From Thermodesulfobacteriota bacterium (GTDB lineage: Bacteria > Desulfobacterota_D > UBA1144 > Nemesobacterales > UBA2774), in assembly GCA_040754335.1 (NCBI GenBank), contig JBFMCV010000003.1, forward strand, positions 359,356-423,355: a stretch of 64,000 bases of DNA, in the 5' to 3' direction. The notes under the pieces were generated by a model, which ran no database searches, was not told where the DNA came from, and saw only the letters and a list, made by a program, of their open reading frames with translations. Shown piece by piece: positions 1 to 64,000 of the stretch. Every line of letters begins with the position of its first letter. Positions within the stretch are counted from its first letter, which is position 1. Made by a program: the position numbers and the translations under genes.

Positions 1-359
1 TCGTCGTCAGGGAAAAGGCGGAGCTCCTTCAGGATCTGGCGGAGCTCAAGGCCAAATTAGCTTTCGCTCTGCTTAACCGGGTCGAGTTCCATGCGAGGGA
101 AACAGACCAGATGCAGTCGGACATGGTAAGGCTGTTTCAGATAAAGATCGATAACGCGGTATCGGAGACGGGCGCCCTCGCCGGCAAGCTCGACGCGCTC
201 AGCCCGCTCAAGGTGCTCGATCGCGGATACAGCATCACGTACAAGCTCCCGTCCATGAAGACCGTCAAGGACTCGAAAGAGCTCGCGCGCGGGGACAAGG
301 TCCTGATCGCTTTTAATAAGGGAAAGGCCAGATGCTCGGTCACCGAAACCGAAGATTAA
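1..359 (+). CDS. xseA: Exodeoxyribonuclease VII large subunit, C-terminal fragment
   Basis: The reading frame is open from the left edge (first full codon at base 3) to a TAA at 357-359, so only the last ~118 residues are present. The segment is a charged helical stretch (KAELLQDLAELKAKLAFALL) followed by the typical XseA tail with LSPLKVLDRGYSI, then a small beta-rich end with GDKVLIAF. In this family that tail follows the long coiled coil of the large subunit, which with XseB degrades single-stranded DNA to oligonucleotides. No xseB follows; the next gene is on the opposite strand and the two stop codons overlap. The identification rests on the LxRGYSI signature. Confidence 0.9.
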   Translation, partial: VVREKAELLQDLAELKAKLAFALLNRVEFHARETDQMQSDMVRLFQIKIDNAVSETGALAGKLDALSPLKVLDRGYSITYKLPSMKTVKDSKELARGDKVLIAFNKGKARCSVTETED

Positions 360-1369
360 CCGAGCAGATTGTTGAACTCGGTGATTTCTATAAGACTGGC
401 GCCTGTGCTTCTAAGAAGAGTTCCGGTCTCGCCTCCGGGGATAGAGTCCGTCAGGATGAGCTTCACCCTGTTTCCCAGGTCCGTCAGGATCTTTTTGCCC
501 GGCTGCCGCCCGTTTAAAACCGAAAGGGATTTCCTGCACAACTCCTCAAGACCCGATTTGGTCTCGAACAATACAGTAGGCATCACCTCGACTATATCCT
601 GATAAAAATCCTTCCTGCCTTCGGCAACCGCAGCCCTGCTGCCCTGATAAAGTGTGAGGTAATTTACAAATTTCGCGAAGGGGCTAGCCTCCGTCATATA
701 AGAAAACGACTGGTCTTCGGCGTTGAGCCGAGGACACCTGAGGGAGACGTTGCCGAGAGACTCCATCAAATCACCCTCCGATACCTCCACAGTACGCGCG
801 TTATCCGCACCCGGTGGGAGAAACAATGCAGCAGGATTGTCGGGCGATATATTTTTATATATACCGGCGAGCTCGTCCTCGAGCTTCTTCCTTTTCATCA
901 ATCCGAACTTGAGAACGGCTTTGAAGTTTAGCACCCTGTCGTTCGTTATCCCGGCATCAGGGTAGACAATGATTCTGCCGACGCTCCCGAGAGCAGAAAG
1001 GGAGCCCAAAACACCTTCCGCCGCTGCTCCCTGCTCGAGGAATACTAACCTCGGACGAAGCTCATTAGCGACCTCTATGATCCTCTCAGGCTTTTCGTCA
1101 GGGGACATCGGAATGACCAGTCCCCCAAGATGCAATACCGCGATCTCCGAAGAGATGGCTTCGAGCCTGTTCGAGGAGACCACGAGCGCCCCGTCCCCCC
1201 TGGCGAATCCGAGATCAAGCAGGAAAGCCGCTATATTCTTCACTTTACGGTCGAAATCGAGCCAGGTAATTTGTTTCCAGCTCCAGCCGTCGCGCCTCTG
1301 GTAGAGGAGCCTGGTCCCGTGCTCCTTTACTCGATTTTGCAGGAGTTCTGGTATAGTCTTTTCGCTCAT
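356..1369 (-). CDS. Truncated, degenerate AMP-binding (acyl-CoA synthetase-like) protein
   Basis: This 337-residue protein aligns in order with the first half of long-chain acyl-CoA synthetases. The start is ELLQNRVKEHGTRLLY, then the WLDFDRKVKNIAAFLLDLG region, then the LYQGSRAAVAEG...PTVLFE region. The phosphate-binding loop, normally YTSGTTGxPKG, is replaced by ALFLPPGADNARTVE. The protein ends just before the YGxTE motif and lacks the C-terminal lid domain. Full-length enzymes are ~600 residues, so catalysis is unlikely. There is no frameshift: the frame ends cleanly at 356-358, overlapping the xseA stop. It is either a retained non-catalytic paralogue or an old remnant. Gene calling is fairly sure; function is unknown. 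Confidence 0.7.
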   Translation of the reverse strand: MSEKTIPELLQNRVKEHGTRLLYQRRDGWSWKQITWLDFDRKVKNIAAFLLDLGFARGDGALVVSSNRLEAISSEIAVLHLGGLVIPMSPDEKPERIIEVANELRPRLVFLEQGAAAEGVLGSLSALGSVGRIIVYPDAGITNDRVLNFKAVLKFGLMKRKKLEDELAGIYKNISPDNPAALFLPPGADNARTVEVSEGDLMESLGNVSLRCPRLNAEDQSFSYMTEASPFAKFVNYLTLYQGSRAAVAEGRKDFYQDIVEVMPTVLFETKSGLEELCRKSLSVLNGRQPGKKILTDLGNRVKLILTDSIPGGETGTLLRSTGASLIEITEFNNLLG

Positions 1370-1450
1370 CAGTCTTTACCGTGAGTGACGTACAAATATG
1401 CTCATCCGGACTGAGTGTAAAATATACTCTAAAACTGGCAGTTTAAAACC

Positions 1451-2821
1451 ATGAAGAAAGTTATAGAGATTAAACCGTTCGAGAGCGAGCTCTTCGACAT
1501 AGCCAGACACCTGGTCACGCAGCTGAGGAATGCGGGACATAAGGCTTTCTGCGTCGGCGGGTGCACGAGGGATATGCTGATGGGAACCCCGCCCAGGGAA
1601 TACGATATAACGACGAGCGCAACCCCTGACGAAGTTTCGAAAATTTTCACGCATACCATACCCGTCGGAGTGAGCTTCGGCGTAATACTCGTTTTGATAG
1701 GACATTACAGGTTCGAAGTCGCCACATTCAGGAAAGAAGAGGGCTACTCCGACAGCCGCCACCCGGATTACGTAGCCTACACCGCCTCAGAAGAGGAAGA
1801 CGTACTCAGGAGGGACTTCACGATAAACGGGATGCTCTACGACCCCATAGGGGAAGAGGCGATCGACTACGTGGGCGGGATGGACGATATAAGAGACGGG
1901 ATAATCAGGACAATAGGCGTGCCGCTATACAGGTTCGGCGAAGACAAGCTCAGGCTCATGAGGGCAGTGAGATTCGCCTCCAGGTACGGCTTCGAGGTCG
2001 AGAAGGAGACTTACTCCGCTCTCAAAGCACTCGCACCCGCCATAAATCTGGTGAGCGCCGAGAGGATAAGGGACGAGCTCGTAAAGATCATCACCCAGGA
2101 AAATCCGGGAGCGGGACTGAGGCTCCTCCGGGAGAGCGGCCTTCTGCGATATATCCTGCCGGAGGTCGATGTAATGTCCGGTGTGGATCAGCCCCCGGAA
2201 TTCCATCCCGAGGGAGACGTATTCACTCACACCTGCCTCGTGCTCGATAAAATATACGAGAATTCAGGAGGGCCCGTCTCGCCCGAGCTTGCTATGGGAG
2301 GACTCCTCCACGATGTCGGGAAGCCGCCTACTTTCTCGGTCACGGACAGGATAAGGTTCAACGGGCACGACAAGCTCGGGGCCGAAATGTCCCGCGATAT
2401 ATGCAGGAGGCTCAAGTTCTCCAATAAACAGATCGAGCTCATCTTTGAGCTGGTACGGGACCACCTGAAGTTCAAAGACGTCTTCTATATGAAAAAAAGC
2501 ACGTTAAAGAGGTTCATCGGCACGCCTGATTTCGAGGACCATATGATCCTCCACCTGGCGGACTGCCTCGCGAGCCACGGCTCTACCGAGGCTTACGACT
2601 TCGTCATGAAAAAGTTCGAGGAGCTCAAGGAAGAAGAGATAAAACCGGAGCCGCTTCTCGGAGGGAAGGAGCTTATCGAAATGGGATACACGCCCGGCCC
2701 GATATTCACGGAGATACTCAGCTTTGTCGAGGAAGCCCAGCTCGAAGGGGAAATTCAAAACGCCGAGGAAGCCAGAGAGCTCGTTTCGAGGAAGTATCCT
2801 ATAGGCAGGAGCGTCAGTTAG
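1451..2821 (+). CDS. cca: CCA tRNA nucleotidyltransferase with HD domain
   Basis: This class II nucleotidyltransferase of 456 residues adds or repairs the 3'-CCA of tRNAs. The N-terminal head has the VGGCTRDMLMG motif followed by REYDITTSATP, where E and D of EYD are the likely metal-binding carboxylates. RRDFTINGMLYDP is the following motif, and RFGEDKLRLMRAVRFASRYGF is the neck nucleotide-selection region. An HD phosphohydrolase domain follows (HTCLVLD ... GGLLHDVGKP, about residues 260-360). The HD domain is known in a subset of bacterial CCA enzymes and polyA-polymerase relatives. The gene diverges from the degenerate synthetase gene and stands alone. PcnB-type polyA polymerase is an alternative, but the HD domain favours CCA. 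Confidence 0.88.
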   Translation: MKKVIEIKPFESELFDIARHLVTQLRNAGHKAFCVGGCTRDMLMGTPPREYDITTSATPDEVSKIFTHTIPVGVSFGVILVLIGHYRFEVATFRKEEGYSDSRHPDYVAYTASEEEDVLRRDFTINGMLYDPIGEEAIDYVGGMDDIRDGIIRTIGVPLYRFGEDKLRLMRAVRFASRYGFEVEKETYSALKALAPAINLVSAERIRDELVKIITQENPGAGLRLLRESGLLRYILPEVDVMSGVDQPPEFHPEGDVFTHTCLVLDKIYENSGGPVSPELAMGGLLHDVGKPPTFSVTDRIRFNGHDKLGAEMSRDICRRLKFSNKQIELIFELVRDHLKFKDVFYMKKSTLKRFIGTPDFEDHMILHLADCLASHGSTEAYDFVMKKFEELKEEEIKPEPLLGGKELIEMGYTPGPIFTEILSFVEEAQLEGEIQNAEEARELVSRKYPIGRSVS

Positions 2822-2833
2822 ATTCCTTATAGG

Positions 2834-3280
2834 CTACTCGAAAGTCCCTGCACTAAAATCTGAAGAGATGTACCAGAAATCGCCCTTTTGAATCCAGGTG
2901 TCCTGGACCATGACGCTCTTCTCAGAGACGGACGGGTATTTATAGTAAGTGTAGAGGACCCTCACCACACACTCGCCGGTTTCCTTCTGTGCCGGGCTTC
3001 CATCGGACGCGCCCTCCGTCATATAAGTCATTTCCTTTATCTCATAACCCGTGATGTTGAGGTCGTTCCGGTTTGCGAGCACGAAGGCTTCGAACTGCTT
3101 ATATTTGTCGGGGTCCACGAATTGAGCGGCCTTCTCATAGTATTTCCACATTATGAGCTTATAATAAAAATCGCTCGATTTCGCGAGGGACTCCTGGTCG
3201 TCCTTCTGTATCAGACCGGTCGTCTTACCGCAGCTGAACAGGACGAAAGCGACGAGAAGGCATGTTACGGCTTTCTTCAT
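2834..3280 (-). CDS. Hypothetical lipoprotein
   Basis: A 148-residue protein starting MKKAVTCLLVAFVLFSC, a short signal peptide with lipobox LFSC (Cys at residue 17), so it is probably an envelope lipoprotein. The mature part is ~130 residues, rich in Tyr/Lys, with a C-terminal segment (DTWIQKGDFWYIS) like the beta sheet of NTF2-like or DUF4878-type small lipoproteins. I do not recognise a family with certainty. It lies downstream of the atpE terminator, in the same direction as the F0 genes and convergent with cca. Function unknown. Confidence 0.7.
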   Translation of the reverse strand: MKKAVTCLLVAFVLFSCGKTTGLIQKDDQESLAKSSDFYYKLIMWKYYEKAAQFVDPDKYKQFEAFVLANRNDLNITGYEIKEMTYMTEGASDGSPAQKETGECVVRVLYTYYKYPSVSEKSVMVQDTWIQKGDFWYISSDFSAGTFE

Positions 3281-3324
3281 AGTAGAAAGGTAACGCCGGG
3301 GGACTAATATATCAAATTAGTAAA

Positions 3325-3352
3325 TGCGGGGGATTCCCGAGAACCCCCCGCA
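3325..3352 (-). terminator. Rho-independent terminator after atpE
   Basis: An 8-bp GC-rich stem, TGCGGGGG (3325-3332) with CCCCCGCA (3345-3352), lies just downstream of the atpE stop on the minus strand. It is followed on that strand by the T-rich sequence ATTTACTAATTT. It would end the hemL-atp transcript. Confidence 0.6.
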
Positions 3353-3358
3353 CCCTGA

Positions 3359-3685
3359 TTATATTTTTCCCTGCAGCAGGAATGCTATGAGAAGAGCATA
3401 AATAACGAGAGACTCGATGAGAGCAAGACCGATAATCATCGGAGTGAGGATTTTGGAGCTTGCGCCCGGGTTTCTCGCGATACCGCTCAATGCAGCCGCA
3501 GTCGCGCGTCCCTGACCCAGACCGGCGACACCGGCCGCGATTCCAATTCCCAATCCCGCGCCGAGAGCGAGTCCGAGCTTCGTGAGCTCTCCGCCGCCCC
3601 CTTCCTGCGCGAACGCCGCATCCGGAATAAAAGCAGCGAGGATAGCTACTCCGACTATCGAGAGAATCGAAAGTGCTGTTTTCAT
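3359..3685 (-). CDS. atpE: F-type ATP synthase subunit c with signal-like N-terminus
   Basis: Proteolipid c of the F0 rotor, 108 residues instead of the usual 75-90. The extra length is an N-terminal hydrophobic leader ending PDAAFA/QE that looks like a cleavable signal peptide. The two-helix hairpin follows: helix 1 has [14 protein letters not shown], the loop has ARNP, and helix 2 has [14 protein letters not shown] with the ion-binding Glu. Gln in GLGQG and the E-S-x3-Y pattern match ligands known for sodium-binding c rings, although the Val of the Ilyobacter motif is Leu here. A strong AAAGGAGG ribosome site precedes the ATG. It is the last gene of the F0 cluster; F1 genes are not in the window. 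Confidence 0.93.
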
Positions 3686-3739
3686 TTTTTACCTCCTTTT
3701 GTATAGTAGGTCATTTGTTTTTAATTTTTTGCCCGAATC

Positions 3740-4438
3740 CTATTCGATTTCAGCTTCATGCGCCGTGGCGAGGGATATGTATATCGCCGACAGCACGGTA
3801 AATATAAACGCCTGGAGAAAAGATACAAATATTCCGAGACCTATGAATATAGCCGGTATTATGTAATGCACGAGGTTGGTGAAAACGCCCAGTATAAGGT
3901 GGTCTCCCGTTATGTTCATGAAAAGCCTGAGGGAAAGCGACACAGGGCGTACGAAATGGCTTATTACTTCGATAATAAACATCAGCGGGGCCAGAAATAT
4001 TACGGGTCCCGCAAAATGTTTCAGATAAGCGAGCCCGTTTTCCTTGAACCCGTAAAAGTTATACATTACGAATATGACTAGCGCGCATGCAACGGGCACG
4101 TTGAAGTTTCCGGTCGGCGGCAGGAAGCCGGGGATAATCCCGAGAAAATTCGCGAACAAAATGAAGAAAAAGGAAGCGCCCAGGAGAGGGAAATACTTCT
4201 TCGCCCGTTCTTTAGAGCCGAGCATGTTCGTGAACAGGTCAAATAGAAAGTCGATAGTGAGTATTTCGAAGATGGTCCTTATCGAGAACTTTTCATCAGG
4301 CAAAACGGAATCTTCCCTCGATAGCGCTTTCTTTATCCCGAACCCGGCCAGGGCCAGAATAATAAGCACCAGTATCGACCCGAGTATATAGTCGTATTGT
4401 CCGAGTCCGATCAAGGTGAACCAGCTAAAGTGTTCCAT
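3740..4438 (-). CDS. atpB: F-type ATP synthase subunit a
   Basis: Stator subunit a of F0, 232 residues with five to six hydrophobic helices. The essential arginine is in SLSLRLFMNI near residue 170, facing the c ring, and the C-terminal helix has the LQAFIFTVLSAIYIS signature. The N-terminal FTLIGLGQYDYILGS is typical of shorter bacterial a subunits. The start overlaps the end of the upstream atpI-like gene by 14 bases, so translation is probably coupled. The a and c subunits together form the ion path of the synthase. Confidence 0.95.
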   Translation of the reverse strand: MEHFSWFTLIGLGQYDYILGSILVLIILALAGFGIKKALSREDSVLPDEKFSIRTIFEILTIDFLFDLFTNMLGSKERAKKYFPLLGASFFFILFANFLGIIPGFLPPTGNFNVPVACALVIFVMYNFYGFKENGLAYLKHFAGPVIFLAPLMFIIEVISHFVRPVSLSLRLFMNITGDHLILGVFTNLVHYIIPAIFIGLGIFVSFLQAFIFTVLSAIYISLATAHEAEIE

Positions 4439-4811
4439 CTTTACTCCCTCTCAAGCTTTCTCCGATTATCACTATAACGACACCTGTGACCCCGATAAAA
4501 AACCCGTACAGGTTCACCTTGGCGAATATGAATAACGCCACCACTATTGCGATGAATACAGCCATCTTGATTACGAACGCGAATATGCCGAAGCCCTTTG
4601 GAGACGACTTCGCTACGAGCGCGTTTACGAGGAACCTGATCGCCATGAAATTCGCGGTAAAAAGTATCCCCCCCGCTGCAGTTCCCACCGCCAGCTCCCT
4701 CGAGCCGATAAAATAACACACGACCATTAATATGCCGGTAACGGCCAGACCGGTTCTCTCTACTCTTCCTATGCTCGGTATGTTAATTAGAGTTGCTGTC
4801 CTTTCCGTCAT
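4425..4811 (-). CDS. atpI: AtpI-like ATP synthase accessory membrane protein
   Basis: A 128-residue protein with four predicted membrane helices and charged loops (LVAKSSPKGFG between helices 2 and 3). In this position, directly upstream of atpB, such proteins belong to the AtpI / ATP synthase I family, which helps c-ring assembly or ion supply. It overlaps atpB by 14 bases and atpZ by 29 bases. Sequence conservation in this family is low, so the assignment rests on topology and context. Confidence 0.7.
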   Translation of the reverse strand: MTERTATLINIPSIGRVERTGLAVTGILMVVCYFIGSRELAVGTAAGGILFTANFMAIRFLVNALVAKSSPKGFGIFAFVIKMAVFIAIVVALFIFAKVNLYGFFIGVTGVVIVIIGESLRGSKDGTL

Positions 4812-4983
4812 TTATCCGCTTTAGCATCCTCAAAAGAATATTGAACCCTGCAAAAACACCTGCCAACAACCCAAGAATCGTGAACCAGGGGGTTTTGGTC
4901 CCGACCAGCTCATCTATGTATTCCCCGAGCAGTATGCCGGCTATGACCGAGAACCCGAGCTCGAACCCGATGGCTATGAACAT
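4783..4983 (-). CDS. atpZ: AtpZ-like small membrane protein
   Basis: Only 66 residues with two hydrophobic helices: GFELGFSVIAGILLGEYID, then TPWFTILGLLAGVFAGF. The G-E-Y-x-D pair between helices and the FTILGLLLG-type second helix are hallmarks of the AtpZ/AtpQ family found at the head of F0 operons, proposed to act with AtpI. It lies 51 bases after hemL and overlaps the next gene. Confidence 0.72.
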   Translation of the reverse strand: MFIAIGFELGFSVIAGILLGEYIDELVGTKTPWFTILGLLAGVFAGFNILLRMLKRINDGKDSNSN

Positions 4984-5034
4984 CAGCCATTTATACTTTC
5001 CGTCACTCTTAACAGTACGTCTCCCCCGATTATC

Positions 5035-6324
5035 TCAGACCGATTTAAGAGCTTTATGCACGGCGTCAAGCGTACTATCGACGTCCCTTTCAGTGTGGGC
5101 CAGCGAAAGGAAAACCGCCTCAAACTGAGAAGGCGGAAACATAATACCAGCCCTGAGTAAATTTTCAAAAAATTTGGAATACTTTTTTGTATCGCTTTTT
5201 AGCACCGTTTTGTAATCCACAGGCTCTATCTCAGTAAAGAAGAGCGTAAACATGGAATCGACTGAATTGACCGAAGCCTTGACACCGACCTTTTTTATTA
5301 TTTCCTTTATCCCCTCGACCATGGCAGAGGAGAGTTCCCGAAGCCTCTTGTAATTACCCGGCTCTTTTAGTTTTTTAAGCGTTGCGAGCCCGGCGGCCAT
5401 CGCGAGCGGGTTCCCCGAGAGCGTCCCCGCCTGGTACATAGGGCCCAAAGGAGCAACCATGCTCATTATATTCTTCCTCCCGCCGAACGCCCCCACCGGA
5501 AGACCTCCCCCAATAATCTTCCCGAGGCAGGTAATGTCGGGAATCACACCGTATTTACGCTGGGCGCCGCCCATTCCGAGCCTGAATCCCGTTATGACCT
5601 CGTCAAAAATGAGAAGCGACCCGGAATCGCTGGTGAGCTTCCTGAGACCTTCCAAAAAACCGTCCGCGGGCGGAACGACGCCCATGTTTGCAGCGACCGG
5701 CTCAAGGATGACGGCCGCAATCTGATCCCCGTATTTCCGATAAAGCCCCTTCACCGAATCGAGATCGTTATAATTCGCAAGCAGTGTCTTTTCCGTGAAT
5801 GATTCGGGTACACCCGGACTGCTCGGCGTTCCGAAAGTGGTAGCACCTGAACCCGCCTGAACGAGCAGAAAATCGGCGTGCCCATGGTAGCATCCCTCGA
5901 ACTTCACTATATAGTCCCTCTTCGTAAAGGCTCTCGCAAGACGCACCCCGCTCATAGTGGCTTCGGTGCCGGAGCTCGTCATCCTGACCATATCGATGGA
6001 GGGGAAGGATTTAACTATGAGCTTTGCGACCTCTATCTCATCCTCGCACGGGGCGCCGTAGCTGGTACCATTTTCCGCCGCCCTCTTTACCGCCTTGACC
6101 ACGCCGGTTGCCGCGTGACCCAGAATAAGCGGCCCCCAGGAAGACATGTAATCCGTGTATTTATTCCCGTCAGCGTCGTAAATATATTGACCCCTGGCCC
6201 TGGATATGAAGACAGGCGTGCCCGATACGGCTTTGAAAGATCTAACAGGGCTGTTGACACCGCCAGGTATGAGTTTCTGAGCGGTTTTAAACAGTTTTTT
6301 CGATTTCGTAAGCCGGAGTTTCAT
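5035..6324 (-). CDS. hemL: Glutamate-1-semialdehyde 2,1-aminomutase
   Basis: A 429-residue PLP enzyme that converts glutamate-1-semialdehyde to 5-aminolevulinate, the last step of the C5 route to tetrapyrroles. Visible family blocks: GGVNSPVRSFKAVSGTP near the start, SSGTEATMSGVRLARA for cofactor binding, FEGCYHGHADFLLVQAGSG, FDEVITGFRLG, and TCLGKIIGGGLPVGAFGG, which holds the Schiff-base lysine. Length matches the family. It is the first gene of a minus-strand unit running into the F0 genes, and an upstream terminator separates it from the Pal-like genes. No other heme genes are nearby. Confidence 0.96.
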   Translation of the reverse strand: MKLRLTKSKKLFKTAQKLIPGGVNSPVRSFKAVSGTPVFISRARGQYIYDADGNKYTDYMSSWGPLILGHAATGVVKAVKRAAENGTSYGAPCEDEIEVAKLIVKSFPSIDMVRMTSSGTEATMSGVRLARAFTKRDYIVKFEGCYHGHADFLLVQAGSGATTFGTPSSPGVPESFTEKTLLANYNDLDSVKGLYRKYGDQIAAVILEPVAANMGVVPPADGFLEGLRKLTSDSGSLLIFDEVITGFRLGMGGAQRKYGVIPDITCLGKIIGGGLPVGAFGGRKNIMSMVAPLGPMYQAGTLSGNPLAMAAGLATLKKLKEPGNYKRLRELSSAMVEGIKEIIKKVGVKASVNSVDSMFTLFFTEIEPVDYKTVLKSDTKKYSKFFENLLRAGIMFPPSQFEAVFLSLAHTERDVDSTLDAVHKALKSV

Positions 6325-6421
6325 TTCCGCGAACAGGAGTGGGAATCAAAAACAGCCAGTAGTAAACATGGATTATTATGGAGTGTCAAGTAATCAATGA
6401 TTCCGGGAACAAACGGCATGT

Positions 6422-6457
6422 AAAAAAAAGAGAGAAACCCCGTACCGGGGTTTCTCT
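6422..6457 (-). terminator. Strong intrinsic terminator after Pal-like gene
   Basis: Perfect 11-bp inverted repeat AGAGAAACCCC (6431-6441) / GGGGTTTCTCT (6447-6457), extendable by one G-C pair to leave a 3-nt loop. On the minus strand it is followed by a run of seven or more T (6430-6422). It ends the three-gene pal/cpoB-like unit and insulates hemL. Confidence 0.85.
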
Positions 6458-6539
6458 CCGTAATTTAGCCTCACCGTTTCAAGTACTCAGGAACGATGAG
6501 AAATCTCTTATATTCAAGCGTTTAGGCCAAGCTTATATT

Positions 6540-7310
6540 TTAGTTGGCGTACTGAAATATAAGTCTCGCGCCTACTTTCGCAGTCGGCGAAGTTACTACG
6601 AAGTGAGCCCTTCTGTTAAGCTGATAGGCTTCTTCGGTCGTTCCCGCACCGAACTGTGTCGTTTCACCGCCGCTCGCAGTCGTGATCCTGGCAGGGTCGA
6701 TACCCAGCTGGACGAGAAACGCCTTCGTTGAGTCGGCCCTTCTCTGAGCAAGCTTCAGGTTGTATGCAGGTGTACCTCTGATATCCGCATACCCTTCGAT
6801 CAATACAGTCAGGTTAGCATCTGCCTGTAAGGTCGCCGCGTTTTCTTCGAGCACCGCTGCAGCGTCCGGCCTGATGTTGTACTTATCGAAGTCAAAGAAT
6901 ATATCTTTGAGCTCAGGTGCCGGCGGCGGGGGTGGCGGAGGCGGCGGGGGTGGCGGTACTGCACATTTTAATTTCGCTTCGTCTGCCTTTGCCTTGGCAT
7001 CGATCAGCATTCTGCGAGCTTCGAGCTCACTGCAGAACTCGCTCGCGAGGGCTTTACCCTTTGCCAGTGCCGATTCAGCAGCTGCCAGCTCGTCTTCACC
7101 GCAAGGGGCTCCGCAATAATCGCCTCTCGTCGGATCGTCACCGCAAACACGCTGCTTACATTGCTCACAAGTAGCTTTCGCTTCAGCTGTTGCCGATTCA
7201 GCAGCTGCCAGCTCTTTAGTCGGCGGGGGTGTCGCGCAGCTAGCCAGATAGAGCAATGCAACAACTAACAAGGGAAGGCCAAAAAACAGGATTTGCTTAT
7301 CCCTTTTCAT
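6540..7310 (-). CDS. OmpA/Pal-family lipoprotein with Cys-rich and polyproline segments
   Basis: A 256-residue protein with signal peptide and lipobox (YLASC, Cys near residue 25). It then has an Ala/Glu helical region in which ELAAAESA occurs twice, separated by a Cys-rich stretch (CEQCKQRVCG ... YCGAPCG). A run of about 12 prolines follows near residues 119-130, then an OmpA C-terminal domain: DIFFDFDKYNIRPDA, IEGYADIRGTPAYNLKLAQRRAD, NRRAHFV. The conserved D and R of this domain bind diaminopimelate in peptidoglycan. It is the third gene of the minus-strand unit and may duplicate the Pal-like gene two genes upstream. Role: outer-membrane to peptidoglycan tether. Confidence 0.85.
   Translation of the reverse strand: MKRDKQILFFGLPLLVVALLYLASCATPPPTKELAAAESATAEAKATCEQCKQRVCGDDPTRGDYCGAPCGEDELAAAESALAKGKALASEFCSELEARRMLIDAKAKADEAKLKCAVPPPPPPPPPPPPAPELKDIFFDFDKYNIRPDAAAVLEENAATLQADANLTVLIEGYADIRGTPAYNLKLAQRRADSTKAFLVQLGIDPARITTASGGETTQFGAGTTEEAYQLNRRAHFVVTSPTAKVGARLIFQYAN
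7069..7214. repeat. 23-bp direct repeat inside the Pal-like gene
   Basis: An identical 23-base sequence occurs at 7069-7091 and 7192-7214 (123 bases apart). It encodes the two ELAAAESA copies of the Pal-like protein on the minus strand. The bases between them code for the Cys-rich stretch, suggesting a recent internal duplication of one helical unit. Confidence 0.85.
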
Positions 7311-7370
7311 TCTACTGCACCTCCTTTAAGAGTTTTTTGAGTACTTAACGAGTACATAATAATAAACAGT

Positions 7371-8105
7371 TTAACGCTCAACTGCAAGCTCTGAAATTTT
7401 TTCTTTTGCCGTCTTAGCTTCGTCGGAATTCGGGTACTTGTCTATCAGCGTCTGGAAGAATAATTTGGCCTCTTCCTCTTTGCCGATCTCGACCAGGGAC
7501 ATGCCCTGCTTGAGATACGCCAGAGGCACCCTTTGGTCCTTGGGATACGTATCTATGAACCTTTGATATTCGAGTATCGATTCTTCGAACTGCCCTTCCC
7601 TGTAATAGGATTCGGCGATCCAGTAAGTCGCGTCACTCGCCTTCTGGGACTTGGGGTACCTGGATAGATACTCCTTGAACTTCGCCCTCGAACCCTCGTA
7701 ATTACCGTCGCTCAGCTCCGTATAACCCTCATTGAACATGACCTCCTCGGTATTGACCGAAGCCGTCTCCGAGGGCATCTGCATATGGGACCCCGACTCC
7801 GTAACCGGGGGCGCGGAGCCCAGGCTCAGCTGATTGACCTTCGACTCAAGCTTCGAGTAAGCCTGGCTTAAGTCCCTAAGGCTGGCCTCCAGCTGATAAA
7901 CCTTCTCCTGCAGCTGGACGTCCGTACCCGTGGTGGAGGCTTCTTTCTGGCTTATCGTTTCAACCTGGTTCGACAGCCTGTCCATCTTGGCTTCAAGCCT
8001 AGTCTGACGGGCGTAAACGCTGCTGACATCACCCTGAGTAGCCACACAACCGAGAGACATAATAGAAATCACCGCCGCAATGAGATTAATTGCTTTTCTG
8101 TGCAT
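7371..8105 (-). CDS. CpoB/YbgF-like Tol-Pal protein (lipoprotein form)
   Basis: A 244-residue envelope protein. The N-terminus is a signal peptide with a lipobox-like MSLGC (Cys at residue 20). A coiled coil follows (YARQTRLEAKMDRLSNQVE ... LEASLRDLSQAYSKLESKV, roughly residues 30-95), then TPR-like repeats: FNEGYTELSDGNYEGSRAKF, WIAESYYREGQFEESILEYQ, KQGMSLVEIGKEEEAKLFF. This order is that of CpoB/YbgF, which links the Tol system with peptidoglycan synthesis. E. coli CpoB is periplasmic and soluble, so the lipidation signal is a difference. It starts 9 bases after the upstream Pal-like gene. tolQRAB are not in the window. Confidence 0.85.
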   Translation of the reverse strand: MHRKAINLIAAVISIMSLGCVATQGDVSSVYARQTRLEAKMDRLSNQVETISQKEASTTGTDVQLQEKVYQLEASLRDLSQAYSKLESKVNQLSLGSAPPVTESGSHMQMPSETASVNTEEVMFNEGYTELSDGNYEGSRAKFKEYLSRYPKSQKASDATYWIAESYYREGQFEESILEYQRFIDTYPKDQRVPLAYLKQGMSLVEIGKEEEAKLFFQTLIDKYPNSDEAKTAKEKISELAVER

Positions 8106-8114
8106 AGGTCATAC

Positions 8115-8813
8115 CTAGAAACTTGGGGAACCAACCGCCGGCACAAAATGCGCCCTTCTGTTCTGCTGGTAATCGTATTCACTCGTACCCACAGCGAACT
8201 GTTCGGTTTCTCCTTTGCTTATAGGCTGCACCTTAGAGGGCGAAATTCCGAGCCCGACCAGGTAATTCGTCACCGATTCGGCTCTCCTTTGGCCCAGGGC
8301 AAGATTATATTCCTCCGTGCCCCTTATGTCGCAATAACCTTCTACCACAACGACCTGGAACTTATCTCCGCTGTTCCTAATTATACTTGCATTTTGATCA
8401 AGCACGGGCTTCGCATCAATTCTTATAGCAGACTGGTCATAATCGAAGAATATGTCCACCAGACCGTATTGTGAGCCGGCGGGGCTCAAATCCTGAAGAC
8501 TGCCTTCGTCCGCAGTCTGTGCGTAGGCCTGGCTCTTCGCCTTTCCTTCGGCTTCTATCGCCTTGAACCTCGCTTCCTCCAAGAGCTGGCGGGCGGCGTC
8601 CTTGTTTCCCGCAGCCATCATCTCCTTCGCTTTTTCAATCAGTTCTTCGGCTGCCTGATACTCGGGTAACCCCTCGGCTCCCGCATCCTTAGCCGCCTGC
8701 AGCGCAGCCTCGGCATCGGCCATTTCTTTATCCAGATTCGATCCGCAACCAATCGCAAACATTATCGAAAATGCAAAACAAACGCATAAAGCACGTAACC
8801 ACAGCCTTTCCAT
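8115..8813 (-). CDS. pal: Pal-like peptidoglycan-associated lipoprotein
   Basis: A 232-residue lipoprotein (lipobox FAIGC, Cys near residue 23). An Ala/Glu-rich helical region of DUF4398 character (DAEAALQAAKDAGAEGLPEYQAAEELI) precedes the OmpA domain from about residue 118: DIFFDYDQSAIRIDA, VEGYCDIRGTEEYNLALGQRRAE, NRRAHFV. The first gene of the unit; AGGAGGAGC precedes the ATG and a promoter-like sequence lies ~40-65 bases upstream. E. coli Pal is about 170 residues, so the helical insert is an addition. It anchors the outer membrane to peptidoglycan and, with the following CpoB-like gene, reproduces the pal-cpoB part of the Tol-Pal locus. Confidence 0.88.
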   Translation of the reverse strand: MERLWLRALCVCFAFSIMFAIGCGSNLDKEMADAEAALQAAKDAGAEGLPEYQAAEELIEKAKEMMAAGNKDAARQLLEEARFKAIEAEGKAKSQAYAQTADEGSLQDLSPAGSQYGLVDIFFDYDQSAIRIDAKPVLDQNASIIRNSGDKFQVVVVEGYCDIRGTEEYNLALGQRRAESVTNYLVGLGISPSKVQPISKGETEQFAVGTSEYDYQQNRRAHFVPAVGSPSF

Positions 8814-8851
8814 TAAGCTCCTCCTGATTGAAATGAAACTTCTACCTGAGA

Positions 8852-8880
8852 TAATTACATTATTTTGGTTGTTAAGTCAA
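8852..8880 (-). promoter_or_regulatory. Candidate sigma-70 promoter of pal unit
   Basis: On the minus strand TTGACT (8880-8875) is followed after 15 bases by TGTAAT (8859-8854), or after 17 by TAATTA. The region is AT-rich and lies ~40 bases before the pal-like start. The spacing for the better -10 is short, so this is tentative. Confidence 0.4.
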
Positions 8881-8991
8881 GACATTTTAATCAAAAATGC
8901 GTTAAATCTCAAATAAAAATGGAGAATTTTTAAACCAAATAATCGCTACCAAATCCCCCTCTGCGGTGTTATTATTAAAACGAGAGGGAAT

Positions 8992-9780
8992 ATGCCGCTT
9001 TCATCAAGAATCACGTCGTTTTTAAGGTTTTTACTGATTATTCACGTGTCTCTAATAATATTCAACACCGATTCGGCACGTGCGGCAACGATTGAAGGCA
9101 GCGAGACACTGCTCCCCCTAAGCCCTATTAACGACTCGGTATTTGTCGATATCACGGATATAAACAAGCCGGATATCATTCTCGAGAAAGAAGCGGACAG
9201 GAAAACGCTAGCGGACTTCGAGGATTTCCTTCAAAACACCCGCAACGTTTACTTCACGATCTGGCTCATCCGCATAGCCCAGGTGAACATGCTGGATATA
9301 AACAGAAAAGAAGAACAAATGATAATAAACCCGCTCAGGTGGTGGAAGAACTTCCTAGGTTTCCAGAACGACGGAAAGAGAAGGGGCGATTTCGAATGGA
9401 AAGACGGAGACAGGTTCAAAACGAACTGGATCGCCCACCCCGCGTTCGGCGCCTATTCATATCTTTATTACAGAGCCAAGGGCTATGACCGTTTCGCTTC
9501 CGCCGTCGGATCGGCCGTCCAGAGCACTCTTTTCGAATACACGATCGAGGGAGTGATACAATCGCCGTCGATACACGACCTGATAATAACACCGGGCATA
9601 GGCGTTCCCGCGGGCATAGTCCTCGAAGAGACTTCCAACCTGCTCGCTTCGAGCGACAGCGGGTTTTTGAACGCCCTCGGGTACGTCATTAACCCAATGA
9701 AAATAATCGTCCCTGACCGGGAGACTGTAAACCTGAGCCCTCTCGTGAGCGGGCAGGTCGTTATCGGCTTCCAGTGGTAG
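8992..9780 (+). CDS. DUF3943-like secreted or membrane-associated protein
   Basis: A 262-residue protein with a hydrophobic N-terminus ending in SARA, consistent with a signal peptide. The core has WRWWKNFLGF-like aromatic text and YSYLYYRAKGYDRFASAVGSAVQSTLFEYTIEGVIQSPSIHDLI, which matches what I know of DUF3943 proteins, small membrane-associated domains near beta-barrel proteins. It ends SPLVSGQVVIGFQW, a C-terminal aromatic typical of outer-membrane-targeted strands. It is divergent from the pal unit. Function unknown. Confidence 0.65.
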   Translation: MPLSSRITSFLRFLLIIHVSLIIFNTDSARAATIEGSETLLPLSPINDSVFVDITDINKPDIILEKEADRKTLADFEDFLQNTRNVYFTIWLIRIAQVNMLDINRKEEQMIINPLRWWKNFLGFQNDGKRRGDFEWKDGDRFKTNWIAHPAFGAYSYLYYRAKGYDRFASAVGSAVQSTLFEYTIEGVIQSPSIHDLIITPGIGVPAGIVLEETSNLLASSDSGFLNALGYVINPMKIIVPDRETVNLSPLVSGQVVIGFQW

Positions 9781-9855
9781 ATACATGTGTTTGCATAAAC
9801 CCGAGCCTGAAAGACCGGCCCGCAGACCAAGCGGCGAATCACCAAGGATAATACC

Positions 9856-10440
9856 ATGAGCAAAGAAGAAGGACAGGCGGTCGCGGGGGCTTTCTGGTCT
9901 CTCTCCCCGGTCGTTGCAATTACAAGTACCTGGCAGGGGAAGCATAACGGGCAGATCGCGGTGACAGCGGTTACGTCATCCATAGTCCATTTCATACCGC
10001 GGCTCCTCGTCGGGATATGGAAAGGCAACTATACGCACGAATTCATCACGAACAGCAGGGCGTTCACCATCCACCTTCTGAGGCCCGATCAGCTGAGCCT
10101 CGTAAGGAACTTCGGATTCTACACGGGCAGGGACAGGAATAAATTCGAGAACGTGCAGTACAGAACAGGCGTCACCGGCAGCCCTGTGCTCACGGACGCG
10201 CACTCCTACGCCGAATGCAGGGTGATCAATGCGATGGACGGCGGTGACATGACGGCGTTCCTCGTGAGCGTCGAAGACGGCGGTATAATCAGCAGGGGCC
10301 AGTGGATGACGCTCAATCACTTTTACTCGGACGCTCCGCGCGAATGGATCGAGGAGTACGGAGAGAAGCTTTCCCGCTCGGTCGCATATTCCCTGAATCT
10401 GATCCACAACATAGACTATTCGCCCTGGAAGCCCGAATAA
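9856..10440 (+). CDS. Flavin reductase-like (FMN-binding split barrel) protein
   Basis: A 194-residue protein fitting the flavin reductase-like domain. It begins with SLSPVVAITSTWQGKHNGQIAVTAVTSSI, the strand and loop that bind FMN. FTIHLLRPDQLSLVRNFGFYTGRD follows, then ECRVINAMDGGDMTAFLVSVEDG near the end of the barrel. Such proteins reduce or carry flavin for partner oxygenases or act alone; the substrate cannot be told. It follows the DUF3943 gene by 75 bases on the same strand. Confidence 0.75.
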   Translation: MSKEEGQAVAGAFWSLSPVVAITSTWQGKHNGQIAVTAVTSSIVHFIPRLLVGIWKGNYTHEFITNSRAFTIHLLRPDQLSLVRNFGFYTGRDRNKFENVQYRTGVTGSPVLTDAHSYAECRVINAMDGGDMTAFLVSVEDGGIISRGQWMTLNHFYSDAPREWIEEYGEKLSRSVAYSLNLIHNIDYSPWKPE

Positions 10441-10509
10441 CCGCGGGGTTTCCGCCGGCATGCAAAATTCACCGACCCCGGCAGAACCGTATCGTTCTAA
10501 AGAGTTATC

Positions 10510-12309
10510 TCAGCGCGGTTCCGGCACGACACCGACGCTAATTCGTTTCCCCGCCCTGATTATCACGACCTCGACGGCGACGCCGGGTCTGGATACCGCG
10601 AGCGCGCTCCGGTAATCATATATGTTACGGATCCTTATCCCGTCGAGCTCTATGACAGTGTCGCCTTTCGCGAGCCCGGCCCGCTCGGCCGGACTCCCTT
10701 CTTTTACTCCCGAGAGCCTCACCCCCTCTTCGCGGTTCGTATAATCGGGCACTGTCCCCAGATAGACGTTAAGTTCGGGCGGTCCATCATACGCCGTCGA
10801 GCCCTCGGAGAACGTGACTTTCCCCCCGTCGCCCAGCTCCGTAACGAGATTCGCTATAAGGCGCAGCACCCTTGCTTCGCCCTCCGGGTTTATTTTCTCC
10901 CAGTCGTCCCCGGTCGTGTGATAGTCCTTATGAAGCCCAGTAAAAAAGAGGACGGACGGTATCTTGTCGGCGAAAAAAACAGTCTGGTCGCTCGGGCCGA
11001 ACGCCGAATCCATATAGGTCAGGTCGAGGCCGACGCCTGCGTTCGCCTTGTCGATCAGGCCTTCCCACTCCCCGGCTGAGCCTACCCCGAGGACCGTGAG
11101 CTTGTTTTCCCTGAGCCTCCCTATCATATCCATATTTATCATCGCCACGGTGTTCTCAGCGGGTATCGCCGGATGCTCTATGTAAAAAGAAGAGCCCAGG
11201 AGGCCTATCTCCTCCCCCGAGAACGCTATAAATAGGAGGCTCCGCTTAAGGCGGTGTGTGCTCCGGGCGAAATACTCGCCCAATTCGAGAAGACCTGAGA
11301 CGCCCGAAGCATTGTCGTCGGCGCCGTTATATACCCTGCCCTTTCCGGGCCGGGGGTCAGAATAATTTTGCCCTCTGCCCAGGTGATCATAGTGTGCGCC
11401 AATTACAACTACCTGATTCTTAAGCACGGGGTCGCTGCCCGGAAGGAACCCGAGAACATTGGAGCTCTCCCCCCTTACGGTCACGAGATCGACCCTCATC
11501 TCCGCCTCCGATCCCGGGATCGGAAACGAGCCGCTTTTCCTTTCGGAGAGCATCGCCTCCAATCGTGCGAAGTCCCCGCCCGCCAAGCCGATGATTACCC
11601 GCGCCTCGTCCCTCCTGATAATTGCCGCCTCAACCGCCGCGCCGCCCGACGGCAGCTCGAAGGCCAGGCTTCCCAGGTCTTCCTCCTCGTCGAGCGAATC
11701 GGGCGTCGTGAAAATGATGCCTTTCGCCCCTTTTTCCCAGGCATTCATCGCCTTGTACCGGAAGGACGCATAATCATAGAAATGGCTCCTGTAGTCCATA
11801 TCCCTCGGCGAGCCCCTAAGCAGGAGCACGATCCTGCCCCTCACATCCACGCCTCGATAGTCGTCATACCCGAGCTCTGGAGCGCTGATGCCGTATCCGG
11901 CGAACACCAGCTCTCCAGAAGCGGAGCCGCTCGCAGAAACGGCCAGAGGAAAGAAATCACGGCCCAATTCGAACCGTTTCTCAAGACCGTTGATGGTGAT
12001 GGCGAGCGAGTTCAGCTTCCCGGGAATAACCCTCTCAGGGAGCGGGAATTTTTGAAAGTAATTGCCGCCGTCTCCCAGGGGCTCGAGGCCCGACTGCTCG
12101 AAATCACGGGCGATATACCGCGCGGCCTCTGTCGAGCCCTTCTCACCCGTCATCCGCCCTTCGAGCTTGTCCGAGGAGAGGTAGCGCACGTGGGCAATGA
12201 CCTCGTGCTGCGTTATCTCCCCCGAGACGGGTTGGGAAGGGGCCTCCTCCGGCCGGGACGGAGAAAGAATAACCAGGGACAGTAAAAGAGGCAGAGCATA
12301 CTTCCGCAT
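10510..12309 (-). CDS. Secreted M28-family metallopeptidase with PA and PDZ domains
   Basis: A 599-residue exported peptidase. After a signal peptide come an N-terminal cap (HVRYLSSDKLEGRMTGEKGS), a PA domain (about 130-250), then the M28 zinc aminopeptidase core. Ligand motifs are GAHYDHLG, GADDNASGVSGLLE, FIAFSGEEIGLLGS and MINMDMIGR, with the terminal histidine in DYHTTGDD. A PDZ domain closes the protein (GSPAERAGLAKGDTVIELDGI). This cap-PA-M28-PDZ order is common in envelope aminopeptidases of Gram-negative bacteria that trim peptides in the periplasm or outside. It is convergent with the flavin reductase-like gene and stands alone. Confidence 0.9.
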   Translation of the reverse strand: MRKYALPLLLSLVILSPSRPEEAPSQPVSGEITQHEVIAHVRYLSSDKLEGRMTGEKGSTEAARYIARDFEQSGLEPLGDGGNYFQKFPLPERVIPGKLNSLAITINGLEKRFELGRDFFPLAVSASGSASGELVFAGYGISAPELGYDDYRGVDVRGRIVLLLRGSPRDMDYRSHFYDYASFRYKAMNAWEKGAKGIIFTTPDSLDEEEDLGSLAFELPSGGAAVEAAIIRRDEARVIIGLAGGDFARLEAMLSERKSGSFPIPGSEAEMRVDLVTVRGESSNVLGFLPGSDPVLKNQVVVIGAHYDHLGRGQNYSDPRPGKGRVYNGADDNASGVSGLLELGEYFARSTHRLKRSLLFIAFSGEEIGLLGSSFYIEHPAIPAENTVAMINMDMIGRLRENKLTVLGVGSAGEWEGLIDKANAGVGLDLTYMDSAFGPSDQTVFFADKIPSVLFFTGLHKDYHTTGDDWEKINPEGEARVLRLIANLVTELGDGGKVTFSEGSTAYDGPPELNVYLGTVPDYTNREEGVRLSGVKEGSPAERAGLAKGDTVIELDGIRIRNIYDYRSALAVSRPGVAVEVVIIRAGKRISVGVVPEPR

Positions 12310-12447
12310 AACTCAATAAATTACCACAGCCCTGCAGGGAGCCGTTTCACATATAGATAATATTACAACGAACGACCGGGGAGCAGTTTGCAGACAAAAC
12401 CAAACCGTGTAAGACTTATGACCCAAAACCGCACAGTGGAGTATACA

Positions 12448-13212
12448 ATGTATCCCGTTCTATTCAGAGTAGGCGACATATCCGTATCTTCTTTCTCGGT
12501 AATGGTCCTCCTGGGTTTCCTGGTCGCATACATACTCGGAGAATCGGAATTCAAGAGGAAGGGGCTTAACGGCAACCTCGTGGATTTGCTGCTCATCGCC
12601 TCCGTAGTGGGCGGACTCGGCGGCGCGAAAATCCTGTTCCTCTACCAGCAGGTCCCCATAACGGACTTTATCGCCGACCCCGTCAGGTACCTCGCGTCCG
12701 GTTTTACTTTCTTCGGCGGCCTCATCGGGGCGGCAATACTCACATGGCTCGTGACCCAGATGAAAAGGATCAGTTTTTTATCCGTCACGGACCTGATGTG
12801 CCCGCTCCTCATAATAGCGTATGCGATCGGCAGAATCGGATGCCTGCTCGTAGGAGACGACTACGGAACCCCTTCCGGCCTGCCCTGGGCGATGGCCTTT
12901 CCCGAGGGCTCGCCACCGACTACCGAAAGGGTCCATCCGACCCAGATATACGACACGATCTCCATGACGATATTGTTCGCAGTGCTCTGGGGCATACGCA
13001 AAAAAGACCTTCCGACCGGGTGGATGACGGCGATTACGTTTATTGTTCTGGGGATCCAGAGGTTCCTCGTGGAGTTCCTGCGGCAGACGACGCCCAGCTT
13101 CATCCCCGGTATATCGCAGGCCCAAATTATAGCGGTCGTATTTGTCGCAGCGGGCATCGTAATTCTATGGAATTCCAAAAATCGCACGGCGAGGCCTGCA
13201 GCAGCTCCCTGA
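12448..13212 (+). CDS. lgt: Prolipoprotein diacylglyceryl transferase
   Basis: An integral membrane enzyme that moves diacylglycerol from phosphatidylglycerol to the lipobox cysteine of prolipoproteins, the first lipoprotein maturation step. I chose the ATG at 12448 (254 residues), with AGTGGAG upstream, over a TTG 60 bases earlier. The text MYPVLFRVGDISVSSFSVMVLLGFLVAY is the usual first helix. Family marks are GGLGGAKILFL, FFGGLIGA, the signature region YAIGRIGCLLVGDDYG (GRxGNFxNGE in enteric enzymes) and HPTQIYD. Many lipoproteins in this window would be its substrates. Confidence 0.88.
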   Translation: MYPVLFRVGDISVSSFSVMVLLGFLVAYILGESEFKRKGLNGNLVDLLLIASVVGGLGGAKILFLYQQVPITDFIADPVRYLASGFTFFGGLIGAAILTWLVTQMKRISFLSVTDLMCPLLIIAYAIGRIGCLLVGDDYGTPSGLPWAMAFPEGSPPTTERVHPTQIYDTISMTILFAVLWGIRKKDLPTGWMTAITFIVLGIQRFLVEFLRQTTPSFIPGISQAQIIAVVFVAAGIVILWNSKNRTARPAAAP

Positions 13213-13455
13213 CGGCGGGCTTGAATACCACTCTCCCCGCTATTTATAAATGCTTTTACTCCGAGTATGTTATGGTAATATTCAGGTCGCTTGCAGTTCG
13301 TGAAACGCCGAAGGTGACTGCTTTCTTGAGACAATTTACCGAATAGTGATACTGAAGCGGGATGAACCTTTATCGTATCGGTTTTGGCAAAAAGCTGTTA
13401 ATCCGGCAAACGAACTCATTGCTTATTACCCTCACATGAGGCCGGCAGAAATAAA

Positions 13456-14376
13456 ATGAAAGTAATTTTCGATCCCGAAGAACCTCTGGACAGCCCGACA
13501 TCCGCTACGATCGGAAACTTCGACGGCGTACACATCGGTCACAAGAGGATATTGAGCGCGGTAAAGGAAACGGCCGGAACGAAGGGACTGAGCTCCTGCG
13601 TGATAACCTTTCACCCCCATCCCCAAAAGGTGCTCCAGAACATAGAGATACCGCTCCTGATGCCTATAAGAGAGAGACTCAGGCTGCTGGAAAACGAGGG
13701 CATTGATTTCGTCGCCTGTTATACATTCACGAAAGAGATGTCAAAAATCACGGCGAAGGACTTTATCTCCGAAATACTCGTAGGCAGGCTCAAGGTCAAG
13801 CACCTCATCATAGGCCCCGACTTTTCGTTCGGAAGGAAGAGGGAGGGGAATGCGGATCTTCTCAAAGCCATGGGGAAGGCGTATGACTTCGAAACGAGCG
13901 TTATCGGTCCCGTGTTCATAGACAACGAGGTCGTCAGCAGTTCCGCCATCAGGAATTTTCTAAGGGAGGGCGACGCAAGAAAGGCGGCCAGGTTCCTCGG
14001 TTACTTTTATTACGTCGAGGGACAAGTCACCGAGGGAGAAAAGAGGGGCAGGCAGATCGGATACCCGACCGCGAATCTGGATACGGACTGGGACATATTT
14101 CCGAAAACCGGTGTCTATGCCACGAGGGCCTATCTTGACGGAAAGAAGCTCGACAGCATAACGAACATAGGATACAGACCCACGTTCGGGAGCAATAAAC
14201 TCCTTATCGAAACTCATATATTCGACTTTAATTCCGATATATACGGGAAAAGGCTCAGGCTCGAGTTCATAGAGAGGATAAGGGACGAGAAGCGTTTCGA
14301 GAGCGTGGACGCGCTCGTAGCCGAGATCGGGAAGGACGTGGAAAAGGTGAAAGACGTCCTCAGGAATGTAATTTAA
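13456..14376 (+). CDS. ribF: Bifunctional riboflavin kinase / FAD synthetase
   Basis: A 306-residue two-domain enzyme converting riboflavin to FMN and FAD. The N-terminal nucleotidyltransferase has GNFDGVHIGHKRIL and the later VSSSAIRNFLREGD; the C-terminal flavokinase has GRQIGYPTANLD with the ATP/Mg-binding PTAN, and NIGYRPTFGS. Length and domain order match bacterial RibF exactly. The FMN/FAD product would serve the flavin-dependent proteins nearby, but I infer no specific link. aroE follows 30 bases later on the same strand. Confidence 0.95.
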   Translation: MKVIFDPEEPLDSPTSATIGNFDGVHIGHKRILSAVKETAGTKGLSSCVITFHPHPQKVLQNIEIPLLMPIRERLRLLENEGIDFVACYTFTKEMSKITAKDFISEILVGRLKVKHLIIGPDFSFGRKREGNADLLKAMGKAYDFETSVIGPVFIDNEVVSSSAIRNFLREGDARKAARFLGYFYYVEGQVTEGEKRGRQIGYPTANLDTDWDIFPKTGVYATRAYLDGKKLDSITNIGYRPTFGSNKLLIETHIFDFNSDIYGKRLRLEFIERIRDEKRFESVDALVAEIGKDVEKVKDVLRNVI

Positions 14377-14406
14377 AGTGAATATGCCACTTCCCGCGGG
14401 GAAAAA

Positions 14407-15255
14407 TTGGAAATAAAAGCGACGACGAAAATATACGGAATATTCGGCCACCCCGTGCATCACAGCCTGTCGCCCGTCATGCACAACAGCGCGTTCTCGG
14501 CGCTCGGGCTCGACTGCGTGTACGTTGCGTTCGATGTATCGCCCGGGGAGATAGACAAGGCCGCCCAGGCCGTAAGGATCCTCGGAATAAATGGAGTAAA
14601 TATCACTATTCCCCACAAGGAAAGCATAATTCCTCACCTAGATAAAATCGCCCCCGACGCAGAGCTCATGGGCGCGGTCAATACGGTAAAGAACAACGAC
14701 GGCAAGCTCACAGGCTACAACACGGACGTGGGAGGGTTCCTGAGGGCGGTCGAAGAAGACCTCGGTATAAAGCCCGAGGGGCTGAGCGTGCTCCTCGCTG
14801 GCGCGGGGGGGGCCGCCCGGGCCGTAATGTCCGCATTCTGCTTGAACGGGGCCGAGAGAATATACATCGCCAACAGAACATACGATAAGGGCCTGAAGAT
14901 GGCGAACGAATTCGGAAAGCGATTCAAGAAAATCAAGATCGAGCCGGTCGCGCTCGACGATGTCAAAGCCGTAAGAGCAAAACTCGCGGAAGCGGACATA
15001 CTCGTCAATTCAACTTCGGCGGGCATGGAGGGAAGGGAAACCATAGACCTTCCACTCGATGCACTCAAGGAGACTGCCGCCGTGTACGACCTGGTCTATA
15101 AACCCAAGGAGACGCCGCTCGTTAAGGAGGCGCGCAGGCTCGGCCGCAGGGCGTCAGGGGGCCTCGGCATGCTCCTTTACCAGGGCGCGCTCAGCTTCGA
15201 GATCTGGACGGGCAGGGACGCCCCGGTTGGGGTTATGAGAAAAGCGATCGAATAA
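14407..15255 (+). CDS. aroE: Shikimate dehydrogenase
   Basis: A 282-residue NADP-dependent reductase of 3-dehydroshikimate. Substrate-domain motifs are GHPVHHSLSPVMHN and NITIPHKE (with the catalytic lysine), then GAVNTVKNNDGKLTGYNTD. The Rossmann part has LLAGAGGAARAV and ANRT for NADPH. The frame starts with TTG (14407), 30 bases after ribF; no in-frame ATG fits before the conserved KIYGIFGHP. The rest of the aromatic pathway is not in the window. Confidence 0.95.
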   Translation: MEIKATTKIYGIFGHPVHHSLSPVMHNSAFSALGLDCVYVAFDVSPGEIDKAAQAVRILGINGVNITIPHKESIIPHLDKIAPDAELMGAVNTVKNNDGKLTGYNTDVGGFLRAVEEDLGIKPEGLSVLLAGAGGAARAVMSAFCLNGAERIYIANRTYDKGLKMANEFGKRFKKIKIEPVALDDVKAVRAKLAEADILVNSTSAGMEGRETIDLPLDALKETAAVYDLVYKPKETPLVKEARRLGRRASGGLGMLLYQGALSFEIWTGRDAPVGVMRKAIE

Positions 15256-15401
15256 GCCGCCTCCGAGTCAACGGCCCCTTTTTACACCCCGGTAAAATAG
15301 GCCCCAGGTCCGAAAAATACAAATCGTCCACTGGCATATACCCGGGCTTTATGGGATAATGAGTGTATCAATACGACAGCTTAAACCCGATCGGAGGTGT
15401 G

Positions 15402-15653
15402 ATGAAGGTTGTAAGCCCCGCAGGAGATTTCGAGATCAAGGTCAGCGACTCGTCGGTAGAGGGCGAGTTCGTGGTCCTGAGCGGCCAGATGGGCGTATGG
15501 GATTCGAAGATCTACCTGACGCCGGCTGATATCTGGCAGTTCGCATCGATATTTCTGAGACCCGCCGTAGTTATATACATACTCAAGATGCCGTTCAGGT
15601 CTTTTTTCGGCGGCTCGAAAGGGAACGGCGAGAAGCAGAACGGCGGCGACTGA
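15402..15653 (+). CDS. Small hypothetical protein with one hydrophobic segment
   Basis: From the ATG at 15402, which has GGAGG four bases upstream, the product is 83 residues; a GTG 39 bases earlier would give 96. The text MKVVSPAGDFEIKVSDSSVEGEF is beta-rich, with a moderately hydrophobic helix (WQFASIFLRPAVVIYIL) and a Gly/Asn/Lys tail. I do not recognise a family. It follows aroE by ~145 bases and precedes another hypothetical on the same strand. Confidence 0.55.
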   Translation: MKVVSPAGDFEIKVSDSSVEGEFVVLSGQMGVWDSKIYLTPADIWQFASIFLRPAVVIYILKMPFRSFFGGSKGNGEKQNGGD

Positions 15654-15766
15654 TCCGCCCGGGCGGACGAACAGCCGCGGAACGGCGACGATAAAAATAG
15701 GGCTTGAAACTTAGCACAGAAATTCTTAGACTTTTAGTAGATAAATCTTAAAAGGAGGGACTCAGG

Positions 15767-16255
15767 ATGATAGATAATTTCGACGACTTTGATTCCGACA
15801 TTCCCGTTAACTATCGAGGCTTCGATCTCTCCGACATAGATTACAACGAGCTGCCCGCCCTCATGGAAAAAATTGACCTGATCCACGAGGACATGAACAG
15901 GATCAAGAACCTTTCCAGCAAACTGATCGGAATTTACGAGACCTCCGAATCGATTAAAGGCGACGTTTCGGGAAAACGCGTGCCCGTCTACGAGCAGTTC
16001 ATAGATGAAGGTATAAAGGAATACGGAGAGGACAGGGGCCGAGAGCTCATAGAGCTGCTCCTGGGCGGCCCCCATGAATCTCCCAAGCAGCAGATCGCCA
16101 AAGCGAAGGCGCTGCTCATTTCCTACGAAAGGCTTTTCGAGGACGAAGAGTCCGAGCCTATCCATCCGTCGCAGTTCGAAGAGAGCGACATCTTCAAAAT
16201 GATCAAGAAACTCACCGGGAACAAGAACCTGTTCCCTACCCTCAACTCTCAGTAA
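15767..16255 (+). CDS. Acidic helical hypothetical protein
   Basis: A 162-residue, acidic, mostly helical soluble protein with a strong AAAGGAGGG ribosome site just before the ATG. No signal peptide, membrane span or catalytic motif is visible; ALMEKIDLIHEDMNRIKNLSSKLI reads as an amphipathic helix or coiled coil. I know no family for it. The good ribosome site and normal codon use support it as a real gene. Confidence 0.65.
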   Translation: MIDNFDDFDSDIPVNYRGFDLSDIDYNELPALMEKIDLIHEDMNRIKNLSSKLIGIYETSESIKGDVSGKRVPVYEQFIDEGIKEYGEDRGRELIELLLGGPHESPKQQIAKAKALLISYERLFEDEESEPIHPSQFEESDIFKMIKKLTGNKNLFPTLNSQ

Positions 16256-16261
16256 CAGGTG

Positions 16262-16349
16262 GCATATACGAGAGGGGCGCATATACGGGCGGGGAGCATA
16301 TATAGAGGTGAGTATGAGCGGCGGCATATGCGAGCGGGGGCTTATATGA
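16262..16349. repeat. Degenerate GCATATA-type short repeats
   Basis: After the hypothetical gene the core GCATAT(A) recurs at 16262, 16279, 16296 and 16324, each followed by a G-rich stretch (ACGAGAGGGG, ACGGGCGGGG, ATAGAGG, GCGAGCGGGG). Spacing of the first three is exactly 17 bases. No reading frame covers it. Nature unknown: a decayed mini-repeat or transcript-end structure. Confidence 0.5.
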
Positions 16350-16375
16350 AAGGACCAGCCATAGAGTGAGTAAGG

Positions 16376-17353
16376 CTAGCCCATGCGCTCGAGAACTTCC
16401 GGGTTGACGAGGTGTTCGGGTATCTTTCCGCCGAGCGCTAGATCGACGCTCTCGACAGCCATCTCTATCATCCTTATTCTGGTTTCCGCGGACGCGCTCC
16501 CTATGTGAGGAAGGAGCACTGTGTTCTTCCGCTTAAGGAGCTCTGGGTCCACGTCCGGCTCCCTTTCGTACACGTCGAGCCCAGCCCCCCAGATAATCCC
16601 TTCTTTCAGCGCCGCTGCAAGCTCTCCCTCTTTTATGATCGGTCCCCTCCCGACGTTCACGATAACAGCGGTCCGTTTCATTTGTCTGAATTCGGCAAGC
16701 CCGAACCGTCCCCTCGTTTCATCATTCAGAGGAGAAGAGACCAGGATGAAATCCGATTCCCTGAGAAGACTCTGAAAGTCCGCATACACAGCCCCGGTTT
16801 CCCTCTCGGCATTCTCGTTCCTTCTCCTGTTGTTGTATACGACCTTCATCCCGAAACCCGCAGCCCTTCTGGCCGCGGCCGCGCCTATCCGTCCCATGCC
16901 GAATATTCCGAGGGTCTTTCCGTGAATGTTCTGCCCGAGGAGGAGCGACGGGTGCCAGCATTTGAAGTCCCCGCGCCTCACGTACGCGTCCGCCTCTACG
17001 ACCCGCCGGGCGGCCGAGATCATCAAAGCCCACGCGAGGTCGGCCGTCGTTTCGGTGAGCACATCGGGCGTATTCGTGACCATGACGCCCCTTTCGGTCG
17101 CATAGGCGACGTCTACGTTCTCATACCCGACGCCGCAGTTGGATACTATCTTGAGGCCCGGGAGAAGGTCGATGAACTCTTTATCTATCCTGTCGGAAAC
17201 TGTCGAGATAACGGCTATCGAGCCTGACGCGCCCTCGAGAAGCTCAGCCCTCGTGGGAAGACGGTCACCCGGGAATTCCTCGACAATGTACTTTTCCCTG
17301 AGCCGCCCGAAGGGCTCCCCAGGGTAGTGCGCACTGACATATATCTTTTCCAT
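16376..17353 (-). CDS. D-isomer 2-hydroxyacid dehydrogenase (glyoxylate/hydroxypyruvate reductase-like)
   Basis: A 325-residue NAD(P)-dependent oxidoreductase. NVDVAYATERGVMVTNTPDVLTE marks the substrate-binding region; LGIFGMGRIGAAAARRAAGFGMKVVYNNRR is the Rossmann motif, where the arginines after the second strand suggest NADPH preference. The catalytic Arg is in VNVGRGPIIKE, the Glu near YEREPDVDPELL, and the catalytic His is in LLPHIGSAS. Closest known group: GhrB/GyaR-type glyoxylate and hydroxypyruvate reductases. The exact substrate is inferred. It lies 71 bases downstream of the next minus-strand gene. Confidence 0.88.
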   Translation of the reverse strand: MEKIYVSAHYPGEPFGRLREKYIVEEFPGDRLPTRAELLEGASGSIAVISTVSDRIDKEFIDLLPGLKIVSNCGVGYENVDVAYATERGVMVTNTPDVLTETTADLAWALMISAARRVVEADAYVRRGDFKCWHPSLLLGQNIHGKTLGIFGMGRIGAAAARRAAGFGMKVVYNNRRRNENAERETGAVYADFQSLLRESDFILVSSPLNDETRGRFGLAEFRQMKRTAVIVNVGRGPIIKEGELAAALKEGIIWGAGLDVYEREPDVDPELLKRKNTVLLPHIGSASAETRIRMIEMAVESVDLALGGKIPEHLVNPEVLERMG

Positions 17354-17424
17354 TACTTTGATTGTCCATCCCGAGAGAGATACAGAACGCCTGGTTCGTT
17401 CAACTCCGGGACACGAAACGGTCT

Positions 17425-18732
17425 CTATTTCTCGAACGGGTCAGGTATCTCAGGGTGCCAGAGCTTGAAATGGTTTCTATGGTTCTCCGTATAAGCGCCC
17501 GGCGGATAGTATTTATCGTAGAAATCCAGGTCGAGGTGGTGCGCCTGAACCATGAACCGGAGGAACATAGGGTCAGAGAACGCCGGGAACCTCCCGTACG
17601 TATCGTAGACGTAGCTGCATATGTCCTTGACGACCTGTATCTCCTCCTTGCTCGGCCTCTCGACTTCCTGGAGCACGCCCTCGGGGTTCTTGAACGGCAT
17701 CGTATGGGATTCCCAGTTGGACCATTTCAAATCGTTAAGCGCCTCGACCGCTTCTCCCATGTCCTTGTAATATGGAGGACAGAAGGCCTGGAAATACCCG
17801 TCCTTCCCGACCGCAACAGGGTTCGGGTTGCCCGTTTCACCCTTGAGCTTCGGAGTGATGAACCTGAACCCGAGGCCACGGTTGAACGGAGTGCCGCCGA
17901 GCATGAACATGCTCGCGAACCCGCTGAAGAGCCACCCCCCTAACCCCAGCGCCTGGAGAGTAAGAACCATGTTTTGCCCCATGAACGCCTGCTCGGCTAT
18001 ATATCCGTTCGCGAACCTGAGCTCAGCCTCTATGAGCGGCATCCTCTTCCCGAGATCGAGGAAGCCCTTTTTCTGCCACTCTGCCGTCCCGGGCGCCCTC
18101 ATCCCGTGGATCTCGTCGACGAAATTGAATCTGTGATCGGGACGCATGTAAAAGAAGTAAAGATTTATTATGCAGGCGGAGAGATCGGTTACCGGCATGA
18201 AAAGGGTCGTGCCCGGCTTGTTTACGTTCCAGAGGTTGTGCGCGGCGAGTCCGGGCGGCTTCGAGGGAAGGTCCGCCCGCTTGTCCTCGAGCTTTATCCT
18301 CGACTCCCTGAAGAGCTCGAGTATTCGGTCGACGCGCTTCTCACGGCTCAGTCCCTCGAGGCCCCTGAAGTCATCCGGGCGTCTGTCGTGGAGCTTTACC
18401 ATGTAAGTACCTTCGTCGTTCGTGTAAAAGAGCTCCGTCCTGTGGACGTCCCCGAGCGCGGGGACTGTCCTGCTCGTAAACTGCATCTCGAGGTCGAGCC
18501 CGACGTGCGGGGGGAAATCCGACAGGTTGATGTTCTTAATACCGAGCCCGTTCCAGACGATTATCGCCTCTTCGAGCTCAGAGAGTGGGACCGGGGCGTG
18601 CTTGGACTTGTACGCGAGGGGGCCCTTTTCGATCTCCATGCCGAGGCCGAACCTCCTCGACCTCCTTTCGAAAACGGCGTCCATGAATTTGTAATCGACG
18701 GCAACATCAAGCCCAGGCGGATATTTACTCAT
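17425..18732 (-). CDS. Uncharacterised 435-residue protein, possibly nitroreductase-related
   Basis: A large soluble protein I do not firmly recognise. Near the N-terminus FMDAVFERRSRRFGLG, followed later by PVPLSELEEAIIVWNGLGI, recalls the RRSxR phosphate-binding motif and 'GLG' helix of nitroreductases, but the rest (DLSACIINLYFFYMRPDHRFNFVDEI, HHLDLDFYDKYYPPGAY) matches nothing I know. There is no signal peptide. The C-terminus is rich in His, Tyr and Trp. It sits upstream of the 2-hydroxyacid dehydrogenase in the same direction, so a small redox operon is possible. Flavin binding is a guess. Confidence 0.55.
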   Translation of the reverse strand: MSKYPPGLDVAVDYKFMDAVFERRSRRFGLGMEIEKGPLAYKSKHAPVPLSELEEAIIVWNGLGIKNINLSDFPPHVGLDLEMQFTSRTVPALGDVHRTELFYTNDEGTYMVKLHDRRPDDFRGLEGLSREKRVDRILELFRESRIKLEDKRADLPSKPPGLAAHNLWNVNKPGTTLFMPVTDLSACIINLYFFYMRPDHRFNFVDEIHGMRAPGTAEWQKKGFLDLGKRMPLIEAELRFANGYIAEQAFMGQNMVLTLQALGLGGWLFSGFASMFMLGGTPFNRGLGFRFITPKLKGETGNPNPVAVGKDGYFQAFCPPYYKDMGEAVEALNDLKWSNWESHTMPFKNPEGVLQEVERPSKEEIQVVKDICSYVYDTYGRFPAFSDPMFLRFMVQAHHLDLDFYDKYYPPGAYTENHRNHFKLWHPEIPDPFEK

Positions 18733-18893
18733 TTCTACTTGTCTCCCTCTGAATTTTGAAGGTTATTGTAGCAAATATGGAAGTGTAATCCAAATGAATG
18801 TGGAAATAGAAAAGATACTTACAAGAAACGGGATAATTCATCATATATACTTTTATATGACGGCTTCGATCTCGACCTCAGAAAGGACTGAAC

Positions 18894-19628
18894 ATGAAAT
18901 CTAGCCCCCGACTCGCTTCGTTTTCCCCCGCCGGATTGGCCCTTATGATAGTCTTCCTTACCTCATGCTATCCCTCCTACAATATCCCTCCGCCGCCTCC
19001 TTTCGCGCCGAATCCTAACGTTCAAACGAGCGAGGACGGCGTGAGGATAACGGTTATCCCCTCATACTGGACGGGATCTCCCGGAAACCTCCAGAACTAT
19101 GTTACGCCCTTTTACATAGAGATAGAGAACTTCTCAGGCCGGACAGTCGGATTCGATTACAGCGACATTATCCTCTTCGACCAGTTCAGGACGCAGTACG
19201 TCCCGCTCAACCCTCAGACCGTGGCGGACATAATCCGGTCTTCGGCGCCCGTATACGCCTATCCCGCATATCCCAATGTATCTATAGGAATTGGGGGAGG
19301 TTATTACGGGGGTTTTTACAGGGGAGGCTGGGGACCGTACTACGGACCATACTGGAGACCATTCGGGTACTATGCTTTCAGTCCGATATGGTATTACCCG
19401 CCGCCCGTATATTACTACGCGCAGCAGCCGAGCACGAAAGACGTGCTCACAGAAGCGCTGGCGCCCGGCTCTATCGCCCCGAACGCGTCCGTCAGGGGAT
19501 ACATATTTTTCAAGCAGATACCGGCTGAAGTGACGGAGGTCACGCTTGATATAGGTTACGGAATTGAGGGCACGCCCGTATTCCGCACGATGTCGTTCCA
19601 GTTCCCCGTGCTGCAGCAAGGCGAGTGA
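18894..19628 (+). CDS. Lipoprotein with Gly/Tyr/Pro-rich central region
   Basis: A 244-residue predicted lipoprotein: signal peptide then FLTSC lipobox (Cys near residue 25). The mature part starts with a proline run (NIPPPPPFAPNP), then a beta-rich domain (VTPFYIEIENFSGRTVGFDYSDI). A central low-complexity stretch rich in Gly, Tyr, Pro and Trp (SIGIGGGYYGGFYRGGWG) follows, and a second beta-rich part (VRGYIFFKQIPAEVTEVTLDI) ends it. The flanking parts resemble DUF4352-like immunoglobulin folds. AAAGGA precedes the ATG. Function unknown. Confidence 0.68.
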   Translation: MKSSPRLASFSPAGLALMIVFLTSCYPSYNIPPPPPFAPNPNVQTSEDGVRITVIPSYWTGSPGNLQNYVTPFYIEIENFSGRTVGFDYSDIILFDQFRTQYVPLNPQTVADIIRSSAPVYAYPAYPNVSIGIGGGYYGGFYRGGWGPYYGPYWRPFGYYAFSPIWYYPPPVYYYAQQPSTKDVLTEALAPGSIAPNASVRGYIFFKQIPAEVTEVTLDIGYGIEGTPVFRTMSFQFPVLQQGE

Positions 19629-19671
19629 CGGTTTGAGTTACCGCAATTTAATTTCTTATTAAAAATAGATG

Positions 19672-19694
19672 CCGGGAATATGATGTTTTCCCGG
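19672..19694. terminator. Bidirectional hairpin between lipoprotein and dnaJ
   Basis: Perfect 7-bp stem CCGGGAA (19672-19678) / TTCCCGG (19688-19694) between two convergent genes. On the minus strand it is followed by ATCTATTTTTAATAAG; on the plus strand the following bases (TTATTGGTCTT) are less T-rich. It most likely ends dnaJ transcription. Confidence 0.55.
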
Positions 19695-19719
19695 TTATTG
19701 GTCTTGATACAGGCCGGCA

Positions 19720-20808
19720 TTAGTTTACTTTCTCGCCGCCGAGCACTTTCAGCTTGTTGTAAAGCTCCTTTTCCTCTCGAGAAATCTTTTTGGGTATTTC
19801 GACCTGGATTCTCACGTATATGTCCCCGCGCCTGCCGCTCCTGAAACCCGGCAACCCCTCGTTCGGTATGCGCATTACGGTACCCGGCTGCGTTCCTGCC
19901 GGGATTTTCATCTCGACCTCTCCCGTTAACGTGGGTATGTCGAGCTTAGTGCCCAGCACGGCATCTGCGATCTGAATGTTTTCCATCCTGTAGAGGTGCT
20001 CGCCCCTCCGCTCGAACCTCGGGTCGTCTTCCGTCCTTACGGTAACGAGCAGGTCTCCCGGCTGGCCGCCCGGCTCGGGACTCAGGCTTCCGTGTCCCGT
20101 TACGCGAAGGGTCGTGCCCTCTTCAAGCCCCGCCGGCACCTTTATCTTGATTTCGCTCTTCCGCTCGACGTCCCCCTTCCCACTGCAGGTCTGGCAAAAT
20201 TCCTCAATTATCGAGCCGCGTCCCTTACACTTCGGACAAATGGCTACCTGCTGGAAAGTCATCCCCTGCTGGCGGCTCGTATAGACCTTCTGACCCGACC
20301 CGCCGCACTCGGAGCAGCTCTTGGGCTGTGTGCCCGGTTTCGCCCCTGACCCTCCGCAGTCGGCGCACGCCACCCTGCGGCTGTACACGATCGTCTCTTC
20401 CCCGCCCGTGAGTATCCTTTTCAGGGGCACCGTAATTTCCGCCTCAATATCCCTGCCCCTCGCAGGCCCCCTCCTTCTCCCGAACCCGAATATCTCGTCG
20501 AAAATGCTGCCTCCGAAACCCCCTCCCCCGAAAATGTCGCCGAAGTTGATCCCGCTGAAAATATCTTCCGCGGACATTCCGTCCAGGGCGGAGAACCCTC
20601 CCCTGTCATAGCGCGAGCGCTTTTCGGAATCGGAGAGGACGCCGTATGCCTCCGAGAGCTCCTTGAATTTTTCCTCTGCATCCGGCGCGTCGTTGTGGTC
20701 GGGGTGATACTGCATGGCGAGCTTGCGGTAGGCCTTTTTTATGTCCTGCTGGCTTGCCCCCCTTTCGACGCCGAGCACTTCGTAATAATCCCTTTTTTCT
20801 CTAGGCAT
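19720..20808 (-). CDS. dnaJ: DnaJ co-chaperone
   Basis: A 362-residue Hsp40 that stimulates the DnaK ATPase and binds unfolded protein. The J domain (1-70) has the essential HPD in [10 protein letters not shown] Gly/Phe-rich region follows ([15 protein letters not shown]). The zinc-finger domain has four CxxCxGxG-type repeats ([32 protein letters not shown]). The C-terminal substrate and dimer domains include [22 protein letters not shown] and [10 protein letters not shown]. Complete for the family. dnaK and grpE are not adjacent, so this may be a stand-alone copy. Confidence 0.95.
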
Positions 20809-20997
20809 ATGAGAAACCCGTACCCGTTCTTATTTCATATATAAAAATCATTTCCTGTTTTTCAAGCCCGTGTAGCGGGCGAATGCGGAGCAAACGGCTC
20901 TGAACCCGGTATCGAGCAGGTAATTTTATAGGAAAATAAGCTCGATTCCCAATATGAAGCTGACGCATCGATACGGGCGGAAATAATCATCGCAATG

Positions 20998-23733
20998 TCA
21001 GGAGGATAAGGACTGTCTTAAGTATCTGCCGGTGTGGGATTTATCCGAATCCGCGACCTCTTCGGGGGTGCCGTGTGCGATTATATATCCGCCTTCTTCC
21101 CCGCCTTCCGGCCCGAGGTCGAGCACATAGTCGGCTGACTTTATAACGTCGAGATTATGCTCCACGACAAGAACGGTATTTCCGGCAAGGACGAGCTTGT
21201 TGATCACATCGAGAAGCTTCCTGACATCTTCGGCGTGAAGCCCGACAGTCGGCTCATCGAGTATATAGAGTATGTCCTTCCCTCCCTTCCTCCCCAATTC
21301 CCTCGCTATTTTTATCCTCTGGGCCTCCCCTCCCGAAAGCGTGGGCGCCGCCTGGCCGAGCCTCACATAGCCGAGACCCACGTCCTGGAGTATCTTGAGC
21401 TTCCTGCCTATAGCAGGGACTTCGTGAAAGAAATTGATAGCTTCGTTCACGGTGAGAGCCAGTACCTCGTCTATGTTCCTGTCCCTGTACCGTACTGACA
21501 GCACGTCCTTATTGAACCGCTTGCCCCCGCACTCCTCGCACGTCACGAACACGTCGGCCAGAAAGTGCATTTCTATCTGCTGCACGCCCTCGCCTTCGCA
21601 GGTCTCGCACCTCCCCCCGGAGACGTTGAACGAGAAATGGGACGGAGTGAGCCCCTTCGATCTCGCCTGCCAGGTGCCGGCCATCGTCTTCCTAATCTCG
21701 TCATACGCCTTTATGTAGGTCACCGGGTTCGACCTCGAGCTTTTCCCGATCGGGTTCTGATCGAGCATTATGACGTCGGACAGGTATTCCGCCCCCTTGA
21801 TATCTTTGTATCTCCCGACCCTCTCGACTTCGCCCCTGAATTTCCGGGCGAGCGCAGCGTAAACCACGTCGCTCACGAGGGAGCTCTTCCCCGAGCCCGA
21901 CACGCCCGTAACGCATATGAACGTCCTCAGCGGAAACGAGACGGTCAGGTTCTTGAGGTTGTTCTCCTGCGCTCCCGTAACTGTGAGCGACCTCCCGCTC
22001 CCCTTGCGTCTCTTCGAGGGCGGCACGATCTTCGCCTTGCCCGTTATATATCTCTTCGTCAGAGAATCGACGGAGTCGTTAAGCAGCTTCCTCACATCTC
22101 CCTGATACACAATGTCGCCCCCCCTCTCGCCCGCGAGGGGCCCGAGCTCGATAATATTGTCAGCCGACTTTATCATTTCGAAATCGTGCTCCACAACGAC
22201 TACAGTATTGTCCCTGTCCCTGAGCTCCTTGATGAGGGAGATGAGACGGTCGACGTCCCTCGGGTGGAGCCCGATAGAGGGCTCGTCCATTATGTAAAGG
22301 GTCTCGGTAAGCGTGGCGCCCAGCTGACACGCGAGATTCACCCTCTGCGCCTCTCCCCCGGAGAGCGTCCTCGAAAGCCTGGCCAGCGTGAGGTATTCGA
22401 GGCCGACCTTTATGAGGAAATCTATTCTCGATTCGATCTGCTTCAGTATCTCTTGGGCTATGTTCATTTCATGGTCGCTAAGCTCGAGCTTTTCGAAAAA
22501 TTTCCCGAGCCTGTCTATCGGCATCAGGGAAAGCTCGTGGATGTCGAGACCCCCGACCTTCACCCAGAGGGCCTCCTTTACGAGCCTCGACCCCCGGCAG
22601 GCGTCGCATGTGAACGCCGACCTGTACTTGCTGAGGAATACCCTCACGTGCATTTTGTAATTTTTTTCCTCGAGATGCCTGAAATAACCCCTGACGCCCG
22701 GAAACCCTGCTCCGCCTTCGAAGATGAGCTCCTTTTCTTTATCCGGGAGCGTCTTGTAAGGCTTGTCCGTATATATCCCTCTCTCTTCCGCAAAACGGAG
22801 GAGCTTCCTCATCTGGGGCCTGGAAGACGGCTTCGTGAGGGGCTCTATTGCTCCCTGTGAAAGGCTTTTTTCGGGGTTGGGGACAACGAGGTCGGGATCG
22901 AGGCCCAGTATATTGCCGAACCCCTTGCACTCGGGACAGGCGCCCTGCGGGCTGTTGAATGAAAAAAGGAGGGGGCTCGGTTCGCTGAACCGCATATGGC
23001 CCGCCGGACATTCCAGATCGGCCGAGTATGTAAGGGTCTCGCCGCCGACTATGCGGACGTTCACGCGCCTGCTCTCCTCGAATGCGAGCTCGAGCGAGCC
23101 GACGATCCTGGAACGGGACTTCTTATCCAGTACAATCCTGTCGAGAACTATCTCCGAACCCCTCGGGACCTTCGACAGGCCCTCGACTTCCTCAATGTCC
23201 CCCGCCGCAGTTATGATCCTGCTAAAGCCGTTCGAGAGGAGCTCGGCAGGCGTGAGATTCAGGTTGCCGGGAGGGAACGTCACTAAAGCCCTCTTCCCTT
23301 CTTGGTCTCTCAGCAGCTCACCCGCTATGTCCCCCGGAGACCTGTGCCTGACCTCCCTGCCGCATTCGGGGCAGTAGATCCTGCCGATCTTCGCGAAAAG
23401 GAGCCTCAGATAATCGTAGATCTCCGTCGTCGTGCCCACGGTCGAGCGCGAATTCCTGACCGTATTCCTGCTCTCTATTGCAACCGCCGGCGGGAGCCCC
23501 GATATATCGTCCATATCGGGACGGTCGACGCGCTCGAGGAACTGCCTCGCATACGTGGACAGGCACTCGATATACCTCCTGAGCCCCTCCGCATAAAGCG
23601 TATCGAGGGCGAGCGACGACTTTCCCGAGCCGCTCAGCCCCGTTACGACAGTAAATTTATGCCAGGGTATCGAGACTGTTATATCCTTCAGGTTGTTTTC
23701 CCTGGCTCCCTCGATTCTTATCTCGCCTTCCAT
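20998..23733 (-). CDS. uvrA: UvrABC excision nuclease ATPase subunit A
   Basis: Damage-recognition ABC ATPase of nucleotide-excision repair. I place the start at the ATG 23733 ([18 protein letters not shown], 911 residues) rather than an upstream TTG. The two nucleotide-binding halves have Walker A motifs [14 protein letters not shown] and [14 protein letters not shown] and two ABC signatures LSGGEAQRV / LSGGEAQRI. Zinc-binding parts are visible as [11 protein letters not shown]...[10 protein letters not shown] and CETCEGEG...CEECGGKRF. The final Walker B/switch text is [11 protein letters not shown]. Length is near the usual ~940. uvrB and uvrC are not in the window. Confidence 0.96.
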
Positions 23734-23815
23734 TGACAGCGCCCTTTTATACGATTGCAATGATGAGTCGAAACCGTCCTTGTCGACGGCTCGCGCCTGC
23801 AGGACGACCCTTGAA

Positions 23816-24529
23816 TTAATCGACCAGTCCGATTATTTCGGAAAGCTCGCTTACTTCCTTGACATCGGTGTCATCGAATTTCTCGATTTTCCTTCCGTTG
23901 AACCATACGACGTCCGCGCCCGCGTTTAATGCCCCCCTTATATCCGTACCGTACATATCGCCGACGTGTACCGCCTCCGACGGAAAAATCCCCATCTTGT
24001 CCGCAGCGAATCTGAAGATCCGGGCGTCGGGCTTAACCATATCCAGCCTCGTCGAATCAAAAACGAAATCAAGATACTGCCGGATGCCCACTTCCTCGCA
24101 TTTCTCTTCCGTATAGCCGTCGTTGTTCGATATGACGGCAAGCAAATAACCCTTTCCCTTGAGGAAATCAAGGAGCCCCGCGGCGCCCGGCAGGAGAGAC
24201 CTCGAAAAACCGATTTCGCTCATCTCCCTTCTGACACGTTCCCGGAACTTGTCGATATCGGCGGCGGGCGAAAGCGATTCATAGAGAATGGGAAAGAACC
24301 ATTCCCGGTGTTCTCTCGGACTGATGCCTCCCATCTCCCTGTGCTTCAAAAACAGCTTGTAATCCGCTTTGACGTATTCCGCTTCGAATTCCCTGTCCGT
24401 AATGTCGAATCCCGCCTTCCTCATAGCCATTGCTATCCTGAATATAAAAGGCGGATCGGTCGACGCCAGCGTATCGCCGAAATCGAAGAAGAAAGCCTTT
24501 TTGGACTTCTCTATTTTCCCTGACGCCAT
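23816..24529 (-). CDS. HAD-superfamily hydrolase
   Basis: A 237-residue phosphatase-like protein. The ATG at 24529 is preceded by GAGGAAAC, better than a start 42 bases upstream. HAD motif I is [11 protein letters not shown] (nucleophile Asp in FDFGDT), motif II is LLAVISNND, the motif III lysine is in [13 protein letters not shown], and motif IV is [14 protein letters not shown] helical cap lies between motifs I and II. This pattern fits subfamily IA phosphatases (phosphoglycolate phosphatase/YjjG-like). Substrate unknown. It ends ~80 bases before uvrA on the same strand. Confidence 0.85.
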
Positions 24530-24731
24530 TGACGTTTCCTCGCGCGCTCCCGATAAAGAAAATGATAGCATATGTGTTAAGTTCCACTAATTCCACGGAC
24601 GGTAATGCAATGGCAGGGGCGAGCAGGCGATAATTTCCGTAGTCACCGGAATTCTGATCGGACTGGTTCCGATAAGATTTTATTTTTTCTTTGCAATGAA
24701 ATTACGGAGATGTTAGAATATTTTCCCTAAT

Positions 24732-26174
24732 ATGAGATGGTATTTCGCTCCCTTGCTCGCGGTCGCGCTCATAACAGTTTCGATCGAGACCGCGCTGCCG
24801 GTCAACAGCACAACCAGCGCCTATACGGCTAAGATCGACACCCTGCTTCCCAAGGAGGCGAGGAACAACGGCAAGCTCGGCGTCGTCGTAAAGTCTCTCA
24901 CCTCCGGTGAAACGATTTACGAACACAACGCGCAGAGCCTCTTCATACCCGCGTCTAACGAAAAGATCATCACGTCCGTGGCATCGCTCTCGCTCCTGAA
25001 GAGGGATTACAGGTTCAAGACGGAGTTTTACAGCGGAGGCGGGATATCGAACGGAGTGCTGCACGGCGGCCTTTACATCAAGGGCTACGGAGACCCGACC
25101 CTGAGCGAACCGCACCTGGGATTCATCGTCTACCAGCTCAAGAAAAGAGGGATCAGGGAGATCAAAGACGGAATAACGGTCGACGATTCGTATTTCAGCA
25201 GAGTAAGGCGGGCGGAAGGATGGAAAGAGGAATGGACGAACGATTTTTACAGCCCCCCGATCAGTGCGCTCTCCTTCAACTATAATACGATCGAGGTCAA
25301 GGTCACGGCCTCCAAATCGGGGCAGAGGCCGTATGTCTCGATACTGCCCGACGGCTCCGGCATAGCGATAATAAACAACGCCGTCACCAGCACCAAACAG
25401 AGCGCGCTTACCACCACCTGGAAGGACGATCAGACTATAATAGTGGGCGGAAGAATCAAGCCGAAAGCATCCGTCCTTCTCAAAATCCCTGTCCAGAACC
25501 CGACGCTCCTTACGGGCAACATACTGAAAAACGCTATCGAGGAGGCGGGCATCAAGGTATCGGGCCCTGTTGTAGCGGGCGATGTGCCAAGGTGGGCCAC
25601 CGAGTTCTACACGCACTACTCCGATCCCCTGTCGGCGATCATAACCGAGTACAACAAGAACAGCGTCAATATAATAGGCGAAAACCTTATAAAGACACTC
25701 GGCGCGGAATTCAAAGGCGCACCCGGGTCGTGGGAAAACGGTTCGTCGGTAATTTCCGAGTTCCTCCAAAAGATTGGCATCAAAGACGGGTACAGGGTGG
25801 TCGACGGTTCCGGCCTGTCGCTCCTGAACAGGGTTTCTCCTGAAACCCTGACCGAAGTTTTAAGCTACGCCTACACGAACAGGATAATCGCATCAGACTT
25901 CATCGATTCCCTTCCGATAGCGGGCGTGGACGGGACGCTCAAGAAAAGGTTCCGTCAGTCGGATGTCCAGGGCAGGGTAATGGCTAAAACCGGCTATCTC
26001 AACAATGTAAGAGCCCTCTCCGGCTATGTTTTTACAAAACAGGGCGATGTTCTGGTATTCTCGATCCTTGATAACGGACTGGGGTGGAAGACCAAGGAAT
26101 TCCAGAATAGTCTTCTGTCCGAGCTCGTAGGGTGCTGCGGCGCAGCAACAGCCGGCACTTCGACAATCAATTAA
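24732..26174 (+). CDS. dacB: D-alanyl-D-alanine carboxypeptidase/endopeptidase (PBP4 type)
   Basis: A 480-residue periplasmic penicillin-binding protein of peptidase family S13, which cleaves D-Ala-D-Ala and peptide cross-links. A signal peptide is followed by the SxxK motif in FIPASNEKIITS (Ser75, Lys78). A family-typical insertion follows, then SxN as SVN near residue 313 and KTG in AKTGYLNNVRALSGY near residue 418. The text VVDGSGLSLLNRVSPETL is characteristic of S13. It is divergent from the HAD gene, with no visible partner. Confident assignment. Confidence 0.93.
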   Translation: MRWYFAPLLAVALITVSIETALPVNSTTSAYTAKIDTLLPKEARNNGKLGVVVKSLTSGETIYEHNAQSLFIPASNEKIITSVASLSLLKRDYRFKTEFYSGGGISNGVLHGGLYIKGYGDPTLSEPHLGFIVYQLKKRGIREIKDGITVDDSYFSRVRRAEGWKEEWTNDFYSPPISALSFNYNTIEVKVTASKSGQRPYVSILPDGSGIAIINNAVTSTKQSALTTTWKDDQTIIVGGRIKPKASVLLKIPVQNPTLLTGNILKNAIEEAGIKVSGPVVAGDVPRWATEFYTHYSDPLSAIITEYNKNSVNIIGENLIKTLGAEFKGAPGSWENGSSVISEFLQKIGIKDGYRVVDGSGLSLLNRVSPETLTEVLSYAYTNRIIASDFIDSLPIAGVDGTLKKRFRQSDVQGRVMAKTGYLNNVRALSGYVFTKQGDVLVFSILDNGLGWKTKEFQNSLLSELVGCCGAATAGTSTIN

Positions 26175-26477
26175 ATGTTCAAGATAATCGGATTTCCGGA
26201 ATTGATTTTTGGCAAATCAAAAAGTACATTGTAATCAGAGGCAGGGAATTCTTCCCTACACCATTGTCTATTGATTTTAAATGAAAATTCGAGACCGTGT
26301 CGCATCTGGCTCAATTTTCAGGAACGTGTAAGCGAGATTCATCATCGCTTCAGCCACAAAGCAATGGGATACGTCTTCAACGACAAATTATACTCCGTCA
26401 TTCATGCAAAGAAGTTTCGCTTGACAGATAAAGTAAAAAACTTTATTTTTTTAGGTAAAATTAACCTTTCTACTTAA
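26175..26477. other. Intergenic region before the T2SS operon
   Basis: An AT-rich 303-base spacer between dacB and gspC. A weak 68-codon frame with a TTG start (26271-26477) is present but shows no ribosome site or recognisable text, and I do not call it. The right end holds the gspC promoter candidate. Confidence 0.6.
26421..26449 (+). promoter_or_regulatory. Candidate promoter of the gsp operon
   Basis: A perfect TTGACA at 26421-26426, a 17-base spacer, and a weaker TATTTT at 26444-26449. Predicted transcription would start about 20 bases before the gspC ATG, giving a very short leader. No clear Shine-Dalgarno sequence precedes gspC. Confidence 0.55.
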
Positions 26478-27413
26478 ATGCTCGTTACGATTTTAAAAAA
26501 ATATGTCTGGGTAATTAACTTATGCCTGCTTACGGGACTCGCTTACCTGGCGGCCGCGACCGTAAACCAGAAAATCGAGGGCATGATAAGCTCGCCTCGC
26601 GCTGCGGCATCTCAAAAGCTCCTCCAGGACGACGGAAAGAGCAAACCTGAATCGAGCGTAAAACGCCCTGTATCTTACTACCGGGTGATACTCACGAGAA
26701 ACATCTTCGGCATCACCAATTTATCGGATGCGGGGTACCCCGGAGGGAGCCAGGAAGCCCTGCCCGACAGCACGCTCAACATAGTCCTCCTCGGGACGAT
26801 CATCAACAACGACTCCTCGTCGGTGGCCATCATAAAGAACCCCGACGATAACAAGGTCAACGGCTACCGCAGCGGGGAGACCATAGGGATTATCACGTCC
26901 GAGAACGTCAAGCTGATAGAAGTGATGAACTGCAAGGTAGTCATAGAGCGGCAGAGGACCGGACGGGAGACTATCAAGTGCAAGGACCTCGGGGAAATAG
27001 CATCCACAACCCCGCAAGCCCCTCCCGCGAGGAGGACACAAGCGAGGGGAACGGGCTCGGAAAGTCCGCAGGGGTCTTCCGAAAACGAAGGAATAAATAA
27101 AATCGGGGATAACGAATACGAGGTCAGCAGGGAGCTGCTCGAAGAGGTGCTCAGCGACCCGACGAATATTATTCAGCAGGCGCGCGTAATACCTCAGGAG
27201 GACGGACTCAGGTTTTTCGGAATACGGTCGAACAGCATATTCTGGAAGATCGGAATTAAAAACGGTGACACCCTGCATAGAATAAACAACGTCGAATTAA
27301 ACGACGTGGAAAAAGCCCTGAGCGTTTTTGAAGAACTGAGGTCACAGAGTAATTTCACGATAGATTTTACAAGGGCTGGTAAAGAGTACACTTATGAGTA
27401 CAATGTTAGATAG
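26478..27413 (+). CDS. gspC: Type II secretion inner-membrane protein GspC
   Basis: A 311-residue bitopic protein linking the inner-membrane platform to the secretin. One N-terminal membrane helix (VWVINLCLLTGLAYLAA) is followed by a linker and a homology region with RVILTRNIFGI and LNIVLLGTIINNDSSSVAIIKN, typical of GspC. The C-terminal PDZ-like domain has FFGIRSNSIFWKIGIKNGDTLHRINNVEL. First gene of the gsp operon. The HR domain is expected to bind the N0 domain of GspD, encoded next. Confidence 0.92.
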   Translation: MLVTILKKYVWVINLCLLTGLAYLAAATVNQKIEGMISSPRAAASQKLLQDDGKSKPESSVKRPVSYYRVILTRNIFGITNLSDAGYPGGSQEALPDSTLNIVLLGTIINNDSSSVAIIKNPDDNKVNGYRSGETIGIITSENVKLIEVMNCKVVIERQRTGRETIKCKDLGEIASTTPQAPPARRTQARGTGSESPQGSSENEGINKIGDNEYEVSRELLEEVLSDPTNIIQQARVIPQEDGLRFFGIRSNSIFWKIGIKNGDTLHRINNVELNDVEKALSVFEELRSQSNFTIDFTRAGKEYTYEYNVR

Positions 27414-27528
27414 AAGAGCGTCCGGATGCTCGGGTTCGCTGCCGATATTCGATGATGCGCCGTATACGATCTGATTACTCAAACAGAGACAGGGATGAGC
27501 GTACGCGGAGTGTGAGGACCGAATAATA

Positions 27529-30240
27529 ATGAGAGGGCTGCTGATCAATATTCTGATTCTTGGATTCCTTTTAACACTATACGTCTACGTCAACACGGAC
27601 CACGAAAAAACGATAATCAAAGAGAACTCGGCACAAACTACCGAGCTTGGAGACGAGAAGTCCGCAGGCTCCGACCGGGAAGAGGACTCGAGTTACAAGA
27701 TACGGGAAGGCGACACCTTATCCCGGATCGCGGAAAGGTTTGAGGTGTCGGTCAAGGACCTGAAAGAATTTAACGGCCTGACAAAGGATGAGCTGTCGGT
27801 AGGCGAGTATATCGACATACCCGCCGGGAGCGATACCGAAAAGCTTCGAATCGCAGGGAGCGACACTTATGCCCCCTACGGGGACCCAGGCGACTCCGAG
27901 ACCATGACTCAATCTCTAAGCGATGAGGAGCAAGACCCGTCGGGTTATCAGAACGCGACTGATCAGCCTGCCTCCGACAGGCAGGAGGAAATCGAGCAGA
28001 GGAGACAAAACCTCCTTCAGCAAAGAGATAGGCGGCGACGGCAGCAGACACAGAGCCCCCGCACGCGGGATAGTCTTCAGCAGATGTTACCAAAAGAAAA
28101 CGGAACTCAAACGCCCCCCGAAACCGAAGCGGAAACCGGAACAGTCGAAGAAAAACCCGAAATCGTCGTAACCGACGGCGAGATCGTCAATCTGCAGTCG
28201 GAAATGGACGTGCAGGACCTGATTCAGACCATCAGCGAAATCACGGGACAAAACTTCATACTCGACGAGTCGGTAAAGGGAAAGAAGGTCACTGTAATCG
28301 CGCCCGGCGGCTTTAAGAAAGAAAACGCGATGAAGCTCTTTGAAACGATCCTGAGCCTGAACGGGTTCTCGGTCGTCAAAAAGGACGGCACCAATATAAT
28401 CGTGCCGAAGAGGGACATAAAAATAACCAGCATCCCTACTGAAGTTGGCACTGAGCTGGGTGAGTCATCCGACAGTTTTATAACGAGGCTGGTCCAGCTT
28501 AAGAACATACAGGCCAGCGAGGCGGCGAACATTCTGAAGCCCCTGATTTCCCGAGAGGGAGACATAGTAGTGTATCCGGCAACCAACACGCTTATCATAG
28601 TAGAGACGGTGGACAACCTGAACCGGATTCTGAAAATAATCGACAACCTGGATGTAGAGACCGAAATAGAATTCATAAAGATACATAATGCCGATGCTGC
28701 TGAAGTAGCGGCAAAGCTCGTCGAGATATTCGGGGGAACGGCATCCCAGGCATCGAGCGCCCCTGCACAAACCCAGCAGTCGCAAAGACAGTCGGCGACA
28801 CGCACACGCAGCCTTCCCGGCTCCCAGAGCAGGGCGGAAACACCCGCGATAACGTCCCAAACGACCGGCGAGAACGCGGCCGTCGGATTTAAAGTAATCA
28901 CGGACGAAAGGACTAACTCGCTTATCGTCATAGCATATCCGGACGACATGAAAAAAATTAAAGCCGTCATAGAGATACTCGACGTCGAGACCGCGGAGCC
29001 GGAAGAGGGCATCTACGTAATAAGGGTATTGAATGCCGACGCCGAATCGATCGTGGCCGTGCTCGCGAGCCTGTTCGGAGGGAGCGGGGCCAGAACGGGG
29101 ATCGGCGCGGACAGGACTCAGCGTACCTCCGGCTTCGGGACCGATTCAGCGCTGGGGACGTCATCTACAATAGGAACCGGCTCCTCCACGGCCAGGCAGG
29201 CGATCGAGAGGGGCACATCGAGCGGCTCTACGGTGGTGGCTGAGACGGACGAGCTCAGGGTTACGTCCGACCCGTCGACTAATTCCATTATCTTTATAGG
29301 CTCCAGAAGGGACTACGAGACAATAAAAGAAGTGATCGAAGAACTGGACGTCAGGAGAAAGCAGGTGTTCGTGGAGGCCGCGATTCTCGAAGTGAGCCTG
29401 GACAAGATCAGGTCGTTCGGGACCAATCTGAGCATCGGGTTCACGGTAAACGGCGATACACTGGGCTTCGGCGGCACTGTGCTGCCGGGAGTCCCGAGCC
29501 TCCTTGCGGTCGAAGCCGACCCCGAAGCATCCGTAAACGTCCTGGGCAGCCTCTCCGGCCTGTTCCTCGGCGTACTGGGCGAGGAAGTGGATCCCGACGG
29601 CTCGGGCCCCATCCCCCCGATACCGTCATTCAGCGCGCTATTCCAGGCATTGACCTCGCTTACCGACGTAAACGTATTATCGACACCGAGCATTATTACG
29701 ACAGACAACGAGCCTGCCGAGATCATCGTCGCGGACGTCATACCGTTCCCTACGGGCAGCACGGTCGGAGACAGCGGAGTAACCGTGCAGACGATCCAGC
29801 GTGAGCCCGTCGGCATAAGGCTATCCATTGTACCCCAGATAAGCGAGGGCGACTTCCTGAACCTCAATATACTGACGGAAGTTTCTGCGATCAGGCAGGC
29901 GCCGGTACAGGGCCTCAATACCGCACAGTTCGGTATCGCCACCACGACAAGGACCGCCGATTCCTCAGTAGTCGTGAAGAACGGACAGACTATAGTAATC
30001 GGCGGACTCGTACAGGACAGGGAGAGCGTGATTCAGAACAGGGTGCCGGTACTCGGCAACATACCGGTGCTTGGCAACCTGTTCAAATTCAAGCAGAGAG
30101 AGAGCCAGAAGATCAATCTGATGATACTCCTTACTCCGAGGATCGTCGAGAACGAGCAGGACATGCAGCGGATACTTGAAGAAAGGCAAAGACGCAATAT
30201 GCTTTTACAGGAGAGGGGGTTTAACAGAGAGGATAACTGA
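27529..30240 (+). CDS. gspD: Type II secretion secretin GspD with an N-terminal LysM domain
   Basis: A 903-residue outer-membrane channel, longer than the usual 650-700. It begins with a hydrophobic segment (LLINILILGFLLTLYVYV) without an obvious cleavage site. A LysM domain (residues ~55-98: YKIREGDTLSRIAERF, LKEFNGL, VGEYIDIP) and a Gln/Arg-rich linker follow. Then come N0 (MDVQDLIQTISEITGQNFILD), N1-N3 repeats (FIKIHNADAAEVAAKL; IYVIRVLNADAESIVAVL) separated by Ser/Thr/Gly-rich insertions, and the secretin core. The core ends VPVLGNIPVLGNLFK and LMILLTPRIV. LysM normally binds peptidoglycan; its fusion to GspD is unusual. No pilotin gene is seen. Confidence 0.95.
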   Translation: MRGLLINILILGFLLTLYVYVNTDHEKTIIKENSAQTTELGDEKSAGSDREEDSSYKIREGDTLSRIAERFEVSVKDLKEFNGLTKDELSVGEYIDIPAGSDTEKLRIAGSDTYAPYGDPGDSETMTQSLSDEEQDPSGYQNATDQPASDRQEEIEQRRQNLLQQRDRRRRQQTQSPRTRDSLQQMLPKENGTQTPPETEAETGTVEEKPEIVVTDGEIVNLQSEMDVQDLIQTISEITGQNFILDESVKGKKVTVIAPGGFKKENAMKLFETILSLNGFSVVKKDGTNIIVPKRDIKITSIPTEVGTELGESSDSFITRLVQLKNIQASEAANILKPLISREGDIVVYPATNTLIIVETVDNLNRILKIIDNLDVETEIEFIKIHNADAAEVAAKLVEIFGGTASQASSAPAQTQQSQRQSATRTRSLPGSQSRAETPAITSQTTGENAAVGFKVITDERTNSLIVIAYPDDMKKIKAVIEILDVETAEPEEGIYVIRVLNADAESIVAVLASLFGGSGARTGIGADRTQRTSGFGTDSALGTSSTIGTGSSTARQAIERGTSSGSTVVAETDELRVTSDPSTNSIIFIGSRRDYETIKEVIEELDVRRKQVFVEAAILEVSLDKIRSFGTNLSIGFTVNGDTLGFGGTVLPGVPSLLAVEADPEASVNVLGSLSGLFLGVLGEEVDPDGSGPIPPIPSFSALFQALTSLTDVNVLSTPSIITTDNEPAEIIVADVIPFPTGSTVGDSGVTVQTIQREPVGIRLSIVPQISEGDFLNLNILTEVSAIRQAPVQGLNTAQFGIATTTRTADSSVVVKNGQTIVIGGLVQDRESVIQNRVPVLGNIPVLGNLFKFKQRESQKINLMILLTPRIVENEQDMQRILEERQRRNMLLQERGFNREDN

Positions 30241-30255
30241 TCTTGAGTTATTGAT

Positions 30256-31935
30256 ATGAAGAGCATTCAGGAAATAATAGGCGAGCGGAATCCCGCCGCG
30301 CTCCCCAAAATTGACGAGCTTTTATCGAAAAACGGAGAAAGCCTCGAGGAAGTATTAATCAAGTCGAGGGTTCTCGACGAGAAGGAAGTCTTGGAAGTGC
30401 TTTCCGAATTCTATGAATTCCCTTACACGCTGACGATATCCGAGCGGGAAATAGACGGCGAGCTCGTAAAGACGCTCCCGATCAGCTTCGCGAAGAAATT
30501 CAGGTTAATACCCTTTCAGAAAAGGAACGGCAAGGTGATCATCATCCTGTCTCCGCCGCTCGACCTCTACGCCCTCGATGAGGTCAGGTCGCTGTTCGGG
30601 TGCGAGATCGAGCCGGTTCTGGCGCTTAACCACATCGTCCTCGACACGATCAACAGGGTCTATGAGCGCGGAAAGGAGATGACGGAAGGGATCGAGGACG
30701 ATTCGGCAGGCATCTCGGAATACGACCTCCAGGAGCCCAAAGACCTCCTCGAAGCCGAAGACGAAGCCCCGATAATCAGGTTCGTCAATTCGCTCCTGTT
30801 TCAGGCGGTGAAGGAAAAAGCGAGCGACATACACCTCGAGTGCTTCGAGAAGGAGCTCTCCGTCAGGTTCAGGAAGGACGGCATACTCCACGAGATAACC
30901 ACCGTACCTAAAAAGCTTCAGGCGTCGATAATATCCAGGGTCAAGATCATGGCCGAGCTCGATATCGCCGAGAAGAGGAAGCCTCAGGACGGAAGGATCA
31001 GGGTCAAGGTCGCGGGAAGGGACGTCGACGTACGTATATCGACCGTTCCGACCACATGGGGAGAGAGCGTCGTAATGAGGATACTCGACAGGTCCTCCGT
31101 GCTCCTCTCTCTTGAAGACCTGGGGCTCGCCGGAAAGAAGCTCCATATCTTCGAAGGGCTTATACAGCGCCCTCACGGCATCATACTGGTCACCGGCCCT
31201 ACGGGCAGCGGTAAAACGACTTCGCTATACGCCGGCCTCGAAAGGATTAACTCTCCCGACAAAAAGATCATCACTGTTGAAGACCCGGTCGAATACCAGA
31301 TACAGGGGATAAACCAGATACAGGTGAACCCGAAGGTAAACCTCACTTTCGCAAACGGCCTCAGGTCCATACTCCGGCAGGACCCGGACGTAATCCTGGT
31401 CGGCGAAATCAGGGACAGGGAAACCGCGGATATCGCTATCCACGCGTCGCTCACGGGACACCTCGTTTTCTCCACGCTGCACACCAACGATTCGGCGAGC
31501 GCGATCACAAGGCTTATAGACATGGAGATCGAGCCCTTCCTCGTGGCCTCATCGCTTATGGCCGTAATCGCCCAGCGGCTTCTCAGGTTCCTTTGCAGCT
31601 CCTGTAAAGAACCCTATGAGCCGCACGACGACGAGCTCCTGAAGATAGGCCTCCGCAGGAGCCAGCTTGATGACGGGGTGCTCTACAGGGCCAGAGGGTG
31701 CGACAAATGCTTTAATATGGGGTACAGCGGCAGGACCGGGATTTTCGAAATGCTGCTTATCGACGACGATATAAGGAACCTGACCCTCAGTCAGGTCGAC
31801 TCTACCAAGATCAAGAGAAAGGCCATGGAGCACGGCATGACCACACTCAGGATGGACGGGGCTGAGAAGGTGGCAAGGGGCTTGACTTCGGTCGACGAGG
31901 TCATGAGGGTTACAGAAGAAGAAAGCATAATCTAA
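30256..31935 (+). CDS. gspE: Type II secretion ATPase GspE
   Basis: A 559-residue hexameric ATPase that powers pseudopilus assembly. The N1E/MshEN-like domain is residues 1-130. Catalytic-domain motifs: Walker A GPTGSGKTTSLYAG near residue 316, an Asp box around VEDPVEYQI, Walker B in RQDPDVILVGEIRD, and a His box at HLVFSTLHTNDS. The tetracysteine zinc element is present as CSSCKEPYE ... CDKCFNMGY. The gene follows gspD by 15 bases. GspL, the usual membrane docking partner of GspE, is not encoded in this operon. Confidence 0.97.
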   Translation: MKSIQEIIGERNPAALPKIDELLSKNGESLEEVLIKSRVLDEKEVLEVLSEFYEFPYTLTISEREIDGELVKTLPISFAKKFRLIPFQKRNGKVIIILSPPLDLYALDEVRSLFGCEIEPVLALNHIVLDTINRVYERGKEMTEGIEDDSAGISEYDLQEPKDLLEAEDEAPIIRFVNSLLFQAVKEKASDIHLECFEKELSVRFRKDGILHEITTVPKKLQASIISRVKIMAELDIAEKRKPQDGRIRVKVAGRDVDVRISTVPTTWGESVVMRILDRSSVLLSLEDLGLAGKKLHIFEGLIQRPHGIILVTGPTGSGKTTSLYAGLERINSPDKKIITVEDPVEYQIQGINQIQVNPKVNLTFANGLRSILRQDPDVILVGEIRDRETADIAIHASLTGHLVFSTLHTNDSASAITRLIDMEIEPFLVASSLMAVIAQRLLRFLCSSCKEPYEPHDDELLKIGLRRSQLDDGVLYRARGCDKCFNMGYSGRTGIFEMLLIDDDIRNLTLSQVDSTKIKRKAMEHGMTTLRMDGAEKVARGLTSVDEVMRVTEEESII

Positions 31936-31991
31936 ACCGCCTGAAGAGATCACCCCAATTTTTATAAACAGAATCGGATAATATATAAGAT

Positions 31992-33197
31992 ATGCCCGTA
32001 TACAAATACAAAGCCATTGACGAGACCGGACGGACCGTCCAGGGAATCGTAGATGCGGAATCCCCGAAGGGCGCAACGGACAAGCTCAAGCGCCAGGGGG
32101 TCTTCCTTTCCTCGCTTAACGAAGTCAAACAGGGGAGAGCGAGGAGCTTTAATCCGTTCAAAGGCGTTAAAATTTCCGAGCTCGCGGTCACTACGAGGCA
32201 GTTTTCTACGCTTATCTCCGCCGGGCTACCGCTCGAGGCGTCCCTGACGGCCCTCTCCGAGCAAACGGAGGACGCGAAGCTCGGCGAGATACTGACACAG
32301 GTGAAGGACAGGGTGAGCGAGGGCAGCTCTTTGGCTAATGCCCTCGGCGAGCACAGGAGCGTTTTCTCCGATCTCTACATAAACATAGTAAGGGCGGGCG
32401 AAGCGAGCGGCACGCTAGACATAGTGCTCCTGAGACTCGCGGACTTTCTTGAAAAACAGGCCGCCCTGACCTCAAAGGTAAAAAGCGCGCTCATATATCC
32501 CGTCTTCATGTTTTTCATAGGCGGCGGGGTGCTGTTCTTCACGATGACTTATGTAATACCCAGGATAGCGAAGATATTCGAGGACAGCCAGAAGGCTTTG
32601 CCTCTCATGACGGTAATACTGATAAACGTAAGCGGTTTTTTCAGCAGCAACATACTGCTGCTCCTCGTATTGCTCCCCATACTCGTTTTCGGAGCGTACC
32701 GTTTCAACAAAACGGAGCGCGGAAGGATGTTCTTCGACCGGCTCTCCCTGAAATTGCCGGTATTCGGAAAAATAAATTCCATGGTCGTGATATCGAGGTT
32801 CACGCGGACCCTGGGGACGCTCCTCGCGAGCGGCATACCGCTCCTGGACGCGCTTAAAATAGGCGAAGCAGTCATGGGCAACCAGGTCTACGGCAAAACG
32901 CTCGAAGAAGTGAGGTCCAACGTAAGGGAGGGGACGAGCCTCGCAAAACCCCTCAGGGACAGTGGCGTCTTCCCGCCGCTCGTCACACGAATGATAGCCG
33001 TAGGGGAGCAGACGGGCGAAATGGAAGAGATGCTCACCAAGGTGGCGGACATTTACGACCAGCAGGTCGAAACGATGGTATCCACCCTCACTTCCCTTCT
33101 CGAGCCGGTTATGATTTTAATTATAGGCGCCGTGATGGGGTTCATAGTATTCGCAGTTCTCCTGCCCATATTCAATTTGACATCAACTATAGGATAA
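31992..33197 (+). CDS. gspF: Type II secretion inner-membrane platform protein GspF
   Basis: A 401-residue polytopic protein with two tandem GspF domains. MPVYKYKAIDETGRTVQGIVDAES is the classical start. Each half has the cytoplasmic helical bundle (FSTLISAGLPLEASLTAL and FTRTLGTLLASGIPLLDALK) followed by membrane helices, with VRAGEASGTLD and AVGEQTGEMEEML in matching places. LLEPVMILIIGAVMGFIVFAVLLPIF is the last helix. Complete. Its place between gspE and gspG is the usual order. Confidence 0.97.
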   Translation: MPVYKYKAIDETGRTVQGIVDAESPKGATDKLKRQGVFLSSLNEVKQGRARSFNPFKGVKISELAVTTRQFSTLISAGLPLEASLTALSEQTEDAKLGEILTQVKDRVSEGSSLANALGEHRSVFSDLYINIVRAGEASGTLDIVLLRLADFLEKQAALTSKVKSALIYPVFMFFIGGGVLFFTMTYVIPRIAKIFEDSQKALPLMTVILINVSGFFSSNILLLLVLLPILVFGAYRFNKTERGRMFFDRLSLKLPVFGKINSMVVISRFTRTLGTLLASGIPLLDALKIGEAVMGNQVYGKTLEEVRSNVREGTSLAKPLRDSGVFPPLVTRMIAVGEQTGEMEEMLTKVADIYDQQVETMVSTLTSLLEPVMILIIGAVMGFIVFAVLLPIFNLTSTIG

Positions 33198-33211
33198 AGG
33201 AGGTACGAGTT

Positions 33212-33640
33212 ATGAGATCCGAAGGAGGTTTCACGCTTATCGAAATAATGGTCGTGCTGCTGATCATAGCCGGGCTCGCATATATCGTGGGTACGAACGT
33301 GATCGGAAGGTTCGGGGAGGCCAAGAAAGAGGAGACCAAGATCCAGATCAAGAACCTGGAATCGGCTCTCAAGCTTTTCAAGCTCGACAACGGTTTCTAT
33401 CCCGAGACGCAGCAGGGTCTTAACGCCCTAATACAGCAGCCGACGACGGGAAGGGAGCCCTGCTGTTATGCAAAGGACGGATACCTGGAAGGAGAACAGG
33501 TCCCCAAGGACGGCTGGAAAAACGAGTTCGTGTATATAGGGCCCGACCAGACCGGGGACGGTACTTACGAGATTATCTCCATCGGGGAGGACGCGGTGCA
33601 GCAGACAGAGGACGACATTACAAGCCGCGCGATACAATGA
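33212..33640 (+). CDS. gspG: Major pseudopilin GspG
   Basis: A 142-residue prepilin. The short leader MRSEGG is cut before FTLIEIMVVLLIIAGLA (Glu5 present). The globular part has LDNGFYPETQQGLNAL, family-typical, and a C-terminal GDGTYEIISIGEDAVQ region in the place of the calcium site of GspG. An extra Cys pair (REPCCYAKDGY) is seen where most GspG have none. AAAGGAGG precedes the ATG by a normal distance. It should form the main helix of the pseudopilus. Confidence 0.96.
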   Translation: MRSEGGFTLIEIMVVLLIIAGLAYIVGTNVIGRFGEAKKEETKIQIKNLESALKLFKLDNGFYPETQQGLNALIQQPTTGREPCCYAKDGYLEGEQVPKDGWKNEFVYIGPDQTGDGTYEIISIGEDAVQQTEDDITSRAIQ

Positions 33641-34152
33641 AGAAGCAAAGCGGTTTTACACTCATAGAGCTCCTGGTCGTGATTTTTCTGGTCGGCGCAT
33701 TCGTATTTATAGCAGTGCCGAAAATCAAAAGCAGCACAGAGATCAACGTAAAGAGCGCTTCCAGGAACCTGAGCGGAACGATAAAATATCTCTACAACGA
33801 AGCGGCATTTAAAAAAAATATCTACAGGCTCGTTTTCGATATCGACAGGGGGGAGTACTGGGTCGAAGTGCTGAACGGCAACGAGTACGTGGTATCTACC
33901 GAATACCTGCACAAAAAACGGACACTTCCGGGCGGCGTCCATTTCAAGGACGTCGTCACAGAGCGCACACTGGGGAGAAGCTCGCTCGACGACTCCGGGG
34001 AATTCATTCTGTTCCTGCCCACGGGTTTTGTCGAACCCGCCGTCATCCATCTCGTGACCGACAGCGAGGACTACTATACTCTCGAGACGAAGCCCTATAC
34101 GGGCGGGACAAGGGTATACGACGAATACGTACAGCTTTTGAGGAATGAATAA
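33637..34152 (+). CDS. gspH: Minor pseudopilin GspH
   Basis: A 171-residue prepilin-like protein with leader MKKQSG and the N-terminal helix [21 protein letters not shown]. The C-terminal body is beta-rich ([32 protein letters not shown]), as in GspH/FimT. The start overlaps the gspG stop by 4 bases, so translation is coupled. In T2SS, GspH connects the tip complex with the GspG shaft. Confidence 0.9.
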
Positions 34153-34579
34153 ACTAGACAGGGCTGCAAATGAATCCTCCGCAATAGAGCCGCGGTTACA
34201 CACGGGAGCGCCGGCCCGGAGAGCGGGGTTTACGCTTCTCGAGGTAATCATCGCTGTCGCTATAATCGGCTCGTCGCTGGCGATATTGCTCGGTGCGGTA
34301 AACAAAAACCTCATCCTCGCCTCGCAATCCAAGAATCTCTCAATCGCTTCGTTCCTCGCGCAACGGAAGATGGGAGAGGTCGAGATCGAGGGGTTCCCCG
34401 AGCTTGGGAGCCAGGAGGGGGTTTTCGAGGAGCAGCCGGAGTTCAGGTGGCACCTAACGGTACAGCCTTACAATATCGAGCAGCTCGGGACCGAAATAAG
34501 GATAGTAATACTTACCATTTCCTGGGACGAAGGGAATAAGGAGTTCACAGTTGCGACCGCGATCTCGGACCACGGATAA
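34145..34579 (+). CDS. gspI: Minor pseudopilin GspI
   Basis: A 144-residue prepilin-like protein with an unusually long leader of ~29 residues before [21 protein letters not shown]. The body has [26 protein letters not shown] and [10 protein letters not shown], characteristic of GspI. It overlaps gspH by 8 bases. GspI begins the pseudopilus tip together with GspJ and GspK, both encoded next. Confidence 0.92.
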
Positions 34580-35210
34580 AGGGTTTACCCTTATCGAAGT
34601 GCTGCTAGCGGTTTTTATTGGGTCGATAGTCCTCACAGTGCTCTACGCCTCCTTCTTTCAGATAAACAAGGCGAAGGACAGGATCGAGGAAGAGCTCGAG
34701 CTTTATCATGAGGCAAGGATCATCATGTCGAAGATAACCAAGGACCTGGCGGATGCGTACCCCAGGGGACTCGTCAATTCGCAGTCGACCAATATTACCA
34801 CCCCGTTTTTTTATGGGGCCGCGGAGGGAGAAAGGAGCAAATTGAGCTTCACGTCTCTATCCCGCATGCCGACCCAGAATTCGAGGGAATCCGACCAGAC
34901 GGAGATAAGCTATTTTCTCGAGCCGATTCAGGACTCGGACCTGTTCGCCCTGGTAAGGAGGGACAACCCGACCCTCGAATCCGATACCGGAGGCACTCAA
35001 TTTGCGCTATCGGAGCGTATTACGGGTTTTAACCTCACATACCTTGCGAAAATACCCGAGGACGGCGATGCCCAGGAGTACGCGACAGAGTGGAATTCTA
35101 ACGAGACGCTGTCGTTGCCGGCCGCAGTCAATGTAAATATCGTTCTGAGGAATCCAAGGGGGGAGGACATCCAGTTCAGCACGATGGTGACTATACCGGT
35201 AGTCAATTAA
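34551..35210 (+). CDS. gspJ: Minor pseudopilin GspJ
   Basis: A 219-residue prepilin-like protein, leader ending in DKG and helix [24 protein letters not shown]. The body contains [24 protein letters not shown], a GspJ signature, and a beta-rich C-terminus ending in FSTMVTIPV. The only good start is a TTG at 34551, overlapping gspI by 29 bases, or a later non-ATG codon; the exact start is uncertain. Confidence 0.92.
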
Positions 35211-35247
35211 TACGGGTAAGCTCTCGGGATATAAATATCAGGCGGCC

Positions 35248-36360
35248 ATGATGAAGCCACATCAATCAACGAACTGCGCGAGGCAGAGGGACGGGGAAAA
35301 AGGGATCGTCCTGGTCATCGTGATTATCATTATCGCGATCCTCATGATACTCGTGACGGACCTCATTTATTTCACACAGATTGATACAGAGATATCGTCA
35401 AATACACGGGACGAAATCAAGGCCCGCTATATCGCCAAATCCGGCGTCCATGTCGCGGCGGGGACGCTGAAAGCGAGGCCGCTCGAAGAGCTCACATCGC
35501 TGACGGCCGCACTCGGGGGACAGAACGAAAACCCGGACGGCTACTGGGCCATCAACGTTCCCTACTTCCCCGTCGGGGAAGGAAGCGTGTCAGTTACAGT
35601 GACCGACGAAAGGTCGAAGATAAACCTGAACTCGCTCGTCAGCCGGTCGTCGAACAGGGTGGACAGGCAGGTATTGACCGAGCTTACTCAGCTCTGCAGA
35701 TTCCTGGAAGTCGACGACGGAAAATGCTCCAGATTCATCCCGAGTCTTATAAACTGGCTTGACGCGCCAATCGAAGGCGCTCAAAACGATCAGGACTCTG
35801 CGGGAGCGAACGGGGCTTTTTATTCCAGCCTCGAAAACCCCTATATGATAAAGGACGGCCCACTCGACACAGTCCAGGAAATCAGGATGATAGACGGCAT
35901 GGACGACGAATTCTATTCCAGGATCAAGGACTACGTCACCGTATATCCGCGCGACAAGAAGATAAATTTCAGCACGGCTCCGAAGCAGGTAATCATGGCG
36001 GCAATCAAGGGATCGGCCGTGTCCGCAGTTCCGGGCCAGGGCGAAGGAGATGAAGAGGAAGTCGACGACGACATCGCCGAGCAAATCGCGGACGAGATAA
36101 TAGAAGCGAGAAAGGAAACACCTATAATCACCATACAGAAAGCGAGGGATATAGCGAAGAAAGTCGACGAGACGTCCGAGATCAGCGGGGGGCTCGTCGG
36201 TGTTACGCTCGATAGCGGTGAAAGTGAAACGTTCAACGTACGGGCAGTAGGCAGTCTCGGCGAGGAGAACCCGACGAAGAGAATAATCGAAGCGGTGCTC
36301 AAAAAAACAAGGCGCGACCAGGAAGTCGTAGTGGACATCGTGACATGGAAAGAACTCTAG
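35248..36360 (+). CDS. gspK: Minor pseudopilin GspK
   Basis: A 370-residue tip pseudopilin. The leader ends EKG, followed by IVLVIVIIIIAILMILVTDLIY, without the Glu5 of other pseudopilins, as is normal for GspK. ARYIAKSGVHVAAG, VTDERSKINLNSLV and FIPSLINWLDAP are typical family text. The C-terminus carries helix-hairpin-helix-like segments (FSTAPKQVIMAAI; PIITIQKARDIAKK). An acidic insertion GEGDEEEVDDDIAE is present. In the standard locus gspL and gspM would follow; here the frame overlaps an AAA+ ATPase gene by 16 bases. Confidence 0.92.
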   Translation: MMKPHQSTNCARQRDGEKGIVLVIVIIIIAILMILVTDLIYFTQIDTEISSNTRDEIKARYIAKSGVHVAAGTLKARPLEELTSLTAALGGQNENPDGYWAINVPYFPVGEGSVSVTVTDERSKINLNSLVSRSSNRVDRQVLTELTQLCRFLEVDDGKCSRFIPSLINWLDAPIEGAQNDQDSAGANGAFYSSLENPYMIKDGPLDTVQEIRMIDGMDDEFYSRIKDYVTVYPRDKKINFSTAPKQVIMAAIKGSAVSAVPGQGEGDEEEVDDDIAEQIADEIIEARKETPIITIQKARDIAKKVDETSEISGGLVGVTLDSGESETFNVRAVGSLGEENPTKRIIEAVLKKTRRDQEVVVDIVTWKEL

Positions 36361-37496
36361 AGAAGTTAAAGAAGATAAGAAACGATCTGAAATCGCGCTA
36401 CTTCGAAAGGGACGACGTAATAGACGGCGCCTTTTGCGCCCTCCTCACCGGAAGCCACCTGCTCCTTATCGGCCCGCCAGGCACGGCCAAATCCCAGCTC
36501 GCCAACGAAATCTGCCGCAAGATCAGAGGGGCCCGCTATTTCCAGTGGCTTCTCACCAAGTTCACCACGCCCGAGGAGCTGTTCGGCGCCGTAAGCCTGA
36601 GGGGGCTCGAGAACGACGAATACAGGAGAGTCACCGCGGGGAAGCTCCCCGAAGCACACATAGCGTTCCTCGACGAAGTATTTAAAGCCAGCTCCTCGAT
36701 CCTGAACACGCTGCTCACGATAATGAATGAAAGAATTTTTTATAACGGCACCGAAAAGGTCAGGATACCGCTGATCTCTCTTTTCGGGGCGAGCAATGAG
36801 CTCCCGTCCGAGGAAGACGAGCTCGAGGCCCTTTACGACAGGTTCCTTCTCCGGTACGTCGTCGACTACATTAAAGAAGACTTCAGGTTCCTCAAGATGC
36901 TCAATACCGAGAACGGCTCATCCGAAGAAGGTGTGATCACGTCCGGGGAGCTCGATGCCTGCAGGGCGGAAGCGGCAAAGGTCAAGCTGCCTTCGAACAT
37001 ATTAAAGCTTATATCGCGGATCAGAAAAGACCTGGGGAAAAAAGGCATAACCCCATCCGACAGAAGGTATAAGCAGTCGGTCTCTCTCCTCAAGTCAAAG
37101 GCATACCTCGAGGAAAGGGACGAGGTCACGGAGGACGACCTCCGCTTTCTTGAGAATATTCTATGGAGAGAGCCCGGCGAAAAGGCCGAAATACAATCGG
37201 TCGTCCACCAGGCGCTCCACGGCTGGAGGGACAGGCTGAGAGAGCTCCTCATCCAGGCAAAGGAGCTCGACGCTTATTCGAGACGGGAATGGGAAAGCGA
37301 GGAAATGCTTATAAAAGCGAATATCGAAGCCCAGACGAAGCTAAAGCACATAGGGGCCAAGCTCGAGGAGCTCGTCCAGGAGTGCAGGGAAAGGGGAAAG
37401 CCTACCGACGAGATCAAGTCAGCCGAAGAGGAAATAGAAACCATTCAGAGGGAAATCCTCGACAGGCTCGTTTCGAGCAAAGAGGAGATGGCCTAG
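36345..37496 (+). CDS. MoxR/RavA-type AAA+ ATPase at the end of the gsp operon
   Basis: A 383-residue AAA+ protein. Walker A is LLIGPPGTAKSQLANEI; Walker B is AHIAFLDEVFKASSSILNTLL. Sensor-type text ISLFGASNELPSEEDELEALYDRFLLRYVV is typical of the RavA branch of MoxR ATPases, with a C-terminal helical part (RYKQSVSLLKSKAYLEERDEVTEDDL) and a final coiled coil. E. coli RavA (about 500 residues) works with the VWA protein ViaA; no VWA gene is present here. It overlaps gspK by 16 bases, so it is co-transcribed with the secretion genes. A chaperone-like role in assembling or remodelling the machine is an inference. Confidence 0.85.
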   Translation: MERTLEKLKKIRNDLKSRYFERDDVIDGAFCALLTGSHLLLIGPPGTAKSQLANEICRKIRGARYFQWLLTKFTTPEELFGAVSLRGLENDEYRRVTAGKLPEAHIAFLDEVFKASSSILNTLLTIMNERIFYNGTEKVRIPLISLFGASNELPSEEDELEALYDRFLLRYVVDYIKEDFRFLKMLNTENGSSEEGVITSGELDACRAEAAKVKLPSNILKLISRIRKDLGKKGITPSDRRYKQSVSLLKSKAYLEERDEVTEDDLRFLENILWREPGEKAEIQSVVHQALHGWRDRLRELLIQAKELDAYSRREWESEEMLIKANIEAQTKLKHIGAKLEELVQECRERGKPTDEIKSAEEEIETIQREILDRLVSSKEEMA

Positions 37497-37576
37497 GCCG
37501 TTCTCGTTTTCAAAGTCTCCGATGACCGGAACAGGCCGCACACGGCAGTCCTGCTACTCACATCCTAAACCATAAA

Positions 37577-38596
37577 TCACCCACCAATCCTCAAGAGCAC
37601 TTTGCCGGAGCTCTTCCTCGATTCGATGAGCTCATGAGCGCGAGCGACCTCCTCCAAACCGAACACTCTGCCCACGACAGGCCTTATCCGGTGCTCGATT
37701 ACGAAACCCCTGAGCTCCCCGTAGATATGCGCCATCTTATCGGGCTCCCTGTCCAGCAGATGGCCGAGATGGGACGACATTACGGCGATCGACCTCTCAG
37801 CCAATAAACCTACATCGATCCTCGGTATGTCTTTCCAGGTCCTGAGCCACGAGGCCGGATTCCATTTATCCAGATCGAGGCTCGCGAACCCGGTGATTAC
37901 AATTCTTCCGAAGGGCTTCAGCGTACCCATGCATCTCCTGAAGACGTCCCCGCCGACCATCTCTATGACGGCGTCCACTCCGCCTGTTGCCGCGATCAGA
38001 TCTTTATAGCTGCCGGCGGCGCGGTAGTTAAAAGTGCCTGAAGCTCCGAGGGATTTGATTAATTCCAGCTTTTCCGCGCTCCCCGCCATGCCGTAGACTT
38101 CGCATCCCGCACGGGATGCGAGTTGTATTGCCGCCGTACCCACGCCACCGGCAGCGGCCGTCACGAGCACCTTATCCCCATTGCTTACCCTCGCCATTTT
38201 GAACAGCGCGACCCAGGCAGTCATGTAGTTTACGAGGAACGAGGCCGCTTCCTCGTAGCTGAATCCATCTATCACGGGGACGGCATTGATCTCAGGCACG
38301 GCAACATATTCGGCATAACACCCGTGCTTCGTCCCTACCATCACGCTATCCCCGACCCTCGACGGGTCGACCCCATCGCCCGCTTCCTCTATCACGCCCG
38401 AACATTCCATTCCCGGTATATACGGTTTTCTGGGAGCCCATCCGTAGAGCCCTTTCCTCGAGAGTATCTCCGCGTAGTTAATGCCCGCGAACCTTACCGC
38501 GACCACTACCTCCCCCCTCCCCGCCCGCGGCTTATTCACCTCTTCCGTTCGTAGAACGCCGGGTCCCCCGCTTTTCCTGAGAACGATTGCTTTCAT
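37577..38596 (-). CDS. Zinc-independent MDR-family oxidoreductase (quinone oxidoreductase-like)
   Basis: A 339-residue medium-chain dehydrogenase/reductase starting MKAIVLRKSGGPGVLRTEEV at the ATG 38596, with GGGGTG upstream; a longer frame adds an unlikely 29 residues. GroES-like part: GINYAEILSRKGLYGWAPRKPYIPGMECSGVI. The Rossmann motif is VTAAAGGVGTAAIQLASRAG. Structural-zinc cysteines are absent, as in quinone oxidoreductase/VAT-1-like enzymes. It probably uses NADPH to reduce quinones or enones; substrate unknown. It stands alone, convergent with the gsp operon. Confidence 0.87.
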   Translation of the reverse strand: MKAIVLRKSGGPGVLRTEEVNKPRAGRGEVVVAVRFAGINYAEILSRKGLYGWAPRKPYIPGMECSGVIEEAGDGVDPSRVGDSVMVGTKHGCYAEYVAVPEINAVPVIDGFSYEEAASFLVNYMTAWVALFKMARVSNGDKVLVTAAAGGVGTAAIQLASRAGCEVYGMAGSAEKLELIKSLGASGTFNYRAAGSYKDLIAATGGVDAVIEMVGGDVFRRCMGTLKPFGRIVITGFASLDLDKWNPASWLRTWKDIPRIDVGLLAERSIAVMSSHLGHLLDREPDKMAHIYGELRGFVIEHRIRPVVGRVFGLEEVARAHELIESRKSSGKVLLRIGG

Positions 38597-38710
38597 ATCG
38601 CACACCCCGGTTCCAAAATTGAAAATTTCCGCATTCTGACTTATTATGATAAACGAATCGGGCTGAGGTAAACGGACGGGCACAAAAAAATAATAGACGG
38701 TGGTGATGAG

Positions 38711-38983
38711 ATGAAAAGATTTTTGCTGATACCTGCAGTGCTTATCACGATTCTTTCGTGCGGCAACCCTTATGTGATAGACCCCTTACAGGAGCAGTCC
38801 GCTAGTCCGGGTCAGGTGCCGTGCGAGCCCGACATGATCGAGGTTATCCAGCATAAAATAAACCCCGACGGCAGCGCGACATGGACCGCCCTTTGTCAGG
38901 GATACACGTACGACTGCGAAAGGGCGTCAGGCGAGCAGGGCGCAGTCAGCTGCGAGCGCATGGAATCGCAGATGCCCGAATAA
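38711..38983 (+). CDS. Small Cys-containing lipoprotein
   Basis: A 90-residue protein with signal peptide and lipobox ILSC (Cys at residue 17). The mature region is short, with four further cysteines (VPCEPD, ALCQGYTYDCERA, VSCERM) that could pair in the periplasm. No known family. It sits between two minus-strand enzymes on the plus strand. Confidence 0.55.
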   Translation: MKRFLLIPAVLITILSCGNPYVIDPLQEQSASPGQVPCEPDMIEVIQHKINPDGSATWTALCQGYTYDCERASGEQGAVSCERMESQMPE

Positions 38984-39049
38984 TAGTATGACTTTCGCCT
39001 CCAAGGAGACAGACCGTAGAACGCGTCGATGATAACGGCGGAATCGTAT

Positions 39050-39529
39050 TTATATCCCCTCGTTCGCCTGCCTCGTCTTCGCCCTGCCTTTCACTTCTTC
39101 TCCGATCTTCCAGTACTTTTTGTCCTCTTCAGTAAGTAGTTTGAGGGTAGGCACCGGTATCGGCTTTCCGTCCGGATCGATGGCGACGAATATGATATAG
39201 CCCCTGCAGGTGAACTCGGCCCCGGGACTGTATTTGCCCACCTTGTAGACGTCCACCTTCACCACCATCGACGTATGGGCCGTGTAGATGACCCTGGCTT
39301 TGACTTCTATTATGTCCCCGACTTTCACGGGCCTCTTGAAATCGACTGCTTCGATCGAGGCGGTCACCGTGTCCTGGCCCGCAAACCTCATGGCGGCCAA
39401 AACTCCCGTCATATCCATGAGCTCCAGCACCCTGCCCCCGAATATCGTGCCGTAATGGTTCGTATGCGTCGGGAATACCAGCTCCGAGCTCGTAACTTCG
39501 ACAGCTTCCCTGACCGATTCATTTCCCAA
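39050..39529 (-). CDS. Acyl-CoA thioesterase, hotdog fold (YciA-like)
   Basis: A 159-residue thioesterase when started at the TTG 39529, which has a perfect AGGAGG seven bases upstream. A frame 141 bases longer has no ribosome site and adds non-conserved text. Family motifs: SSELVFPTHTNHYGTIFGGRVLELMDMTGVLAAMRFAG (central helix and active-site Asp), ASIEAVDFKRPVKVGDIIEVKARV and YTAHTSMVVKVDVY. Such enzymes hydrolyse acyl-CoAs of varied length. The neighbours give no clue to a substrate. Confidence 0.88.
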   Translation of the reverse strand: MGNESVREAVEVTSSELVFPTHTNHYGTIFGGRVLELMDMTGVLAAMRFAGQDTVTASIEAVDFKRPVKVGDIIEVKARVIYTAHTSMVVKVDVYKVGKYSPGAEFTCRGYIIFVAIDPDGKPIPVPTLKLLTEEDKKYWKIGEEVKGRAKTRQANEGI

Positions 39530-39694
39530 TTTATCGCCTCCTGCGTCAACTCGCCTGAGCTTGCATGTTGCGTCGAGGAATATACTAAACGAGCGCCGTG
39601 GTTTTTCAACCGGAGGGATTTGCCGAACGTACACTTCACTCACGGTCTGTAAAGGGTGTAAAGTTAGCAAAAATCCGCGTTAATGGAGAACAAT

Positions 39695-40210
39695 ATGAAT
39701 TACCGTAAACCTTATAGGAAACATCTGTCGACTGTATATCTCTTCCTAGCTCTATCTTCATTGACTCTCTCGGTCTTCCTCATCCCGGACGAGTCGCTGG
39801 CGGGCGGTAGCGACAAGTATCCAAAGTGCTTCATTGGGACTTATCTGGTGGAGGAGGGAAACGGAACGAAGAGCATCTGGAGCCTTGGGGCGAGGGGAAT
39901 AATCCTCATTACCAGCTCCGCGCAGCCCTCTCTTAATTTCAGCGATGCGCAGGGAGCCTGGATCAGGACCGGCAAGCTTGAAGCGTCGGCTACCTCGCTC
40001 GATTTCTCGTTCGACGATGAAGGCGGCCTCCTCAACATCGCCAAGGTCAATGCCGCGATAAGGTTCACGGACAAAAACTGCCTGGGGATAGAAGGCGAGT
40101 TCACGGTTCTGTTCTACGAGCCCGGAGTAGACCCACTCGACCCGGACTCGGTCCCGGATAACGTCGTTTCGGATACGTTTACAGGTCAGCGTGTCGCTGT
40201 CGAACAATAA
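39695..40210 (+). CDS. Hypothetical secreted protein
   Basis: From the ATG at 39695 (GGAG six bases before it; an ATG four codons earlier is also possible) the product is 171 residues. A signal peptide ends SLA/GG. The mature protein is beta-rich with two cysteines (YPKCFIGTY, DKNCLGIEG) and reads like a lipocalin or calycin-type small barrel (CFIGTYLVEEGNG...GEFTVLFYEPG), though I cannot assign a family. It is divergent from the thioesterase gene. Confidence 0.6.
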   Translation: MNYRKPYRKHLSTVYLFLALSSLTLSVFLIPDESLAGGSDKYPKCFIGTYLVEEGNGTKSIWSLGARGIILITSSAQPSLNFSDAQGAWIRTGKLEASATSLDFSFDDEGGLLNIAKVNAAIRFTDKNCLGIEGEFTVLFYEPGVDPLDPDSVPDNVVSDTFTGQRVAVEQ

Positions 40211-40237
40211 CGTACACCGCGTACTCCCGGACCGGAA

Positions 40238-40903
40238 CTATTCGAATGTCCCGTAAACAATCAGATGCCTGTCGCTCGCCTGCGCGACGTCGAATCCGCC
40301 GAGGCCCGCTTCTTCAAGCTGCAGCTCGACTTCGCCTACCTCGAATGCGGCGAGGAGGGAATTGTAAAAATCTCTCTTTAAAATGTCTGGCTCGTTCCGC
40401 GAATATGTTTCTACGAGACTCCGGGCTTCCTCGACGCTTGCGGGTCTCATCAAGTCCATGATAAAGACCCGGGTTCCCGGGGACGATAGCCTCTTTACCG
40501 CGAGCCAGAAATGAGCCGGGTCGGAGAGATGGTGAAGGAGGCTGTTGCTGACGATGAGGTCGTAAGATTTCCCGGGCTCGAATTCCTGTATATTCCCTAG
40601 TATGAAACAAACCCTCCCTTCAAGTCCGGGACTGTTTTTGAGCCCCTCTTCCGCATAATGCAGCATCGCAGCCGAGCCGTCTATCGCGTCGATCCTAGAG
40701 CCGGGTAACGCTATTGCGACTCTGAAAGTTATGTCCCCCGTCCCGCAACCCATATCTAGAATCGTATCTATTTGCGCCACATCAGTAAGGAACCCCATTA
40801 GCAGCTCGATGAAATTCGAGTGAGGCTCCTCGAAATCCGCCCTGCCGTAGGCATACGCCTGCTCGGGATCGTCCATCAGCTCGGGCTCGGGGATTCTCTT
40901 CAT
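40238..40903 (-). CDS. Class I SAM-dependent methyltransferase
   Basis: A 221-residue methyltransferase. Motif I is TILDMGCGTGDITFRVA, the acidic residue after strand 2 is in IDAIDGSAAMLHYAE, and motif II is YDLIVSNSLLHHLSDPAHFWLAV, with VFIMDLMRP after it. This pattern is that of the UbiE/Tam-like group of small-molecule methyltransferases. Substrate unknown. The gene is isolated between plus-strand unknowns. Confidence 0.85.
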   Translation of the reverse strand: MKRIPEPELMDDPEQAYAYGRADFEEPHSNFIELLMGFLTDVAQIDTILDMGCGTGDITFRVAIALPGSRIDAIDGSAAMLHYAEEGLKNSPGLEGRVCFILGNIQEFEPGKSYDLIVSNSLLHHLSDPAHFWLAVKRLSSPGTRVFIMDLMRPASVEEARSLVETYSRNEPDILKRDFYNSLLAAFEVGEVELQLEEAGLGGFDVAQASDRHLIVYGTFE

Positions 40904-40985
40904 GCCGCCTTCGGGATTATTTTAATGCGCCGCCTTCCCTTTTGTAATTTCTGATTCATCATTAATAAAAAAGGGGGATACCAGG

Positions 40986-41210
40986 ATGCCGAAAAAATCT
41001 GATTCATTAAACGCGGTCGAGCTCATGCACATAGGCTTCAGCGTCTCGATCGACGCCAGGAAATATGAGGAGCGGATAGAGGAAATCATTGAAACAGCCA
41101 GGATGTTCAACTCGACTGTTATACTGAGGAACACGCCCGAAACGATGCTCAACGAAAAATTCCTCAAGAAGCTGAAGAGCCATTCCCATAAGATCGTGAT
41201 CGAGGTCTGA
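40986..41210 (+). CDS. Small basic hypothetical protein
   Basis: A 74-residue soluble protein with AAGGGGG ten bases before the ATG. The text runs through ELMHIGFSVSIDARKYEERIEEIIETARMF to KIVIEV, an alpha/beta pattern without membrane span or Cys. No family recognised. The ribosome site supports it. Confidence 0.45.
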   Translation: MPKKSDSLNAVELMHIGFSVSIDARKYEERIEEIIETARMFNSTVILRNTPETMLNEKFLKKLKSHSHKIVIEV

Positions 41211-41254
41211 AGGTCGGCCATGCCTAGACTATTCAACCGCTAATGTTCCCGCCG

Positions 41255-41923
41255 TCACCTGGGCAGGAGTTCGCAATAATAAAAACGGCCTTCCCTCAAT
41301 ACTATTTCCCCCTTTTCGAACTCCACCCTCCTCCCGAATATTGGCCCGTTGTAAACGAACGTATGGAACTCGCCGTTCTCTCCGCAGGGATCGGCGTTCG
41401 TAGGAAGGTCAGTTAAGAAATCGTTATCGAATTCCCTTCCGGCAAACCCTCCGTCGAGTAAAGTCGAATCGACGCAGACGACCACCGCTTTAAAGCCCTC
41501 GTCGATGAAAGTCCGGGCCAGCGTTGCCGAATCCCTGTCCCAAACGGGGAACACGCCGAGCATACCCAGCTTCCTCAGATGCTCCTCCCTGTATCTCCTG
41601 ATTTCCTCAAGGAATATGTCTCCGTAGACCACGGAATCCACGCCGGAATCCTTATATTTCAGGAGTAACTTCTCGAGGGACAGCTCGTACTCTTCATTAG
41701 TCGCGTTCTGCGGGATCAGTACCTTTTCGAGACCGAGACCGAGCGAGTCCGCCTGCTCATCGAGTAGAGTGCTCCTGACGCCGTGCATACTGATCCTGTC
41801 GTACCCGCTTGTAACCGTCGTTACGAGGGACACGATATCGTAATCGCGGCTCGCCATGGTTTCATAGAGAGCGAGCGCGCTGTCCTTGCCGCCGCTCCAG
41901 GAGAAAAGAGCCTTCCCGTCCAT
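41255..41923 (-). CDS. PP-loop ATPase of the Dph6/diphthine-ammonia ligase-like family
   Basis: A 222-residue protein with the PP-loop SWSGGKDSALALYE at residues 8-21 and family text MHGVRSTLLDEQADSLGL, GVDSVVYGDIFLEEIRRYRE, GVFPVWDRDS and DPCGENGEFHTFVYNGP. This set matches the MJ0570/Dph6-like branch of the N-type ATP pyrophosphatases, which adenylate a substrate to add an amide. Bacteria lack diphthamide, so the bacterial substrate is different and unknown; a tRNA or cofactor modification is possible. Isolated gene. Confidence 0.85.
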   Translation of the reverse strand: MDGKALFSWSGGKDSALALYETMASRDYDIVSLVTTVTSGYDRISMHGVRSTLLDEQADSLGLGLEKVLIPQNATNEEYELSLEKLLLKYKDSGVDSVVYGDIFLEEIRRYREEHLRKLGMLGVFPVWDRDSATLARTFIDEGFKAVVVCVDSTLLDGGFAGREFDNDFLTDLPTNADPCGENGEFHTFVYNGPIFGRRVEFEKGEIVLREGRFYYCELLPR

Positions 41924-42040
41924 ACGGATTACAATATAACACGCTCCCGCGTCTAATGAATATCCGCACGGAGCATTTGTAGATGCAGGCGTGATTATAT
42001 GTTACTTTTTGGAATCCGAGCTGGGAGGAAAGATCCGCAA

Positions 42041-42898
42041 ATGCGCTGGAGAACGGGCAGGCGAAGCACGAACATCGAGGACAGGAGGGGGGTAAGACTG
42101 CCGGGGAGGGCCGCGGGGGGCGGTATAGGCATCCTCGTGCTTATTATAATCGCGGTCCTTCTCGGCGCCGACCCGGTCAATCTCTTAAACGATATCACCT
42201 TCACCGAGGTCGATCCGACCTCGAGCTACGACAGGGCTCCATTTTCCGAAGAGGAGAAGGAGCTCGCCGATTTTGTCTCCGTCGTTCTCGCCGATACCGA
42301 AGACACCTGGCACGAGCTGTTCGCCGCGCATAACGGCGCCTACCGGGAGCCGACGCTCGTTTTATTTTCGGGAGCGGTCGACTCCGCATGCGGCTACGCC
42401 CGGTCCGCAGTGGGGCCGTTCTATTGCCCCGCCGATGAGAAGGTCTATATCGATCTCAGCTTCTACAGAGACCTCAAGGAAAGGTTCGACGCCCCAGGCG
42501 ATTTCGCCCAGGCTTACGTCATAGCGCACGAAGTGGGACACCACGTGCAGAACCTCCTCGGTATATCGGAGCAAGTAAGGAGGGCACAGAGGAGGGTCGG
42601 GGAGGCGGATGCGAACAGGCTCTCCGTCATGCAGGAGCTTCAGGCGGACTGTTTTGCGGGCGTCTGGGCGCACAACGCCGACAGGGCGAGGGACATACTC
42701 GAATACGGCGACATAGAGGAAGGTCTGAACGCCGCGAGCAGTATCGGGGACGACAGGCTGCAGATGGAATCACAGGGCCGCGTAACGCCGGACTCGTTTA
42801 CGCACGGGAGCTCGAAGCAGAGGGTCGCATGGTTCAAGAGGGGACTCGATTCGGGCGACATCGACTCGTGCAATACGTTCGAAGCGAGGAATTTATAA
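42041..42898 (+). CDS. Putative neutral zinc metallopeptidase (YpfJ family)
   Basis: A 286-residue membrane-anchored protein starting MRWRTGRRSTNIEDRRG at the ATG 42041, with GGGAGGAAAG upstream; a start 42 bases earlier lacks support. One membrane helix (GGIGILVLIIIAVLLGA) is followed by a domain with the zinc site YVIAHEVGHHVQNLLG (HExxH), a later ELQADCFAGVWAHNAD (third ligand region), and CGYARSAVGPFYCPADEKVYIDLSFY. This is the YpfJ/neutral zinc metallopeptidase pattern. Role in E. coli not well defined. Isolated gene. Confidence 0.88.
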   Translation: MRWRTGRRSTNIEDRRGVRLPGRAAGGGIGILVLIIIAVLLGADPVNLLNDITFTEVDPTSSYDRAPFSEEEKELADFVSVVLADTEDTWHELFAAHNGAYREPTLVLFSGAVDSACGYARSAVGPFYCPADEKVYIDLSFYRDLKERFDAPGDFAQAYVIAHEVGHHVQNLLGISEQVRRAQRRVGEADANRLSVMQELQADCFAGVWAHNADRARDILEYGDIEEGLNAASSIGDDRLQMESQGRVTPDSFTHGSSKQRVAWFKRGLDSGDIDSCNTFEARNL

Positions 42899-42948
42899 AA
42901 GCTCATCGATAGAATGCACATCCGGCAATATCGGGGTTATCTTCCGTT

Positions 42949-44175
42949 TTAATCATTATCAGCCCCCTTTTCCAGCCTGTCTATCACAGCCGCCCCGACG
43001 CAGTCTCCCCACACGTTTACCGTCGTCCTGAAGCGGTCTAGCAGCCAGTCTATCGCCAGTATCAGCCCTATACCCTCGACCGGGAGGCCAACCGATTTGA
43101 GCACGAGCACCATCGTCACGAGCCCCGCCTCCGGTATGCCCGCAGCCCCGATCGACGCGAGCGTCGCGGTAAAAAATACGATCACCATCTGCGCTATGCT
43201 CAATTCAATGCCGTAGCTCTGTGCTATGAATACCGCTGCGACCGCTTCATAGAGCGCGGTGCCGTCCATATTTACGGTCGCTCCCAACGGGAGCACGAAC
43301 CTCGCGACCTTCGGACTAACCTTCGCCTCCTCGATCACGCCTTCCATAGTGAGAGGCAGCGTGGCCGAAGAAGAGGCCGTCGAGAACGCTGTGAGGAGCG
43401 CCTTGCTCAGGCGCGAAGCATACTCAAAGGGGTTCCGCCCGGAAAACAGGAAAAGTATAAAGGGCAATATGATTACCCCGTGAATAAAGAGCCCAGATAT
43501 GACGCATAGGAAATATTTCCCAAGCTCGGCCGCAAGCGCGATCACCTGGCTCCCGCCCCCGGCAAGGCCTATCCGCTCGGCAATCAGTCCGAATATGCCG
43601 AGCGGGGTGAATATCATCATCCAGTGGACTATCTTCATAACGGCCTTGTCGAGCAGTGTGAACAATTCGACGGCCGGCTTGCTTTCCTTTCCGAGTGCGG
43701 CGAAAGCCGCGCCGAACAGAATTGCGGCAACGATAAGCGGGAGCACGTCGAACTCCGCAGCCGAGCTGAAAAGGTTTGGAGAGACGAACTCCAGTAAGAG
43801 TATCTCGACGATACTCATATTTTCTTTTCCCTTTATTATTTCCGGCATTACGCCCGTAAGAACGGCCCCCCCTTCGCCGGGGTGTACGAGACTCACGATG
43901 ACGATGCCCAGCATGACGGCAATGGCTGTAGTCGAAAGAAAATAGACGAACGTTTTGAGACCCAGACGTCCCAATCTCTCGACCTTCATGATGCTGAGCG
44001 TTACCGAGACCAGTATCAGCGGGAGCACTATCATCTTTAAAGCGTTTATAAAAAGCTTCCCGAGGAATCCTGCTCTCACGCCCGTCTCGGGATAGACAGA
44101 ACCCACGATCCCGCCGAGAACCACGCCCGCGATTATGCCGGCGATGAGATAATTTCGTCTAAAAAACTTCGTCAA
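42949..44175 (-). CDS. Dicarboxylate/amino acid:cation symporter (DAACS family)
   Basis: A 408-residue membrane transporter with eight helices and two re-entrant loops. Hallmarks: TASSSATLPLTMEGV (first hairpin with the serine-rich motif), GATVNMDGTALYEAVAAVFIAQ (the NMDGT unwound helix 7), ASIGAAGIPEAGLVTMVLVL (second hairpin) and WLLDRFRTTVNVWGD (helix 8 with substrate and sodium contacts). It uses Na+ or H+ to import glutamate, aspartate or C4-dicarboxylates; the exact one cannot be told. Arg in helix 8 (DRFRT) is compatible with acidic substrates. Confidence 0.93.
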   Translation of the reverse strand: MTKFFRRNYLIAGIIAGVVLGGIVGSVYPETGVRAGFLGKLFINALKMIVLPLILVSVTLSIMKVERLGRLGLKTFVYFLSTTAIAVMLGIVIVSLVHPGEGGAVLTGVMPEIIKGKENMSIVEILLLEFVSPNLFSSAAEFDVLPLIVAAILFGAAFAALGKESKPAVELFTLLDKAVMKIVHWMMIFTPLGIFGLIAERIGLAGGGSQVIALAAELGKYFLCVISGLFIHGVIILPFILFLFSGRNPFEYASRLSKALLTAFSTASSSATLPLTMEGVIEEAKVSPKVARFVLPLGATVNMDGTALYEAVAAVFIAQSYGIELSIAQMVIVFFTATLASIGAAGIPEAGLVTMVLVLKSVGLPVEGIGLILAIDWLLDRFRTTVNVWGDCVGAAVIDRLEKGADND

Positions 44176-44366
44176 CGGTCACACCGATCACAAACGGAAC
44201 CCATGATTATTTTCGAAATTGCGTGCCGTATAGATTCCGCTGCAGCCCGCATTATGAATGGACATAATATCATTTTTGACCTGATTATAATACCTCGAAG
44301 TCCGTCAATACCACCCGTCTGAATCCGAAAACAGTGACTGCGGCACTGACCCCGGTTATGTATGCG

Positions 44367-44372
44367 GTTATA
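44367..44372 (+). promoter_or_regulatory. Candidate -10 element before DUF3108 gene
   Basis: A perfect TATAAT lies at about 44367-44372, some 10 bases before the preferred ATG at 44382. No good -35 is seen at the right spacing, so it may be chance. If real, the message would be nearly leaderless, consistent with the missing ribosome site. Confidence 0.25.
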
Positions 44373-44381
44373 ATTCTTAAC

Positions 44382-45188
44382 ATGAATAAAACGAGTTATA
44401 TAACCTTCATAACCATCTTTCTGATATGCATACTGACAGCTCCCTTCCCGGCGCGTCCTATGAGCGTACCGTCTATGAGCAAAAAGGAGGAAGGCTCCTT
44501 TGTCACCTCTTACAAGGAAGGAGGGACGAGGTGGAAAGCGACCTGGAGCACGGAAGAGTTCATCGAGGACGGCGAGAGAAGAGTGAGAGTGGTGCTGAAT
44601 GCGGAGGGGATCACGAGCCCCTTCTCGAGGGACATGCGCTGGAAAGCAATCTCGGTCTGGAGGGCGGCATCGGGTTTTACCCCACTCGAATCCGCGACAG
44701 AGGTAAAGGATACGAAGGGTAAACTTGTCATGACCGAGAAAATTACCGTGGACGACGCCGGAGGAACAGTATCGTTCGCGAGGCGGGATTATGAAGGCGA
44801 CGGGACAGCGGACGAGACGTACGTGACCGATCGGAACATACTGATCGTCGAGGGGCTCGTCCTCGCGCTCCGCTCGCTGCCTTTCGGCACCGGAGAAACG
44901 GTGAAGGCCCAGTTCCTCACGAACGAGCCCGAACTCTATAACGTCGAGTTCAAGCAAAGGGGAATCGAGAAAATAATTACGCCCGAAGGCGAAACGGAGT
45001 GCTATAAAGTCGAGCTGGTACCGAAATTAGGCGCGCTCAATCTGTTCAAAGTCTTTTTCCCGAAGACGTATTTCTGGTTTACGGTTGAGTCCCCTCACAG
45101 GTGGGTGAGATACGAGGGGTTCGAGAACGGACGCGATTCTCCCGTGGTCGTTATGGAAGCCTTGTCGTTTAAAGAATTCGGGAAGTGA
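44382..45188 (+). CDS. DUF3108-like exported protein
   Basis: From the ATG at 44382 the product is 268 residues; a GTG 48 bases earlier is possible. The N-terminus MNKTSYITFITIFLICILTA is a signal peptide. The rest is beta-rich: WKATWSTEEFIEDGERRVRVVLNAEG, then RNILIVEGLVLALRSLPFGTGETVKAQFL, then YKVELVPKLGALNLFKVFFPKTYFWFTVESPHRWVRYEG. The closing part resembles DUF3108, a periplasmic barrel-like domain. Convergent with the TIR gene. Function unknown. Confidence 0.6.
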   Translation: MNKTSYITFITIFLICILTAPFPARPMSVPSMSKKEEGSFVTSYKEGGTRWKATWSTEEFIEDGERRVRVVLNAEGITSPFSRDMRWKAISVWRAASGFTPLESATEVKDTKGKLVMTEKITVDDAGGTVSFARRDYEGDGTADETYVTDRNILIVEGLVLALRSLPFGTGETVKAQFLTNEPELYNVEFKQRGIEKIITPEGETECYKVELVPKLGALNLFKVFFPKTYFWFTVESPHRWVRYEGFENGRDSPVVVMEALSFKEFGK

Positions 45189-45207
45189 AGATTTCCCCGG
45201 AACGCCC

Positions 45208-46581
45208 CTATTTCCTCTGGCTCCCGTCGGCGCAGAGCTGAGTGAGGATGCTGCACGGTTTTTCACTCCGGCCGTCGCACTCCTCCATCGCGGCCTTCAC
45301 CGCCTCGTTCATGTCGGCGTAGTAGCCCCATCCGAGAGCGCCGTCCTCGCTCCTCGCCAGAGCTCCGCAATCGGTGAACGAAATCCTCATCTGACAGTTA
45401 GGCCCGTACTTCACACACTCGTCGACGGAAGCCTTCTCCGCCTGGACCCTCGTGGGATAGTTCCAGGCCACCCCGTATTGCCCGTTGTCCGCCGTGGCTA
45501 TGGCGCCCCAGACATTAACCCGCTTGACGCTCCCGTCGGCGCACAGCTCGATGAACGAAGTACAGAGGTCGCTCGTATATTTGTGACATTCGGTGACGGC
45601 GTTGTTTCTCGCGAGATTGACCGTAGAATTAGTAGCCCACCCGTAGGAACCGTCAGGCGCCGTGGCGTATACAGCACAGTTATTGAACGCGACCCTCAGC
45701 TCGCAGCCCGTGTTGAATTGACTGCACCTCTCTATGGCGTCCTTCTCGGCCGACTGCTTCGAGGGCATGTTAGTTGAGAAACCCCAGCCCCCGCTGGGAG
45801 CAATCGTGATAGCTCCCCAGTTCCCCTGGTTGTCGTACGGTCCCGGAGTGGACGTGTTATAAACGGGCGGCGGATTGTAGTCGGTCGGGCCCGGTATTAT
45901 CTGATTTTGATTATTGTTCGACCCATGGTTGTCGTCGTCACCGCCGCCGAAGATCAGATACCCGGCCAACCCAAGAACCAGAACTGCAGCTATTAAACCT
46001 CCGAGCTTCTTCTTATCTTCAGTGAAAGATTTCCCGCCCGAACCGTCCTTCTTCTCAAGAGGCCTTATGGTCTCCATGCGCGGGTCCGGCTCCCTCTTCG
46101 CTCCTCCGGTGGCGGGAGGAGAAACGCTGGAATCGGCGGCAACGCCGGCATCGGAAGGAGTCTCCGGACGCGCCCCCTGTCTCGAGAGAAGTAGTTTTAT
46201 TGTTGACAGCAGCTGTCCCAGGTGCTTTTCGAGCGGCGGGGTCAGCGCGTCGAGCCAGTGCGGAGCGCTTATGAAATATTCGAGGGATTTGTTGGGGTCG
46301 ACGTCTTCAACCCTGAACGGAATAACGGGTATTCCCTTGCTGACAGCACGCTCTACTTCCCTGATTATCTGCTGGGATTCATTGGCATTCGAGGAGAAAA
46401 CAAGCACCATTACCCGGCACGCGCTTATGGCGTCTATAATTGCTTCGCCCCACTGGGTGCCCGGTACTATGTCTCTCGGCGCTATCCAGCACCTTATGCC
46501 TCCGTTTTCCAGAGTCGCGCATACTGCATCAGCTACAGGTTTATCTTTCGCTGAGTGACTGATGAATACATCATGTGCCAT
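45208..46581 (-). CDS. TIR-domain protein with one membrane span and DUF4189-like C-terminus
   Basis: A 457-residue protein. Residues 1-130 are a TIR domain: DVFISHSAKDKPVADAV, IRCWIAPRDIVPGTQWG, VLVFSSNANESQQIIREVERAV; E75 sits where NAD-cleaving TIRs have their catalytic glutamate. A Pro/Ser/Lys linker leads to one helix (GGLIAAVLVLGLAGYLIF, ~194-211) with lysines before and acids after it, so the TIR should be cytoplasmic. Beyond it an Asn/Pro/Gly linker leads to two copies of a Cys-rich unit (WGAITIAPSGGWGFS ... and WGAIATADNGQYGVA ...) of DUF4189 type, likely outside the cytoplasm with disulfides. GGGGGA precedes the ATG. Third gene of an operon with two SLOG-like membrane proteins. Confidence 0.85.
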   Translation of the reverse strand: MAHDVFISHSAKDKPVADAVCATLENGGIRCWIAPRDIVPGTQWGEAIIDAISACRVMVLVFSSNANESQQIIREVERAVSKGIPVIPFRVEDVDPNKSLEYFISAPHWLDALTPPLEKHLGQLLSTIKLLLSRQGARPETPSDAGVAADSSVSPPATGGAKREPDPRMETIRPLEKKDGSGGKSFTEDKKKLGGLIAAVLVLGLAGYLIFGGGDDDNHGSNNNQNQIIPGPTDYNPPPVYNTSTPGPYDNQGNWGAITIAPSGGWGFSTNMPSKQSAEKDAIERCSQFNTGCELRVAFNNCAVYATAPDGSYGWATNSTVNLARNNAVTECHKYTSDLCTSFIELCADGSVKRVNVWGAIATADNGQYGVAWNYPTRVQAEKASVDECVKYGPNCQMRISFTDCGALARSEDGALGWGYYADMNEAVKAAMEECDGRSEKPCSILTQLCADGSQRK

Positions 46582-46632
46582 CTGTTTTCCCCCTCTCCAG
46601 AGGAAATACTGGAGGATTATAGCTGTGATTGA

Positions 46633-48420
46633 CTACCCAGGCAACACCAAGCGCTTGGATTGAAAGACGATTCTCCAGTCTAGTGTTTCAGAAGACATTA
46701 CCTCGGCCGTATTCTCGGCGATGCGTCCCAGGAATTGGTAAGAAGGTACGAAATCCGCCTTTTCGAGCTCGTTCCTGAGGTTCTCGAGATGTGCGCTCAT
46801 GGCCTCGGACCTCTTCGCTATCTGCTCGAATTCCCCCTGAGTCCGGATGCCGTAGAACGCCGCGCCGAAAGCAGGGAACACGGCGCTGCAAAGAGTGAGC
46901 CAGTCGGAATGCCAGAAGAAATGGGCGGTCGCCGCGAAGAAAGTCAGCCCAAACAGTCCCATGCCAATTATATGCAGTGTGCCATGGATCCTGTGAAACC
47001 GGGGAGAATTTCGTCTATGGTAATTGATCTGTCCGGTTATTTCCTGATCCGACAGGAAGTCCCTGTAGGCGACGAGGTATTCTCTGTCTATCCTGGCGCC
47101 GACCATCCCGGCCTCGCGTACTATCGCCCTGAAATGCCAGTTCACCCACGTGCTCCTCGGGTCTCCGTACGTATCGTGCGCAGGCACTCTGAACGCAGGC
47201 GTCGTGAGGCCGAGCGGTGTAAGGAACCTTAGCTGCCTCAGCTGCTCGGACAAGAGCCTGTAGTCTATCCACCTCTCGTGCCATCGTTTAAAATTCCCTA
47301 CCACGGTTATCCCGATTATCAGCACGATCAGTGCCAGCTCGCAGACTATCCAGCGAGTACCGAATCCCTCCGTGGTCGGGATAAGGAGAGCGAAGAAGAC
47401 CGCGAAACCGGCCATCAGGTAATTGGCCACAAAAGAGCTCCTGTATATATTCGAATAATAGTTGGCGAGCTTGTCAGCCCACGTGTAGTGCAGAAGGAAT
47501 TTGTCGTTTATCTGCCCCTTCACGGATTGCGGGAAGTCCGGACACGCATCCCAAACCTTCCGCCACTCTTCCGCAGTCTCCTCCTCGAAGTCCCTCACCC
47601 TGAATCCCCCGGTGTCTATCCTTTCGCCGCTGAAAATATTGCAGAAAGCCTCGAACAAGAATCCCCACGTCCATGCGGGCTGCTTCTCGTTGAAATACGT
47701 GCGGCTGAGGTCGGGTTTCTTCGGGTACTCGGGCTTGAGGATTCTCTTCAGTCTGAGCTCTAGCTCACGCAGGCCCACTTCCCTGAACCCTTCGTATTCC
47801 CCGCCCATGAGCACCATTACTTCATGCGGTGTCGCGGAGCTGATCCAGACGACAGGGATTTCGTTTACGAGCGATTCCCTGACGATCTGACCCGTGCCCC
47901 CCTTCCCTTTCGCATCCTCCCCGTCCCATATAGCGATAAGCACGTCGCTCTGCGCGAGCACCATACGGCCTACCGTCTGATATGCCTCGTTCTCGAGATC
48001 GGGCGTCGCCCGGGAGCCGTCGAGCTCGAGCACCGAAGAAGCGTTCCCCAGCACCGTGCGGTATTTTCCAAGCGACTCCCCGTCAGTGAAATCCTTTTCG
48101 TATTCATGCCGGTCGAAGGGAAGCGGGCACTGGAGCTCATACCCTTCCGCGAGCGCAGCTTCGGCCACGAGCATGTCCGCCCCCTCGGCGAGTGGCGATA
48201 TAAGCCTTAGTATGGGAGGTCCCCCGTCGGTATACAATGATTCGAAAGACGATTTCACCTCGCGGGCGACATCGCTCACGTGCTTCAGGACCTCTTTCAC
48301 CTTCATCCCGAGCAAGTCGATATCCGCCCTGTCGAGGCCGCTAGGACGGTGACCCGTAACGCCTACCCTGACCGCGAGGCGGGCTTTCGGCGGAGATTCC
48401 GTTTTATTTATTGCGTTCAT
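46633..48420 (-). CDS. SLOG-like nucleotide-sensor protein with four membrane helices
   Basis: A 595-residue protein. The N-terminal ~230 residues look like a SLOG/DprA-type Rossmannoid: VRVGVTGHRP (18-26), LISPLAEGADMLVAEAAL, and SDVLIAIWDGEDAKGKGGTG with the G-rich phosphate-binding loop. After a linker come two pairs of membrane helices (~331-350, 356-375; ~482-502, 506-524). The motif HERWIDYRLLSEQLRQLRFL follows the first pair and a charged helix follows the second, resembling SLATT/DUF4231-type membrane domains. SLOG and SLATT domains are known partners in nucleotide-triggered conflict systems. It starts 6 bases after the previous gene, 51 bases before the TIR gene. Confidence 0.75.
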   Translation of the reverse strand: MNAINKTESPPKARLAVRVGVTGHRPSGLDRADIDLLGMKVKEVLKHVSDVAREVKSSFESLYTDGGPPILRLISPLAEGADMLVAEAALAEGYELQCPLPFDRHEYEKDFTDGESLGKYRTVLGNASSVLELDGSRATPDLENEAYQTVGRMVLAQSDVLIAIWDGEDAKGKGGTGQIVRESLVNEIPVVWISSATPHEVMVLMGGEYEGFREVGLRELELRLKRILKPEYPKKPDLSRTYFNEKQPAWTWGFLFEAFCNIFSGERIDTGGFRVRDFEEETAEEWRKVWDACPDFPQSVKGQINDKFLLHYTWADKLANYYSNIYRSSFVANYLMAGFAVFFALLIPTTEGFGTRWIVCELALIVLIIGITVVGNFKRWHERWIDYRLLSEQLRQLRFLTPLGLTTPAFRVPAHDTYGDPRSTWVNWHFRAIVREAGMVGARIDREYLVAYRDFLSDQEITGQINYHRRNSPRFHRIHGTLHIIGMGLFGLTFFAATAHFFWHSDWLTLCSAVFPAFGAAFYGIRTQGEFEQIAKRSEAMSAHLENLRNELEKADFVPSYQFLGRIAENTAEVMSSETLDWRIVFQSKRLVLPG

Positions 48421-48426
48421 TTCATT

Positions 48427-50280
48427 CTACCCTTTAGGCACTTCTATGGGCACGTTCCTGTGGGTCCAGAGCCAGTCACTGTTCTCCAAAAGCGCCTCCC
48501 TGCCCACGGCGATGAGTATCCTTTCCGGCGGCACTTTGCCGACCTCAAGCTCCCTCTTCGCAGAGGCGTAAGTCCGCTGTGCGAGGCTGTACCTCCTTTC
48601 GAGCTCGTCGTAAGCCTTTTTATTCTTATACGCCTGGGCCGCGACTCCTACCGCTGCGATCACACCCAGGAGTATCTGGAAATTATTTATAGCCTCGCTG
48701 TTCCCCACCCCCGCGAACAAAACATACATGCCGTAGACAAGAGCGACCAAAAGAGTCAATACAAAGGACAAAAACATGATATTCCCGAACTGTCGCGACC
48801 TTACCAGGAGCGGCCTTTTCTTCGATCCGAAATAATCGAGCTGGGATTGTATCCACAGCTTCTCCGTGATATCCAATGATGTCTCTTTTCTCCGAGAAGG
48901 CTCTCCATCACCGCCTCTCAGAGTCATTATCTCGATGCTCCTCACGGCCTTCCTGATCCATGTGAGCAGTCCCTCGTACTTGCTCAGGTAATGCGAGGAC
49001 ACGTTCTCGTTTATGCCGCAGAGCGTCCAGAAGAACTGCACTCTGAGCCCTTCGGCAAGCGCCCTGTAGTCGAGGAAACGGTCCTCGACCCTGTCCCTCG
49101 AGGTCTTTTTTACCAGGAGCGCGATCGCGGGGATGAGCCCTATATAACACAGGACCAGGTAAGAGCTCCAGTCGATGAGACCATAGAGAACAACGGCTGC
49201 AAAAAAGAGGACGTAGATCCAGTTGATGAGGCCCGCTGTCTTTTTTTGATATAACTGTGACAGAACATCCGCGCCAGAGTATAGGCAGATTATTTTACGG
49301 AGCGCAGGGTCCCCGGATATCTGCTCGTTATCCGATTCGCTCTGCAGAAGATAGTGTTTGGATTTCATAAGATCTATTTCACCGCGGTCGTCAAAATAAT
49401 TCTTTATATCGAGGTTGAAACCGTCGATCCTTTCCATTATGCCAATGAATGGCGATCTTTCATATCCGTCCGTGATACCGGCAACGTTCTTTGTAAAGAC
49501 AGAATCGTAGAGGTTGTCGAGGAGTCCGCTTACAGATTGGACAAGACCGAACAACTTGCTGGATACCGCTCCATAAACGGCGCCGGTTAAGCTGCGGGGT
49601 TTCTCAGGGCCAGCGGTCCCCGGTGGCGGAGCATCGTCGGGCGGGGCGTATTCCACTTTTGCCCCGGGACCAGCCGGGTCTATAGAGATTATCATGCTGC
49701 TGTCCATTGTATCCAGTCCGGATTTCGTCCCCCTGAGCGAGTACTCACGCGTTATGCCGCCATCACGCATCCATCTGATTATGCTGGCCGTCGCATCGGG
49801 CTCGCGCATGTCGCTACAGCCGGAAACTGCGATAAGAATTTCGCTGTGCTCGGCGATAAATGCGGCGGCGAAAGTATCGGTCATAGCCTGATTCTCCTCC
49901 GTGCCGTAACCCGCTTCTCCGAGTCTCGACCTCATCAGCGACGGGATATCGACCGACGAAGATGCCAGGGCGAGAAGCTCGGAGAACTCTCCCCTGCTCT
50001 TATCGTCCGGGAGCGCGTCCCGGTATTGAGCGGGCGGGAACGCGAGAACAGCTATAAGCACAGCGGAGAGGTGCTCGACCGCGAGCTTCGTAACCAGACA
50101 GTCTTCACTACCTGCAAGGGAAGATATAACGATGAACGGGGAGTTGGGAAACGTATTCCTGAGCCTGACCATCTCCGGGATCATCAGAGCCGAGATACTC
50201 TCCCGATCGGGGGGATCGCCCTTCCGGCCGCTAATACCAACAACAATCGGGATAAGATAATCATCGCTTATAAGCGGCAT
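48427..50280 (-). CDS. Divergent SLOG-like protein with four membrane helices
   Basis: A 617-residue paralogue of the next gene's product. N-terminal IPIVVGISGRKG and FIVISSLAGSEDCLVTKLAVEH match its neighbour's VGVTGHR and LISPLAEGADMLVAEAAL. The later G-rich loop is degraded (LIAVSGCSDMREPDATASI instead of WDGEDAKGKGGTG), so nucleotide binding may be altered. Membrane helices lie at ~351-369, 372-390, 498-520 and 531-548, with RFLDYRALAEGLRVQFFW after the first pair, as in the neighbour. The middle (~200-330) has a Pro-rich linker and an amphipathic segment. First long gene of the operon; no ribosome site before its ATG, so translation may be coupled to a small upstream frame. Confidence 0.7.
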   Translation of the reverse strand: MPLISDDYLIPIVVGISGRKGDPPDRESISALMIPEMVRLRNTFPNSPFIVISSLAGSEDCLVTKLAVEHLSAVLIAVLAFPPAQYRDALPDDKSRGEFSELLALASSSVDIPSLMRSRLGEAGYGTEENQAMTDTFAAAFIAEHSEILIAVSGCSDMREPDATASIIRWMRDGGITREYSLRGTKSGLDTMDSSMIISIDPAGPGAKVEYAPPDDAPPPGTAGPEKPRSLTGAVYGAVSSKLFGLVQSVSGLLDNLYDSVFTKNVAGITDGYERSPFIGIMERIDGFNLDIKNYFDDRGEIDLMKSKHYLLQSESDNEQISGDPALRKIICLYSGADVLSQLYQKKTAGLINWIYVLFFAAVVLYGLIDWSSYLVLCYIGLIPAIALLVKKTSRDRVEDRFLDYRALAEGLRVQFFWTLCGINENVSSHYLSKYEGLLTWIRKAVRSIEIMTLRGGDGEPSRRKETSLDITEKLWIQSQLDYFGSKKRPLLVRSRQFGNIMFLSFVLTLLVALVYGMYVLFAGVGNSEAINNFQILLGVIAAVGVAAQAYKNKKAYDELERRYSLAQRTYASAKRELEVGKVPPERILIAVGREALLENSDWLWTHRNVPIEVPKG

Positions 50281-50555
50281 ATTCGAGTGTTTTCGCTGAT
50301 TCCGCTGTTCGCTCCGGAAAATCGACAGTATACCGGGGGCGTCTTTCCAATTGAATTCATATGATTCGATCGCGCAGTCCGCACCCTCTCCGCTGAAGAA
50401 ATCTGGTCCGTCGGGCCTTCAACAGGCAAGTCCCCGTCCTCTGCGACGGCTCCCGCATTCACATCCGGCTCTCCTACCAATATACGATCGAACGGAGTTA
50501 AAGTTCCCGGATGCACCGGCTTACCCGAATTAACCATAGTGCGGCAATTACGCAT
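50268..50555 (-). CDS. Possible small leader ORF before the SLOG/TIR operon
   Basis: A 95-codon frame with an ATG, whose stop overlaps the first 13 bases of the 617-residue gene, which lacks its own ribosome site; coupling could explain that. The text (VNSGKPVHPGTLTPFDRILVGEPD...) has no recognisable domain and no strong ribosome site. It may be spurious. Confidence 0.22.
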   Translation of the reverse strand: MRNCRTMVNSGKPVHPGTLTPFDRILVGEPDVNAGAVAEDGDLPVEGPTDQISSAERVRTARSNHMNSIGKTPPVYCRFSGANSGISENTRICRL

Positions 50556-50857
50556 TTGATACTTATTCCCCGCTTAAGCGAGCGATATTACAATTCTAAT
50601 AATGCGTGAATAATAATTCAATAACGCTCTCAAGCAGGCTGATACCGGATGCCGGCATGGAGAAGCCTCTTCCGTGGTTCGCCACCGAGACATATCCCCC
50701 TGTCAGGGCAGGAACGGGTGATGACGGACACAGACCCGGCGCATATATCGGCAAAATGAATAATACTGTTGCCTAAATCGACCGTCACCGGATATAATTG
50801 AATGAATTATGCATCGAGTGTCCGTATAAGACCCTCAATACCGGAGGAAGCACCGTT
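50281..50857. other. Intergenic region between SLOG/TIR operon and DUF3568 gene
   Basis: 577 bases between divergent genes. The left half holds only the doubtful leader frame. Around 50575-50635 it is AT-rich and could hold the minus-strand promoter (TAATAT near 50590 with a poor -35). The right end has a better plus-strand promoter, listed separately. No repeat or RNA gene was seen. Confidence 0.5.
50769..50798 (+). promoter_or_regulatory. Candidate promoter of DUF3568-like gene
   Basis: TTGCCT (50769-50774), 18-base spacer, perfect TATAAT (50793-50798), about 60 bases before the chosen ATG. Confidence 0.5.
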
Positions 50858-51259
50858 ATGAAAAAACAGAAGCTACTGATTCTTCTACTACTGGCGGCAA
50901 GTCCCTTTATTCTGACAGGGTGTCTCGCGGCAGCAGCCGTCGGAGGTGCGGCGGCAGCGGGCGCAGGCACGGTTGCATATATAAAAGGCGAGTTAAAAGC
51001 CACTGAAGAAGCATCTCTAAACAAGACATGGGCGGCGACGGTGGCCGCGGTCGACGATCTCCAGTTCATCGTGATCAACAAGATAAAAGACGATGTTTCG
51101 GGGGAGCTCGAAGCAAAGACAGCCGACAATAAAACGGTAAAGATAAAACTGAACAGGGTCACTGACAATCTGACCGACATCTCTATCAGGATAGGCACTT
51201 TCGGCGACGAAAGTCTTTCGCGATACATCCTCAGCAAGATTGAGGCGAGGCTCAAGTAA
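50858..51259 (+). CDS. DUF3568-like lipoprotein
   Basis: A 133-residue lipoprotein from the ATG 50858, which has CGGAGGAAG upstream. Signal peptide and lipobox ILTGC (Cys near 22) are followed by a Gly/Ala-rich helix (AAAAVGGAAAAGAGTVAYIKGEL) and a beta-alpha domain with SLNKTWAATVAAVDDLQFIV and DISIRIGTFGDESLSRYILSKIEARL. This is the DUF3568 pattern: small outer-membrane lipoproteins of unknown role. Upstream TTGCCT/TATAAT gives it its own promoter. Confidence 0.75.
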   Translation: MKKQKLLILLLLAASPFILTGCLAAAAVGGAAAAGAGTVAYIKGELKATEEASLNKTWAATVAAVDDLQFIVINKIKDDVSGELEAKTADNKTVKIKLNRVTDNLTDISIRIGTFGDESLSRYILSKIEARLK

Positions 51260-51364
51260 ATCAGGGCCCGAATCCGCACCAGCACGGAATGAAAACATGC
51301 GGTACATACCGGCTGCCGAATGAAATCAAACCCATGGATTGATCCGGGACTCAAGACCGATTGA

Positions 51365-51730
51365 ATGATTTCCCGTGAAAAAGCCTTACGGATTGCAAGG
51401 GACTGGATTGATTCCTGGAACAGGCACGACCTCGATTCAATCATGTCCCACTACTCCGAAGACGTCGTGCTTATCTCCCCTATTGTGATAAAGCTCCTGG
51501 GTGATGATTCCGGAACAGTCATGGGCAGGGACGCTCTGAGAGAGTACTTTAAAAGGGGGCTAGAAGCGTTTCCCGAGCTCAGGTTCGAGATGCTCGAGGT
51601 CTTCACAGGCGTCGACAGCTTGGTGCTTTATTACAGTAGACAAAACGGACCCGTGGGGGCGGAGGTCATGGAATTGAACAAAGATGATAAAATCAGGAAG
51701 GTCATCGCCCATTATGACCATGCAAAATGA
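51365..51730 (+). CDS. SnoaL/NTF2-like small protein
   Basis: A 121-residue NTF2-fold protein. The opening ALRIARDWIDSWNRHDLDSIMSHYSEDVVLISP is classical for SnoaL-like/ketosteroid-isomerase-like proteins, and GRDALREYFKRGLEAFPELRFEMLEVFTGVDSLVLYY completes the cone. Such domains bind small hydrophobic ligands or act as isomerases; no catalytic assignment is possible here. It stands alone between the DUF3568 gene and nrdJ. Confidence 0.82.
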   Translation: MISREKALRIARDWIDSWNRHDLDSIMSHYSEDVVLISPIVIKLLGDDSGTVMGRDALREYFKRGLEAFPELRFEMLEVFTGVDSLVLYYSRQNGPVGAEVMELNKDDKIRKVIAHYDHAK

Positions 51731-52045
51731 GCTTGAGCACAAAATCGACCCGGAAAAATCGGGGTTTTCACAGAACTTTAACAATATTTTTTCTCCCTAT
51801 TGCAAAAAAAATCCTAAAATGTTACCATGTGCGAGTCTGCTTTTTACTGATATCCGCTTTATACCCCTGATGAACTGCAATTTCTTCACAAAATCCATCA
51901 CTTCTGTTGAAATACCTCTTTAACAATGAAACACAACTCCGATGTTCATATAAATATTTTTAGCGTAGAAAAAATTTTTCCCAGTATAACATTCTGTATT
52001 TACATGAATTTATTTTCGGATAAATGCGAGTCGACAAATACCCCC

Positions 52046-52074
52046 TTGACAACCACAACATATTGTGGTTCAAT
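52046..52074 (+). promoter_or_regulatory. nrdJ promoter candidate
   Basis: Perfect TTGACA (52046-52051), 17-base spacer, TTCAAT (52069-52074). The first NrdR-type box fills the spacer and the second lies just downstream, a repression geometry. Confidence 0.55.
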
Positions 52075-52099
52075 CGATTCATAGCACAATATATTATGT
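52053..52099 (+). promoter_or_regulatory. Tandem NrdR-type boxes
   Basis: Box 1 (52053-52068, CCACAACATATTGTGG, part of a 20-bp near-palindrome) agrees with the known consensus acaCwAtATaTwGtgt at 13 of 16 positions. Box 2 (52084-52099, GCACAATATATTATGT) agrees at 14 of 16. Their centres are 31 bp apart, the three-helical-turn spacing usual for NrdR repressor sites on ribonucleotide reductase genes. The regulator gene is not in this window. Confidence 0.8.
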
Positions 52100-52125
52100 A
52101 ATTTTACCCAGAGGAGGATGTCCAG

Positions 52126-54621
52126 ATGTCTTCTGAGAAACTCAGCCCGACGCAGACGAACGGAAACGGCCATGGGACGAAGCTGATAGAGAAAAGCCCG
52201 GAACCTGAAATCGAATTACAAGCGGCTGAAAACACCCCGGCGGAGGAAGAAGAATTTGTCCAGAAGACGGAAGGAGTTATGGACATCCCGGAAAAAACCC
52301 TGAAAGCGTTTGGCGGCGACGAGCTGCGCGCAAGGGTTTTCTACGAAAAGTACGCGCTCAGGGACAAGGCCGGCAGGATCGTGGAGCTCACCCCGGAGGA
52401 CATGTGGAGGAGGGTGGCGAGGGAAATAGCCTCTCCCGAGAAATCTAAAGAGCTGAGAAAAGAATGGGAAGACAACTTCTACTGGCTCCTTTCGAATTTC
52501 AAGTTCATCCCCGGAGGCAGGATCCTCTTCGGCGCCGGTCAGAACAGACGGTCCACGCTGCTTAACTGCTACTTCATGCCGATCAAGGAGGATTCGATCG
52601 AGGGCATTTTCGAATGGTGCAAAGAGGCGGCGAGGACATACTCGTTCGGGGGCGGCGTAGGGACAGACATATCCATACTCAGGCCCAAGGGCGCGCCCGT
52701 GAACAATTCGGCTATCTATTCCACGGGGGCGGTATCTTTCATGGACCTCCTCTCGACGACGACCGGCACCATCGGCCAGGCCGGAAGACGCGGCGCCCTT
52801 ATGATAACGATCAACGTCAACCACCCGGACATACAGGAATTTATAGATGTTAAAAACGACACGGAAAGGTCCCGGGTCAAGTTCGCGAATATATCGGTCA
52901 AGATCTCGGACGAGTTCATGCGCGCCGTCGAGGAAGACAAAGACTTCGAGCTCAGGTTCGAGAACGAAAAGGTAAAGTACTCGAAAACCGTCCGCGCCAG
53001 GGACATATGGGAAAAGCTTGTAAAATCGGCATGGGCGTCTGCCGAGCCGGGCGTAATATTCTGGGATGCGGTGAAGAGGTATTCCCCGACCGAATACTCC
53101 GGAATGGAGGTAAACGGCGTCAACCCATGCAGCGAGCAGGCACTCGAGGATTACGGCAACTGCTGTCTCGGTAACGTCAACCTCTCCCCGTTCGTCAAAG
53201 ACGCATTCACGGAAGAAGCCGCTATCGACTGGGAGAACCTCGAAAGGGCCTTCAAATACTCGGTCAGGTTCCTCGACAACGTGCTCGATTACAACATGAA
53301 CAAGCACCCGCTCACGTATCAGACAAAGGCGTCCACGCACTCGAGGCGCATCGGCGTGGGCTTTACGGGCTTCGGCGACATGCTCTCGAAGCTCAACATC
53401 AAGTACGACACGCCCGAGGCGGTCGAGTTCGCGGACAAGATGTTCGAGCACATCAAGAACACCGTATACGAGGCCAGCTCCGACCTCGCGACCGAGAAGG
53501 GCAGTTTCCCTGCTTATGCCAGGGACACCCACCTGTCGGGAACATTCCTGAGAACGATCGACGAGCGTGTGCTCGACAAAATCAAGAGCCAGGGGCTCCG
53601 GAACGCCTGCATACTTACTGTGCCGCCGGTGGGCAGCGGTTCTGTGCTAGCTGGAACCACGAGCGGCGTAGAGCCGATGTTCGCGCTCTCGTACTTCAGG
53701 CGCTCCAAATCCCTTTCTAAAGGCGAGTTCAAGGTATACCACCCGCTCGTCGATGAGTACATGAAAAAGTACGGCCTCGAAAGCGAAAAAGAACTGCCTA
53801 AGACTTTCATAACATCGCACGAGATCGAGCCCGAAATGAGGGTGCGCATGCAGGCCGCGATACAGAAGCACATCGATTCCTGCATTTCCAGCACCGTCAA
53901 CCTCCCGACCGACATCACGCTCGACGAGGTGGAGAAGATATACTTCCTCGCGTGGAAGCTCGGCTGTAAGGGCATTACCGTTTACAGGGAGGGCTCGAGA
54001 GAGGGCATACTGGTCACTGAGGACCAGGCGAAGGCCCAGCAGCAGACTAAAGACGAAACAAAGCTTCCGACCCAGACCCAGGACGAGGGGATGAAAAAAA
54101 CCCATCACCCCAACCCCATCTCATCCCTTCGTCCATCCTTACTGCCGGAAATAAAGCCTATAAAAAGGCCGCAGTTCCTGCAGGGGTTCACGGAGGTCAT
54201 AAAAACGGGGTACGGAAATCTCTACGTTACAATCAATACCTACGACGGGAGGCCGTTCGAGGTCTTCGTCCAGATCGGCAAATCGGGGTATTCGACGATG
54301 GCCGACGCCGAGGCCACGGGGAGGCTGGTTTCACTCGCGTTGAGATCGGGTGTGAGCGTAAAGGACGTAGTGGAGCAGCTCGAAGGGATCGGGGGCTCGT
54401 CCCCTGTCTTCTCCGAAGGTAAGCTCGTTATGTCCATACCGGACGCGATAGCGACCGTATTAAAGAAACACTTCGTCCAGTCGGCCGAGAACCCGGCGGA
54501 ATCGGCAAAGCGGGCTGTGGATCTGAACCTCGAGCGCTGTCCCGACTGCGGAGACAGGGCGCTCGCGTTCGAGCAGGGATGCATGACCTGCCGAAGCTGC
54601 GGCTTTTCCAAGTGCGACTGA
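52126..54621 (+). CDS. nrdJ: Adenosylcobalamin-dependent ribonucleotide reductase (class II)
   Basis: An 831-residue B12-dependent enzyme making deoxyribonucleotides without oxygen need. A Pro/Glu-rich N-terminal extension (1-45) precedes the barrel. Active-site text: LLNCYFMP, GVGTDISILRP, and NGVNPCSEQALEDYGNC with the NxCxE triad; SCISSTVNLPTDITLDEVEKIY follows and KGITVYREGSREGIL closes the barrel. A Gln/Thr/Pro-rich linker with a palindromic DNA insert leads to a TSCPD-like domain (YGNLYVTINTYDGRPFEVFVQIGKSG) and a Cys-rich tail (CPDCGDRALAFEQGC...CRSCG) that may re-reduce the active site. GAGGAGG precedes the ATG. Two NrdR-type boxes lie upstream. Confidence 0.95.
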   Translation: MSSEKLSPTQTNGNGHGTKLIEKSPEPEIELQAAENTPAEEEEFVQKTEGVMDIPEKTLKAFGGDELRARVFYEKYALRDKAGRIVELTPEDMWRRVAREIASPEKSKELRKEWEDNFYWLLSNFKFIPGGRILFGAGQNRRSTLLNCYFMPIKEDSIEGIFEWCKEAARTYSFGGGVGTDISILRPKGAPVNNSAIYSTGAVSFMDLLSTTTGTIGQAGRRGALMITINVNHPDIQEFIDVKNDTERSRVKFANISVKISDEFMRAVEEDKDFELRFENEKVKYSKTVRARDIWEKLVKSAWASAEPGVIFWDAVKRYSPTEYSGMEVNGVNPCSEQALEDYGNCCLGNVNLSPFVKDAFTEEAAIDWENLERAFKYSVRFLDNVLDYNMNKHPLTYQTKASTHSRRIGVGFTGFGDMLSKLNIKYDTPEAVEFADKMFEHIKNTVYEASSDLATEKGSFPAYARDTHLSGTFLRTIDERVLDKIKSQGLRNACILTVPPVGSGSVLAGTTSGVEPMFALSYFRRSKSLSKGEFKVYHPLVDEYMKKYGLESEKELPKTFITSHEIEPEMRVRMQAAIQKHIDSCISSTVNLPTDITLDEVEKIYFLAWKLGCKGITVYREGSREGILVTEDQAKAQQQTKDETKLPTQTQDEGMKKTHHPNPISSLRPSLLPEIKPIKRPQFLQGFTEVIKTGYGNLYVTINTYDGRPFEVFVQIGKSGYSTMADAEATGRLVSLALRSGVSVKDVVEQLEGIGGSSPVFSEGKLVMSIPDAIATVLKKHFVQSAENPAESAKRAVDLNLERCPDCGDRALAFEQGCMTCRSCGFSKCD
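54081..54134. repeat. In-frame palindromic element inside nrdJ
   Basis: GGACGAGGGGATGA (54081-54094) is the inverted complement, with one mismatch, of TCATCCCTTCGTCC (54121-54134). The 26 bases between are A-rich then C-rich. The element codes for part of the low-complexity linker (MKKTHHPNPISSLRPS) and its composition differs from its surroundings. It looks like a small inserted palindrome kept in frame. Confidence 0.6.
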
Positions 54622-54650
54622 CAGATTAAAAACCCTAGAAGAGGATGATG

Positions 54651-54696
54651 TTAAGCAAGAGGCCCGATCCCCCTAAAGGTTGGGTTCCTTGCTTTA
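54651..54696 (+). terminator. Hairpin after nrdJ, probable terminator
   Basis: TTAAGCAAG...GGCCC pairs with GGGTT.CCTTGCTTTAA across a short loop, with a few bulges, 30 bases after the nrdJ stop. The following bases (TAGGATATTTTAT) are AT-rich rather than a pure T run. Confidence 0.45.
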
Positions 54697-54745
54697 ATAG
54701 GATATTTTATATAATGACTTTTCAATCCCGCCCGCGGGTAACGAT

Positions 54746-55072
54746 ATGACGGCTGAACAAAAGAAAGGAAGTATTGTAGCCGGGCTCTTCTGGATGCTCG
54801 TCATATCCATTCTTCTTTTCTGGATACCCACCATAGGCCCCCTCATAGCCGGAATCGTGGGAGGGAAGAAGTCGGGCGGCGTGGGAAATGCAATACTCGC
54901 TGCTCTTCTCCCGGCGATCCTGATGGGCGTTCTGCTCTTCTTTTTCGGGTCACTCCTCACGGGCGCCCCTCTGATCGGCTTCGTGGCGGGCATGGGCGCG
55001 TTCGTTCTCGTAGTCTCGAACGTAGGCCCGCTCCTTATCGGCGCTATAATCGGGGGACTCCTCGCCGATTAG
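54746..55072 (+). CDS. Small membrane protein
   Basis: A 108-residue protein with three hydrophobic segments: GLFWMLVISILLFWIPTIGPLIAGIVGG, ILAALLPAILMGVLLFFFGSLL, and FVAGMGAFVLVVSNVGPLLIGAIIGGLLAD. Gly-rich helices and the KKSGG loop recall DUF5518-like small proteins. Function unknown. Convergent with the sigma-factor gene. Confidence 0.6.
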   Translation: MTAEQKKGSIVAGLFWMLVISILLFWIPTIGPLIAGIVGGKKSGGVGNAILAALLPAILMGVLLFFFGSLLTGAPLIGFVAGMGAFVLVVSNVGPLLIGAIIGGLLAD

Positions 55073-55110
55073 CCTGAGCTTGTCGTTCCACGCTCATAGC
55101 CGGAATCGTG
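54842..55110. repeat. 18-bp direct repeat around the small membrane gene end
   Basis: CTCATAGCCGGAATCGTG occurs at 54842-54859 inside the small membrane gene and again at 55093-55110, just after its stop. The second copy is in non-coding DNA and may be a remnant of a duplicated segment. Confidence 0.7.
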
Positions 55111-55131
55111 AGGTTAAAGGGTTACCGGAGT

Positions 55132-56313
55132 CTATCTGAGAAAACTTTCCAGATGATCCTTGATATCAGAATTGGCGAGCTTCCACAGTGCCGCCTTCTC
55201 GATCTGCCTTATTCTCTCCCTCGTGAGGTTGAACTTCCTGCCGATCTCGTCGAGGGTGTATGTGCTGTGCTGGTCGATCCCGAACCTGAGCCTCAATATC
55301 TCCTCCTCCCTCGGATTCAATAGCATGAGGGCTTCTCTCAGCTTGTCGGTGAGATCGGATTTGGCTACGAGGGAATCGGGAATAACGGTATCGTTATCCG
55401 CGATGGAATCGAGGAGCGTCGTCTTCTCCCCGTCGAGTATAGGCGTGTCGAGGCTGATTGCGTCCTTTGTGGACCTCAGTATGCGCTTGACAACCTCGAC
55501 CGATATGCCGGATTTGCGGGCTATCTCCTTGGGGGTGGGTTTTCTGCCGAGCTTTTTCGACAGGAGCGCATTTACCTTGTAGACCCTGTTGGCCTGCTCG
55601 AGGAGGTATACGGGGACTTTAATAGTCCTCGTCTGTCCCTGAAGCGCCCTCAGTATCGCCTGGTGTATCCACCACGAAGCGTATGTCGAGAACTTGAAGC
55701 CTTTTCTGTGGTCGAACCTTTCGACCGCTCTCATGAGCCCCATATTCCCTTCCTGTATGAGGTCGGAAAGCGGGAGTCCCCTGCCCATATACTTCCTCGA
55801 TATCGTGATGACGAGCCTGAGATTCGCCTTTACGAACCTCTGTTTAAACCTTTTTGCGTTTTCCGAATAGACCCTGATAAACGCGTGAAGGCTCTTTATG
55901 CGTTTCTCGATATAGCCGTTCTTGAGTCTTTTATGTCCGTTCCTGTGGCGCGCAGAGCCGTTCATCTTTAACTTTCCGTCAGCCAATTTACCGACTAGGC
56001 TCACGAGCTCCCTCGACCTCGATTCGCATTTCTTTATTTTCGCCGAGATCTCGACCTCTTCCTGTGCGGTGAAAAGTGGCTCGACCGACATGTCCTTGAA
56101 ATAGACGTAGAGGAGACGGAGCTGCTCGTCAGGCGTATCGTCGGATTTCGACTTCGAGCTTATTTTTCCAGAACCGTATTCATTTTCATTCCCCTCGTCC
56201 CTGGAATAGCTGTCCTTGAAATTTATGGATGAAACCTCGTCGTCATCCCTCTCGAACTCAACATACTCGCTTACGGATACAGTTTCATCGAACTCGTTGT
56301 ATTTTGTTTCCAT
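55132..56313 (-). CDS. Sigma-70-family RNA polymerase sigma factor (RpoD/RpoS-like)
   Basis: A 393-residue sigma factor. A charged N-terminal ~65 residues precede region 1.2 (LRLLYVYFKDMSVEPLFTAQEEVEIS). Region 2 has FVKANLRLVITISRKYMGRGLPLSDLIQEGNMGLMRAVERFDHRKGFKFSTYASWWIHQAI, with the -10 recognition and melting residues. Region 3 (KLGRKPTPKEIARKSGISVEVV) and region 4 (LNPREEEILRLRFGI, YTLDEIGRKFNLTRERIRQIEKAALWKL) are complete. Length and lack of a long region 1.1 or non-conserved insert fit RpoS-like or an alternative primary-type sigma rather than the main RpoD. Which stress it serves is unknown; the superoxide dismutase gene follows upstream. Confidence 0.9.
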   Translation of the reverse strand: METKYNEFDETVSVSEYVEFERDDDEVSSINFKDSYSRDEGNENEYGSGKISSKSKSDDTPDEQLRLLYVYFKDMSVEPLFTAQEEVEISAKIKKCESRSRELVSLVGKLADGKLKMNGSARHRNGHKRLKNGYIEKRIKSLHAFIRVYSENAKRFKQRFVKANLRLVITISRKYMGRGLPLSDLIQEGNMGLMRAVERFDHRKGFKFSTYASWWIHQAILRALQGQTRTIKVPVYLLEQANRVYKVNALLSKKLGRKPTPKEIARKSGISVEVVKRILRSTKDAISLDTPILDGEKTTLLDSIADNDTVIPDSLVAKSDLTDKLREALMLLNPREEEILRLRFGIDQHSTYTLDEIGRKFNLTRERIRQIEKAALWKLANSDIKDHLESFLR

Positions 56314-56565
56314 ATCTTCATCCTTTTAAGAATATTCAATTGCTGAAACAAAACCGAAGGTGTTCCCGGGGATTAAAACTCAATAACAAGCTTTGGGAAA
56401 GAAAGGGGCGGGAAATTACCATTCCTCCTGATACTAAATCCGGCACATAAGTAGCTTTGCTTTTAAACAATCCTCTACCGTATACCAAGCAATTTCTTCG
56501 AATAACCAAAACGTCCTGCCTTCCGGTTACCGCCAATTCTATCAAATTCTAAAAACTATTGCAAC

Positions 56566-57177
56566 CTACTTTGCCGAAGCGTAATTAGAAGCCACCTGCT
56601 TCCAGTTAACGACGTTCCACCAGGCCGCTATGTAGTCGGGTCTCCTGTTCTGATAATGGAGATAATACGCATGCTCCCAGACGTCGAGGCCGAGGATCGG
56701 GGTCAAACCTTCCGAGAGCGGGCTGTCCTGATTGGGGGTCGAAGAAAGTACCAATTTCCCGCTTTTGTCGACAGAAAGCCAGGCCCAGCCGCTCCCGAAC
56801 CTGCCGGCAGCCGCCTTCGAAAACTGGTCCTTAAAGCCGTCGAATCCGCCGAAAGCGGATTTTATGGCGTCGGCAAGCTCTCCCGAGGGCTCCCCCCCGG
56901 CCTTAGGACCCATTATTGTCCAGAAAAGGCTATGGTTCGCATGCCCCCCGCCGTTATTCCTGACAACGGTCCTTATGTCTTCAGGCACCGCGTTCAGATC
57001 CCTGATCAGGTCCTCCACGCTCTTCTCCGCGAGCGCCGGGTACTTTTCCAGGGCCGCATTCACATTGTTAATGTACGTCTGATGGTGTTTTGTATGATGG
57101 ATTTCCATGGTGCGGGCATCGATATGAGGCTCCAGGGCATCGTAACTATAAGGAAGTTTCGGTAATTGATACGGCAT
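56566..57177 (-). CDS. sodB: Superoxide dismutase, Fe/Mn type
   Basis: A 203-residue dismutase. Metal ligands: His in [12 protein letters not shown], His in [11 protein letters not shown], and Asp/His in [31 protein letters not shown]. The first helix [20 protein letters not shown] is standard. Fe versus Mn cannot be decided surely from sequence; the symbol sodB is used loosely. Preceded in transcription by a 330-base spacer shared with the suf regulator promoter on the other strand. Cytoplasmic defence against superoxide. Confidence 0.94.
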
Positions 57178-57509
57178 GGTTTCTCCCCCTAAATTAAAAT
57201 TTTTTTCAAATGGAGAACCGATGTTTCAGGTATTTCACATTGAAAAATAGCTCTACAGCAAAGAACCTTGAATCAGAATGAGCCGGGTTTCAGGACCCGT
57301 CCAATCGATTTATTTTAACCAGTAATACCGGCCCTGTCAAAGCTTTTTCAGCGCTGCGTCCGCCCCGATTTTTATCTTCGGCTGAATTTACGGTATATTA
57401 AATGTGGCTCCGGGTACTCAAAATTGACAGAATCCTCTACAGCTGGTAATTTTTACCATATAGTAATTTGTATATCCTGGATTCATAATATCCATAATAG
57501 GGTACAATA
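57178..57509. other. Divergent intergenic region between sod and the suf regulator
   Basis: 332 bases, AT-rich near both ends, no reading frame of interest. It holds the suf-side promoter and a palindrome (listed), and presumably the sod promoter on the minus strand, which I could not define. Confidence 0.5.
57424..57458 (+). promoter_or_regulatory. suf promoter and operator candidate
   Basis: Perfect TTGACA at 57424-57429, 17-base spacer, weak TAATTT at 57447-57452. A perfect inverted repeat TGGTAA (57444-57449), three bases, TTACCA (57453-57458) covers the -10. It is a plausible binding site for the Rrf2 regulator encoded 50 bases downstream. Confidence 0.5.
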
Positions 57510-57938
57510 ATGCAGGTAACCAAAACGCTCGACTACGCCGTAAGATCTCTCACTTATATGGGGCACGAGCCCATAGTCAAACACAGCATGAAGGAGATTT
57601 CCGAGCACCAGCACATACCCATTAATTATCTTGCAAAGATCATGAGAAGGCTTGTCAAGAAAGGTATCGTCAGGTCTATGGTGGGACCTGATGGCGGCTA
57701 TACACTCCGCAAAGCCCCGAGGGATATAAGCCTGCGGGACATTTATGAAGCGATAGAGGGAGAGATAAGGGTAGTGGACTGTATGGATAAAAGCGCTATA
57801 TGTCATTTACACGAATCCTGCCCTCAGCTCCCGGTTTGGGACAGGGTACAGCTATCCATGGTAAAAATTCTGGAAGAGACGACGCTGGAGCAGATGCTTT
57901 CGGACAGGGGCCTGCACGGCTTTACCAGGGTGAATTAA
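57510..57938 (+). CDS. Rrf2-family transcriptional regulator (Fe-S sensor, suf operon)
   Basis: A 142-residue winged-helix regulator. [21 protein letters not shown] is the Rrf2 opening, [40 protein letters not shown] is the helix-turn-helix and wing, and [16 protein letters not shown] leads to [16 protein letters not shown] with three cysteines spaced to hold an iron-sulfur cluster, as in IscR, RsrR and NsrR. First gene of the suf operon, 14 bases before sufB, so it likely represses or autoregulates the cluster in response to Fe-S status. A palindrome in its promoter is the likely site. Confidence 0.9.
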
Positions 57939-57952
57939 GGAGGCTATATATA

Positions 57953-59389
57953 ATGAGTATCGATTTGGAGAAATTGGCCGAGCAGGAATATAAATACGGA
58001 TTCTTCACGGACATCGAGCAGGAGATCGCCCCCAAAGGACTCAGCGAAGACACGATAAGGCTGATTTCAGGCAAGAAAGAAGAGCCGGAATGGCTCCTCG
58101 AATGGAGATTGAAGGCGTATAAGCATTGGCTCACGATGAAGGAGCCCCGCTGGGCCCATATATCATTCCCGCCTATAGACTATCAGAACATAAGCTATTA
58201 CGCTGCCCCCAAGGCCAAGGCGAGGCCAAAGAGCCTTGATGAGATAGACCCGGAAATAAGGGCGACGTACGAAAAGCTCGGCATTCCCCTTGACGAGCAG
58301 AAGATGCTCGCCGGGGTCGCCGTAGACGCTGTTTTCGACAGCGTGTCCGTAATCACTACCTTCAAGGAGAAGCTCGCTGAGGCGGGCGTTATATTCTGCT
58401 CTATTTCGGAAGCGGTACAGGAGCACCCGGAGCTCGTAAAAAAGTACCTCGGGTTCGTTGTGCCCCACAACGACAACTTCTACGCCGCTCTCAACTCGGC
58501 GGTATTCACGGACGGCTCGTTCGTATACGTCCCCAAGGGCGTCCGGTGCCCGATGGAACTTTCGACCTATTTCAGAATTAACGCCGAAAGCACGGGGCAG
58601 TTCGAAAGGACGCTAATAATCGCGGAGGAAGGAAGCTACGTGAGCTACCTCGAGGGGTGCACGGCTCCCAAGAGGGACGAGAACCAGCTCCACGCAGCGG
58701 TGGTCGAGCTCATTGCCCACAAGGACGCGACGATAAAGTACTCGACTATCCAGAACTGGTACCCCGGCAACGCAGAAGGCGAAGGCGGAATCTACAACTT
58801 CGTCACCAAGAGGGGAAGGTGCGTAGGCCGGAACTCCCATATATCGTGGACACAGGTGGAGACGGGTTCGGCTATCACATGGAAATACCCGAGCTGCATC
58901 CTGGAAGGCGACGGCTCCGTCGGGGAATTCTACTCAGTTGCGCTGACAAACAGGCGCCAGCAGGCGGATACAGGCACGAAAATGATACACATAGGAAAAA
59001 ATACGACGAGCACGATCGTATCGAAAGGGATATCGGCGGGTCACGGACAGAATACATACAGGGGACTCGTGCAGATAGGAAAGGACGCGTCGGGAGCGCG
59101 AAACTACACGCAGTGCGATTCGATGTTAATCGGAGACAAGTGCGGTGCGCACACGTTCCCGTACATAGAGGTCAAGAACTCGACGGCTAGGATGGAGCAC
59201 GAGGCCTCGACGTCGAAGATCGGCGAAGACCAGATCTTTTACTGTCAGCAGCGCGGTCTGTCCGCCGAGGACGCGGTATCGCTCATCGTGAACGGCTTCT
59301 GCAAGGAGGTCTTCAAGGAGCTCCCGTTCGAGTTCGCGATCGAGGCCGAGAAGCTTCTGAGCATAAGCCTCGAGGGTAGTGTTGGATAA
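57953..59389 (+). CDS. sufB: Fe-S cluster assembly scaffold SufB
   Basis: A 478-residue beta-helix scaffold of the SUF system. I start at the ATG 57953 ([17 protein letters not shown]) preceded by AAGGAGG; a longer frame into the regulator gene is not needed. Family marks: [103 protein letters not shown], and [39 protein letters not shown], with the conserved Cys. With SufC and SufD it forms the cluster-building complex in the cytoplasm. Confidence 0.97.
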
Positions 59390-59441
59390 TAACTGCCGCC
59401 CGGAATAATTACCTGTAAAGAAAAAGCTAAGGAGACAGGAC

Positions 59442-60206
59442 ATGCTGGAAATAAGGAATCTGCACGTGAGCGTCGCAGATCAGGAAATAATCAAGGGACT
59501 CGACCTCAAAGTGAATGCCGGGGAAGTGCATTCCATAATGGGCCCGAACGGCTCGGGGAAAAGCACACTGGCGCAGGTGCTCGCAGGCCGCGAATCCTAC
59601 GAGGTCACGGAAGGGGAAATCATATTCGAGGGGAAAGACCTCCTCGGGCTCGCTCCGGAAGAAAGGGCGTGCGAAGGGATATTCATGGCGTTCCAGTACC
59701 CGGTCGAGATACCGGGCGTTGCGAATACGTATCTTCTGAGAGAGGCGCTCAATTCTATCCGCAAATACAGGGGTCTCGAGCCTCTCAAGCACGTGGAATT
59801 CGCGAGGCTCGCCAAGGAAAAAATGGGAATCATGGGAATGGCCGACAATCTTCTCAAACGCTCCGTCAACGAGGGGTTCTCGGGCGGGGAGAAAAAGAAG
59901 AACGAAATATTCCAGATGCAGGTGCTCGAGCCCAAGCTCGCGATACTGGACGAGACCGATTCAGGGCTCGACATCGACGCCCTTAAAATAGTGGCCGACG
60001 GCGTAAACGCCCTGAGGAACCCCGAGAGGGCGTTCATCGTGATCACGCATTATCAGAGGCTTCTCGAATACATAGTGCCCGATTTCGTTCACGTGCTGGT
60101 AAACGGGCGGATAGTCAAATCGGGCGGCAAGGAGCTCGCTCTAGAGCTCGAGGACAGGGGCTACGGCTGGGTGGAAGAGGAAGCGAGGAAAGCGGTCAAC
60201 AATTAA
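59442..60206 (+). CDS. sufC: Fe-S cluster assembly ATPase SufC
   Basis: A 254-residue ABC-type ATPase without membrane domain. Walker A: MGPNGSGKSTLAQVLAG; signature FSGGEKKKNEIFQM; Walker B LAILDETDSGLDIDALKIVADGVN; switch VITHYQRLLEYIVPDFVHVLVNGRIVKSGG. FMAFQYPVEIPGVANTYLLR is the Q-loop region peculiar to SufC. It lies between sufB and sufD, as usual, and drives the conformational change of SufBD. Confidence 0.98.
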   Translation: MLEIRNLHVSVADQEIIKGLDLKVNAGEVHSIMGPNGSGKSTLAQVLAGRESYEVTEGEIIFEGKDLLGLAPEERACEGIFMAFQYPVEIPGVANTYLLREALNSIRKYRGLEPLKHVEFARLAKEKMGIMGMADNLLKRSVNEGFSGGEKKKNEIFQMQVLEPKLAILDETDSGLDIDALKIVADGVNALRNPERAFIVITHYQRLLEYIVPDFVHVLVNGRIVKSGGKELALELEDRGYGWVEEEARKAVNN

Positions 60207-60220
60207 GGAGTATTTACCGG

Positions 60221-61561
60221 ATGGGCATTATCTTCAGCAAAGAAAACGACGGTTACATGAAGGGGTTCGAGGAATTCAGAAAGGACGCCGCGGGTAAAGG
60301 GATACCGTGGGTTGAATCGCTCCGCGAGGAAGGGATCAAAAAATTCATTGAGCTTGGGTTCCCGACTCCCGAAAACGAGGATTGGCGGTTTACCAACGTA
60401 GCACCGATAGCACGAACAGCATTCAGCATCGAGAAGAACGGCCACAAGCAGGTTGCCCCAGCAGCGCTGGACAAATATACGTTTCCGAAATTAAAAACGA
60501 TAAAGCTCGTTTTTGTGGACGGCTCTTATACTCAGGAGCTCTCCGATGTATCGGTCCTGCCCAGGGGCGTCGAAGTAATGAGCCTCGCTTCCGCTTTAAG
60601 CGGCGAAGAAGAGCTCGTAAAAAAATATCTTTCGAAATACGCCGATTTTAAGGACGAAGCGTTCACCGCGTTAAATACGGCCTTCATGCAGGACGGGGGC
60701 TTCATATATATACCCCGCGGCACGCGCCTGAAAGAGCCCGTGCATCTCCTCTACATCACGGTCAAGAGCGATAACGCCACGATAACCAACCCGCGAAACC
60801 TCGTAATTGTCGAAGACAACTGCGAGGCCAACATTATCGAGCATTATGTCTCTCTCGACGAGGGCGTATACTTCTCGAACGTGGTGACTGAGCTCGTGGT
60901 CGGAGAGAACAGCTCGGTCGGCCACTACATGATAGAATGCGAGAGCAGTAAGGCTTTCAACGTCTCTACGCTCCGCGCGCAGCAGGGGAGAAGCTCGAAC
61001 ATCCGCTCCCACTCGGTGCTCCTCGGAGGCGCTCTCGTAAGGAACAACGTCCACCCCGTGCTCGCCGGCGAAGGGTGCGACTCGCTCATCAACGGGCTCT
61101 ACATGTCGACGGGCAGGCAGCACATGGATAATTACATGAAGGTCGAGCACGCAAGCCCCCACTGCGACAGCAGGCAGTTCTATAACGGCGTGCTGGACGG
61201 GAAGTCGAGGGGAGTATTCCACGGGCGCATCATAGTACACAAGGACGCGCAGAAAACGGACGCGAAGCAGACCAACCGCAACCTCCTTCTCTCGGACAGC
61301 GCGCAGATCGACACGAAGCCTCAGCTCGAGATTTACGCCGACGACGTAAAGTGCACTCACGGCGCGACCATAGGACAGATGGACGAGAACGCCGTATTTT
61401 ACCTCCGCTCGCGAGGCATCGATGAGACTTCGGCGAGGGATCTGCTCCTGAGCGCCTTCACGAGCGGCACTCTCGAAAGCATGCAGCTTGAAGAGATAAG
61501 GAATTACTGCGAAGCGCTCGTAGCCGAATGGTTCGCCCGCAGAAAAAGCGAAACCGATTGA
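60221..61561 (+). CDS. sufD: Fe-S cluster assembly protein SufD
   Basis: A 446-residue partner of SufB. The N-terminal FIELGFPTPENEDWRFTNVAPIARTAF is typical of SufD. The beta-helix has FIYIPRGTRLKEPVHLLY and CDSRQFYNGVLDGKSRGVFHGRIIVHKDAQKTDAKQTNRNLLLSDSAQIDTKPQLEIYADDVKCTHGATIGQMDENAVFYLRSRGI, and the closing LESMQLEEIRNYCEALVAEWF. All expected blocks are there. Starts 14 bases after sufC. Confidence 0.97.
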   Translation: MGIIFSKENDGYMKGFEEFRKDAAGKGIPWVESLREEGIKKFIELGFPTPENEDWRFTNVAPIARTAFSIEKNGHKQVAPAALDKYTFPKLKTIKLVFVDGSYTQELSDVSVLPRGVEVMSLASALSGEEELVKKYLSKYADFKDEAFTALNTAFMQDGGFIYIPRGTRLKEPVHLLYITVKSDNATITNPRNLVIVEDNCEANIIEHYVSLDEGVYFSNVVTELVVGENSSVGHYMIECESSKAFNVSTLRAQQGRSSNIRSHSVLLGGALVRNNVHPVLAGEGCDSLINGLYMSTGRQHMDNYMKVEHASPHCDSRQFYNGVLDGKSRGVFHGRIIVHKDAQKTDAKQTNRNLLLSDSAQIDTKPQLEIYADDVKCTHGATIGQMDENAVFYLRSRGIDETSARDLLLSAFTSGTLESMQLEEIRNYCEALVAEWFARRKSETD

Positions 61562-61595
61562 GATAATATCCCCCGAAAAACCCGGGAAACGCGCT

Positions 61596-61910
61596 ATGGC
61601 CGAGTATCAGAAGATAGCTAAGACCGGAGACGTCCCGCCTGGCGAAGTCAGGTCTTTCCCCGCGGGGAGCGAGATGATCGCCGTCTGCAACGTGGACGGC
61701 AGGTTCTATGCCTTCAGGGACGAATGCACGCACCAGGCGTATCCCCTTTCGGACGGCATGCTCGAAGGCAGGAAGCTCACCTGCATCTACCACGGCGCCG
61801 AGTTCGACGTCGAAACGGGTGATGCCCTCTGCCTCCCCGCGACCGACGCGGTCGAGACCTACGACGTAAAAGTCGAAGGGGACGATATTTACGTCCTGAT
61901 CGAGGATTAA
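61596..61910 (+). CDS. Rieske-type [2Fe-2S] ferredoxin
   Basis: A 104-residue protein with the Rieske ligands: RDECTHQAYPLSDG (Cys-x-His) and LTCIYHGAEFDVETG (Cys-x2-His). The surrounding text (VCNVDGRFYAFRDE, CLPATDAVETYDVKVEGDDIYVLIED) is that of soluble Rieske ferredoxins of dioxygenase-like electron chains. It is the last gene of the suf cluster, 34 bases after sufD; this suggests a role with Fe-S assembly or repair or simply as a client. sufS, sufU/E and sufA are absent. Confidence 0.9.
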   Translation: MAEYQKIAKTGDVPPGEVRSFPAGSEMIAVCNVDGRFYAFRDECTHQAYPLSDGMLEGRKLTCIYHGAEFDVETGDALCLPATDAVETYDVKVEGDDIYVLIED

Positions 61911-62018
61911 GTTCAGTTATTCGCACCTGATTACGTAATCCCGATACAGCCGTAACTTTAGCAATCCGATACAAAATCGGCCCATCGATATAAATTCGTA
62001 ATAGAGTATTCTCTTAAT

Positions 62019-62378
62019 ATGGCAATCAAGCTAAAACGCGCCTACGATAAGCCCGAACCGGACGACGGAATCCGCATACTGGTAGAAAGGCTCTGGCCTA
62101 GAGGGTTGTCCAAGAAAGACGCTCATGTTGATGAGTGGCTCAAGGATATAGCTCCATCAACAGAGCTCCGCAAGTGGTTCTCACACGACACAGCGAAGTG
62201 GGAAGAGTTCAGGAGGCGATATCATAAGGAGCTGCATAACAACCGGGACGCGGTAAAGAAGCTCTTGGATATTACGGAAGGAAAAGATGTCACTTTCGTC
62301 TACTCCTCGAAAGAAGAACGGTACAATAGCGCTTCCGCGCTGAAAGATTATATAGAAAAGCTCGGCAAATTTAAGTAG
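62019..62378 (+). CDS. DUF488-family protein
   Basis: A 119-residue protein of the DUF488/YeaO group: IKLKRAYDKPEPDDGIRILVERLWPRGLSKKDAHVDEWLKDIAPSTELRKWFSHDTAKWEEFRRRYHKEL and the later VTFVYSSKEERYNSASALKDYIE. Length and both blocks match. Function is poorly known. It converges with the phosphoesterase gene, overlapping it by 8 bases. Confidence 0.85.
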   Translation: MAIKLKRAYDKPEPDDGIRILVERLWPRGLSKKDAHVDEWLKDIAPSTELRKWFSHDTAKWEEFRRRYHKELHNNRDAVKKLLDITEGKDVTFVYSSKEERYNSASALKDYIEKLGKFK

Positions 62379-63096
62379 CCTGCTGTGCTGCGAGTCTGAC
62401 GCCTGTCTTGATAACCTGTTCGTATTCCGCGAGCTTTCTCAGACTCACTCCGTGGTTATCAACGACTACGTAATGACAATACCTGTCGTTCCAGCAGCCA
62501 GTATTGAAATACTCGACCCCGTCCCGCCTCATATTGAAAGCCCTGTGCGTATGTCCGCAGAAAACGACATCGGCTTCCTGAAGTCTGCCGTACTCGAGAG
62601 CCCCGTCGGTCACGATGTTCGACGACCGCTTCCACGCCCTGTTCTCGAAGCAGAGCCGGTGGAAAATGTCTTTTCCGAGCACGAGGTCTATCCTCTGCAG
62701 CAATCTGTATAGCTCCCCCGCGCACGAGGCGAGAAACGTCTTGTTCCTGCTGTAGAAATCGAACTGGTGTCCGTGGATCGCCAGAAGTTTTTTCCCGTTC
62801 GACGTCCACTCGAATTCTTTCTCGGCTCGAATATTCAGAAGAGAGGGGATCGTATCGTAAAGACCTTCGTCGTGGTTCCCTTCCACCCAGATTATCTCCT
62901 TCCGGTGAGACATGCTCTTTACGAGATCGAGGAACTCCCATTCTTCGTCCCGTAGCCTTTCGATACTGGGCTTATCGAACAGATCCCCCAGGATTATCAG
63001 TCTGCTGTAACTCGCCGACCTGATAAACACGGACAACTCCCTGGCCCTGTTATAGAAGGAGCCGAGGTGTACATCCGAAACAATGAGTGTAGTCAT
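62371..63096 (-). CDS. LpxH-like metallophosphoesterase
   Basis: A 241-residue calcineurin-like phosphoesterase from the ATG 63096 (MTTLIVSDVHLGSF). Another ATG 42 bases earlier is less likely, though AAGGAGG lies between them. Metal-binding motifs: DVHLGS, GDLFD, VEGNHDEGL, HGHQFDFY and FCGHTHRAF. This is the pattern of UDP-2,3-diacylglucosamine hydrolase (LpxH) and its close relatives, which make lipid X in lipid A synthesis; the length is typical. LpxH proper or a related phosphatase cannot be separated here. Confidence 0.8.
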   Translation of the reverse strand: MTTLIVSDVHLGSFYNRARELSVFIRSASYSRLIILGDLFDKPSIERLRDEEWEFLDLVKSMSHRKEIIWVEGNHDEGLYDTIPSLLNIRAEKEFEWTSNGKKLLAIHGHQFDFYSRNKTFLASCAGELYRLLQRIDLVLGKDIFHRLCFENRAWKRSSNIVTDGALEYGRLQEADVVFCGHTHRAFNMRRDGVEYFNTGCWNDRYCHYVVVDNHGVSLRKLAEYEQVIKTGVRLAAQQAT

Positions 63097-63396
63097 ATTC
63101 TTCCCGCCAACCTCCTTTTTTCGTATCTCCGACCGCATACCTTCACCCTTGTTGCCGCTTCATCCTCAAAACCATCATTTTTCATCATGCTAATGTTATA
63201 AAGTACGCAGTTTAAGGGAGTATTAGGGTTGGCTTAAGGAATTGTTAAAAAGGGTAAAAAATTAGGAAAAACTCCTATTTTTCGGAATTATTAGAAGTGA
63301 AATTTAAGGTTGTACGAGAAGTTCGGAAGTCTGGTTCCCTGAAAAACGGAAAAAGAGGGCGCAGGGCTCAAACCCTCCGCCCTCCAAAACTCAAAA
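63097..63396. other. AT-rich spacer with terminator
   Basis: 300 bases upstream of the LpxH-like gene and downstream of the right-edge gene. It is strongly AT-rich (runs such as GTTAAAAAGGGTAAAAAATT). Apart from the terminator at 63349-63384 I see no gene or repeat. Confidence 0.5.
63349..63384 (-). terminator. Intrinsic terminator of right-edge gene
   Basis: Stem GAGGGCG (63355-63361) / CGCCCTC (63378-63384) with an inner GGG/CCC pair (63364-63366, 63373-63375). On the minus strand it is followed by TTTTTCCGTTTTTC. It ends the gene that starts beyond the window. Confidence 0.75.
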
Positions 63397-64000
63397 TCAC
63401 TCCTGAAGCGTGAATACCTCCGTACACATATTCGGGGGATCTTCACAATCGAGCGTCAGCTGATCTTCCCCAGGACCGCATGTCAGTGTGCACTCATGAC
63501 CGTTCTGACCAAAAATTATCAGGTTGTCGCTGTTAGATGAAAAGACTGTAGGTTCCAGGGGAAGCTGCATGAACTTGACATCGCCAGGGTTCGCACCGAA
63601 TCCCGTAACTGTCAATTCGCCGCTGGTGATATCAGATACAGTAAAAGTCCCAATACCGCATCCGGCGCTCTGACTATTGTAAGTACCCACTTGAGCGCAT
63701 GGTTCAACTGGCGGAGGCGTAGGGCTAGGCGGTCCTTCGCACATAACACCTTTACTCACAAAAAAACGATACTCGTGAGCATTCGATTGTCCACCAAAAA
63801 AAAAGGTACGGAAAGTAATCGTGGTTCTAGAGGCATATTTCCCCGTCCCAGGTGGACCGCATTTATAAGGCAAAGGCGATTCAGCGGACGACCCGGTTGG
63901 GTCAGTACCAATCCTCAAAGGCTGTTCGCCGAGATACAAAACAGGGGCCACGGAAAAATCTCGATAAATAAGTTGTTCAGTTATTTGTATGTTGTCTTGT
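63397..64000 (-). CDS. C-terminal part of a Cys-containing hypothetical protein
   Basis: The frame is open on the minus strand from the right edge (64000) to the stop at 63397-63399, so the N-terminus lies outside. About 200 residues are visible, starting within ...ITEQLIYRDFSVAPVLYLGEQ. A proline-rich linker (SPTPPPVEPC) divides an aromatic part (TTITFRTFFFGGQSNAHEYRFFVSKG) from a Cys-rich beta part (TYNSQSAGCGIGTFTVSD, HECTLTCGPGEDQLTLDC). Paired cysteines suggest an exported protein. No family recognised. Confidence 0.6.
   Translation of the reverse strand, partial: QDNIQITEQLIYRDFSVAPVLYLGEQPLRIGTDPTGSSAESPLPYKCGPPGTGKYASRTTITFRTFFFGGQSNAHEYRFFVSKGVMCEGPPSPTPPPVEPCAQVGTYNSQSAGCGIGTFTVSDITSGELTVTGFGANPGDVKFMQLPLEPTVFSSNSDNLIIFGQNGHECTLTCGPGEDQLTLDCEDPPNMCTEVFTLQE

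What the first reader, a model, noticed from the sequence alone, without database searches (positions are those of the whole stretch)
45208..50280. Compact operon pairing a TIR protein with two SLOG-like four-helix membrane proteins
Seen directly: three minus-strand genes, 6 and 51 bases apart. The first two share the same layout (N-terminal Rossmannoid resembling SLOG, two pairs of membrane helices, a RxxDYRxLxExLR motif after the first pair); the third starts with a TIR domain with a candidate catalytic Glu75. Established knowledge: TIR enzymes make NAD-derived signals, SLOG domains bind such nucleotides (Thoeris ThsA), and SLOG often pairs with SLATT-type membrane effectors. Inference: the TIR makes or consumes a nucleotide, the SLOG parts sense it, and the membrane parts permeabilise or signal. 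I know no characterised system with this exact three-part set.
Basis: partly seen in the sequence, partly recalled or inferred. Interest (0 to 1): 0.85.

Follow-up and report, generated by a model that had tools for sequence, protein, structure and literature searches.

The report
TIR receptor with SLOG membrane-effector pair
A three-gene operon in an uncultured bacterium pairs a membrane-anchored TIR enzyme carrying an outside-facing sensor with two related membrane proteins, one of which keeps a nucleotide-binding SLOG domain; it looks like a relative of the Thoeris immune logic in which the signal opens a membrane effector, but nothing has been tested in the lab.

Summary
The three genes are real, at the stated coordinates and spacings, and form one heritable unit: in 101 genomes of the window's lineage (Candidatus Dadabacteria) all three occur in the same six genomes and none of the other 95 holds the set. 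Gene B (595 aa) is a YpsA/DUF1273-type SLOG domain followed by two SLATT-type two-helix membrane units (AlphaFold pLDDT 88.7; the SLOG part matches DprA and LOG-type structures). Gene A (617 aa) is a full-length homologue of B whose SLOG pocket motifs are gone. B homologues in other phyla were collected without reference to TIR, yet 8 of 21 genomes have a TIR gene within 3 kb (0.19 expected, P about 2e-12). Best reading: the TIR makes an NAD-derived signal that B's SLOG domain reads and its SLATT helices turn into a membrane effect, with A as a non-sensing partner. The parts list was anticipated by work on SLOG/SLATT conflict systems and by Thoeris. The particular set is a new variant, is inherited vertically among housekeeping genes, and may not be anti-phage.

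The parts
48427..50280 (-). Gene A, 617 aa: degenerate SLOG-like domain plus two membrane-helix pairs; first gene of the operon
   Evidence: ORF; full-length homologue of B, hhalign 99.5%, E 2.9e-23; found only in the six trio genomes of 101
49747..50241 (-). Gene A aa 14-178: SLOG-like domain whose pocket motifs are lost (GHR to GRK, AEGAD to AGSED, WDG to SGC, GGT to DAT); fastest-evolving domain of the operon
   Evidence: hhalign to B SLOG 97.3%, E 2.6e-11; pN/pS 0.44 against 0.11-0.13 in A's membrane part
49111..49230 (-). Gene A first membrane-helix pair (aa 351-390)
   Evidence: hydropathy
49042..49080 (-). Gene A RFLDYRALAEGLR motif (aa 401-413)
   Evidence: sequence
48637..48774 (-). 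Gene A second membrane-helix pair (aa 503-548)
   Evidence: hydropathy; SLATT_1 E 4.7e-4, below cut-off
46633..48420 (-). Gene B, 595 aa: SLOG domain followed by two SLATT-type units
   Evidence: ORF; DUF4231 25.4 bits against cut-off 24.7; NCBIfam SLATT_1 63 bits against cut-off 41, two stretches; AlphaFold pLDDT 88.7
47776..48375 (-). Gene B aa 16-215: YpsA/DUF1273-type SLOG domain with conserved pocket motifs G23-H24-R25, L77-A78-x-G80-x-D82, W165-D166-G167, G174-G175-T176
   Evidence: AlphaFold beta-alpha-beta order; Foldseek to DprA, ShosA and TM1055, probability 1.00; YpsA PF06908 E 7.6e-5 in one family member; invariant or nearly invariant in 27 homologues
47221..47487 (-). Gene B first SLATT-type unit (aa 312-400, two helices)
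   Evidence: NCBIfam SLATT_1 best stretch 312-400; DUF4231 320-398
47236..47274 (-). Gene B RWIDYRLLSEQLR motif (aa 383-395)
   Evidence: R388, E392 and R395 invariant in 27 homologues
46675..47040 (-). Gene B second SLATT-type unit (aa 461-582)
   Evidence: SLATT_1 PF18181 E 1.5e-4, below cut-off; helices H446-502 and H506-529 in the model
45208..46581 (-). Gene C, 457 aa: TIR, one membrane helix, two DUF4189 domains
   Evidence: Pfam TIR_2 1.6e-22 and DUF4189 5.2e-39 with two stretches; hydropathy
46243..46572 (-). TIR domain of C (aa 4-113); candidate catalytic Glu75 at codon 46357-46359
   Evidence: TIR_2; Glu column invariant in all 12 TIRs aligned; pN/pS 0.02-0.04
45949..46005 (-). Single membrane helix of C (aa 193-211), preceded by a lysine-rich stretch
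   Evidence: hydropathy 2.39 over 19 residues
45232..45819 (-). Two DUF4189 domains of C (aa 255-450), six cysteines each, predicted periplasmic
   Evidence: Pfam; cysteines conserved in six homologues; sequence relative of solved structure 7nhz

Best explanation
The operon is a Thoeris-like two-step signalling module with a membrane output. Gene C is a membrane-anchored TIR enzyme whose paired DUF4189 domains sit in the periplasm and report an envelope or outside event (topology inferred). When triggered, its cytoplasmic TIR domain uses Glu75 to cleave NAD+ and releases an ADP-ribose-type nucleotide (inferred from the TIR family; product unknown). Gene B binds that nucleotide in its YpsA-type SLOG pocket and its SLATT helices then change membrane permeability or potential (fold and domains shown; ligand and output inferred). 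Gene A, a full-length homologue of B with an eroded SLOG pocket, is most likely a non-sensing partner that builds or restrains a mixed A/B membrane complex (inferred). The result would be dormancy, death or an envelope response of the cell.
For: SLOG fold of B: AlphaFold, Foldseek to DprA, ShosA and TM1055, YpsA model and DUF1273-annotated homologues. SLATT identity of B over the curated cut-offs. A homologous to B in both halves, with pocket motifs lost. TIR with a conserved Glu and the strongest constraint in the operon. Strict trio co-occurrence, the same 6 of 101 genomes for each gene at full length. B homologues in Acidobacteria, Proteobacteria and Planctomycetes lie next to TIR genes in 8 of 21 genomes against 0.19 expected; in G102 and G490 the only TIR gene of the genome is the neighbour of B. 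Two loci recombine Thoeris modules: SIR2-TIR next to SLOG-SLATT (L013, L049). A Caballeronia plasmid carries B, TIR and WD40 genes in a row. The closest stand-alone SLOGs on plasmids lie in TIR-caspase operons. Precedents: Thoeris ThsA SLOG binds 3'cADPR and TM-macro ThsA is proposed to act at the membrane (PMC11204291); a SLATT protein is required for DRT10 phage defence (PMC12632851).
Against: No ligand, NADase activity or membrane effect has been measured. Foldseek on the whole chain gave no hit at E below 0.001, and ThsA was not among the 50 hits listed. The two SLATT units of B do not align with each other by profile. Thirteen of 21 non-Dadabacterial genomes with B have no TIR_2 gene nearby; some have another enzyme, such as a patatin phospholipase (L051), so the signal source may vary. 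The periplasmic placement of DUF4189 rests on hydropathy and cysteines only.
Confidence: 0.6

Rival explanations
1. Classical anti-phage abortive-infection system: a phage component triggers the TIR inside the cell, and B permeabilises the membrane to stop replication, as in Thoeris. (This rival concerns the trigger and purpose; it shares the signalling steps of the best explanation.)
For: SLATT and TIR families are used in phage defence (PMC11204291, PMC12632851); B homologues occur on plasmids next to TIR and WD40 genes and near an IS3 transposase; a patatin neighbour matches PADLOC phospholipase effectors; DUF4231 is described as enriched in defence islands (PMC10799925).
Against: In Dadabacteria the trio is fixed in one genus and a sister genus as sampled, in conserved synteny with housekeeping genes on both sides. 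The putative sensor faces the periplasm. No relative in 50,697 phage records.
Confidence: 0.4
2. Homeostatic or stress-signalling system: the periplasmic DUF4189 pair senses envelope stress and the TIR/SLOG-SLATT pair adjusts ion flux or membrane potential without killing.
For: Vertical inheritance and housekeeping context; strong purifying selection on the TIR (pN/pS 0.02-0.04) and on DUF4189 (0.11-0.12); predicted ectodomain.
Against: All characterised relatives known to me act in immunity; the trio is missing from the other genera of the family sampled; the loss of motifs and fast evolution of A's N-domain resemble conflict genes.
Confidence: 0.35
3. The TIR is non-catalytic and acts as an adaptor, and B's SLOG is an enzyme or binds another ligand; the neighbours share a membrane complex but no NAD signal.
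For: Some TIR domains are scaffolds (own knowledge); B's ligand is unknown; neighbours other than TIR exist (patatin in L051).
Against: Glu75 and its column are invariant in all partner TIRs aligned, the TIR has the lowest pN/pS of the operon, and SIR2-TIR partners (L013, L049) point to NAD chemistry.
Confidence: 0.15

Closest known systems
Thoeris (ThsB TIR with SIR2-SLOG ThsA or TM-macro ThsA)
   Same: TIR enzyme encoded beside an effector that carries a nucleotide-sensor domain (SLOG in one type) and, in another type, membrane helices.
   Different: Here the SLOG sensor is fused to two SLATT units, there is no SIR2 or macro domain, an extra pocket-less homologue A is present, and the TIR is membrane-anchored with a DUF4189 ectodomain. 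PADLOC and NCBIfam Thoeris models match only the TIR fold, weakly.
SLOG/SLATT nucleotide-signalling conflict systems (predicted by Burroughs, Aravind and colleagues; the 2015 paper is recalled, not held)
   Same: SLATT as a predicted pore-forming effector answering to nucleotide signals, often near TIR or SLOG genes (PMC7159879, PMC9503650).
   Different: The passages read do not describe this SLOG-SLATT-SLATT protein paired with a degenerate copy and a TIR-TM-DUF4189 receptor.
DRT10 (reverse transcriptase plus SLATT)
   Same: Uses a SLATT protein shown to be required for phage defence (PMC12632851).
   Different: The signal is proposed to be cDNA from a reverse transcriptase; no SLOG, no TIR.
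TRPM2 channel (animals)
   Same: An N-terminal SLOG-type domain that binds ADP-ribose species controls a membrane channel (own knowledge); TRPM2 appears among the weak fold matches (6d73).
   Different: Analogy of layout only; the membrane parts are unrelated as far as known, and the hit is weak (probability 0.28).
TIR-caspase-SLOG-TIR plasmid operons (L072, L104, L105), resembling type IV Thoeris (recalled)
   Same: The stand-alone SLOG is the nearest short plasmid relative of B's N-domain and sits with TIR genes.
   Different: The putative output is a caspase-like protease, not a membrane protein.

Membership tests
Thoeris | TIR protein (ThsB) encoded with an effector gene | tested here: met
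   TIR_2 in C, adjacent to B; conserved in six genomes
Thoeris | Effector is a recognised ThsA type (SIR2-SLOG or TM-macro) | tested here: not met
   B and A carry no SIR2 or macro domain; no PADLOC hit at all
Thoeris | TIR product activates the effector; phage defence | not testable with these tools
   needs biochemistry and phage challenge
SLATT domain family | Profile match above the curated cut-off | tested here: met
   B: NCBIfam SLATT_1 63 bits against 41, DUF4231 25.4 against 24.7. A: below cut-off, related by homology to B
SLOG superfamily (YpsA/DUF1273 clade), gene B | Rossmannoid fold related to DprA, LOG or YpsA with conserved pocket motifs | tested here: met
   No SLOG Pfam model matches B itself
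SLOG superfamily (YpsA/DUF1273 clade), gene A | Same test, pocket motifs included | tested here: not met
   Homologous fold region but GHR, WDG and GGT motifs are absent in all Dadabacterial copies that cover them; AlphaFold model inconclusive
Catalytic TIR NADase | Conserved catalytic-position Glu in a TIR fold | tested here: met
   Glu75
Catalytic TIR NADase | NAD+ cleavage | not testable with these tools
   needs an enzyme assay
DUF4189 proteins | PF13827 above cut-off with conserved cysteines | tested here: met
   133 bits over two stretches; cysteines conserved

The most novel reading that the evidence does not exclude
A bacterial, vertically inherited, receptor-like pathway: an outside-facing DUF4189 sensor fused through one membrane helix to a TIR enzyme, whose nucleotide product gates a SLOG-controlled membrane complex built from a sensing subunit (B) and a pocket-less subunit (A), serving envelope surveillance rather than, or besides, phage defence. 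It would be a bacterial counterpart in layout of Toll-like receptor input and TRPM2-like output.
Probability: 0.22. Interest if true: 0.8.

Novelty: new variant of a known kind. Interest (0 to 1): 0.55.

Why it matters
It would add another output to the TIR/SLOG signalling theme (a SLOG-gated membrane effector instead of NAD depletion or a protease), and gives a compact, testable set in which sensor-enzyme and effector are separate genes. The cross-phylum association of SLOG-SLATT proteins with TIR genes makes the long-standing prediction that SLATT proteins are nucleotide-gated membrane effectors directly testable, and the periplasm-facing TIR raises the question of what bacterial TIR systems can sense from outside.

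Tried and rejected
PDB sequence search with B found nothing meaningful. PADLOC found no match for A or B. AlphaFold of A with only four rows gave an unusable model (pLDDT 37.6), so A rests on profile homology. Self-comparison of B's two SLATT units gave no support for an internal repeat. C's TIR and B's SLOG do not align significantly. A TIR-DUF4189 fusion was looked for in 349 proteobacterial genomes: only the TIR part matched; in plasmids no protein covered both halves. The partner of L018 looks DUF4062-like by eye but Pfam did not confirm it, so it is not counted as TIR-like. L053 and L013 patatin neighbours were seen by eye only; only L051 was confirmed. The viral scan returned mostly SLOG-only partial matches and one longer partial match (L073), not followed up. 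The idea that the trio is a mobile defence-island element was rejected for Dadabacteria on synteny. The Burroughs 2015 paper is not held.
Full report
The observation. The three ORFs exist at the stated coordinates, in the stated order and with the stated gaps. Plausible ribosome-binding sequences precede B (AAGGG, overlapping the end of A) and C (GGAGAGGGGG), seen directly in the sequence. C ends 19 bases from a convergent gene.

What the proteins are. B: Pfam DUF4231 (25.4 bits, cut-off 24.7) and SLATT_1 (22.2, below cut-off) cover its two helix pairs, and NCBIfam SLATT_1 matches at 63 bits with two stretches. No SLOG model hits B itself, but one member of its family hits YpsA SLOG (PF06908, E 7.6e-5), and tblastn with B finds a DUF1273-annotated plasmid protein (32%, E 3e-8). 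An AlphaFold model from 12 homologues has pLDDT 88.7 and pTM 0.88, with an N-terminal alternating strand-helix domain followed by long helices. Foldseek gives no match below E 0.001, but the domain-sized matches with probability 1.00 are DprA, ShosA and TM1055, which I know as SLOG-type folds. The residues that stay invariant or nearly so in 27 diverse homologues are those of the expected pocket: G23-H24-R25, L77-A78-x-G80-x-D82, W165-D166-G167 and G174-G175-T176.

A: sequence libraries see it only weakly, but profile comparison aligns it with B from end to end (E 2.9e-23). The two halves do so separately (N-domain E 2.6e-11, C-part E 4.9e-15), while A's N-domain against B's membrane part gives nothing. 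In A the pocket motifs read GRK, AGSED, SGC and DAT, and no Dadabacterial copy that covers the region restores them. A's N-domain evolves fast (pN/pS 0.44) and its membrane part slowly (0.11-0.13). A is therefore best read as a B-like subunit that no longer senses.

C: TIR_2 at 80.7 bits and two DUF4189 domains at 133 bits together, with one strong membrane helix at 193-211 and six conserved cysteines per DUF4189 domain. The positive charges before the helix and the cysteines after it suggest a cytoplasmic TIR and a periplasmic C-terminus (inference). Glu75 is invariant, and the TIR is the most constrained domain of the operon (pN/pS 0.02-0.04).

The unit. The window lies in a 3.26 Mb assembly; the nearest named records are Candidatus Dadabacteria. 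Across 101 genomes of the lineage, B, A and full-length C are each found in the same six genomes, four of one genus and two of a sister genus; one further genome has a TIR-only match to C. Genes are split between contigs in G003, G007 and G010, at or near contig ends. Synteny extends over about 16 kb, with a symporter, a metalloprotease and ribonucleotide reductase around the locus, and the flanking proteins are about 48-98% identical to their counterparts, a range that includes the trio. This is vertical inheritance in a housekeeping setting, not a mobile island.

Beyond the lineage. B homologues were collected by B alone, in samples of 297, 399 and 294 genomes of three phyla at E below 1e-40 (3, 9 and 5 genomes) plus a scan of genome contigs. 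In 21 such genomes TIR_2 genes were counted genome-wide: eight genomes have one within 3 kb of B against 0.19 expected, P about 1.7e-12. Two of these genomes have a single TIR gene, and it is B's neighbour. Partners include TIR with WD40 repeats (L016), SIR2-TIR (L013, L049), TIR with TPR repeats (L052), TIR-kinase (L056) and TIR-STAND (L058). A weaker TIR with an FGE-sulfatase domain adjoins L047 (E 4.8e-4) and a patatin overlaps L051. A Caballeronia plasmid has B, TIR and WD40 genes in a row. The caveat is that 13 of 21 have no TIR_2 gene close by at that threshold, and that the sample is modest. The catalytic-Glu column is intact in all 12 TIRs aligned.

Mechanism. Shown: folds, domains, homology, co-inheritance and association. 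Inferred: NAD cleavage by C, sensing by B, membrane action by the SLATT units, a structural or restraining role of A, and sensing by DUF4189. The reasoning rests on Thoeris, where TIR products activate SIR2-SLOG or TM-macro effectors (PMC11204291), on the prediction that SLATT is a nucleotide-responsive pore (PMC7159879, PMC9503650) and on the requirement for a SLATT protein in DRT10 defence (PMC12632851). Whether the purpose is phage defence or envelope surveillance is open; the housekeeping setting and the predicted ectodomain make the latter a serious rival.

Novelty. The principle was foreseen by others. The particular set was not found in PADLOC, NCBIfam or the papers read, and the TIR-TM-DUF4189 receptor and the pocket-less homologue are distinctive. 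I therefore file it as a new variant of a known kind: Thoeris-like in working, not a Thoeris member.

Noticed in passing
L072, L104, L105, L103, L102 (plasmids of Rhizobium, Bacillus subtilis, Methylorubrum, Agrobacterium): Compact operons of TIR, caspase-family protein, a stand-alone YpsA-type SLOG protein and often a second TIR; the SLOG component has no NCBIfam or PADLOC model. Possibly a TIR-caspase Thoeris variant with a separate SLOG part.
   Followed up: partly
L013 10023-11435 and L049 6333-7718: SIR2-TIR fusion proteins next to SLOG-SLATT genes: the Thoeris modules in swapped combination.
   Followed up: partly
L051 5033-6259: Patatin-like phospholipase overlapping a SLOG-SLATT gene by four bases, matching PADLOC phospholipase effectors.
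   Followed up: no
L046 1-7384: Four TIR-domain genes on one strand beside a SLOG-SLATT gene, which is followed by a gene that looks like alaS.
   Followed up: no
G000:C2:124398-124757: A second TIR gene in the window's own genome (open frame 335 aa), away from this locus.
   Followed up: no
G001:C118, G002:C36, G003:C37, G005:C26: Stand-alone DUF4189 proteins (open frames 151-166 aa) in sister genomes, a possible source of the ectodomain of C.
   Followed up: no
L020 2603-4732: 709-aa membrane protein directly downstream of a SLOG-SLATT gene in a planctomycete MAG, without any confident Pfam match.
   Followed up: no
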